Below, in pieces: positions 1 to 37,521 of a stretch of DNA of 37,521 bases. The first letter of the stretch is position 1; each line of letters opens with the position of its first letter. The stretch is from Sunxiuqinia sp. (GTDB taxonomy: Bacteria > Bacteroidota > Bacteroidia > Bacteroidales > Prolixibacteraceae): NCBI GenBank assembly GCA_024635605.1, contig JAGXIR010000190.1, positions 1-37,521 on the forward strand, written 5' to 3'. Under the pieces are notes generated by a model. The model had not been told where the DNA came from, ran no database searches, and saw only the letters and a list, made by a program, of their open reading frames with translations. Position numbers and translations under genes: made by a program.

Positions 1-282
1 AGTAGATTTTTGTTCCATGATTAATATGATTTATTGGTACACAACAAATATATTGGATTTTTCAGAAGTAAGGTCACGTACCTGTTTATTATTTACGCAA
101 CTATTATTCTCCCTAAATACTAAACATACGAAATATGACAATAACTGGCTTACCTCACCTGCACTTGACCACGCGATAGTTTTGTTTGGATAAAATTCAG
201 AAAAAAACGATGAAAGATTTACCTGATCAATAATCGATTAGAAAACCCAGCTCAAAAAAAACACGCCCAATAGCAAATTTCG
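1..282. other. AT-rich gene-free stretch
   Basis: No reading frame of useful length, RNA fold or repeat stands out here. The stretch is AT-rich and runs up to the promoter of the SRP RNA. It may hold the 3' side of a gene lying outside the window, but I cannot recognise one. Confidence 0.5.
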
Positions 283-313
283 TTTGCCGGATGTCCATTT
301 TTTTCTACTTTTG
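283..313 (+). promoter_or_regulatory. Bacteroidota promoter of the SRP RNA unit
   Basis: TTTG at 283-286 is followed, after exactly 19 bases, by TACTTTTG at 306-313. This matches the Bacteroidota primary-sigma consensus TTG-N19-TAnnTTTG. The SRP RNA helix begins at 319, where a start site 5-7 bases after the -7 box is expected. The RNA start and the promoter boxes therefore support each other. Confidence 0.8.
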
Positions 314-318
314 TCGCC

Positions 319-415
319 GGGTAAGTCCTGTGCGACCAGCTCCCGCTGAATCCCCCCAGGGTCGGAAGGCAGCAAGGGTAGGTGGTTGTAGCGGTGCGAC
401 ACAGGTAGCTTACCC
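319..415 (+). ncRNA. ffs: Bacterial small SRP RNA (4.5S type)
   Basis: The RNA scaffold of the signal recognition particle, which binds the Ffh protein and targets nascent membrane and exported proteins. The ends GGGTAAG (319-325) and CTTACCC (409-415) pair, continuing with CCTGTGCGACC against GGTGCGACACAGG. The apical part carries the conserved Ffh-binding internal loop, seen as GGTCGGAAGGCAGCAAGGG at 360-378. The length of about 97 bases fits the short hairpin form without an Alu domain. It lies 4 bases upstream of tRNA-Thr and may be co-transcribed with the tRNAs. Confidence 0.93.
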
Positions 416-419
416 ACTT

Positions 420-493
420 GCCGAATTAGCTCAGTTGGTCAGAGCACGTGATTTGTAATCTCGGGGTCCTCAGTTCGAATCTGAGATTCGGCT
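420..493 (+). tRNA. tRNA-Thr (TGT)
   Basis: A full cloverleaf: acceptor GCCGAAT pairs with ATTCGGC, the D-arm contains AGCTCAGTTGGTCAGAGC, and the T-arm contains GTTCGAATC. The anticodon loop TTTGTAA (452-458) gives anticodon TGT at 454-456. The 3' CCA is not encoded. It is the first of three tRNAs in the order Thr-Tyr-Gly. Confidence 0.97.
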
Positions 494-523
494 CAAAATA
501 AGGAGAAATCCAATTGGTAAAAA

Positions 524-558
524 ACCAAATTCCAAATCACCGGGATTTGGAATTTGAA
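524..558. repeat. Inverted repeat in the Thr-Tyr tRNA spacer
   Basis: CAAATTCCAAATC (526-538) and GATTTGGAATTTG (544-556) form a perfect 13-base hairpin with a 5-base loop. The same core word (AAATTCCAAA with TTTGGAATTT) recurs in the next tRNA spacer. There is no T-run, so it is not a simple terminator. Confidence 0.7.
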
Positions 559-588
559 TAATTGGGTTTTGTTTTTTGAAATATTTCT

Positions 589-671
589 GGGGAGATACCA
601 AAGCGGCCAACTGGGGCAGACTGTAAATCTGCTGTCTCATGACTTCGTAGGTTCGAATCCTGCTCTCCCCA
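589..671 (+). tRNA. tRNA-Tyr (GTA)
   Basis: Acceptor GGGGAGA (589-595) pairs with TCTCCCC (664-670). The anticodon stem GCAGA/TCTGC encloses loop CTGTAAA with anticodon GTA at 623-625. The long variable arm, typical of class II tRNA-Tyr, explains the 83-base length. The T-arm GGTTCGAATCC is intact and no 3' CCA is encoded. Confidence 0.97.
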
Positions 672-680
672 CAAATGTTG

Positions 681-744
681 AAATTCCAAACCCTCAAATG
701 TCAAAATCCAAAATTTGAAATTTGAAACGTGGAATTTGGAATTT
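681..744. repeat. Inverted repeat in the Tyr-Gly tRNA spacer
   Basis: AAATTCCAAA at 681-690 is the exact reverse complement of TTTGGAATTT at 735-744. Further near-copies of the word AAATTTGAAATTTG lie between them. This is the same word family as in the preceding tRNA spacer, which suggests a small dispersed repeat or an RNA-processing hairpin. Confidence 0.6.
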
Positions 745-754
745 ATCAGATCTC

Positions 755-827
755 GCGGGAGTAGCTCAGCTGATAGAGCATTAGCCTTCCAAGCTAAGGG
801 TCGCGAGTTTGAATCTCGTCTCCCGCT
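755..827 (+). tRNA. tRNA-Gly (TCC)
   Basis: Acceptor GCGGGAG (755-761) pairs with CTCCCGC (820-826). The anticodon arm TTAGC-CTTCCAA-GCTAA gives anticodon TCC at 788-790. D and T arms are intact and no 3' CCA is encoded. A terminator follows a few bases downstream. Confidence 0.97.
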
Positions 828-832
828 CATAT

Positions 833-870
833 AAAAAGGTTGTCAATTTGTTTTGACAACCTTTTTTGTT
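833..870 (+). terminator. Rho-independent terminator of the tRNA unit
   Basis: AAAAAGGTTGTCAA (833-846) pairs with TTGACAACCTTTTT (853-866) around a 6-base loop, and the 3' arm runs into a T-rich tract. It directly follows tRNA-Gly and closes the SRP/tRNA unit. Confidence 0.9.
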
Positions 871-1095
871 TTTCAACAGAATCTATTGCCAATCACTATT
901 ATCTATTGAGTTTTCAACAACCAATCAAGCCTGCCTATGTTTAAACTATAGAATCAAGGACAAATCAAAAAAAAACCAAACGCAATTAATCTTCTTGCCG
1001 GCTGGAACTTTCGTGTAGTTGATGCACCGAAGATCGATCGGATAAGAACCAGACCGTTTTCAAATCGTTTCTGCGAGAGCTCTTCCTGATCGTGA
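871..1095. other. Gene-free stretch between tRNA unit and thioredoxin
   Basis: No promoter with both boxes and no convincing gene could be found. One frame around 990-1070 reads through about 30 residues but matches nothing I know. A 21-codon frame (1096-1161) follows just before the thioredoxin gene. Confidence 0.4.
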
Positions 1096-1161
1096 ATGGC
1101 CAACGCGGAAGAAATGAATGAAGACCTGACTAAGGATTTTGAGATGAAAAAAGGAGATTAA
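1096..1161 (+). other. Possible 21-residue leader peptide ahead of trx
   Basis: An ATG frame at 1096 encodes a short acidic and Lys-rich peptide ending at TAA 1159-1161, two bases before the thioredoxin ATG. The thioredoxin Shine-Dalgarno (GGAG, 1153-1156) lies inside its last codons, so translation of the two could be coupled. It may also be chance or the tail of a decayed gene. I recognise no homology. Confidence 0.25.
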
Positions 1162-1163
1162 CG

Positions 1164-1472
1164 ATGAGACAAAAGTTCAACAAAATTATCAAATCCGAAC
1201 GCCCCGTATTGGTTGATTTTTATGCTGACTGGTGCCAGCCATGCAAGGAAATACCTCCGATTTTAAAAGAAGTAAAAAGCACCTTCAAGGAAAGTATCCG
1301 GATTATTAAAGTCAATGTTGACAACAATCCGTTTATTGCCTCCCACTATCAGGTAAAAAGCATTCCTACATTAATTCTTTTCAAACGCGGATCAGTTCAA
1401 TGGACCGGAGAAGGGATTGTTGATCAATCGGAATTGAATTCAGTGATCACAAGCCACTTAAACAAAAATTAA
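1164..1472 (+). CDS. trxA: Thioredoxin
   Basis: A small cytoplasmic dithiol-disulfide oxidoreductase of 102 residues, the usual thioredoxin length. The active site is W23-C24-Q25-P26-C27, slightly different from the classical WCGPC because Gln replaces Gly. The conserved cis-proline is P68 in SIPTL, and the following strand ends in FKRG. No signal peptide is present, so it is expected to act in the cytoplasm. AAGGAG at 1151-1156 is a good ribosome-binding site at the right distance from ATG 1164. The stop codon (1470-1472) overlaps the stop of the convergent giant gene, leaving no room for a terminator. The fold call is secure; its reduction partner is unknown. Confidence 0.93.
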   Translation: MRQKFNKIIKSERPVLVDFYADWCQPCKEIPPILKEVKSTFKESIRIIKVNVDNNPFIASHYQVKSIPTLILFKRGSVQWTGEGIVDQSELNSVITSHLNKN

Positions 1473-4400
1473 TTCATGCTGCTCAAACTTTCTCTAATTG
1501 CCTTGAGTTGTTCCTGCGGATAGCTTTCGTTCGGTTTTAAACCCAAAGCTTTCTGATAATAAAACCGGGCCACACTGAAGTTATTTTCACGCATGGCTTT
1601 GTCGCCTTCCGAAATAAAGCCCTGGTACTCTTTTTCATCGGTATTCGATAATCGTTGTTGGACAATCTCCGCCACTTCTTCCAGCTTAATTTTTGGGTAT
1701 TGTTCATTGGCTTTGATCGTCAGGGATCGATTATAATAGGCTCGTGCTACCGAATAATCTTTTTTGATAAAAGCCTCATCTGCCTTAACAATCAAATCCT
1801 GGTACTCCTCTTCTTTCAACTGCGAAAGCAGCGAATTGGTCAACCGCTGAATTTCCTGAATTTGATCTTTCGGATACTGCTCCCACGACTTCACTTCGAG
1901 CGCCTTGTAATAATGAAACTTCGAAATGCTATACTGCTTTTCAGCGAAAGCCTGGTCAGCCTGTTTGATAGCTTCCTCATAAGCGGCCAACTCGTTTTGA
2001 CTCATCGTCCGGTTGATCAACTCCGAAATTTCCCTCAGTCGTTCTTTCGGATAAGTTTCGGATGGTTGCTCATTCAGGGCTTTCTGATAATAATATTGTG
2101 CCACTTTGTAGTCTTGCTGGCTGTAACTATTGTCGGCCGAGGTTATATAATCCTGATATAAGCTTGCATTAGATACATCTGTCGTCTGAACCGGCGGAGC
2201 AACTGTCTCCCCGATAGGAGGCTCAGCAACAGCGACAACCGCCTGCTGCCGCTCCAACTGATCTATTCGTACCAGTTGATCGGCCGGATATTGTTCTTGC
2301 GGTTTAATCCGGAGGGCTTCATTGTAGCGGGTTCTCGCCTGAGACCAGCTTTCGTCATTGAAAAACTGATCACCCAAACGAATAGCTTCGGCATAGCTGA
2401 CCTCGAGAGCCTCCAGCCGCTCGCTAATCAACTGAAGCTGTCCGCTCGGATAGGCCGCATCAGGTTTGTAGGAGAGTCCTTCTTCGTATCTGCTGCGTGC
2501 ATTTTGCCAGTCTTGATTAGCAAATAAACGGTCGGCCTCGCGGATGGCATTGGCATAACTGGCTTCGATGCCTTGCTTTTCAAGCATTCTAGCGCGAACG
2601 AGCTCGATCCGGCGATCCACTTCGGCGGCATTGGCGGGTAAAATTTCCTTCGCCTCATAATAGCTGTTTATCGCACTTTCGAACAGTTCATCCTGCTCCG
2701 ACTGCTCAGCTTCTGCCATTTTTTGATCGTATGCCCGTTGCCTGACTAGCTGCAACGAATCCTGTTGAGCCTGCCGAAATCGCTCCATTCGTGCGAGCGC
2801 TTCCTGCTCAATCAACAAATCAATTTGAGCAATCCGGTCTTTCGGGAACTGCTCTTCAGGAAATAGATTGAGAGCATCAACCAAATGGGTTTTAGCTGTC
2901 GCATATTCCTTCTGATCTACAGCCCGCTCGGCTTCGGCTAATGCCGCTTCATAACTTGCCCGTTTCGCCTGCAAAATAGCCTGCTGCTGTTGTGCTTCCT
3001 CTGCAGCCAATCGCGCCAGTTCTGCTCGTTGCGACATCAGATTTTCAATATCAGTAATCCGTCTTGGCGGCAATGGTTCTTCGGGCTTTAGCACAGCCGC
3101 CTCGCCAAACAGGCGCAGCGCTTCTTCCAGCTGATCGGCGTTAAAAGCTGTTTCAGCCTGCCGCATCGCTTGGGTATATTGTTGATCGATTCCCTCACGT
3201 TGCTGAATTTCAAGCAGCAGAGCATCAATTTTTGCAATTTGCTCGATCGGATAAATTTCATCCGGCTTCAGCGTATTCGCCTGTTGATAGAGATTTTTCG
3301 CCTGTTCGAACCGTGAATTATTGAAAGCCAGTTCAGCCTCCTTCAATTTCGCATCGTATTGCTGCTGAAGTCTCTCCAGCTGCAACTGATCCTGAGCCAG
3401 CTGTTCCAGAAGCTCCGTAATCCGGGCAATTTGCCCCGTAGCATACGCATCGTTTGGTTTTATTTCGAGGGCCTCGGAGTAAGCACTCTTCGACTCGCTG
3501 TAGTTTTCAGCCTGAAAAAGCTGATCGCCCGAAGCGATGGCAGCCTGGAACGCATCTTCCCGCTCTTGTGCAATTAATCGTTCAATCTCCGCCAGCTGAG
3601 CTTTCGGATAGGTTTCTTCCGGAAGCAAGCTTAAAGCCTCTTCGTAGGACGAACGAGCTTCGGCATATTGCTGATCGGCCAGCTCGGCATCCGCCCGGCG
3701 GATCACTTCGTTGTACGAAGCACGAAGCGCTTCGGCTGCCAGTCGCTCTTGCTCGATTTGGGCCAGAATGGCATCAATCTCTGTAATTTTTTGTCGTGGA
3801 TAAGGTTCATTCGATTTCAGCGTTAAAGCGGTTTGGTAGCTTTCTTTAGCCGAAGAATAATTTTCCAAATCGAAGAAAGAATCGCCTGCCTGAATAGCGG
3901 CCAGGTAATCGGCCTCGCGTTGTCTTTCGGCTTCGAGCTGAGCCAGGATTTGATCGATCCGTTGAATCTGGTTCTGAGGATGCGTTTCCTGTGGAAGAAT
4001 AGCCAATGCCTCTTGGTAACCAGTTTTGGCCTGCTCATATTCCTCCTGCTCAAAAGCCTGATCGGCCCGAGCCACCAACGCATCAAACTGCTGCTTTTGC
4101 TCCAGTTGGCGAATCATTTCTTCCGTTTCGCTGATGCGATCTTTCACCAATTGGTTTTCAGGTTTTAAAGTCAGTGCTTCCTTAAAGCCATCCAGTGCAA
4201 GCTGAAATTCATCTCGTCCAAATGCCGCTTCGGCCTTCGCCATGGTTTCATTAAATTGCTGCTCCAATCGTGCTTGTTCAGCCAAACCAGCCAAAATCTC
4301 ATCAATCTCACGAATTTGTGCTACCGGATATTCGTCTTCTTTCACTTCCAGCGCTTGGGTATAAAGCGATTTAGCCTGCTCATATGCCTCGTTTGTCTTG

Positions 4401-6031
4401 GCAGCATCCGCGCGACTCACCAAATCGGCATAGGTATTTTCCATCTCGATTCGGGCCAGTTGCTCGTCCATTTCCTGCACCCGGCTGCGCACCTCCTCGT
4501 CATCTTTAATCAGCAAGGCTTGCTGCAGCAGTTGTTTGGCCTGCTGGTATTCTTCCTGACTGGCAAACATGGCCGCTTGCTCAAGCAATTGGTTGAACTG
4601 CGACATCAGCGCCATGGCCTCGTCAATCTCAGCTATTTTTTCTTTCGGATAATTTTCATCGGGAAGAAAAGTAAGCGCCTGGCTGAAAAGCGACTTCGCC
4701 GAAACAAAATCTTCTTCACTCAACGCCTGTTCAGCATCGGCAATACGTTGGTTGTAGCTTTCCCGATTCTGTAGATCCAGCATTACACCTTCGGTTTCAG
4801 CTATTCCTTGGCTGGCCTGCTCATCGCCCGGCTTCAGAACAAGAGCCTGGCGAAAAGCGTCAAGCGCCGCCTGATAATTTCCACCCTGAAAGGCCTGTCT
4901 CCCCTGCTCCATCAGGTTGTTGTATTGTGCTTCCCGTTCGGCCAACTCCTGTTGAGCCGCCAATTCGTTGTCAATTTTGGTAATTTGTTCATTGATAAAA
5001 GCTGATTCTGATGGCTTCAACACCAGTGCTTCCTCATACAATCCGCGGGCTTCCATCCATTCGCTATTGTTGAAGAAATTCTCTGCGCGGGAAATTAAAT
5101 CATTATATTGAAGGTCGACCTGTTGTTGGGCTATCAGCTCATCAGCTTTGGCTATTTGCCCCGTAGCATAAGGATCATCCGGCTTCAACACCAACGCCTC
5201 GCCATAAAGATCTTTAGCCTGCTCGTACGATTCGCCCTGGAACAAAGCATCGGCCTGGCTGATTTTCTCCTGATAGTCCTGCTCCGCCTGCTGTCGGCGT
5301 TCTTCGGCCAGCCGCAGAGCACTCATCAAATCGTTTAACTCGGCAATACGGTCTTTGGGGTAATCACGTTCGGGGAATAAGCCACTGGCACTTTGAAACT
5401 GAGTAATGGCTTCTTCATATTTTTCTTCGGCAGTCAAGGCATTGGCTCTGGCAATTGTGCGTTGGTAATCGGCTTCGCGCTGGGCTTGCGCCGCCCGCTG
5501 CTCTTCGGTCAAAGCCCGCTCCTGTGCGCGAGCATTGGCCGCCTGCTCCTCCAGCTGAATGTCTGAGAAATAAACTTCGGAATCAAAATTGTCGATATTG
5601 GCATTATAATAAATCCTTCCGGCAGGTTTGTTCGTAAAACTTTTGTCAACGCCCGGAATTTCTTTTACCAACGAAACATCAATTTGAAAAGGAGGAAACT
5701 TACTGTCTACTTCCAATACTTCTGGTGGAACATGCGTTGAAACAATGATCATCTTTTGATAATAACCATCCTTGAAAAAAGTCATATTAAACTCATTGTT
5801 GTAGTCAAACTCAAAGCTGAAGCGTCCGTTACGCGGAGGTGTAAACGTCTGTTCTTCAACGCCATTCTTCAGAATCAAAATTTGTACATTCTCATTGTTT
5901 CCATCATCGGTACTCAGCCGGCCGGCAACGACAAAGAAATCCTGCGCCTGGGCATATCCGGCAGTACAGAGCCCCAATCCCATGATTAAAAATAAAGTAC
6001 CAATGAAAATTTTTCCCAACTTCGTTCGCAT
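1469..6031 (-). CDS. Giant exported protein with 22 TPR-like repeats
   Basis: An unrecognised protein of about 1520 residues. I start it at ATG 6029-6031, which gives a clear signal peptide (MRTKLGK, then a hydrophobic stretch ending near AYGAQAQ-type residues around 25-30) and has AGGA just upstream; an in-frame extension to 6160 would put 43 non-signal residues in front. Residues about 30-160 look like a beta-sandwich of the carboxypeptidase-regulatory kind. From about residue 195 the chain is 22 repeats of some 55-75 residues. Each has a TPR-like helix pair (Y..xI..AD..F....Y..AK..Y..AL.LKP), then YPK.QI.EID and a variable Glu/Gln/Ala-rich helix. A Pro/Val-rich linker separates repeats 18 and 19. 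No membrane anchor, OmpA domain or type IX C-terminal signal is visible. It is probably a periplasmic or outer-membrane-associated scaffold. Confidence 0.85.
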   Translation of the reverse strand: MRTKLGKIFIGTLFLIMGLGLCTAGYAQAQDFFVVAGRLSTDDGNNENVQILILKNGVEEQTFTPPRNGRFSFEFDYNNEFNMTFFKDGYYQKMIIVSTHVPPEVLEVDSKFPPFQIDVSLVKEIPGVDKSFTNKPAGRIYYNANIDNFDSEVYFSDIQLEEQAANARAQERALTEEQRAAQAQREADYQRTIARANALTAEEKYEEAITQFQSASGLFPERDYPKDRIAELNDLMSALRLAEERRQQAEQDYQEKISQADALFQGESYEQAKDLYGEALVLKPDDPYATGQIAKADELIAQQQVDLQYNDLISRAENFFNNSEWMEARGLYEEALVLKPSESAFINEQITKIDNELAAQQELAEREAQYNNLMEQGRQAFQGGNYQAALDAFRQALVLKPGDEQASQGIAETEGVMLDLQNRESYNQRIADAEQALSEEDFVSAKSLFSQALTFLPDENYPKEKIAEIDEAMALMSQFNQLLEQAAMFASQEEYQQAKQLLQQALLIKDDEEVRSRVQEMDEQLARIEMENTYADLVSRADAAKTNEAYEQAKSLYTQALEVKEDEYPVAQIREIDEILAGLAEQARLEQQFNETMAKAEAAFGRDEFQLALDGFKEALTLKPENQLVKDRISETEEMIRQLEQKQQFDALVARADQAFEQEEYEQAKTGYQEALAILPQETHPQNQIQRIDQILAQLEAERQREADYLAAIQAGDSFFDLENYSSAKESYQTALTLKSNEPYPRQKITEIDAILAQIEQERLAAEALRASYNEVIRRADAELADQQYAEARSSYEEALSLLPEETYPKAQLAEIERLIAQEREDAFQAAIASGDQLFQAENYSESKSAYSEALEIKPNDAYATGQIARITELLEQLAQDQLQLERLQQQYDAKLKEAELAFNNSRFEQAKNLYQQANTLKPDEIYPIEQIAKIDALLLEIQQREGIDQQYTQAMRQAETAFNADQLEEALRLFGEAAVLKPEEPLPPRRITDIENLMSQRAELARLAAEEAQQQQAILQAKRASYEAALAEAERAVDQKEYATAKTHLVDALNLFPEEQFPKDRIAQIDLLIEQEALARMERFRQAQQDSLQLVRQRAYDQKMAEAEQSEQDELFESAINSYYEAKEILPANAAEVDRRIELVRARMLEKQGIEASYANAIREADRLFANQDWQNARSRYEEGLSYKPDAAYPSGQLQLISERLEALEVSYAEAIRLGDQFFNDESWSQARTRYNEALRIKPQEQYPADQLVRIDQLERQQAVVAVAEPPIGETVAPPVQTTDVSNASLYQDYITSADNSYSQQDYKVAQYYYQKALNEQPSETYPKERLREISELINRTMSQNELAAYEEAIKQADQAFAEKQYSISKFHYYKALEVKSWEQYPKDQIQEIQRLTNSLLSQLKEEEYQDLIVKADEAFIKKDYSVARAYYNRSLTIKANEQYPKIKLEEVAEIVQQRLSNTDEKEYQGFISEGDKAMRENNFSVARFYYQKALGLKPNESYPQEQLKAIRESLSSMN

Positions 6032-6234
6032 ATAGTCCTGGTTTCCTTCAAAAATCTGATGGCATCTCCACCCGGTTGTAACCGTTTTTACTTTCCGTGC
6101 CAATTTAAGAAAATATCTTGTCAAAATGACTGGCAATTGCTGGCAAAGCATGAATTGCACCCTGCAAATTTCTAAAATTTCGCATTTATTCCGTTATTTA
6201 CAAACGTTAAATATTTTGCCCAAGTATAGCGTCC

Positions 6235-7698
6235 ATGAAAAGAACACCCAATTTAGCGGAAGCATTGCTCCCCATCGTCTGTCTGATTGTCCTTTTAACA
6301 ACTAATGTTTTCGTTTTCGACGATACTCTTGCGGGATCAAATCAGATTGCTTTGCTACTGGCGGCTACAGTTGCCGGAATCATTGTTCGCCGCAACGGGC
6401 AAAAATGGGAGCACACACGCAAACAAATCGTTAAAACCATTGGCTCGGCCATGCCTTCGATGTTGATTTTATTGCTGATTGGCTCACTTGCCGGCACCTG
6501 GATGATTAGTGGCGTGGTTCCGGCCATGATTTACTATGGGCTGGACATCATCAATCCAAGATTATTTCTCGTTACGGCAGTAGTTGTCAGTGCGCTGGTG
6601 TCGGTGGCCACCGGTAGCTCCTGGTCTACCATTGCTACCATTGGAGTGGCTTTGCTTGGCATTGCCAATGCGATTGGCATCAGTGAGCCAGTTGCTGCGG
6701 GAGCCATCATTTCGGGCGCCTATTTTGGCGACAAAATTTCACCCTTGAGCGACACCACCAACCTGGCACCCGCCATGGCCGGAACCGACCTGTTCACCCA
6801 TATCCGGTACATGTTTTTCACAACGATTCCAAGTCTGATCATCACCCTTGTGCTGTTTTTAATCATCGGAATCAACTATGAATTCCAATCCTCAATTACC
6901 GACATCGAACTGGTGAAATCGGCGATTGGCGAAATCTTCAATACTTCGCCCTTGTTATTTCTGGTTCCGGTCATCTTATTTGCAATCATTATCCTGAAAG
7001 TACCGCCAATTCCATCGCTGATGATTGGAACTTTGCTGGGCGGTGTGTTCGCAGTAATATTTCAACCCGAACTGGTCTGGGAAATTGCCGGACGCGGCAT
7101 GAGCTACACCAAAGCCTCGTACATTAGTTTTATGCAAGCCATGTTTGGCGATGTGTCCCTTTCAACCCAAAATGAGCATGTCAACCACCTGCTCAGCACC
7201 AGCGGAATGCGGGGGATGCTCGATACGATCTGGCTAATTCTTTCAGCCATGGTGTTTGGTGGGATTATGGAAGCCGGAGGTTTACTCTCGCGAATTACCC
7301 GGCCGATTATGAAGATGGCCAAATCGACCGGAGCACTGGTCACCTCAACGGTAGGAACGTGTATTTTTTTCAATGCCACGGCGTCGGACCAATACCTGGC
7401 CATTGTGGTTCCCGGGCGAATGTACCGCAAAGCTTACGAAGAACGTGGCCTTAAACCGGAAGTATTAAGCCGAACGCTGGAAGATTCGGGAACCATGACC
7501 TCGGTGCTTATTCCATGGAACACCTGTGGCGCAACACAATCTCGGGTGCTGGGTGTGGCCACTTTCGACTACTTACCCTACTGTTTTTTCAACCTCATCA
7601 GTCCACTGATGAGTATTTTGTTTGCTTATTTCAACATCAAAATCCGGCGGTTCGTCAAACCCGCAGGCGAGGCCGAATCGAAACCAGACACGATCTAA
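6235..7698 (+). CDS. nhaC: NhaC-superfamily Na+-coupled transporter
   Basis: An inner-membrane secondary transporter of 487 residues with about 11-12 hydrophobic segments. The family signature is clear: GDKISPLSDTTNLAP starts at residue 165, and ATGSSWSTIATIG lies at 126-136. Members exchange Na+ for H+ or, in the MetT-like branch, are predicted methionine transporters. Downstream are a DUF819 membrane protein and a methionine gamma-lyase-like enzyme on the same strand, which favours an amino acid transport role over pH homeostasis (inference). ATG 6235 gives a short cytoplasmic N-terminus before the first helix. No riboswitch fold was found in the short upstream gap. Confidence 0.88.
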   Translation: MKRTPNLAEALLPIVCLIVLLTTNVFVFDDTLAGSNQIALLLAATVAGIIVRRNGQKWEHTRKQIVKTIGSAMPSMLILLLIGSLAGTWMISGVVPAMIYYGLDIINPRLFLVTAVVVSALVSVATGSSWSTIATIGVALLGIANAIGISEPVAAGAIISGAYFGDKISPLSDTTNLAPAMAGTDLFTHIRYMFFTTIPSLIITLVLFLIIGINYEFQSSITDIELVKSAIGEIFNTSPLLFLVPVILFAIIILKVPPIPSLMIGTLLGGVFAVIFQPELVWEIAGRGMSYTKASYISFMQAMFGDVSLSTQNEHVNHLLSTSGMRGMLDTIWLILSAMVFGGIMEAGGLLSRITRPIMKMAKSTGALVTSTVGTCIFFNATASDQYLAIVVPGRMYRKAYEERGLKPEVLSRTLEDSGTMTSVLIPWNTCGATQSRVLGVATFDYLPYCFFNLISPLMSILFAYFNIKIRRFVKPAGEAESKPDTI

Positions 7699-7733
7699 AC
7701 GAACTATTCCCTATATTTGACACGCACAAACTA

Positions 7734-9014
7734 ATGCTGCTGACCATGATTCCAGGAATTGTGTTAATTATTTTTTATTTCGCACTACCCGTCTTCTTAA
7801 TTTATCTGACACACATTTCAAGGTTTTTGAGTAAAGTTGGTGCCGTTGTCATGGCCTATATCATCGGAATGCTGCTGGGAAACATCGGTCTATTCCCCAA
7901 ACAATCTGAGGCATTTCGCGATTTCCTGGCCAGCAAAGCGAGTCTTCCGCAAGAACAAGCCACTGCATTTTTCAGTCAGGGATTAATTACTGAAAACGAT
8001 CTGTTGGCCAATCATATCGCCAGTTTGCAAGATTTAATTATCACCTTGGTCATTCCAATCGCCATTCCCTTGCTTTTGTTTTCGCTTGATATCAGACGCT
8101 GGCTAAAACTGGCTAAACAAGCACTTTTTTCATTGCTGCTTGCCATGATTTCATTGCTGATAGTCATTTTTACGGGCTTCTTTCTTTTTGAATCCCATAT
8201 TCCCGAGACCTGGAAAATTTCGGGCATGTTGGTTGGGATTTATAGTGGTGGCACACCAAACCTGGCCGCGATCAGCACGGCGTTAGATGTCAACCCGAAT
8301 ATTTTTATCCTCACCCACACTTACGACCTCATGCTGGGCGCCATTTGCCTGGCTTTTTTGATGACCGTAGCGCAGCAGTTGTTCAATTCATTTTTACCGC
8401 CATTTGGTAAAACACCAAAGCTGGCGTTTGCAAAAGTGAGCGTAAAAACCAACGAAATGGACAATTACCGGGGTATGCTGACCCGCAAAGGAGCGCCCCG
8501 ACTACTGAAAGCAGTTAGCCTGTCGGTACTTATTTTTGCGATAGCCGGAGGACTCAGCTTGCTTGTTCCCCCATCGGCACAAATGGTGACCGTTATTCTT
8601 TCCATCACCACATTGGGACTGGTGTTTAGCACCATCAAATCGGTTCATCGGATTGAAAAAACATTTCAATTGGGCATGTATTTCATCATCGTGTTTTCAC
8701 TCGTCATTGCCAGCATGAGCGATTTGCGGAGTATGTTTCAGATTGAATTCTTGAATCTTTTTTTGTATGTCGTTCTGGCTGTATTTGGCTCCATGGCCAT
8801 TCATGTTTTCCTTTCGTGGATTTTCAAGGTTGATTCCGACACCACCATCATCACCATCACGGCACTCACCTTTTCACCTCCATTTGTGCCGGTTGTTGCC
8901 GGAGCCTTAAAAAACAAGGAACTCATAATTTCAGGCTTAACAGTTGGAATTTTGGGTTATGCCTTTGGCAATTACATCGGCGTTGCCGTCGCTTTTTTTC
9001 TGAAAGGGTTTTAA
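7734..9014 (+). CDS. DUF819 family membrane protein (YjcL-like)
   Basis: A multi-spanning inner-membrane protein of 426 residues with about 10-11 hydrophobic segments. Two half-repeats typical of DUF819 are visible, with motifs YSGGTPNLAAIS in the first half and TFSPPFVPVVAGALKN in the second. Function in the family is unknown, though the fold suggests a transporter. I start it at ATG 7734, 35 bases after the nhaC stop; a second ATG at 7746 is also possible. The frame stays open further upstream inside nhaC, but that part reads as a shadow of nhaC. The spacing suggests an operon with nhaC and the downstream lyase. Confidence 0.85.
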   Translation: MLLTMIPGIVLIIFYFALPVFLIYLTHISRFLSKVGAVVMAYIIGMLLGNIGLFPKQSEAFRDFLASKASLPQEQATAFFSQGLITENDLLANHIASLQDLIITLVIPIAIPLLLFSLDIRRWLKLAKQALFSLLLAMISLLIVIFTGFFLFESHIPETWKISGMLVGIYSGGTPNLAAISTALDVNPNIFILTHTYDLMLGAICLAFLMTVAQQLFNSFLPPFGKTPKLAFAKVSVKTNEMDNYRGMLTRKGAPRLLKAVSLSVLIFAIAGGLSLLVPPSAQMVTVILSITTLGLVFSTIKSVHRIEKTFQLGMYFIIVFSLVIASMSDLRSMFQIEFLNLFLYVVLAVFGSMAIHVFLSWIFKVDSDTTIITITALTFSPPFVPVVAGALKNKELIISGLTVGILGYAFGNYIGVAVAFFLKGF

Positions 9015-9119
9015 AATGTCCGGAAATTGATGTTATAAAATAGCCTTAGGGTTGTTGAAATATCATGCTTTTTCAAAACAAGTTCATCTAAATTGAAGTC
9101 AACTTAAAATTGATGAACT

Positions 9120-10343
9120 ATGGCAACTTTCGATCCGGCGACACACATTCAGAAACTTCGGCATTTTGGTGAATTTGGAGGCGTGAACCCTTCCATTACT
9201 GACTCTTCCACCTACACTTTTTTACATGGCGACGATATGTTTGAGACTTTCTTGGGACACACACAAGGGTGCTTTCTGTATTCGCGCCATTGGAATCCCA
9301 GCAATAAATACCTGGCAGATGCGCTGGCTGCCATGGAAGATACCGAATCGGCCTGGGTGACGGCTTCGGGAATGGCTGCCATTACCTGCGCGTTGCTGCA
9401 GCTTTGCAATACCGGCGACCACATTGTGACTAGTGTCACCACCTATGGCGGAACTTTTGCCTTTTTGAAAAATTACCTGAAGAAGTTTCAGATTGATGTT
9501 TCGTTTGTCAACATTTCAAACCTGGAAAGCGTGGAAGCTGCCGTTCAGAAAAATACAAAAGTTATTTACACCGAAAGTGTCACCAACCCGCTATTGCAGG
9601 TTTCCGATATTCCGAAGCTGGCCGAAATTGCCAAACGACATGGTGTGAAACTGATGGTTGACAATACCTTCACCCCCATGATTATGGCCCCGGCAAGACT
9701 CGGAGCCGACATTGTGGTTTACAGTATGACGAAATTCATCAATGGCAAAAATGATTGTGTAGCCGGCGCCATTTGCGGCACCGATCAGTTCATTCACGAG
9801 CTCTCCAATGTGAATGACGGAACCGCAATGTTACTTGGCCCGGTGCTTGATCCGCTGCGCTCGTCATCCATACTGAAAAACATTCACACGCTGCATTTAC
9901 GCATGAAACAGCACAGCAAAAATGCGCAGTACCTGTCCGAAAAACTAGAAGAAAGTAACATTCCGGTTAATTACCCCGGACTGAAGAGCCACCCGCAGCA
10001 CAAGCTCCACAGCCAGTTGATGAACCCGGAATTTGGCTACGGCGGCATGCTCTCGATTGACACCGAAACCGTTCAAAAAGCCAATGCCCTGATGCAAAAA
10101 ATGCAGGAACAGGATGTGGGCTACCTGGCCGTCAGTTTAGGCTATTTCAAAACCTTGTTTAGCTGCTCCGGCACGAGCACCTCGTCCGAAGTTCCTGAAG
10201 ATGTGCAAAGAGAGATTGGACTTTCCGGAGGTTTGATTCGCTTTTCGGTTGGACTGGACAGTGACATCGCGTCAACCAGTGAAACCATCCTGCAGATTTG
10301 CAAAGCGGAAGGTTTGGTGAAAATGGCGAAAGTGCATCGTTGA
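9120..10343 (+). CDS. PLP-dependent methionine gamma-lyase-like enzyme
   Basis: A cytoplasmic Cys/Met-metabolism PLP enzyme (fold type I, trans-sulfuration family) of 407 residues. The PLP lysine is K205 in SMTKF, the pyridine-nitrogen aspartate is D181 in DNTF, and the stacking tyrosine is Y109 in TTYGG. The Cys116 that marks Pseudomonas putida methionine gamma-lyase aligns with G111, so the exact substrate is open: methionine gamma-lyase, cystathionine gamma-lyase or O-acetylhomoserine sulfhydrylase are the candidates. The internal text SGMAAIT and TFAFLKNYL is closest to methionine gamma-lyases I recall. It lies 105 bases behind the DUF819 gene and shares its strand with the NhaC-type transporter. 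Confidence 0.85.
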   Translation: MATFDPATHIQKLRHFGEFGGVNPSITDSSTYTFLHGDDMFETFLGHTQGCFLYSRHWNPSNKYLADALAAMEDTESAWVTASGMAAITCALLQLCNTGDHIVTSVTTYGGTFAFLKNYLKKFQIDVSFVNISNLESVEAAVQKNTKVIYTESVTNPLLQVSDIPKLAEIAKRHGVKLMVDNTFTPMIMAPARLGADIVVYSMTKFINGKNDCVAGAICGTDQFIHELSNVNDGTAMLLGPVLDPLRSSSILKNIHTLHLRMKQHSKNAQYLSEKLEESNIPVNYPGLKSHPQHKLHSQLMNPEFGYGGMLSIDTETVQKANALMQKMQEQDVGYLAVSLGYFKTLFSCSGTSTSSEVPEDVQREIGLSGGLIRFSVGLDSDIASTSETILQICKAEGLVKMAKVHR

Positions 10344-10408
10344 GCAAACTCTCAATCAGCCGGCTCTAATCCATGTGAATCGCTATTGGTTTTCCTACTC
10401 GGAGATAT

Positions 10409-10446
10409 TTCTGGTCATTGATAGTCATTTGATGGTCATTTTTGTC
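10409..10446. repeat. GGTCATT-type short tandem repeat
   Basis: The spacer holds three successive units of about 11 bases, GGTCATTGA, TAGTCATTTGA and TGGTCATTTTT. The same word appears in the spacer near 33781-33799 (GGTCATTGGTGGTCATTT). Both copies sit between converging genes. Confidence 0.5.
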
Positions 10447-10521
10447 CAGATCCATCGAATGCTCATGCATGCAACTGGCAGAAGACAGGTTCGGTGATCA
10501 GGCTGCATTCCGGATAGACAA

Positions 10522-11871
10522 TTAAAACAGATAGTTTAAGCCCATGTAAAAGCCGGAAGTTCCATCGCGTTTGTCAGCAGCTAAACCATAGTCAATGGCA
10601 ATGATGAAATTCTCATTCATCGCGATGCGCAGCCCGGCGCCATAGGACACGTGCATCTCCTCAGCACCCCAGTCAAAATAGTCTTTCTCATTATTGGCCA
10701 GGCTGAGTTCGGTGAGTGAAGTATTATTAAGTACAAAGTCAATTTTATCAGTAACCTGTCCGAAATCCATAAACCCGTTCAGTCCCAAGTAGAAGTTGTT
10801 ATTTTTTAGTTGAAAACGGGCAAACTTCCACCGCAACTCCGCATTTCCAAAAAAGATACCATCGCCCACCACCCGGTTGCGCCGGATTCCACGCAAGGTT
10901 TTTGAGCCGCCCAAACCTTCGGAAGTCGATCCGGTCATAATGGAAGTCACCACCTGCGATTGGTAATAAAACGGCACTTCACCACTCAGGCTCGTTTGAT
11001 AAGCCAAACGGTATGCAAAAGACAAATCTTTTGGAATCAGTGTAAAATATTGCCGATGTGTTAAACTAAGCTGTGTAAAGGAACTTTCGGCGCCCAGAAT
11101 TTCAGGTGAAACCACCAAAACCGCTTCAGTCCAAACCCCGCGCATGGGATTGGGCTTGTTGTCGCGCGTATCGAAAACCAAGCCTCCTTTGAAGGTTGGA
11201 ACAAAACCACCGTCAGCCTCTTCTTCCGAAATAATTCCCCACTCCTGGTATTTCTCGAACAGGCCATCTACATCGGGTAACAGGTCATCGTCGCTTTTCC
11301 CTTTGTTCAGTTTTTCAAGATTGACCGATGCCAGCTCAAAGTTCAGAAAGTTCAATCCGGCAATCCAGCGAAATTTCTCACTGCTGATTTTACCCTGGAC
11401 ATCAATCTTCCAACGAAAGAGTTTGCGGTCGTACTTATAAAACATACGCGATACATAATCGGCGGATTCATCATCAATCCACGACTCATTGAAAACCGCA
11501 TCATACCCGTTAAACCCATAAAAATCATAGGCCTGATCAGTCAGATAACTCAAGTCCATCGAAGTTTGCAAACCCTTAATCAGCTGGTCCGAATCGTAAT
11601 AAAAACGGTAAATTCCGCTGCCTTTGGTGAAACGCGAAACCTCGAAATAAAGCGAATGGTTGTAATTTGGATAACGACTGCCATCGCCATAATTGTATAA
11701 ATTGACCAACGCGCCATACTGAAAGCCCAAATCGGTATCAAAAGTGATGGCAGGCAACGCCCCAAAATTCCATCCTTCTTTGATCACCTGTTCCTTTTTA
11801 TCGGTTTGTGAAAATGCTGCCAACCCAAGCAAGACAAACAGCAGAAGCAAACGTAGTTTCTTCATCAGCAT
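10522..11871 (-). CDS. Omp85/BamA-like outer-membrane beta-barrel protein
   Basis: An exported outer-membrane protein of 449 residues. The first 22 residues are a signal peptide ending near AFSQ. Alternating aromatic strands fill the rest, and it ends in YMGLNYLF with a C-terminal aromatic, as in barrel proteins. The pieces GGLVFDTRDNKPNP and GGSKTLRGIRRNRVVGDG correspond to strands and the lid-loop region of the bacterial surface antigen (Omp85) barrel. There are no POTRA domains in front, so it is not a BamA itself. Substrate or partner is unknown. It diverges from the GntR regulator, with about 180 bases shared upstream; the start could also be the Met two codons later. Confidence 0.8.
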   Translation of the reverse strand: MLMKKLRLLLLFVLLGLAAFSQTDKKEQVIKEGWNFGALPAITFDTDLGFQYGALVNLYNYGDGSRYPNYNHSLYFEVSRFTKGSGIYRFYYDSDQLIKGLQTSMDLSYLTDQAYDFYGFNGYDAVFNESWIDDESADYVSRMFYKYDRKLFRWKIDVQGKISSEKFRWIAGLNFLNFELASVNLEKLNKGKSDDDLLPDVDGLFEKYQEWGIISEEEADGGFVPTFKGGLVFDTRDNKPNPMRGVWTEAVLVVSPEILGAESSFTQLSLTHRQYFTLIPKDLSFAYRLAYQTSLSGEVPFYYQSQVVTSIMTGSTSEGLGGSKTLRGIRRNRVVGDGIFFGNAELRWKFARFQLKNNNFYLGLNGFMDFGQVTDKIDFVLNNTSLTELSLANNEKDYFDWGAEEMHVSYGAGLRIAMNENFIIAIDYGLAADKRDGTSGFYMGLNYLF

Positions 11872-12049
11872 AAATTTAGTTCGAAGCGAAGATAAGTGTT
11901 TTTACCTCGCAATAAGCACACTCTGCAAAATACTGGCCCGGGTCAATCCAAATAAAACACAAATAAAACAGCGCCATCCTTTCGGTGAAAGCGGGATTTC
12001 TTATTTTTACAGAGCCAATAACGAACACAAACTTTTGCAGGCTCGAAAA

Positions 12050-13063
12050 ATGACACAATTTTCAAGGATAGACTCAGACTCCGAAGTCCCCAAATACAAG
12101 CAGGTGGAAGATCTCATCCTGTCGGATATTGAAGCCGGAATATTCAAACATGGACAGCGGATTCCATCCATCAACGAAACCAGCGAAGAGTTGCTGCTTT
12201 CGCGTGATACGGTTGAAAAGGCCTATGTTCATTTGAAAAAGCAAGGTGTGTTGTCGGCTGTTCGTGGCAAAGGGTACTATGTGAATAAAACAACCGTCAG
12301 CAAGAAGCTGAAAATTGCGCTCATCTTCAATAAGCTCAGCAATTACAAACGGAGTTTGTACGCTTCTTTTATCAGTACGATGGGTGTAAAAGCAAGCGTT
12401 GACGTGTTTATTTACAACTACGACCTGACTGAATTTGAAAATATTTTGAATGACAACCAGAACCATTATGACTATTTTGTCATTTTACCCCACTTTAGAA
12501 ACGAACAGGCCGAAATTGGTCCAATCATCAGGAAAATTCCGAAAGAGAAAGTTTTGATTATCGACAAAAACCTGGATGAATTGAGCGACTACCCGGTGGT
12601 TTACCAGGAATATGACAAGGACATTTTAAATGCTCTGGGCAAAGCGTTGGATCTGCTAAAAAAATACAAGCGTCTAAACCTTGTTTTTCCCAAACACGAA
12701 TACTACTCGCGATACATTAACCGCGGGTTTCAGATTTTCAACCAGATTCATGGCTTTGAATACCAAATTTTAAATTCAGTGGATGAAGAAAACATCCACC
12801 AACACGAAGCTTACATCTTAATTTCAGACAACGATTTGTTTGATTTAATCAAACTGATCAAACAAAAAAAGTGGGTGCCGGGTGAAGATATCGGAATTAT
12901 TTCATACAACGAAAGCCCGGTGAAAGAATTGTTGTGTGAGGGAATTTCAACCATTTCAACGAATCACGACCAAATTGGGCAAATAGCCGCCGAGATGATT
13001 TTAAAGCGTGATTTTAAACGAATCAAAAGTCCGTTTGAGTTTATTCGCAGAAATTCTTTGTAG
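12050..13063 (+). CDS. GntR-family regulator with LacI-type effector domain
   Basis: A cytoplasmic transcription factor of 337 residues. Residues about 14-80 form a GntR winged helix (PKYKQVEDLILSDIEAG, RIPSINETSEELLLSRDTVEKAY, GVLSAVRGKGYYV). From about 88 the chain reads as a periplasmic-binding-protein-like sensor domain (KIALIFNKLSNYKRSLYASF, later ISTISTNHDQIGQIAAEMIL). This architecture occurs in Bacteroidota sugar regulators such as the FucR-like group. ATG 12050 is the start that gives an intact N-terminus; the frame is open further upstream into noncoding DNA. Its target is unknown: either the divergent barrel gene or the sugar locus that begins about 500 bases downstream on the other strand. 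Confidence 0.88.
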   Translation: MTQFSRIDSDSEVPKYKQVEDLILSDIEAGIFKHGQRIPSINETSEELLLSRDTVEKAYVHLKKQGVLSAVRGKGYYVNKTTVSKKLKIALIFNKLSNYKRSLYASFISTMGVKASVDVFIYNYDLTEFENILNDNQNHYDYFVILPHFRNEQAEIGPIIRKIPKEKVLIIDKNLDELSDYPVVYQEYDKDILNALGKALDLLKKYKRLNLVFPKHEYYSRYINRGFQIFNQIHGFEYQILNSVDEENIHQHEAYILISDNDLFDLIKLIKQKKWVPGEDIGIISYNESPVKELLCEGISTISTNHDQIGQIAAEMILKRDFKRIKSPFEFIRRNSL

Positions 13064-13160
13064 CGCCGGATACTTTTCTGAATTTTTATTGGGAAATAGG
13101 AATGAAACCAGTATATTGAAAACCTGTTTCCCAGTAATTTTAAACAAGATATAAAACCAG

Positions 13161-13559
13161 ATGAGCAAAAACCAAATTCACATCCTGATAGCGGAAGATG
13201 AGGAGTTCAACTACCTGTATCTGGCAGAAGTACTGAGCGAATTCAGTGTCAAACTACATCGTGCCAAAGATGGTTTGTCGGCTGTTGAACAATGCCAGTC
13301 GAACCCGGAAATCGATTTGGTGTTGATGGATATCCGAATGCCGGTGATGGATGGTTACACGGCGACCAAAGAAATCAAAAAAATCCGTCCCGAGCTGACT
13401 GTTATTGCCCAAACGGCATACGCCATGGAATCGGATCGAAAACGGGCGCTGGAGGAAGGCTGCGACGACTATATCTCCAAACCCATCAAACGGGATGATT
13501 TGATTAAAATCGTGGACAAACATGCCCCGAATAATTGCCCGCTTCGCGAAAAAGTTTAA
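13161..13559 (+). CDS. Single-domain response regulator (CheY-like receiver)
   Basis: A cytoplasmic phosphoacceptor domain of 132 residues with no output domain. The acidic pocket is E12-D13, the phosphorylated aspartate is D57 in LVLMDIRMPVMDG, the switch threonine is T85 in AQTAYA, and the conserved lysine is K107 in ISKPIK. All essential residues are present. No histidine kinase is in the window, so it is an orphan that probably serves a hybrid kinase or a phosphorelay elsewhere. It ends 12 bases from the convergent SDR gene. Confidence 0.93.
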   Translation: MSKNQIHILIAEDEEFNYLYLAEVLSEFSVKLHRAKDGLSAVEQCQSNPEIDLVLMDIRMPVMDGYTATKEIKKIRPELTVIAQTAYAMESDRKRALEEGCDDYISKPIKRDDLIKIVDKHAPNNCPLREKV

Positions 13560-13571
13560 ACGATCAAATCG

Positions 13572-14324
13572 CTATTGATAGATCATCCTTTTCGTCATTC
13601 CGCCATCAATGACAAAATTTTGACCCGTAATAAAGTCATTGGCCGGATTCAGTAAAAACAAAACCATATTGGCAATATCTTCGGCCTGGCCTACTCGTCC
13701 CGCCGGATGCTGCTTGTGATCTTCATCCCGCAGTTCATATTGTTTGGCAGCCGATTTCTTCTTCACTCCCGACACATCAATCCAGCCCGGGCTAATGGCA
13801 TTCACCCGCACATCGGGCCCCAAGCTCATGGCCAAAGCGTGGGTCAGCGCCAACAAGCCGCCTTTTGATGCAGAATAAGATTCGGTACCCGCTTCGGACT
13901 GCAACGCCCGCGTGGAACAAATATTGATGATGGCTCCGCGCGACTTGCGAAGTGCTGATTCCGCAAATTTCACACATAAAAAAGGGCCGGTCAGGTTGAC
14001 GGCTAGCGCGCGATTCCAGTCTTGCAGACTCAACTCGCAAAAAGGCGTAAACACTTGGTACACCGCGTTATTCACTAAGCCATCAATACGTCCGAAATGA
14101 TCAACCGACCGCTGAATGCCTGCTTTCACCATTTCTTCATCCGACACATCCATCGGGACTGCCAGTAAGTTTTTGGTTTGAAAGTCTGCTGTCAACTCAT
14201 TCAGTGCTTCCTGATCAATTTCAAAAACGGTGACCGCATAACCGGCAGCCAGCAATTCACGAACGGTGATTTTTCCAATTCCTTGTGCGCCGCCGGTCAC
14301 CAAAATATTTTTAAGCTGATTCAT
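13572..14324 (-). CDS. Short-chain dehydrogenase/reductase
   Basis: A cytoplasmic NAD(P)-dependent oxidoreductase of 250 residues, classical SDR length. The cofactor motif TGGAQGIG starts at T10, the NNA motif is at 85-87, the catalytic triad is S137, Y150 and K154 (YSASK), and the PG motif follows in NAISPGW. An acidic residue after the second strand (FEID) suggests NAD preference. Its ATG overlaps the stop of the GH20-like gene as ATGA, so the two are probably translationally coupled. It is the last gene of the sugar locus and may oxidise a released sugar; the substrate cannot be read from sequence. Confidence 0.9.
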   Translation of the reverse strand: MNQLKNILVTGGAQGIGKITVRELLAAGYAVTVFEIDQEALNELTADFQTKNLLAVPMDVSDEEMVKAGIQRSVDHFGRIDGLVNNAVYQVFTPFCELSLQDWNRALAVNLTGPFLCVKFAESALRKSRGAIINICSTRALQSEAGTESYSASKGGLLALTHALAMSLGPDVRVNAISPGWIDVSGVKKKSAAKQYELRDEDHKQHPAGRVGQAEDIANMVLFLLNPANDFITGQNFVIDGGMTKRMIYQ

Positions 14325-15430
14325 TTCTCGTTCTGTTTCTGGTGGGCTGACAGCTGTTCAATCTCTTCAAACATTGCCCGAAAACAGTTTGCGGCTGTAT
14401 TGGCCGTGCTGTCGTCCGAATTGTAAAACTCCTTCATAAACGCACCGGCTCCCGACCAAACCGTTTGCATCATTCCCTGGTAGCGGTCTTTCATCTGGCT
14501 GGTTGCCGAAGCCCGGAAATCGAACATGTCGCGTGTTTGCAAAACGGCGTTCGCCGGATTCCGCCAAGGGCAGGTCAACACATCCAGCCCTTTCATGGCG
14601 AAATACACCGCCGACTTATCCGGACGCTCGTAGTGCCAGTCGCAAATCATCACCTCTTTCGAAATCAGGTCAATGGCCCGGTGCGTGTTGTTCATGCTGG
14701 CTTCCCACATGCCCATGCCAGTCGTTTTTCCATCAAGCAGGCGGTCGCCCCAAATCCACAGCTGGCGGTTATTCAGTGCCAGATGATTCTGAATTTTGTT
14801 GACTTCGCCGGCAAACAACTTAGCCTTATCGCGACCGGAGCAGCGGGGGCATTGATCATCGCCGATGTAAAACACTTCGTCCATTCCGGCATGAAAAGCG
14901 TCCGTTTCAAACACCTCACAAATTTCATCCATCAATGCGAAAACCACCCCATGCACTTCAGGATGCAGCGGGCAGTAACTTTTGCAGTATAAGCCATCTT
15001 CATTGGGCCATTCGTAGTTTTCGGGTATCTCCACATGCGGCGTTTCATCAAATTGCGGGTACACTTTCAGCAAGTTACCGAGCTCCGAAGCCCACGACTG
15101 GTGACCCAGCAAATTGATTTGCGGAATCAACCGAATCCCGTGTTTTTGGCAACCGTAGACCAATCGCTTCACCTGTTCTTTCGAAAGTGCCACTTCATCC
15201 CTCAACTCCGGATGGCTTTCAAACTGGTAATTAAAGTCCACACGAAGCACCAACACATTAACCAGACGCGGCGCCAGCTCCTGATCGATAAATGTGATAA
15301 AATCATCCAACTCACTCACTTGTGGTGCAGCAATGCAGAAGCCGCGAACAGGCAGAACTTCCTGTGAATAAGTAGGAATATTCAGTAGAAGAAGGAGCGC
15401 CAATGCGAAAAGAACTTTTAGATTTTTCAT
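14321..15430 (-). CDS. Secreted GH20-like glycoside hydrolase
   Basis: An exported (beta/alpha)8-barrel enzyme of 369 residues related to family 20 beta-N-acetylhexosaminidases. A signal peptide occupies residues 1-22 (ending PTYSQ). The catalytic Asp-Glu pair is D184-E185 in HAGMDE, where D orients the substrate N-acetyl group and E is the acid/base. Upstream barrel strands read RLIPQINLLGHQSW. Cys194 and Cys197 (CPRC) follow the active site and could bind metal or form a disulfide. It lacks the N-terminal GH20b domain of classical enzymes. The gene lies 39 bases behind the DUF5009 gene and overlaps the SDR gene by 4 bases. Confidence 0.75.
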   Translation of the reverse strand: MKNLKVLFALALLLLLNIPTYSQEVLPVRGFCIAAPQVSELDDFITFIDQELAPRLVNVLVLRVDFNYQFESHPELRDEVALSKEQVKRLVYGCQKHGIRLIPQINLLGHQSWASELGNLLKVYPQFDETPHVEIPENYEWPNEDGLYCKSYCPLHPEVHGVVFALMDEICEVFETDAFHAGMDEVFYIGDDQCPRCSGRDKAKLFAGEVNKIQNHLALNNRQLWIWGDRLLDGKTTGMGMWEASMNNTHRAIDLISKEVMICDWHYERPDKSAVYFAMKGLDVLTCPWRNPANAVLQTRDMFDFRASATSQMKDRYQGMMQTVWSGAGAFMKEFYNSDDSTANTAANCFRAMFEEIEQLSAHQKQNEK

Positions 15431-15469
15431 AGACTTGTTTTTTTTCCAGATTCGTGTGTCAACTTATTT

Positions 15470-16675
15470 TTAAAGCTTAAGCCGAATATTGAATTTCGAC
15501 AAAAGCGCAGCAAAACCAACCATCGCAAAGGCCCAGGCCAACGATCCGGCCACGGCCAGCAACTGACTTTCATCCTGTTTATAAAACAGAATGGGTAAAC
15601 TGAAACCCCAAATGAGGTTATAAACCACATCGGGAGCCAGGTAGGTGGTCAGTGAATTTTGGCCGGCCGGGAGAAAAACCCGCGACCAACGCTCTTTTTT
15701 CAACACATCGAGCAGGTAGAACAGCGCAGCAAAAACCAACATGCTGATGCCGTTGCAAACCATGCCCCAGCTTGGTGTAGCGTGAATTTTTGAAAAGATA
15801 AACCAGGGCCGAAGCATAAAACCCGCAGCCAGCGATAAAATACCAAGCAGCACGAGAATCGCCAAAAAGCGGAAGTGATTAGCAGCGTACTTTTTCAGCA
15901 AAAGACCAACCACCAGGCCAGCCAAAACAATAGCAGGCGTGCTACCACCAATGACCACTCCAAAAACCGGCTGTAAAGGATCGAGAAAAGCCAGCAATCC
16001 CAAGGGCGACAAGACATTCAGGATCATAAAAAAGAGCCAGCCACCAACGACGCCCCAAAAACGCTTCCCAACCAACAGGTAGGTGATGGTGGCCGCAAAG
16101 TAGCCCCAGCCAATCAATCCGAGGATGCCCCACCAACCGGTTTCCATCCATTGTACGTTTCCCGGTTCGCCAGCCCTAAAGACACCAGCCAAAGCCAGCA
16201 ACCCAAGAGCTCCCAATACCTTCAAACCAAGGTAAAGCCTTTTTCGGGTGGCGTTCCGAGGATATTGACTCCACACCAAAAAGATGCAAACATAAACCAG
16301 AACTCCCCACACAAAGCGGTTCATTCCCGTCAGTTCCGGATTGATTCGTCCGGTATTCAGCATCAGCACTCCAATCAGTAGCAGACTAATGGTACGTACA
16401 AAAATATGGGACAGAATTTCGCGGTTGGTTTGTCCTTTCTTTTTGCGTGAAGCAAAAGCAAAGGGCACAGAAAGGCCAACCATAAACAAAAATCCGGGGA
16501 AAACCCAGTCAGCCAAGCCCATGCCATCAAAATCGGCAGCGGTATGTCCCAACCACTCCGGCACGCCTGGAACATATAAATCATTCACAAAAAGCATCAA
16601 AAATAGGGTCAGACCCCGCATGATGTCGATGGAGAAAATACGCCCAGGTTTTGAGGTAAGTTTATTCTGGTTCAT
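15470..16675 (-). CDS. DUF5009/HGSNAT-like membrane acyltransferase
   Basis: An inner-membrane protein of 401 residues with about 10-11 hydrophobic segments. The N-terminal SIDIMRGLTLFLML (residue 15 on) and WVFPGFLFMVGLSVPFA are the hallmarks of the DUF5009 / heparan-alpha-glucosaminide N-acetyltransferase-like group, which includes NagX proteins. Such proteins are thought to acyl-modify or help import amino sugars across the membrane. The neighbouring GH20-like enzyme fits an amino-sugar theme. It begins 25 bases after the GH5-CBM stop, so it is in the same operon. The exact reaction is not known. Confidence 0.82.
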   Translation of the reverse strand: MNQNKLTSKPGRIFSIDIMRGLTLFLMLFVNDLYVPGVPEWLGHTAADFDGMGLADWVFPGFLFMVGLSVPFAFASRKKKGQTNREILSHIFVRTISLLLIGVLMLNTGRINPELTGMNRFVWGVLVYVCIFLVWSQYPRNATRKRLYLGLKVLGALGLLALAGVFRAGEPGNVQWMETGWWGILGLIGWGYFAATITYLLVGKRFWGVVGGWLFFMILNVLSPLGLLAFLDPLQPVFGVVIGGSTPAIVLAGLVVGLLLKKYAANHFRFLAILVLLGILSLAAGFMLRPWFIFSKIHATPSWGMVCNGISMLVFAALFYLLDVLKKERWSRVFLPAGQNSLTTYLAPDVVYNLIWGFSLPILFYKQDESQLLAVAGSLAWAFAMVGFAALLSKFNIRLKL

Positions 16676-16700
16676 GGAAATGCTTTTGTTGTATTAAAAA

Positions 16701-18350
16701 TCAATGAACATCCAGCCAATCAATCAGCACCTCTCCCCGATTCACCTGTACTTTAATTTCGTTATCGCCTTCGATGAAGTTGTGTTTACCCAAATTTTGG
16801 AATGTCCATTGGTCTCCTTGCAATTCCAGCTCCAGTTTTTCGCCATTCAGCATCAACTCCAGTTGAGCATTTTCAGCCAGAGCTTGCGCTTTTAAGGTGA
16901 GTTGATAGGCTGCGGCCTGCAAACTCTCGACCCGATATGCGGTCCACTCGCCAGCTTTCAACTGAATGGCCTGCTCCGACGTGCGGCTTCCCTCAAGGTT
17001 GGCAGTTACCACCACAGGAACAGGTTCCTGAGTACGGTAGTTCTCCGATCTGCTGTCGCTGTCATGCACAAAGTACGACTCATCCATCCCGTCGTGCCCA
17101 TAGTTTTCCGCTTCAATGCGCAGGGGAACCCGCCGCAGCATGGCATGGACCACATCGGGATGGTACACACAATTTTCGAGTTTGATATTTTCCTCCAGCT
17201 CGGCAAAAATCCGGACAGCCTCTTCTCTTGAAGGTTTGGCCTCGCCACGCGAATAAGCCCTGACCAAATCCCATCCTTCCGGAGGCAAAATGGAATAAGG
17301 TGTATTTTGCGTGTCCATCTTTTTCCACGGCCAGAATGACCAGCCTATGTTGTTTTTCTCAAAATACTGCGATGTAGCAAAGTAAATGGCATTGCCCTTT
17401 TCTCCGGTTTCGCCTACCCACACCGGTACGTTAAGCTCCTCACGCTGTTCCAGAAAATGCTCGATACTGTTTAAATGGTCAGGCCGATTCCAACAATAGT
17501 AATGGAACTGGTAAAAAGCGTTGTCATCCAGCGGCTCGTCAAATAACGACCAGTTGTTGGACCAGTTGTAGCCTTCGATGGTAAACATGTGTTTCTGATC
17601 CACTTCCCGGATAGCCTGAATCAGACGCTTGTAGAACGGCACTAACTGGTCTTTGTATCTTTCGGCAGCACCGGTATTTTCAGGCAGCGGTTCGTTCAGC
17701 AAATCGTAGGCAGCCACGGTGGGTTCATCCTTGTAACGCCTTGCAATGCGAACCCACAACTCCACCAGCAAATCCTGATTTTTCGGATCGGTAAACAACT
17801 CGGGAATATCGTTTGGGCTGTCGTCAATATTCTGCCCAGTTTGCCCGCCCGGCGCACCATGCATATCGATAATGACATACAACTGATGTTTCTTGCACCA
17901 CGCGATTAGCTGATCGAGCAACAAAAAGCCCTCGTCAATAAACTCGTTGTTCTCGCCTTCGGTGACAAAAAGCCTCGAATTTAGCGCCGGACGTACGGAG
18001 TTGAAGCCCAGTTCAGCAATTCGTTCAATGTCGGCTTCAGTGATGTAGTTGGCTCGAAATGATTGCCAAAAGGCGGCGGCTTCATCTTCTCCGAGCATGT
18101 CAGAAATCAATTTCTCAATCCTTCGCGGTCGATCGCCATCTTTTCCGAAGCGCCACATGTAGCCCTCGGGCAGCATCCAGTTGCCCAAGCCTACACCGCG
18201 CAGATAGACGGCTTCACCATCTTCATTGACGATATCCTGCCCGTCGGTTTTCAGAAATTGCTGCGCCGATGCAGGAACGATAATTAACAAAAATGCTGCG
18301 ACAATCAGAATTTGCTTTCGAAACGGTATTGCTGTTTGATTATTGATCAT
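16701..18350 (-). CDS. Secreted GH5 glycoside hydrolase with C-terminal CBM
   Basis: An exported retaining beta-glycanase of 549 residues. The signal peptide ends at about residue 29 (PASAQ). The GH5 barrel begins with YLRGVGLGNWMLPEG near residue 50. The acid/base is E220 in YDLLNEP and the nucleophile is E314 in VWVGETG; the H-Y pair before it (FHYY) is also conserved. From about residue 415 a second domain (RIEAENYGHDGM, GEWTAYRVE, DWLDVH) looks like a CBM6/CBM35-type carbohydrate-binding module. GH5 covers cellulases, mannanases and exo-glucanases, so the glycan cannot be named from this. It follows the sulfatase gene by 76 bases. Confidence 0.88.
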   Translation of the reverse strand: MINNQTAIPFRKQILIVAAFLLIIVPASAQQFLKTDGQDIVNEDGEAVYLRGVGLGNWMLPEGYMWRFGKDGDRPRRIEKLISDMLGEDEAAAFWQSFRANYITEADIERIAELGFNSVRPALNSRLFVTEGENNEFIDEGFLLLDQLIAWCKKHQLYVIIDMHGAPGGQTGQNIDDSPNDIPELFTDPKNQDLLVELWVRIARRYKDEPTVAAYDLLNEPLPENTGAAERYKDQLVPFYKRLIQAIREVDQKHMFTIEGYNWSNNWSLFDEPLDDNAFYQFHYYCWNRPDHLNSIEHFLEQREELNVPVWVGETGEKGNAIYFATSQYFEKNNIGWSFWPWKKMDTQNTPYSILPPEGWDLVRAYSRGEAKPSREEAVRIFAELEENIKLENCVYHPDVVHAMLRRVPLRIEAENYGHDGMDESYFVHDSDSRSENYRTQEPVPVVVTANLEGSRTSEQAIQLKAGEWTAYRVESLQAAAYQLTLKAQALAENAQLELMLNGEKLELELQGDQWTFQNLGKHNFIEGDNEIKVQVNRGEVLIDWLDVH

Positions 18351-18426
18351 GTTCTTTTGGATTTAGTTGATACTACGAAGTTAATGAAAACTACTTTTGC
18401 TTGAATAAAACTTGGTTTTTCTAACC

Positions 18427-19848
18427 TTATTCGTCAACCCGGCCGGGCTCTCGACGGTTATTTCCCGGAGAATCGGTCAAATCATCGCCTAGATCTTCCC
18501 TAGCTTCATCGGCCAACGCTTCCAATTCAGTCACCACTTCCGGATAGAATTCCATCACATTATAGCGTTCGCCCGGATCGCGACGAAGATCGTACAAGCC
18601 TTTCTCAATCAACACATTTTCCGGGGTTTTCCCGGGTTGGCCATCTTTCCCGATGGTGTTGTTTTCATAGGTTCGGCCGTGATGCTCAAACACCAGTTTC
18701 CAATTTCCACTGCGTACCGCCTCCAGGTTGTTCCGCCGGTAATAATACAGGAAGCTGCTTCGTGGTTGCGTTTCAAAATTTCCTTTGATCAGTTCAGCCA
18801 AATTAACACCGTCAATTTTCTTTTCCGGTATGGGGCTTTCTGCCAGAGTTGCCAGGGTGGGCAAAATGTCAATCCCAGCAGTCAGGGAATTACAAACCGC
18901 TCCTTCGGGTGTTACACCTTTCCATTTCATGACGCATGGCACACGCTGGCCGCCTTCAAAAGTGGTTCCTTTCCCTTCACGCAGCCCACCCGAACTGCCG
19001 GCATGGTTGCCGTAAGTCATCCAGGGACCGTTGTCGGAAATAACAATGACCAATGTATTTTCGGCCAGATTTAATTCTTCCAGCATTTGATTGATTTGCC
19101 CGATGCTCCAGTCAATTTCCATGATCACATCGCCGTAGAGTCCTTGTTCTGACTTGCCTTTAAAAGCCTCGGACACAAAAAGCGGAACATGCGGCATGGG
19201 ATGAGCCAGGTAAACAAAGAATGGATTCTCCTGATTCTTTTGGATGAACTCAAGAGTTCTTTGGGTGAAGTTCTGAGTAAAGTGCGATTGATCTGGATTT
19301 TCCTCGATCACCTCATTCCCCTCAAACAAAGGAAGAGGCGGATAATAGTTCTTGTTGACCGGATGATTCGGCCACATATCGTTGGAATACGGAATGCCAT
19401 AAAACTCGTCAAAACCATGTTGCAAGGGCAAAAACTTTTTATGATGCCCTAAATGCCATTTGCCAAAAACAGCCGTAGCATACCCTTTTTCCTTCAAAAG
19501 TTCGGGAATGGTTTGCTCATCCGGGTTGATCCCCATCTGGGCACGGTGATCCAACGCGCCGGAAAAACCAACCCGGTTGGGATAACAGCCGGTGAGCAAT
19601 CCCGCACGCGAAGCGCTGCAAACGGCTTGTGGCGAATAAAAATGTGAAAAGACAATTCCTTCGCCCGCCATTTTATCGATGTTGGGCGTGGAAAATCCGG
19701 TTGCCCCGTTCAGCGAAACATCGCCATAGCCCATATCATCCATATTAATCAGAACAATATTGGGTAGACGACTCGATTCGGTCTTTTCAGTTGTTGTGCA
19801 CGCTGCCAGTCCGGCAAGCGCGACAAAAGTAGTGAGAATAGGTTTCAT
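18427..19848 (-). CDS. S1-family sulfatase, lipoprotein
   Basis: A cell-envelope sulfatase of 473 residues. A lipobox LAGLAAC puts the lipidated cysteine at C17. The metal-site start NIVLINMDDMGYGD is at 30-43. The formylglycine signature C-S-A-S-R is at 77-81, so C77 should be converted to formylglycine by a maturase not seen in the window. GKWHLG and the later SDNGP metal-site motif are intact. The CxAxR form is the less common variant of CxPxR but is accepted in S1 sulfatases. It removes sulfate esters from a glycan or a small substrate. It starts 4 bases after the stop of the chimeric remnant, so it would be co-transcribed with it. Confidence 0.92.
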   Translation of the reverse strand: MKPILTTFVALAGLAACTTTEKTESSRLPNIVLINMDDMGYGDVSLNGATGFSTPNIDKMAGEGIVFSHFYSPQAVCSASRAGLLTGCYPNRVGFSGALDHRAQMGINPDEQTIPELLKEKGYATAVFGKWHLGHHKKFLPLQHGFDEFYGIPYSNDMWPNHPVNKNYYPPLPLFEGNEVIEENPDQSHFTQNFTQRTLEFIQKNQENPFFVYLAHPMPHVPLFVSEAFKGKSEQGLYGDVIMEIDWSIGQINQMLEELNLAENTLVIVISDNGPWMTYGNHAGSSGGLREGKGTTFEGGQRVPCVMKWKGVTPEGAVCNSLTAGIDILPTLATLAESPIPEKKIDGVNLAELIKGNFETQPRSSFLYYYRRNNLEAVRSGNWKLVFEHHGRTYENNTIGKDGQPGKTPENVLIEKGLYDLRRDPGERYNVMEFYPEVVTELEALADEAREDLGDDLTDSPGNNRREPGRVDE

Positions 19849-19852
19849 CGGT

Positions 19853-20310
19853 TTATTTTTTCATAGTTGGTTCAGGATGTTCATCAAAATCAAATGAGTT
19901 GAAATAATACAGCCCTGCATCTTTATATTGCTTCAAATGTGGTTTTAGGCGACTGAGAAAGTCTGCATAATCTTTTTGAGCATCATTTGACCAAACCGAC
20001 TCAGCCATGGCTGCCAAACGCTGGTCGGGAGCACCGGCCCACAACGATGTTTTGCCCAAACGGGAATGCCCGAAAACAACCATTTTATTTTCTTCTATGT
20101 CAGCATCGTCCACAAAATAATCCATGGCGCGGCGCAGTCCCCAAGAGCAAGCGGCAAGCGAGCCCCACTCATCGGCAGCAGGACGCAGATGGGCATCCAC
20201 ATAAAAGAACGAGGCTTTTTCTATGTTTTTTGGCAAATACATCAGGATATTTAAATGAGTTGTTTTCCCGTCTTTTTCAAAACGATGTTCAAATAGAGAG
20301 TTGCCAAAAA
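19853..20310 (-). pseudogene. Chimeric remnant: CE15 esterase fused to GH20 tail
   Basis: One open frame of 152 codons made of three homology blocks. Block 1 (about 20310-20218) resembles the N-terminal part of CE15 glucuronoyl esterases (DGKTTHLNILMYLPKN) but lacks a signal peptide. Block 2 (about 20205-20030) is the CE15 core: RPAADEWGS, SWGLRRAMDYF and the nucleophile motif GHSRLGKTSLWAGA. About 100 family residues are missing between them. Block 3 (about 20025-19853) is unlike CE15 and matches the end of GH20 hexosaminidases (AAMAESVWSN, DFLSRLKPHL, DAGLYYF). The CE15 catalytic His and the whole GH20 active site are gone. The first ATG is at 20242. It follows the GH5 stop with no gap and sits 4 bases before the sulfatase. 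Confidence 0.75.
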
Positions 20311-21453
20311 TTAATACTTCTGCAATAAATTCAGCAGTTTGCGATCGAGTTTGTGTCCGTGCCAGTCTTCATAATCCACATCTGTACGTCCGGAATCCAT
20401 AATGCCGAAATCGCCACGAAAGTTCCACAATCCATAACCAATTCCATGTGGTGTGAGCACATCCAGCACATCGCCAAACCATGACAAAAATACTTCATGA
20501 GGAGTTTCGCGCCAGCATCCGCATTCACCGCAATGCACGCCCACTCCTTTTTCCACTGCCGCAATCCATGGCTTGTAGAATTCTTCCAGGTCTTCGCGAC
20601 TGAAATGTTTTCCGTCAATTTCACCCGGCCAGACAGGTTCCGGTGCCTCATCGGGATTTTCAAAAACCCACGGGGCACGGTAGTGCGAAATGTAGTGCGG
20701 ATGATAACCGCGACAGCTCTGAGCAATGTCGAGGTCGAAGATTTCGGGAATCACATCGCTTCCCACATTGTTTCCGTCGGCCACCATGCGGTGATTGGGA
20801 TTATGTACACGAATGGTTTCCATGGCATTTTTAGCCACTTTCCGGTACAAAACTCCGGGAACCGGGCCTCGACCGGAAAACTGGTCGTTCATGTCTTCGC
20901 GGGTGCAGGGTTCGTTCACCAAGTCGAAACTAATTTGATCCGGCGTTTTTGAAGCAAACCGTTTGGCCCACATATCCCAGTGTGCGTAAAAAGCTTCCTG
21001 TGCTTTGTCATCCTGCCACAAATTATAAGGTTCGTGAAAACCGGCATTTACGCAAAAACCGGGAGCACGGTGAAGGTTCAGACTCATGTGCAACCCGTAT
21101 TTATTGGCGCGCTCAACCAGCGCTTCAATTTCATCGACTTTTTGCTCATCAAAATTCAACACACCTTCGGGAGTAATGTCTTTGGATGGATCAAATTTAA
21201 CATATCGCGGGTAAGCCATGGGAAGCCGTACAAAGTTAAATCCCCAGTCGGCCATCCATTTCAAATCGTCGTCAGTAGTCACCGGAAGATTATCGCGCAC
21301 CTGAGCATTGAAATAATCGAGCAGGTTGAATCCTTTCCAGCGGGGCAGCGGGTTATTATTCTGATTGAAAAGATTACCGGCTGAAACATTGGCAGCCAGT
21401 CCAACTCCGGCAGTAACCATACCGGAAGTTTTGATAAAAGTTCTTCGCCTCAT
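20311..21453 (-). CDS. TAT-exported GH5 glycoside hydrolase
   Basis: A secreted retaining glycoside hydrolase of 380 residues. The N-terminus MRRRTFIK followed by a mild hydrophobic segment is a twin-arginine signal, ending near NVSAG. The barrel carries NLLDYF and WGFNFVRLPMAYPR, the acid/base E181 in FDLVNEP, and the nucleophile E310 in HCGECGCW. The nucleophile is framed by C308, C311 and C313 instead of the usual W-GEFG context. The C-terminus GLWNFRGDFGIM to LLNLLQKY looks complete. The next gene in transcription order is the CE15-GH20 remnant, whose frame opens right at this stop codon. Confidence 0.88.
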   Translation of the reverse strand: MRRRTFIKTSGMVTAGVGLAANVSAGNLFNQNNNPLPRWKGFNLLDYFNAQVRDNLPVTTDDDLKWMADWGFNFVRLPMAYPRYVKFDPSKDITPEGVLNFDEQKVDEIEALVERANKYGLHMSLNLHRAPGFCVNAGFHEPYNLWQDDKAQEAFYAHWDMWAKRFASKTPDQISFDLVNEPCTREDMNDQFSGRGPVPGVLYRKVAKNAMETIRVHNPNHRMVADGNNVGSDVIPEIFDLDIAQSCRGYHPHYISHYRAPWVFENPDEAPEPVWPGEIDGKHFSREDLEEFYKPWIAAVEKGVGVHCGECGCWRETPHEVFLSWFGDVLDVLTPHGIGYGLWNFRGDFGIMDSGRTDVDYEDWHGHKLDRKLLNLLQKY

Positions 21454-21477
21454 TTTACCAGGTTTATTGGGTTACGT

Positions 21478-21507
21478 TAAAGATACAATTTGGGGTGGAA
21501 CAGGCAA
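21478..21507 (-). promoter_or_regulatory. Likely promoter of the GH5 gene
   Basis: Read on the minus strand, TTG (21507-21505) is followed after exactly 19 bases by TATCTTTA (21485-21478). This fits TTG-N19-TAnnTTTG with one mismatch at the last base. The -7 box lies about 25 bases before the GH5 ATG. Confidence 0.4.
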
Positions 21508-21545
21508 TAAAGAAATTGAATTAAGGTAAAAGATCAATTGATTGA

Positions 21546-21857
21546 TTACTTCAAGGTTGGTTGAAGAAATTCATTGTTCGCCGGAGATACCGCAATCACA
21601 TAATCTCCTTCGTCGAGTCTGAGAATACCTGTTTCCGGGCTTTTATAAGCTTGTAAATCCAATATTTCACCATCCTTCTCGATAACTATTTGCTTTTTTT
21701 CATTGACCGTCTGAATACAATCAAAAGTTTTGAAGCTGATCCCTGGAGTTTCTCTGAAAGTAAAACTACCATCAAGGGAGATAGTATTCGTTTTCGCCCG
21801 GACAAGGATCGAAAAAAGGTCATTACCGAAGCGACATTTGATCCTCGCTAAACGCAT
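21546..21857 (-). pseudogene. Unrecognised 103-residue frame, possible C-terminal remnant
   Basis: A frame of about 103 residues from ATG 21857 (TTG 21860 just before it). It has no signal peptide although nearly all neighbours are exported. The last 70 residues alternate hydrophobic and charged positions like beta-sandwich strands (GSFTFRETPGISF, KKQIVIEKDGEILDL, GILRLDEGDYVIAV), as in the C-terminal accessory domain of many glycoside hydrolases. I do not recognise the family. The frame starts inside a hairpin that looks like a terminator, which argues against a normal intact gene. It could equally be a genuine small protein. Confidence 0.4.
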
Positions 21858-21858
21858 C

Positions 21859-21894
21859 AAAGCCCCGGAAGAACTTGGTTCCCGGGGCTTTTTT
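21859..21894 (+). terminator. Strong hairpin with T-run, orientation unclear
   Basis: AAAGCCCCGG (21859-21868) pairs with CCGGGGCTTT (21882-21891), with an inner GAAC/GTTC helix and loop TTG. The plus strand runs into six T, the minus strand into only three. No plus-strand gene precedes it. On the minus strand it directly follows the stop of a 43-codon frame (21899-21897), so it may be the bidirectional terminator of a lost gene. Confidence 0.7.
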
Positions 21895-21896
21895 AT

Positions 21897-22028
21897 TTAC
21901 TGCATTAACCGCTCATACAGCTGGATTGAACGACAAATCCAAACAGCTTCTTGCTTGGCCAATCCATCTAATGGAAGCGTCTCAAACCTCACTGCATAAA
22001 CTGAAGCTAAAGCTTTAGTAATAAATTG
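21897..22028 (-). pseudogene. 43-codon frame ending at the hairpin, possible gene tail
   Basis: A start-less open frame reads as a plausible alpha-helical C-terminus (FITKALASVYAVRFETLPLD, then EAVWICRSIQLYERLMQ) and stops immediately before the 21859-21894 hairpin. The placement is that of the last codons of a gene ahead of its terminator. I do not recognise the family, and a chance frame is possible. Between it and the GH130 stop (22193) nothing else is readable. Confidence 0.25.
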
Positions 22029-22192
22029 TCAAATTCCCACTGTTTGTTAATGACCTGTAAGCAGGTAGCCAAACGAACTACCAAATGACACATCACTAAA
22101 GCGATTACTTGACTGGTCTAGTAAATATTCATCCAGAATATTACTAACCCGAAACATCTTAATATGCGACAAAAAAAGTTGACTCGTCTTTG

Positions 22193-23329
22193 TCAATCCA
22201 GTTTTGCATCCGACTCGGCCACCGCAATTTTCGAATCGGCAGTACCGTAGTACAATAACCATTTGTTTTTAAAAAAAGCCAAACCTTCCACAAAACAAAC
22301 GTTGTTAACCTGACCGGTGATTTCAAAAGGCTGGTCGGGGGTGATAAACCAGTCATCCATCCGCTGCAAAACCACCGTCGGATCATTTTTATCCATCAAA
22401 ATCTGGCCGGCAGCATAAGTTCCTGGTGCCAGGTTTTTGTCGCCAAACGACGGACTGTTTTTACTGTTGTAAATAAAAAGGATGCCTTCTTCGGTAATTA
22501 TGGCTGGTGGCCCCGGTTCGACGAGTTCACTGTCGAATTCTCCTTCACGTGTTGAAAACACAATTTGAAAGGCCGTGTCGTAATGGCGCATGGTATCCAA
22601 CTGCATCTTTTGCGGATCGGTTTCCAACAAAGGCGACCAATCGATTAAATTATCGGAAGTTGCCATGTAAATGTTTGATTCGCCCCAATACATCCAGTAT
22701 TTGCCATTGACTTTTGTGGCAATCATGCGTCCGTTTTCCTGGCGGCTTACGACCGAACCGGCTTTTGACCACATGTCAACAAATTGGTCTCCTGCCTTTT
22801 GAAACACAGAGCCATGTTTCGTCCATTGCCTTAAATTGGTTGAACTTGCGACAAAAAGCCGGGCTTTGTCGCCATCATAAGCAGTGTAAGTCATGTAATA
22901 CGTGCCGTTTTCATCTTCAACCAGTCGCGGGTCTTCGCATCCACCCTCCCACTCGTATTTCAAGAACTCATCATGATCGGGGTACAAAACAGGTTCCGCT
23001 TTTTTTTCAAAATGGTAACCATCAAGACTGTAAGCCAATCCAATCCGTGAGGTTCCATTATATTTCCCAATCGTATCTTCAGCCCGGTAAAGCAAAAACA
23101 AGGTATCGCCTTTGACCGCGCTGGCCGGGTTGAAAACATCTTTTTCCTCCCATCGGACTTCAGCCTCGCGCACCGGACAGTAAAACCGGATGGTATCGGA
23201 GGGGGTTAAACACGGATTCACTTCCAGGTTCTTCGTAAAAGGTACCAGGAAAGTGTTTGTCTGCGCTGGTTTTTGAGCTTTGCACTGGGCCAGCAAAAAA
23301 AGGACGGCTAATAAAAATAGGATTCTCAT
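22193..23329 (-). CDS. GH130 family beta-mannoside hydrolase/phosphorylase, lipoprotein
   Basis: A five-bladed propeller enzyme of 378 residues acting on beta-mannosides. I start at ATG 23329, which gives a lipobox FLLAQC with lipidated C16; an in-frame ATG at 23371 would only bury the signal. The family motif GCEDPR is at 130-135, followed by TYYMTYTAYD, then VEPGPPAI, FVEGLAFF and LLYYGTADS. GH130 contains phosphorylases and, mainly in Bacteroidota lipoproteins or exported forms, beta-1,2-mannosidases. Envelope location argues for hydrolysis, because a phosphorylase would be cytoplasmic (inference). It is the first enzyme gene after susD, about 360 bases away. Confidence 0.85.
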   Translation of the reverse strand: MRILFLLAVLFLLAQCKAQKPAQTNTFLVPFTKNLEVNPCLTPSDTIRFYCPVREAEVRWEEKDVFNPASAVKGDTLFLLYRAEDTIGKYNGTSRIGLAYSLDGYHFEKKAEPVLYPDHDEFLKYEWEGGCEDPRLVEDENGTYYMTYTAYDGDKARLFVASSTNLRQWTKHGSVFQKAGDQFVDMWSKAGSVVSRQENGRMIATKVNGKYWMYWGESNIYMATSDNLIDWSPLLETDPQKMQLDTMRHYDTAFQIVFSTREGEFDSELVEPGPPAIITEEGILFIYNSKNSPSFGDKNLAPGTYAAGQILMDKNDPTVVLQRMDDWFITPDQPFEITGQVNNVCFVEGLAFFKNKWLLYYGTADSKIAVAESDAKLD

Positions 23330-23471
23330 GTTTTTTAATTTCTGTAATGAATAAAAATAGGAGGCCGGCAAAGTCAGAAAACACTAACAGAAACACGAAA
23401 ACACTAAGCATTGGTTGTCAAACATTTTCGTTCGTTCCTTGTGTCTTCGTTTATAGTGGCTGTTTAAAAAA

Positions 23472-23596
23472 TTTCCCATAGGGAAAATATATGGGTAGAA
23501 AGTTAGTCATCTACCTGCTCATTTTGTCCCGTACGGGACAAGAGAACACTTAGATTATTGTTTTTTCTACCCATATTTTGTTCCTAACGGAACGAT
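23472..23596. repeat. Nested palindrome element upstream of GH130
   Basis: TTTCCC-ATA-GGGAAA at 23472-23486, a perfect 18-base palindrome TTGTCCCGTACGGGACAA at 23524-23541, and GTTCC-taac-GGAAC at about 23580-23593. A 13-base inverted repeat, ATATGGGTAGAAA (23489-23501) and TTTCTACCCATAT (23564-23576), encloses the middle palindrome. The GC-bearing hairpins in AT-rich DNA resemble REP-like intergenic elements seen in Bacteroidota. It fills most of the 360-base susD-GH130 gap, where no gene is visible. Confidence 0.75.
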
Positions 23597-23689
23597 AAAA
23601 TTAAATTTAAACAGTTTTATAGTTTTTTCATTTATTGGACAACCTATATTGCTTAAAAATGATATAAATAAAAGTCGAATGAAGCAGGA

Positions 23690-25168
23690 TTAATACCCTG
23701 CATTTTGCGTGATACTCCCGCCTGATTTATCAATTTCACCCTGCGGAATAGGATACAAGTAATTGTGGTCTTGAAACCCGCGCGAGCCAAGAACATCCTT
23801 TGCTATTCCCCAACGTCTCAAATCATTGTAGCGGTGCGATTCAAAACCTAATTCCACCCGCCTTTCGTGGATCAACCAGTTTTTGATTACGGTGGTATTT
23901 GTTTCACTGACATTTCTGTCGGGCAAGGTGCCTGCAGGAGCTGTGCCCCCGCTTGCCGTAACCGAATTACGTGCCCTTTGCCTGATGGCGTTGATCACCC
24001 CGACAGCTTCGGCGGGTTTATCGGTTTCCAGAAGTGCTTCGGCTTTCCAAAGCAAAACATCGGCCCAACGGATAAAAACCCTGTTGCTTGGCGAATCGTC
24101 GTTCCCTTTGTTTGTTCCGTCCAAGGTGCCCAAAAGTTTGTTTACATTTTTTGCATCAATATCTACTGTGTAAAACAGGCGCGGATCATTGACTTCAAAT
24201 GCCCCGATAAAGTTTGCTTCTGGCGCAACAAAGCCCCACCCAATCAATGCACACAAGCCATTTCCCTTTTGGGGTGTTTGCGAAGACTGGTGGTCATAAG
24301 CAAAAATCACTTCATCTTCAGCAAATTCCTGGGCCACACTAAAATTGTCAAAGTAGTTGGCATTTAGCTGATAAAATCCCAAGGGTTCCAATTCACCGAC
24401 CAAGTTGATCACTTCCTGCCAATTTTCATTGAACAGTGCCACTTTTGCCTGCATGGCAATGACAGCACCTTTGGAAGCACGCCATTTCTCAGCCTCAACC
24501 GAATACTTACTGTTTGGAAGCAGGCCTTTTGCATTGGCCAGATCGCTACTGATTTGGTCCCAGACTTCTGTCTGATCAACCCTGACTGCCACTTCGTAAG
24601 CTTCCTCAAAAGAAGCGAGGGGAGTCAGCAACAAAGGCACATCGCCAAAGACAGTTACCAAATCGAAGTAATAAAAGGCCCGCAAAAAATAGGATTCACC
24701 CAAAAGGCGGTCTTGCAAGGATGCTTCCATGTTCAGCTTGCCCATCATTTCGGCATCGGTCAAATAGCTGATTGCCGTGTTGGCACGAGAGATTCCTTCA
24801 TAATCATAACTCCAGGTCCCGTTAAAGCCGCCATTGGACGCAACAAAACTGAAGTTATTGAATTGGTCCATCCAGGCCTGATCGCCATCGGGATTCCATT
24901 TTTTCTGCATGTCGTCTGATGCGATATCGTGCAAGATGAAATCATTCCGAGTCACAGTGCCATCATCCCATCCCCACTCACCGATGATGTTTAAGGTACT
25001 TGAAAGTAATTGGTATGATGAACTCACGGAATAATTTACGCTGGTTGTTGTTGGCTCCAGGTTTACCTGCTCCGGGGTCAACAATCCAATTGGATCTTCG
25101 GTCAAATAACCTTCGCAACTCACAAGAAATAGCGTTGCAAGGAGAAATATGCTATGTTTCAGTCTCAT
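23690..25168 (-). CDS. susD: SusD/RagB family glycan-binding lipoprotein
   Basis: The surface lipoprotein lid of a SusCD glycan importer, 492 residues. The lipobox FLVSC gives lipidated C18. The SusD N-terminal TPR-like region is seen in RANTAISYLTDAEM and LLGESYFLRAFYYFDLVTVFGDVPLL. The C-terminal family region reads RWADVLLWKAEALLE, INAIRQRARN, NWLIHERRVELGFESHRYNDLRRWG and ends YLYPIPQGEID. It starts 26 bases after the susC stop, so both are in one transcript. The specific glycan cannot be read from sequence. Confidence 0.95.
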   Translation of the reverse strand: MRLKHSIFLLATLFLVSCEGYLTEDPIGLLTPEQVNLEPTTTSVNYSVSSSYQLLSSTLNIIGEWGWDDGTVTRNDFILHDIASDDMQKKWNPDGDQAWMDQFNNFSFVASNGGFNGTWSYDYEGISRANTAISYLTDAEMMGKLNMEASLQDRLLGESYFLRAFYYFDLVTVFGDVPLLLTPLASFEEAYEVAVRVDQTEVWDQISSDLANAKGLLPNSKYSVEAEKWRASKGAVIAMQAKVALFNENWQEVINLVGELEPLGFYQLNANYFDNFSVAQEFAEDEVIFAYDHQSSQTPQKGNGLCALIGWGFVAPEANFIGAFEVNDPRLFYTVDIDAKNVNKLLGTLDGTNKGNDDSPSNRVFIRWADVLLWKAEALLETDKPAEAVGVINAIRQRARNSVTASGGTAPAGTLPDRNVSETNTTVIKNWLIHERRVELGFESHRYNDLRRWGIAKDVLGSRGFQDHNYLYPIPQGEIDKSGGSITQNAGY

Positions 25169-25194
25169 ATCTGTTTGTTTTTTTGATGGTTTGA

Positions 25195-28100
25195 TTAAAA
25201 GCTTAGGTTAACACCGGCAATGAACGAACGCGACTGCGGATAAGTGCCCATGTCCATCAGGTCGGTCGATTCCGGATCCAGTCCGCTGTAATTGGTGATT
25301 GTAAACACATTTTGGGCGGAAATATAAAGCCTGATGTTCTTTAAGCCAAACTTGTGAATCTTGGACAACGAATAGCCCAACTCAACATTTTTCAGGCGCA
25401 GAAAAGAAGCATCTTCAATATAAATACTGGAAATTCTGCTGCTTCCATTATCGGTGAAACTAACACGCGGCCTGCTGTTGGTTGATCCCTCGCCGTCCCA
25501 ACTGTCGAGTATCCCGGTGGTGTAGTTAAACGGGCGTGTATCGTAATCAACAATCTTTTTCGAATCGTTGTAACGGTCCACCTGCCCAATTCCCTGAAAG
25601 AGGAAAGACAAGTCAAATCGTTTGTACGATCCGGAAAGATTCAGCCCATACAAAATTCCGGGATTGGGATCGCCAATAAAACCACGGTCGTTGTCATCGA
25701 TCTTGCCATCAGCATTTAAATCTTTGAAACGGATGTCGCCCGGAACAACTGTTGGGTTGGCGGTCTCAAAAAGATGTTCGTCAATTTCAGCATTATTCTG
25801 GTAGATTCCGTCAAAGACATATCCGTAATAGGCATTTAGTGGTTGCCCAACTTCGGTGCGGGTAACCTGTCCAATCATGCTGGGCAGGTTCGGGTGCAAT
25901 TTTTCAACCTTGTTTTTAACGGTTGAAAAGTTGGCATTGATGCTATACTTAAACGTCCTTTCACTATTTCGCAAGGTCACACCAAACTCAAGCCCTTTAT
26001 TACTGACCTCACCGGCATTCACAATGGTTGGCTGCACATCGCCAACGATTTTTGGCAACGAAATGGGCAGCAAAATATCAGTGGTGTTTTTTTGGAAATA
26101 ATCAACCGACAAATACAATTTATTTTTGAAAAAGCCGGCATCGACACCATAGTTGTACTGCATGGTGGTTTCCCATTTCAGATCGGAATTCCCATACCTG
26201 GAAATCAAATATTTGTCGCCGTCTTTTTTGATGAGGGTGAGGTAGGCATAATTGTCAATCTCCTGGTTACCGAGTTGGCCAACGCTTGCCCGGAGTTTCA
26301 GGTCGGAAAGCCAGTCGTATTGCGCCATGAAATCTTCTTCAGAAAGTTTCCATCCTGCGGAAACCGAAGGGAAGTAACCCCACTGGTTGTCTTCGGCAAA
26401 ACGCGAAGACGCATCAGCCCTGAAATTTGCCGTGAGCATATATTTTGAATCATACACATAGGTTGCCGAGGCAAAGAATGACAACAACGACCATTCGGAG
26501 CCTGAGCCACCGTTCCACAAATCCTGTTCGGTGCTTCCAAAATCGATGTAAGTGAATTTCTCTGTGTCGTATTCGTAACGCCTTCTGGACGCATTGATAC
26601 TTGACGCATAATTGGTGATAAACTCACTTCCAACCAAAGCGTTAATGGCATGTTTTCCAATGGTTTTGTTAAGGTTCAACGTATTGTTCCAGGAGACAGT
26701 CAGTGCTTCGCCACGGTCTTCATTCAACCCATTTGGACGGTTTTGCCGGCCCGTGCCTTGATCGAGCTCATTGCCGCCACCATCATCATCTCCAAAGTTT
26801 CGGTAGAATGCCTTGTTGTGGGTGAAATTCAAATCGATACCAACGCTGGTTCTGAACTTCAGCGACTTATCTTTTAAGAAATACACCTCGCCATAAAGAT
26901 TGCCAAAGGTTTTGAAGTTGGATCGTTTATCATCCGTAAAATAAGCCAGTGCGACCGGATTTTGGGTCCACTCGTATTTGTCACTTTCCCATCCTCCGTT
27001 GTCCCGGTTATTGTGAAGGTAAAACGGCAAATCGGTAAACGGGTCGCTTTCCGAATAAGTGGGATCGCTTGGGTCTTTATAAACAGAAATGAGCGGTGGG
27101 CGCAGCAAAGCATGGCGTATAATTCCCGGCGCATCGCCTTTGGACGACAATTTATCCTGGGCGGCATATGAAAGCTGCAAATTGGTCCCGATTTTAATCC
27201 GGTCAGTCAAATCAGCATTGATATTGGTCCTGAAGTTATATCGTTGGTATTTGTCGTTGTCAAAAACAACAATACCATCCTGGTCGTAATAACCTGCTGA
27301 AATCAGGTATTGCAATTTTTCGTTGCCGCCACTTGCCGTAAGCTGGATATTTTGAGAATAGCCCGGCTCAAAAACTTCATCCAGCCAATCGGTGTTGGCG
27401 AAATCTGCTCTTCCTTTGTCGGCTGTATAAGGGTTTGTTCCGCCGTAACCGGCATTGTTCCATGCTTTTTCAACAACATGCATATACTGCTCCGTGTTTA
27501 ACAAGCTTGGTAGGTTTACCGCATTTTGAACACCGCGGTAGTAATTGACATCAAACACAGACCTCCCTTTTACACCACTTTTGGTAGTAATGATGATTAC
27601 CCCGGCAGAAGCACGCGATCCGTAAATTGCGGCGGCAGAAGCATCTTTCAGCACAGTCATCGACTGAATATCAGCCGGGTTTAAAAAGCTTAGTTCGCGG
27701 GTGGGCACGCCATCAACGATGTACAGCGGGTTGTTATTTCCAATTGTTCCCTCACCCCTGATGCGGATATTTATCTCATCTCCCGGAGCACCGGTACTTT
27801 GACTTACCTGCACACCAGCCACCTGCCCCTGTAAAGCCTGCGACAGATCAGCAACCCGACGCTTTGACATATCGTCAACATTCACAGGCGATACCGCGCC
27901 AGTCAGTGTTGATTTTTTCTGAACAGAATAGCCAACCACAATCACTTCATCAACGCCCACCATTTCTTCTTCCAGCACGACGTTTACAACTGTTCTTCCG
28001 GCAACAGATACTTCCTGGCTTCGCATTCCTACAAAAGAAAAAACCAGCGTTCCATCGGCAGGCACATCTGAAACGGAATAATTACCATCAAAATCAGTGA

Positions 28101-28581
28101 CTGTTCCCTGCATCGTTCCCTTCAATAAAACAGTTACCCCGGGGAGCGATTCTCCGGAAGCATCGGTGACCCGACCATTGATTGTTCTGGCCTGTTGCTG
28201 AGTATTCAAGCGATCGGTTTTGCCATACAGCATGATTAACCGATCCGATACCTCGTAGGTAATTCCTGAACCATCAAATAAAGCTTTCAGCGTATTGTCT
28301 ATACTTTGATTTTGTATGGAAAGATCCACTTTTCGATCCAAATCAATGAATTCTGAACTGTAAGCAAATCGATACTTGCTTTGAGTTTCGATGGCTTGCA
28401 TCACGTCGCGAACTGCTACATTTTGCAGCTTGAGGTTGAGCTTCGTATTTTGACCATAGGAACTTGCAGTTACCTGCAGGAGCCCGGCCAGAAGAAAGAG
28501 AAACGTTAACCGCATAATTCTTCCCGTTTGAGATTTAACAATTGGGGACAAGAATCCCCAGATTCCTAATTTTTTTTTCAT
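25195..28581 (-). CDS. susC: SusC/RagA family TonB-dependent glycan transporter with STN domain
   Basis: The outer-membrane TonB-dependent channel of the SusCD pair, about 1128 residues. I prefer ATG 28581 (MKKKLGIW) because it matches the usual SusC start; ATG 28620 adds 13 residues in frame. A signal segment (IMRLTFLFLLAGLLQV) is followed by an STN signalling domain (KLNLKLQNVAVRDVMQAIE to DRLIMLYG), a carboxypeptidase-D-like domain (INGRVTDASGESLPGVTV), a TonB-box region (VDEVIVVGYS), the plug (DAASAAAIYGSRASAGVIIITTK-type text) and the barrel, ending SFIAGVNLSF. The STN domain contacts the FecR anti-sigma encoded just upstream, so glycan uptake should trigger the ECF sigma. Confidence 0.95.
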   Translation of the reverse strand: MKKKLGIWGFLSPIVKSQTGRIMRLTFLFLLAGLLQVTASSYGQNTKLNLKLQNVAVRDVMQAIETQSKYRFAYSSEFIDLDRKVDLSIQNQSIDNTLKALFDGSGITYEVSDRLIMLYGKTDRLNTQQQARTINGRVTDASGESLPGVTVLLKGTMQGTVTDFDGNYSVSDVPADGTLVFSFVGMRSQEVSVAGRTVVNVVLEEEMVGVDEVIVVGYSVQKKSTLTGAVSPVNVDDMSKRRVADLSQALQGQVAGVQVSQSTGAPGDEINIRIRGEGTIGNNNPLYIVDGVPTRELSFLNPADIQSMTVLKDASAAAIYGSRASAGVIIITTKSGVKGRSVFDVNYYRGVQNAVNLPSLLNTEQYMHVVEKAWNNAGYGGTNPYTADKGRADFANTDWLDEVFEPGYSQNIQLTASGGNEKLQYLISAGYYDQDGIVVFDNDKYQRYNFRTNINADLTDRIKIGTNLQLSYAAQDKLSSKGDAPGIIRHALLRPPLISVYKDPSDPTYSESDPFTDLPFYLHNNRDNGGWESDKYEWTQNPVALAYFTDDKRSNFKTFGNLYGEVYFLKDKSLKFRTSVGIDLNFTHNKAFYRNFGDDDGGGNELDQGTGRQNRPNGLNEDRGEALTVSWNNTLNLNKTIGKHAINALVGSEFITNYASSINASRRRYEYDTEKFTYIDFGSTEQDLWNGGSGSEWSLLSFFASATYVYDSKYMLTANFRADASSRFAEDNQWGYFPSVSAGWKLSEEDFMAQYDWLSDLKLRASVGQLGNQEIDNYAYLTLIKKDGDKYLISRYGNSDLKWETTMQYNYGVDAGFFKNKLYLSVDYFQKNTTDILLPISLPKIVGDVQPTIVNAGEVSNKGLEFGVTLRNSERTFKYSINANFSTVKNKVEKLHPNLPSMIGQVTRTEVGQPLNAYYGYVFDGIYQNNAEIDEHLFETANPTVVPGDIRFKDLNADGKIDDNDRGFIGDPNPGILYGLNLSGSYKRFDLSFLFQGIGQVDRYNDSKKIVDYDTRPFNYTTGILDSWDGEGSTNSRPRVSFTDNGSSRISSIYIEDASFLRLKNVELGYSLSKIHKFGLKNIRLYISAQNVFTITNYSGLDPESTDLMDMGTYPQSRSFIAGVNLSF

Positions 28582-28594
28582 AATTTTGAACTGA

Positions 28595-28676
28595 ATTAAA
28601 AGGTTTTTAAAATTTGTCATCGACCAATGACATGTTAGACCTCAGGAAAGTGTTACAGCACTTTCCTGTTTTTTTT
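28595..28676 (+). ncRNA. Predicted antisense sRNA opposite the susC leader
   Basis: The plus strand, opposite all surrounding genes, carries a perfect 10-base stem CAGGAAAGTG (28643-28652) / CACTTTCCTG (28659-28668) followed by eight T: a canonical terminator with no plus-strand gene before it. TAATTTTG at 28581-28588 matches the -7 box TAnnTTTG and would start an RNA near 28595, about 80 bases long and complementary to the susC leader and start region. Bacteroides ECF/anti-sigma PULs are known to carry such an antisense RNA (DonS) at this place. The RNA ends are inferred, and no -33 box sits at the ideal spacing. Confidence 0.45.
28643..28676 (+). terminator. Perfect hairpin plus T8 in the fecR-susC gap
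   Basis: CAGGAAAGTG-ttacag-CACTTTCCTG followed by TTTTTTTT. On the minus strand the hairpin is preceded by A8 and followed by AGGTC, so it cannot terminate the fecR transcript by the usual mechanism. Confidence 0.8.
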
Positions 28677-28684
28677 AGACTCAT

Positions 28685-29656
28685 TTAGTGCTTCATATAC
28701 TTCAATTTAATGATGTTTCCTTCTTGCTGTGCTTTGACTGGAGAAATCCGCTCAATTAAATGAATCACTTCTGCCAGCGATTCCCCTTCAATACTAAACG
28801 TATAAGGAAGATCCTTCACCAACGGATCAACTTCAAACTTTTGATTGTATCTCCGCTCCAGTTTAACAACCAGTTGCTCCAGTGGCAATTCGAAGATATT
28901 TAATATGCCATTTTTCCAAGACGTGTAATTCGCTGGTTTAACTTTCCTGGTTTGGATGGTGTTGGTGTTTTTATTAAAAACGGCCAGCTCTTCCGGTTTC
29001 AGGCTGGTGATAAATTTATCTGATGCCGATTGGATATCCACACTCCCCTCCTCCAGTACCACATTCACCTCATTCAGATCGTCGTAATTGGAAACGCCAA
29101 ATTGGGTGCCGGTCACCTTCACTTTCAGGGCTCCCAAATCAACAATAAACGGATTCTTGCGATTTTTGGCCACTTCAAAATAAGCTTCGCCCTGAACCTG
29201 AATTGCTCTGTTGTGAATCCCGTATTGGTTGTCGTAAGTTAATTTGGTATCGGCATTGACCCAGATTTTACTTCCATCGGGTAGGATCACCGTTGACATT
29301 TGCCCCAGATCCGTATGAATCTGGGTGAGTTGAAGTTCGGTATTGAACGGCTTATTGTACACCAACACAGCCCCTGACAAACCGACCACCAACAAGGCAA
29401 TGGCCGCGTAGCGGTACCAGTTCAGCAAACGTGCCGACCGCTTCAGCTGCTGCTTTTCCTTTAAGCGTTCACGAAGGCGAACTTGCCCCATGTCTGATGT
29501 TCGCCCTTCCCGGCTCAATTGCCTTTCTTTCCACCACCTGGCTTTTTCCGAATCAAAAACCTGTTGGTGTTCTTTTTCCCGAAGCCAGTCAAGCAAGGCT
29601 TGCTGCTCTTTTCCCAGCAGTTTACCTTCTAAATATTGTTGTATTTTCTCTTTCAT
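28685..29656 (-). CDS. FecR-family anti-sigma factor
   Basis: An inner-membrane anti-sigma/sigma regulator of 323 residues. Residues 1-80 form the cytoplasmic sigma-binding part, 83-100 are a single membrane span (AAIALLVVGLSGAVLVY), and the periplasmic FecR domain follows (TVILPDGSKIWVNADTKLTY, GEAYFEVAKN, VTGTQFGVSNY, VVLEEGSVDI). The last 80 residues match the DUF4974 end of Bacteroidota FecR proteins (LEQLVVKLERRYNQKFEV). It should pass a signal from the SusC STN domain to the ECF sigma. Unusually, about 700 bases of repeat-like DNA separate it from the sigma gene. Confidence 0.94.
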   Translation of the reverse strand: MKEKIQQYLEGKLLGKEQQALLDWLREKEHQQVFDSEKARWWKERQLSREGRTSDMGQVRLRERLKEKQQLKRSARLLNWYRYAAIALLVVGLSGAVLVYNKPFNTELQLTQIHTDLGQMSTVILPDGSKIWVNADTKLTYDNQYGIHNRAIQVQGEAYFEVAKNRKNPFIVDLGALKVKVTGTQFGVSNYDDLNEVNVVLEEGSVDIQSASDKFITSLKPEELAVFNKNTNTIQTRKVKPANYTSWKNGILNIFELPLEQLVVKLERRYNQKFEVDPLVKDLPYTFSIEGESLAEVIHLIERISPVKAQQEGNIIKLKYMKH

Positions 29657-29799
29657 TATCGATTAGCCTTTCAATATCAATACACGGGAACTCAAAAATC
29701 CCTACCCCCTTGGAGAGAATTATTTTTCTTGGATCAATTAATTCGTATTTGCTAGATTTATGCAATAGAACAAAGAGAACAACGAATAGCATCTATACT

Positions 29800-30345
29800 C
29801 AGGTCCCCCCGGGCCGCGTTGGTGGGGCTTTGCCCCAAGCCCCAGTTCCTTTTTTGCCTTGATGCCAAAAAGGAACCAAAAAAGATCAAGGCTGACGATG
29901 CTTTGGCTGGAAAACTACGGATCAGTCACTCCCCGAAAACCAACTCCGATCCTGACTACAGGATCGTCAAACAGGCTTTTCTTAGCCAGTGCCATCGCGG
30001 TTTCCTTCCCTTGTTTTCCATAGCCAAACCCTCGTAGGCCGCCTAAGCCCGCCTGCTTGAAACGCCATCCTGCAAACTTGATGAAAGATCGAAATCCTTA
30101 AGCCCCACACTTCGCCTTGTGAAAGCAGCGATGGCCGATAACGGCGGCACCGGAGTTCGCACTGTCGCCGGCGGTTGGATTACCTGCCCTTGTCAAAGGG
30201 TAGGTGTTCCGATGTCCATCGGAACGGAAGGGTCAAAAAGCAGTCCACTGCTCTTGGTGTATTTGGCCAACAGATTCCGAAACAAGTTCGGAAAGACACT
30301 TCTTTAATCGAATGCCCCAATGAAAGGCCCCGCGATATTTCGGCA
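29800..30345. repeat. Hairpin-rich intergenic element between sigma and anti-sigma
   Basis: A train of hairpins in GC-richer DNA: TGGGGC-ttt-GCCCCA (29823-29837), GTTCCTTTTTTG/CAAAAAGGAAC (29845-29876), CGATCCTG-acta-CAGGATCG (29947-29966), ACCTGCCCTT/AAGGGTAGGT (30182-30205), GTTCCGATG-tc-CATCGGAAC (30206-30225) and TTCCGAA/TTCGGAA near 30276-30296. Short frames here have no coding character. The text GGGGCTTTGCCCC followed by AGTTCCTTTTTT resembles a repeat I recall from many Bacteroidota intergenic regions, which I cannot verify here. It fills most of the gap from 29657 to 30358; the rest is AT-rich with no gene. Confidence 0.65.
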
Positions 30346-30358
30346 TAAGGATGGTCAC

Positions 30359-30952
30359 TTACCTGAGAATCATCAAAATAAGTAAGGAAAGTTCGGGGAA
30401 CCGGGCAATTAAATCCTGACGCAGGTGGTTCCTGGCTTTGGCCAAATTTTTCTCCACCGCTTTAAGTGAGATCCCAAGCTCGTCGGCCACATCCTGCTGC
30501 CGGCATCCTTCGATTTTACATTTCACCAAGATTTGATTCTGCCGTTCGGGAAGGCGGTCGATGGCATTTTTCAGGGCTTCGAACAATTGTTCTTCAAGCG
30601 TTTTGTCTTCTCTCCCCGAAAAGTCGATTTGATACAAATGCTGCAATTCGCTCCACGAGTATTCATCCAGCGAGAAAGACTCTGCCTGCAATTTTTGATC
30701 GCGAATATGGTTTAAACAATGATTTCGAAGGATGGTAAACAACAGGCTTTCGACTGATCGATCCGGCTGGATCAGCGCTCTTTTTTCCCACAACCGCACA
30801 TAGGCATTTTGAACAAGATCCTCAACCAGAACATGATCTTTGATAAAAATCTTGCAATAGTTTTTTAAGCGAGCCGCCGTTAACGAATACAAGGTATCAT
30901 AACTGCCTGGAATGCCGTTTTTGAGATCAATATTTAAGGACTTATCAATCAT
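30359..30952 (-). CDS. ECF sigma-70 factor
   Basis: An extracytoplasmic-function RNA polymerase sigma factor of 197 residues. Region 2 lies at about 20-85 (YCKIFIKDHVLVEDLVQNAYVRLWEKR, LLFTILRNHCLNHIRDQ) and region 4 at about 125-180 (IDRLPERQNQILVKCKIEGCRQQDVADELGISLKAVEKNLAKAR). No extra domains. The neighbouring FecR and STN-SusC make it the output of a trans-envelope glycan-sensing pathway, with the susC promoter as the expected target. It would be held inactive by FecR until the glycan binds. Its gene is first in the locus. Confidence 0.95.
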   Translation of the reverse strand: MIDKSLNIDLKNGIPGSYDTLYSLTAARLKNYCKIFIKDHVLVEDLVQNAYVRLWEKRALIQPDRSVESLLFTILRNHCLNHIRDQKLQAESFSLDEYSWSELQHLYQIDFSGREDKTLEEQLFEALKNAIDRLPERQNQILVKCKIEGCRQQDVADELGISLKAVEKNLAKARNHLRQDLIARFPELSLLILMILR

Positions 30953-30972
30953 TTCCGATTTTTACCGCCGGT

Positions 30973-31002
30973 GCAATGTATGAAAAAAGAGCAACTTTTC
31001 AA
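30973..31002 (-). promoter_or_regulatory. Possible promoter of the ECF sigma gene
   Basis: On the minus strand TTG (31002-31000) is spaced exactly 19 bases from TACATTGC (30980-30973), a partial match to TAnnTTTG. It lies about 20 bases before the sigma ATG. Spacing is ideal, but the -7 box is imperfect. Confidence 0.3.
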
Positions 31003-31078
31003 GCCGGTAGTTCTAGCCGATCCCGGAGATTACATCCGTCCTGGCCTCTTGCAGATGCTGGAATTACTTCCACTTTGA
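30980..31078 (+). pseudogene. 32-residue frame resembling the start of a receiver domain
   Basis: An ATG frame encodes KKEQLFKPVVLADPGDYIRP followed by GLLQMLELLPL and a stop. The pattern VVLAD-x-x-x-x-I-R-x-G-L-x-x-M-L-E is that of the first strand and helix of NarL/LuxR-type response regulators (VVLADDHPLIR.GL..LLE). Only that part is present, and the second acidic residue is replaced. It may be a relic of a regulator or a chance likeness. It lies in the spacer between the ECF sigma and the HEAT gene. Confidence 0.3.
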
Positions 31079-31103
31079 CTCATTCGAAAAATTCTGGTTT
31101 CAC

Positions 31104-31133
31104 TTGCTATGTGTCAAAGTAGCATTAAATTTG
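31104..31133 (+). promoter_or_regulatory. Promoter of the HEAT-PorP operon
   Basis: TTG at 31104-31106 and a perfect TAAATTTG at 31126-31133 are separated by 19 bases, matching the Bacteroidota consensus. The -7 box is 20 bases before the ATG at 31153, giving a very short leader. Confidence 0.65.
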
Positions 31134-31152
31134 CAGCTTAAAGTAAAAGCTC

Positions 31153-31701
31153 ATGACGAAAGAGACATCAAAAAAAATCAGCATACGCACCATTGAACGC
31201 TTAAATTCGGACAATACCGACACGGCAGTTCATGCCATTGCGGAACTTAAAGAAAAGGGGAACGTCAATTACATTCCGGTTTTGGTTGAATTGCTGCACA
31301 CCTCCAACAGCCCCGAGGTGAAATCACAAGTCCGCATGCTGTTCGCCGAAATTAAGCAAAGTGATGCCATTCCGTTGCTTATTCAGGCCATCGAAAATAA
31401 AAAGTACGCCAACGAATTACAGCCATTGGTTTCGGCCTGTTGGGAAAACGGACTGGATTACAGCATGCACCTGTCCTTGTTTATTGATCTGGTGATTGAC
31501 CAGGAATTACTCATCGCCTTTGAGGCCTACACAGTGATCACCAACATGTCGGGGAGAATCTCGAAAGAGATTTTGGAAAAAGAAAGCCGCAAGCTGAAGG
31601 AGGCCATGCTGCAGACCACCGAGCAAAAAAAGGAGTTGATGCACGACTTGTTGCACTTCCTTCCTGCATTTGAAAGAGGAATTGAACCCCAGGCATACTA
31701 A
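31153..31701 (+). CDS. HEAT-repeat protein
   Basis: A small helical protein of 182 residues with no signal peptide or membrane span, so probably cytoplasmic. Two HEAT-like helical pairs are visible: TAVHAIAELKEKGNVNYIPVLVELLH and SPEVKSQVRMLFAEIKQSDAIPLLIQAIE. The rest is further helix pairs and a charged tail (EKESRKLKEAMLQTTEQKKE). HEAT scaffolds bind protein partners; no catalytic motif is present. It ends 19 bases before the first PorP/SprF gene, so the three genes form an operon. Its partner is unknown. Confidence 0.8.
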   Translation: MTKETSKKISIRTIERLNSDNTDTAVHAIAELKEKGNVNYIPVLVELLHTSNSPEVKSQVRMLFAEIKQSDAIPLLIQAIENKKYANELQPLVSACWENGLDYSMHLSLFIDLVIDQELLIAFEAYTVITNMSGRISKEILEKESRKLKEAMLQTTEQKKELMHDLLHFLPAFERGIEPQAY

Positions 31702-31720
31702 TCATTAAAATGAAATACCA

Positions 31721-32683
31721 GTGAATCGATCCGGAATGATCTTGATCTTTCTTGTGTTCATCACCCTCCTCCAACCAGGCAGGGCGCAAGAGTTCAGTGA
31801 CATTCAGCGCTACACCACACCCATTTTGCTCAACCCGTCGTTTGTTGGGGCAACCCGTGGCGACCGCTTGATGGTGGCGCTGCAAAGCACCCGGCGCCAA
31901 GACACACAAGCCTTGTTAAAACTGGCCAGTCACGACTTTTTTGTCCGAAATAAGTCGCTCGGATTGGGCTTTTTGGGCGGAATTCGAATGGACTATACCC
32001 AAGAGGTGTTTGCCCCTTTTGCTGAAGCTTCCATCGCCAAATATTTTCCCAAGGCCAACCGTAAGTATCTGATTCCATCCGTTACCCTGGGACTTCATCA
32101 ACCATTGCGGGAGTTGAGCGTGTTTGTCTCTGAACGGATCCTACAATCAGGAAGCTCGTCGCCGCTGGGCGGTTTTTTTGGAACCACCGAGCTGGTGGCA
32201 GGAGCAGGAATCTTATTTTCTGATTACCATGGCTCCGTTGGTATTTCGGGCAAAGCCAGGTGGTCCTTCAAAAAGAATCCACAAACTAACGAGTTAAGTA
32301 CGTATGTGTATAATCTGTTGCTGCATGCGGAAAAGATTTTCACCTGGCGTCAGCGGGGCTTGCTGTCGCGCAGCTACCTGATCCGGCCCCGCGCTGTACT
32401 GCATTACAGCACCGATTTTGTGCAGGCATTTGCCGAAGTAACCATTCAGCGAAAGCAGGTTGAAGCTGGTATCGGCTTTCTTCCGAATTTCGATACGGGC
32501 AACAGCCAGCTATCTTTGAACCTGGGTTACGACTTCAACGACTTTAAAGTGAATTACCTGGGCGCGATTTTAAACCGGCAAGGCCAGTTCATTCACCCGA
32601 TGCATAGTATAACCATCTCGGTCATTTTTCCTGAATTAACCCACTTTGACAAGGCTGTTCCCGCGCTAATCCGCAACCTATAG
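31721..32683 (+). CDS. PorP/SprF family outer-membrane protein (first copy)
   Basis: An outer-membrane barrel of the family linked to type IX secretion and gliding, 320 residues. It starts with GTG 31721, giving signal peptide NRSGMILIFLVFITLLQPGRAQ; ATG 31736 is the alternative. The mature start SDIQRYTTPILLNPSFVGAT is typical of the family. In gliding bacteria SprF is needed to bring its partner adhesin SprB to the surface, and PorP is needed in Porphyromonas secretion. A five-codon frame (ATG 31710) overlaps the GTG and could couple translation. No adhesin gene lies alongside. Confidence 0.82.
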   Translation: MNRSGMILIFLVFITLLQPGRAQEFSDIQRYTTPILLNPSFVGATRGDRLMVALQSTRRQDTQALLKLASHDFFVRNKSLGLGFLGGIRMDYTQEVFAPFAEASIAKYFPKANRKYLIPSVTLGLHQPLRELSVFVSERILQSGSSSPLGGFFGTTELVAGAGILFSDYHGSVGISGKARWSFKKNPQTNELSTYVYNLLLHAEKIFTWRQRGLLSRSYLIRPRAVLHYSTDFVQAFAEVTIQRKQVEAGIGFLPNFDTGNSQLSLNLGYDFNDFKVNYLGAILNRQGQFIHPMHSITISVIFPELTHFDKAVPALIRNL

Positions 32684-32793
32684 CTTGTTCAATTCCTGTT
32701 TTGCAGCACGAAGAGGCTTTCCTTCTGCGCGTTTCAATCATAAATGTTACTTTTACTGGCCGTAAAACCGGGCAACCCAAATCTGAATTTCGC

Positions 32794-33768
32794 GTGAAAA
32801 AGGCTCTCTTTATTCTTATCTTGATAAGTTGTGGCATGCTGACCAATGGCCAGGATGCAAACTACTCGCAGTTTTACGCCAACCCACTCTACCTGAATCC
32901 AGGGTTTACCGGTACTTCGGCGGCGCCACGACTGGTGTTGAACTACCGCAACCAATGGCCACAAAAAGGAAACACCTATGTCAATTACAGCTTGTCGTAC
33001 GATCAGTATTTTGAAAAGATGAAAGGCGGACTGGGCGCGCAATTTCAAAACAGCACCGAACTGAACGGATTGATCGAGACTTCATCAGGCTATTTGTTCT
33101 ATTCGCATCATGTAAAAATCAACGAGCGTTTGTTTTTCGATCTCGGTCTTCAGCTTGGAATGACTTATAAGAAACTAGACTACGGACGGCTCATCTTTCC
33201 GGATATGATTGACCAGCTGACCGGGATTACGTTTCCGGGGAATGGGGAGCAGCCCGAAAATGCGAGTCTGCTGTACCCCGATTTTGGCCTAGGAGCCCTG
33301 GGGCAATACGACTCCTTCTATTTTGGATTCAGCCTGATGCATTTAACCCAGCCCGACGAGTCGGTTTTTGTTGGCGATGAGAAAGGCCATCTGCCCATGA
33401 AAATAACCTTGCATGCCGGCTCACGAACCCACAAGCTGTACCGGGGCTTGCTGTCGCGCGAATTTACCCTTTCGCCCAACATCATTTACCAACAGCAAGG
33501 GACATTCAAGCAGATCAACCTGGGCATGTATATCCTCGAAAAATCGCTGGCCGGCGGACTTTGGTACCGCCAAAACCTGGGCGTGCAGCCCGATGCGGTG
33601 ATTGCCATGATCGGGGTGATGAAAAACCACTTCAAAATTGGCTATAGCTACGATTATACCCTTTCAAAACTATCCAACTACTCCAGCGGATCACACGAAT
33701 TTTCCCTTACCTTTTTCATTGGCGAAAAGCATACCAACCGCAATGCACTGTTGATTCCATCGCTATAA
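32794..33768 (+). CDS. PorP/SprF family outer-membrane protein (second copy)
   Basis: A second PorP/SprF barrel, 324 residues. I start it at GTG 32794 because that yields a clean signal peptide (KKALFILILISCGMLTNGQ) followed by the family start YSQFYANPLYLNPGFTGT. An upstream TTG (32701) would add 31 residues that do not look like a signal. The repeated strands GLGAQFQN, FFDLGLQLGMTYKKLDYG and NLGMYILEKSLAGGLWYR are typical. It ends SGSHEFSLTFFIGEK. It differs clearly from the first copy, so the pair is not a recent duplication. Confidence 0.85.
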   Translation: MKKALFILILISCGMLTNGQDANYSQFYANPLYLNPGFTGTSAAPRLVLNYRNQWPQKGNTYVNYSLSYDQYFEKMKGGLGAQFQNSTELNGLIETSSGYLFYSHHVKINERLFFDLGLQLGMTYKKLDYGRLIFPDMIDQLTGITFPGNGEQPENASLLYPDFGLGALGQYDSFYFGFSLMHLTQPDESVFVGDEKGHLPMKITLHAGSRTHKLYRGLLSREFTLSPNIIYQQQGTFKQINLGMYILEKSLAGGLWYRQNLGVQPDAVIAMIGVMKNHFKIGYSYDYTLSKLSNYSSGSHEFSLTFFIGEKHTNRNALLIPSL

Positions 33769-33780
33769 GCAAGTGGGATT

Positions 33781-33850
33781 GGTCATTGGTGGTCATTTAA
33801 TTGCATCAGTGGTTGGACTTTTTGGAAGTTGGAATTTGAAACTTCCAGCC
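33781..33850. repeat. GGTCATT repeat and hairpin between converging genes
   Basis: GGTCATTGGTGGTCATTT (33781-33798) repeats the word seen at 10409-10446. A 7-base hairpin GGAAGTT (33824-33830) / AACTTCC (33840-33846) follows, whose loop GGAATTTG echoes the AAATTTGG words of the tRNA spacers. Confidence 0.5.
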
Positions 33851-33852
33851 CC

Positions 33853-34506
33853 CTACTCTGCTTTTTTGTAGCTGATGGCCATGCCGGCGCCCCGGTTGTC
33901 GAGTGTTGTTTTGTAATTAGGAAGTTGGCTGACATATTGGTAAAAGTTGAAGTTGCTATGTCGGCTAACATTGTGCGTAACAAAACAAGCCCCCACCTCA
34001 AGCTTGGGGTCCAAATCCTTGAAATAGTTGATGTACCAGCTTTTGTCGGCATCGCTAAACACAAAGTCGAACGGACCTTCCAGGGCAGGAACCAGCTCAT
34101 GGGCGTCGGCAAGCCGCACATCGATGTAATCCAATACGCCAGCTTTTTTAAAATTCGCCAGCGCTTCGAGGTACCTTCTTTTATCAATTTCAATGGTGAT
34201 CAGTTTACCGCCTGTTTTGCTTAGCGCCCAGGCAATCCATATCCCCGAATGGCCTGTCGATGTTCCAATTTCAACGGCTCGCGTGTAGTTGTTTTCGATG
34301 ATGATATTATACAGCAGTTGGCCGTCTGATTCCGGCACATTCATGTCGCGCCAGTTATTTTTACTCGTTTCCAGAAAATCTTTCACCTGCTGATCCAACT
34401 CTGTTTGGTTCCTATTTTCCTGCGAAAATGCCGGAGTGTTTCCAACCATAAACAGTAAAAACAAGCCGATGGAAACTAAGTATAAACGATAGCTGGAGTT
34501 TTTCAT
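33853..34506 (-). CDS. Exported class I SAM-dependent methyltransferase-like protein
   Basis: A 217-residue protein with an O-methyltransferase (Methyltransf_3/24-type) core. ATG 34506 gives the signal peptide MKNSSYRLYLVSIGLFLLFM followed by a probable cleavage near PAFSQ; ATG 34518 is also possible. The SAM-binding loop is VEIGTSTGHSGIWIAWAL, with the acidic residue IEID after the second strand, and the motif DFVFSDADKSWYINYF matches the metal and catalytic region of catechol-type O-methyltransferases. SAM is not expected in the periplasm, so either the N-terminus is a membrane anchor with a cytoplasmic catalytic part, or the protein has another role. It faces the second PorP gene. Confidence 0.75.
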   Translation of the reverse strand: MKNSSYRLYLVSIGLFLLFMVGNTPAFSQENRNQTELDQQVKDFLETSKNNWRDMNVPESDGQLLYNIIIENNYTRAVEIGTSTGHSGIWIAWALSKTGGKLITIEIDKRRYLEALANFKKAGVLDYIDVRLADAHELVPALEGPFDFVFSDADKSWYINYFKDLDPKLEVGACFVTHNVSRHSNFNFYQYVSQLPNYKTTLDNRGAGMAISYKKAE

Positions 34507-34612
34507 AACTTTCTGCATTTCGGAGATCAATAATACAAAATACCTCTATGATTAACAAGCGGTTATTTTTGTTTGTTTAAAAGTGATTACCCCTTCGATT
34601 GCAGGACAATGA

Positions 34613-34650
34613 AAAGCCGGAACTGTTACAATGAACAATTCCGGCCTTTC
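34613..34650 (-). terminator. Terminator of the TRAP operon
   Basis: Read on the minus strand: GGCCGGAATTGTT-cattgt-AACAGTTCCGGC followed by TTTT. It starts about 20 bases after the dctM stop codon and shields the methyltransferase gene downstream. Confidence 0.8.
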
Positions 34651-34671
34651 AAATTATTTGTTATCAAATCG

Positions 34672-36135
34672 TTAGAATCCAAATTTCGCAGGTAACCACA
34701 AGCTCAGTTGAGGCAGGTAAGTAACCATCAACAACACCACCACCATGGCTAAAAACATGGGGATAAGCGGCTTGATCACCTTGTCGATACTTAAGCCGGC
34801 CACACTGCAGCCGATGAAGAGTACCGACCCAACTGGCGGAGTACAAAGTCCCACGCTTAGGTTAAGCACCATAATGATACCGAAGTGAATCGGATCAACA
34901 CCCATCGCAGTGACAATCGGCAGGAATATAGGCGTAAAGATCAATACTGCCGGAGTCATGTCCATAAACACGCCTACAAAAAGCAGGATCAGGTTAATGA
35001 GCAATAAGATGATAAAGGGGTTGCTTGATACAGACAACAGGCCTTCGCTTACATTTTGCGGAATATTTTCATAAGCCATAATCCACGACAGCCCCAAACA
35101 GGTGGCAACCAGCAATAACACAATACCAGTTGTTTTTACCGAACGCAGAATAATCGTCGGCAGATCGCCAAAAGAAACTTGCCGATAGATAAAGGCCAGG
35201 ATTAGGGAGTACAAAACGGCAATAGCCGATGCCTCAGTCGCTGTGAAATAGCCGGCAACAATTCCTCCAATCACAATAATCAACATGAGCAGACTTGGAA
35301 TGGCATCCAAAAGTTTCTTCGATCCTTCCAACGCTTTCGCTTTGTTGTTTTTAGTCTTGATAAAACCAAAAATGGCAAAGGCAATTAAAAACAGGATCAA
35401 TAAAATACGATTCACCGTTGGGTTAAACGTTGCGCGAGCCATTGAAACTCCTTGGAAAGCTAAAACCAGTGCGGCACCAATCAGTGCAGCAATACCTAAA
35501 GCTTTTACGGCCGCTTTGGTTCCTTTACGTTTATATATCAGCATGGTCACCGCGGTAATGATAATTCCAAGCCCGGTGAGGATCCCGGGAACATAGCCCG
35601 CCAGGAACAGCGCGGTAATAGACACGCCACCACTGGCCAACGAGTATACGATGAGAATATTACTGGGAGGAATGGATAAGCCGGTGGTTGCCGACGTGAT
35701 ATTCACTGCAGCGCTGAAGTTATCAGGATAACCCTCCTTCTTCATTTCGGGCCCCATAATACTACCGATGGCTGATGCCGAAGCTGCAGCCGAACCGGAA
35801 ATCGCTCCAAAAAGCATATTCGCCAACACGTTCACAATGGCCACTCCACCGGGAATTCCGCCAACCAATACACGGGCAAAGTCAATCAGGCGGATGGCAA
35901 TTCCTCCGCTATTCATGATGTTTCCCGCTAATATGAAGAATGGAATGGCCAGCAAGGCAAAACTATCGAGGCCGGTAGCCATACGCTGTGAAAACGTCGT
36001 CAGAGCCGGAATCATATCAATGCTGACCAACATGGTCAAAATTCCGGAAATCCCAATACTAAATGCAATGGGTACGCCGATCACCAGCAAAACAATAAAA
36101 CTGAAAATGAGCACAAATATTTCAAGAAATTCCAT
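34672..36135 (-). CDS. dctM: TRAP transporter large permease (DctM)
   Basis: The main inner-membrane subunit of a Na+-driven TRAP transporter, 487 residues with about 13-14 hydrophobic segments. Family text: GLDSFALLAIPFFILAGNIM, GSAAASASAIGSIMGPEM, TGLSIPPSN, YFTATEASAIAVLYSLILAF, MDMTPAVLIFTPIFLPIVTAMG and VGLCTPPVGSVLF. It is about 60 residues longer than the common 425; the extra part is a basic and hydrophobic stretch around residues 205-280. Only 4 bases separate it from dctQ, so translation is likely coupled. A terminator follows. Confidence 0.95.
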   Translation of the reverse strand: MEFLEIFVLIFSFIVLLVIGVPIAFSIGISGILTMLVSIDMIPALTTFSQRMATGLDSFALLAIPFFILAGNIMNSGGIAIRLIDFARVLVGGIPGGVAIVNVLANMLFGAISGSAAASASAIGSIMGPEMKKEGYPDNFSAAVNITSATTGLSIPPSNILIVYSLASGGVSITALFLAGYVPGILTGLGIIITAVTMLIYKRKGTKAAVKALGIAALIGAALVLAFQGVSMARATFNPTVNRILLILFLIAFAIFGFIKTKNNKAKALEGSKKLLDAIPSLLMLIIVIGGIVAGYFTATEASAIAVLYSLILAFIYRQVSFGDLPTIILRSVKTTGIVLLLVATCLGLSWIMAYENIPQNVSEGLLSVSSNPFIILLLINLILLFVGVFMDMTPAVLIFTPIFLPIVTAMGVDPIHFGIIMVLNLSVGLCTPPVGSVLFIGCSVAGLSIDKVIKPLIPMFLAMVVVLLMVTYLPQLSLWLPAKFGF

Positions 36136-36139
36136 AAGC

Positions 36140-36619
36140 TTAGTTTTTCCGGTTTTCTTTAACCATGTTGTACATATTATCCATATCGAAATAGGCGATC
36201 AAAACACCGCTTAAGGGCAATACCAGGTAAACAATTCCCAGCGGCATACCCAAAGCGGCCGACTTAACCGACAGATAAAACCGGGTATAAACCAACCACG
36301 AGCCACCAATCATCATCACCGTAATGGCAAATAGAACAATGATGGCACTAATGATCATTTCGAGCTTAAATTTTCTTTGGGGCGAACTTTTCTGGATGAG
36401 CAGGTCAATGGCAAGATGCTCGCGTTTCCCGGCAACATAGGCCGCACCGAGTAAACCCACCCAAATCAGCAAAAAACCTGCTAATTCATCGGTAAAACTA
36501 CTGGGCGAATTCATAATGTAACGGCTAATAACCTGCCACAGCACGTCAATAACCAAGACACTCATCAAAAAGACCAAGATCCACTCCAGTGATTTGTCAA
36601 TAAAATTTCGTACAGTCAT
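36140..36619 (-). CDS. dctQ: TRAP transporter small permease (DctQ)
   Basis: The small inner-membrane subunit of the TRAP transporter, 159 residues with four membrane spans. The segment SRYIMNSPSSFTDELAGFLL followed by IWVGLLGAAYVAGKREHLAI is the DctQ signature. It sits between the binding-protein and large-permease genes with gaps of 12 and 4 bases. It binds DctM and helps couple the binding protein to the membrane channel. Confidence 0.94.
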   Translation of the reverse strand: MTVRNFIDKSLEWILVFLMSVLVIDVLWQVISRYIMNSPSSFTDELAGFLLIWVGLLGAAYVAGKREHLAIDLLIQKSSPQRKFKLEMIISAIIVLFAITVMMIGGSWLVYTRFYLSVKSAALGMPLGIVYLVLPLSGVLIAYFDMDNMYNMVKENRKN

Positions 36620-36631
36620 GTTATTTTGATT

Positions 36632-37521
36632 TTATTCAACGGCTTGTATTCGTTTGATGTAGGAATAGATGACTGGTTTGTCCTTGTAACTTTCCAGCAA
36701 GGGTTGCACCTTTTCAATGAAAGGGGCTTTGTCTGGATAATTAATTTGCACACCCGCTTTTTGGACTTCTTCCAGGGATTCAATTTCGGATTCGGCCCAC
36801 AGTTTACGTTGCAACACCGCTGACTCATCGGCCGCCTGCTGAATCCATTCCTTTTCCTGCTCGCTCAATTTATCCCAGATAATCTGGCTGAATACCAACA
36901 CATCGGGAATGGTGGTATGCTCATCGAGCGAGTAGAATTTACAAACTTCGTAATGGCGGGAAGTATAGAAACTGGGCGGATTGTTTTCGGCGCCATCAAC
37001 CACGCCACTTTGCAAGGCGGTGTATAGTTCACCCCACGAAATCGGTGTCGGCGATCCACCCAATGCTTTGGTCATCTCCACTGCGGTAATGCTGCGCATC
37101 ACCCGGATTTTCATCCCGTCCAAATCATCCGGATGAGTAATGGCTTTCGATTTGGTGTAAAAGCTGCGCGAACCAGCGTCGTAATAGGTCAAGCCGCGAA
37201 TCCATTTATTTTCGGTACTCAACAGGAGATCCTGCCCTATTTCACCATCCATAATCTTAAACGCATGTTCTTTTGATTTGAAAATGTAAGGAAGGCCAAA
37301 AACCTTGTAATCGTCAGTAAAACTTTCCATAACGGCGGCCGACACTTTGGTAATCGCCAGACTGCCGATTTGCAGCAATTCAACACACTGCTGCTCGGAT
37401 CCCAACTGCTCGGCCGGGTATATATCAATGATCAGCTTTCCTTCTGAAAGCTCAGCGGTGCGTTCGGCCATAAATTCCATCGCGTGATGCACCGGGTGAT
37501 CAACGGGTAATCCATGTGCCA
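36632..37521 (-). CDS. dctP: TRAP solute-binding protein (DctP), 5' end cut by the window
   Basis: The periplasmic substrate-binding subunit. The frame is open to the window edge: codons before the internal GTG 37492 still read AHGLPVDHPVHHAMEFMAER, which is DctP sequence, so the start and signal peptide lie outside. The conserved binding arginine is in GMKIRVMRS, and NNPPSFYTSRHYEVCKFYSLDEHTTIPDVLV matches the branch I associate with hexuronate uptake. The protein ends SYIKRIQAVE. Together with dctQ and dctM it forms an operon read leftwards. Substrate assignment is inferred. Confidence 0.92.
   Translation of the reverse strand, partial: AHGLPVDHPVHHAMEFMAERTAELSEGKLIIDIYPAEQLGSEQQCVELLQIGSLAITKVSAAVMESFTDDYKVFGLPYIFKSKEHAFKIMDGEIGQDLLLSTENKWIRGLTYYDAGSRSFYTKSKAITHPDDLDGMKIRVMRSITAVEMTKALGGSPTPISWGELYTALQSGVVDGAENNPPSFYTSRHYEVCKFYSLDEHTTIPDVLVFSQIIWDKLSEQEKEWIQQAADESAVLQRKLWAESEIESLEEVQKAGVQINYPDKAPFIEKVQPLLESYKDKPVIYSYIKRIQAVE

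Follow-up and report, generated by a model that had tools for sequence, protein, structure and literature searches.

Orphan open reading frames (ORFs) of Rickettsia have been described as fragments of formerly functional genes (PMC2447293). RecA-independent deletion between short direct repeats removes the intervening DNA and leaves one repeat copy (PMC5426353). Here we describe a frame that resembles both and lies in a bacterial sugar-degradation gene cluster of Sunxiuqinia sp. The window, that is the whole stretch of DNA analysed (37,521 nucleotides), is an entire contig of a 3.08-Mb genome that is 71% complete and consists of 240 contigs. Between a GH5 gene (GH5a) and a sulfatase gene, an uninterrupted frame on the minus strand (20308-19853; 151 residues and a stop codon) joins pieces of a CE15 glucuronoyl esterase and of a GH20 β-N-acetylhexosaminidase. 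Like the Rickettsia orphans, it is a short open frame made from genes that are whole in relatives; unlike them, it holds two unrelated parent families in one open frame, and two of its junction repeats are readable from relatives. It shares with the RecA-independent deletions the loss of intervening DNA and the single remaining copy, whereas its repeats are 9-14 bp long, imperfect at one junction (J2) and deduced from relatives rather than observed in a parent. We consider this chimera to be a gene remnant left by about four deletions in an ancestral enzyme locus, with a probability of roughly 0.85. The remnant is most likely recent and, we infer, without function.

The single-frame CE15/GH20 chimera, proposed earlier in a sequence-only reading, was borne out by Pfam and by alignments to intact relatives. 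That reading also had the frame begin exactly at the GH5 stop codon. It does not: from stop to stop the frame comprises 171 codons and reaches into the 3′ end of GH5a, in a different frame. The earliest ATG, GTG or TTG start is the ATG at 20242, which gives a product of 129 residues. The stop codon is TAA, and the sulfatase ATG follows after 4 nt. For the first nine residues no match was obtained in either family; they resemble a former spacer. The coordinates of all pieces, junctions and neighbouring genes are collected in Table 1.

Table 1. Pieces of the chimeric frame, its junctions and the flanking genes (positions in the window)
Feature	Position	Strand	Evidence
GH5a, intact, probably heads the transcription unit	20311..21453	-	PF00150, E 1.4e-23
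Residues FGNSLFEHR, probably the old GH5-CE15 spacer, now within the frame	20282..20308	-	No alignment to CE15 before residue ~109; junction J0 at 3′ end
CE15 fragment 1, residues ~109-131 of 427	20213..20281	-	Alignment to L027, L031, L055
J1, in-frame 252-bp (84-codon) internal CE15 deletion	20204..20215	-	Repeat support in 1 of 3 proxies
CE15 fragment 2, residues ~216-280, motif GHSRLGK; remaining CE15 lost	20018..20212	-	PF22244; alignment to G015 CE15
J2, R(F/L)AA short imperfect direct repeat, same phase in CE15 and GH20	20009..20020	-	Proxies from relatives
GH20 tail, final 55 residues of 543-residue GH20 and native stop	19853..20020	-	82% to GH20 of G001 and G006
J3, AAAAAATAA at GH20 stop	19853..19861	-	One copy here, two copies in G001 and G006
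Sulfatase, intact	18427..19848	-	PF00884, E 2.5e-59; 86-89% orthologues in G001, G005, G006
GH5b, second GH5 gene; downstream part of unit common to window and G005	16701..18350	-	91% to L053

The catalytic triad of CE15 enzymes is Ser-His-Glu/Asp (PMC11096219). Three intact CE15 sequences served as proxies: the 427-residue enzyme of G015 (L027:7589-8872), a 435-residue enzyme (L055) and the CE15 part of a 768-residue protein (L031). Residues 10-32 of the chimera (20281-20213) aligned to residues ~109-131 of the G015 enzyme, and residues 33-97 to residues ~216-280. The first piece had been taken for the CE15 N-terminus and is in fact internal, the match beginning near residue 109 of 427 with ~108 N-terminal residues gone. 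An inner gap was present as proposed; its size was 84 codons (252 bp) with all three proxies, not the ~100 residues first suggested. Also absent are the last ~145 residues of the intact enzyme, and the chimera contains neither the complete triad nor a full α/β-hydrolase domain. We take the retained GHSRLGK to be the CE15 catalytic Ser motif; the catalytic His and the acidic residue presumably lay within the missing segments.

Among PDB entries the chimera matched best the bacterial-type CE15 structures 8q6s (E 9.1e-18) and 6ehn. The CE15 part was 70% identical to residues 216-286 of the G015 enzyme, and about 70% was the highest identity to any relative found. Pfam assigned PF22244 (CE15-type) to residues 22-77 of the 129-residue ORF (E 3.2e-7), with a score of 30.9 bits against a cut-off of 27 and 58 of 231 profile positions covered. 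Since it passes this cut-off, automatic annotation would wrongly label the chimera a glucuronoyl esterase.

The GH20 catalytic domain, PF00728, carries an Asp-Glu pair. Residues 97-151 of the chimera (20020-19856) correspond to the last 55 residues of the GH20 of the congeners G001 and G006 (E 1.7e-25). Judged by this similarity between sequences, a chance match is excluded. When the tail was searched separately against a PDB set, all six matches at E ≤ 1 were β-N-acetylglucosaminidases or hexosaminidases (best 3.7e-4), in agreement with the family first assigned to it. The change of family, placed beforehand at about 20030-20005, was located at 20020-20009. In the relative's GH20, PF00728 spans residues 167-500, and the chimera keeps only the last dozen residues of the domain; a Pfam search of the chimera gave no PF00728 match at E ≤ 0.001.

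In relatives, the truncated genes were found intact at the syntenic place, in two halves. The upstream half is seen in G015, G034 and G016, where genes 72-77% identical to GH5a lie directly upstream of CE15. This order was present in 8 of 40 CE15 loci, these three included, inspected with flanks of ~1.5 kb, some of the remaining 32 loci being cut by contig ends. The downstream half is seen in G001 and G006, two of the six congeners: here a 644-residue heparinase II/III-like gene comes after GH20 and before the orthologue of the sulfatase (86-87%). The assignment of this gene as a lyase rests on PF07940 in the copy of G001 (L026:10942-12876). A third congener, G002, likewise carries a GH20 (50%) adjoining the lyase (43%), which makes an old origin of this adjacency within the genus probable. 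For the same reason, gain of the lyase gene in the congeners rather than its loss in the window is not favoured. In G003, G004 and G005, a search at E ≤ 1e-120 gave no GH20 of that type. G005 carries the order sulfatase - GH30 - GH5b - GH20x - SDR, which is the downstream part of the unit of the window.

The order GH5-CE15-...-GH20-lyase-sulfatase was seen in one piece in no genome examined, and the full ancestral order was therefore assembled from the two halves. It would have been GH5 - CE15 - (stretch of unassigned content) - GH20 - heparinase II/III-like lyase - sulfatase - GH5b. The collapse by deletions of an ancestral order GH5-CE15-GH20-sulfatase, as first suggested, thus stands in so far as both half-orders exist in relatives, and has to be amended by the lyase gene, which was probably lost from between GH20 and sulfatase as well.

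Some further differences in gene content were observed. The GH30 gene between sulfatase and GH5b in G005 (L053:6645-8075) has no counterpart at that place in the window (18351-18426), and the DUF5009 gene of the window (15470-16675) is absent from G005 at the corresponding place. Between two congeners (L100/L101), the heparinase-like protein is 98.8% identical, as against 91% for the adjacent GH20 and 98% for the sulfatase behind it. These values hint that the lyase-sulfatase stretch was recently exchanged.

Instead of the two internal deletions first counted, about four junctions (J0-J3) were found, with the CE15 N-terminus and probably the lyase gene also lost. The deletions, probably successive, would have removed the GH5-CE15 spacer to CE15 residue ~108, 84 codons within CE15, the DNA that ran from CE15 residue ~281-284 up to and including GH20 residue ~488, and the gene for the lyase. 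Short direct repeats, which the sequence-only reading had suggested looking for, were found by proxy from relatives at J2 and also at J3; they are not established at J1, where a single one of the three proxies gave support, or at J0, where a weak repeat was seen in one proxy. At J2, 10-12 of 14 bases agreed in the proxies (p under an any-phase null, 0 of 20,000 to 0.0041; six proxy pairs, random placements) and the longest exact run was 5-6 bases (p 0.007-0.03). In G001 and G006, 2079 or 2074 bp separate the two copies at J3, which enclose the heparinase II/III-like gene, the second copy preceding the sulfatase. The exact 9-bp run at J3 had p values of 3e-4 and 2e-4; the identity over 14 bases was weaker (p 0.018 and 0.004). 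The p values for J2 and J3 are optimistic, as both registers were chosen by eye after inspection. For J1, the repeat gave p values of 0.0046, 0.065 and 0.21 in the three proxies. The J0 repeat (p 0.002 for identity, 0.035 for run) was found by looking for it and is not claimed.

J2 and J3 may have been joined at these repeats via replication slippage or single-strand annealing. The CE15-GH20 join kept the frame because the J2 repeat is in phase in both parents. J1 is a multiple of three, presumably by chance (1 in 3), and the time elapsed would have been too short for a stop codon or a frameshift to arise. The earlier view that conservation of the frame is unexpected is not supported, since the J2 repeat is in phase and two frame-keeping joins are estimated to occur by luck in ~1 of 9 cases. 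The junctions can still be read and illustrate a way in which a locus for polysaccharide degradation becomes smaller: whole enzymes are deleted via short repeats that unrelated genes have in common, and an open frame can be left behind.

A similar frame could arise if reads had been wrongly joined or collapsed in the contig, and the genome, a draft that is probably metagenome-derived, is indeed fragmented and incomplete. Such an artefact would need several independent joins within 450 bp, at repeats of 9-14 bp that are partly imperfect. Usual assembly k-mers are longer than this. Moreover, the CE15 part is no more than ~70% identical to the relatives found, and searches of its own bin gave no second parent copy. 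We therefore regard an assembly artefact as very improbable. In its own genome, 71% complete, the lyase had no match and no close copy of the CE15 or GH20 parent was detected; apart from the remnant, the genome has a distant GH20 (36%) and two distant CE15s (55% and 33%).

In 109 of 140 genomes of the family there was some match, to one half of the chimera. The whole arrangement was present at E ≤ 1e-12 in its own genome and absent from the 139 others. Four of the matches that cross the joint and extend beyond residue 103 were opened: 46-136 in G153, 40-132 in G131, 44-121 in G042:C348 and 57-148 in G031. Three of them were CE15 homologues whose similarity to the G015 CE15 (52%, 36% and 46%, the last truncated at a contig end) extends over the segment that the window has lost; the fourth was a GH20 (52%). 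A family in which the whole arrangement is conserved was rejected on these grounds. No relatives of the chimera were confirmed in the genome contig collection or found in plasmids, and it is named in none of the titles that the literature searches listed.

The open frame could also reflect selection, either for a new small protein or for a translated relay. In the latter case, ribosomes would be carried from near GH5 to 4 nt before the sulfatase start, and deletions that kept the frame would have been favoured as they avoid polarity on downstream genes. The frame is open across 151 codons and two coding joins, and its stop codon lies 4 nt ahead of the sulfatase ATG. The GH20 tail has no excess of amino acid changes: pN/pS was 0.11-0.12 as compared to 0.10 for the sulfatase, and third positions accounted for 31 of 44 differences from G001 (sulfatase, 226 of 315). 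We simulated neutral decay with a simple model and assumed rates. At 5% neutral divergence, the frame stayed open in 46% of cases with substitutions only and in 7% with indels counted, the latter value favouring selection; at 2% divergence, the corresponding values were 73% and 34%. The simulated survival indicates that a recent event would account for the open frame without selection. Against selection also stand the occurrence in one of 140 family genomes, the absence of the catalytic regions and the change of residues that are invariant in intact CE15s, namely a W, invariant in all 41, that is replaced by C and an L, invariant in the 29 close ones, that is replaced by T. No positive support was found for a selected small protein, which had been offered as an alternative from the start, and we consider selection of either kind very unlikely. 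Fold prediction carries no weight here, since the mean pLDDT of the chimera (41.9) was close to that of an intact CE15 control (44.5), each from an equally shallow alignment of nine sequences.

The invariant W and L came from a comparison of the columns of 41 CE15s, of which the 29 close ones remain when 12 more distant ones are set aside (L005, L007, L010 and L001 were left out as duplicates or self). Of 46 columns at least 90% conserved in the 29 intact relatives, 9 are changed in the CE15 part, two of the nine being at junctions; no intact enzyme differs at more than 4. With the wider set (n = 41), the window deviates at 6 of 37, and two intact, distant enzymes at 8 of 39 each. The pN/pS of the CE15 part was 0.27-0.37, as against 0.18-0.25 between the three intact CE15s; by mean pN/pS it ranked second of 30, one intact enzyme being higher. 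The signal of decay was modest. Decay of CE15 may perhaps have begun before GH20 was cut.

A TATCTTTA box, which we take to resemble the Bacteroidetes -7 element, is located at 21478-21485 on the minus strand, 24 nt before the GH5a ATG. It was present in all four upstream regions inspected and lies at 24-28 nt from the start in L027, L031 and L055. As the box is shared with three relatives, transcription of the GH5 unit probably includes the remnant. It is conceivable that a 129-residue chimera of two unrelated enzymes, generated by the in-phase short-repeat deletion, is translated and was kept since its translation couples GH5 to the sulfatase start 4 nt downstream. We hold this to be very unlikely; if true, it would be an example of a gene in the early steps of being born from a decaying operon. 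As a gene remnant, the chimera cautions against annotation by family match and documents, as a small case, the origin of a chimeric ORF; it opens no new question.

Finally, five spacers of the window (GH130-GH5a, sulfatase-GH5b, SusD-GH130, GH5b-DUF5009 and 29640-30370) were searched for further deletion scars; at E ≤ 0.01, none gave a translated match with the loci compared. Between the GH130 and GH5a genes lies a 104-residue ORF (21546-21860, minus strand) without a Pfam match. It had one weak, stop-broken match (E 0.006) in 1 of 40 other genomes, and is possibly another remnant or spacer. Terminator-like sites in that region were not in excess (16 found, 13.2 expected). A GC-rich hairpin (21888-21862) adjoins the ORF.
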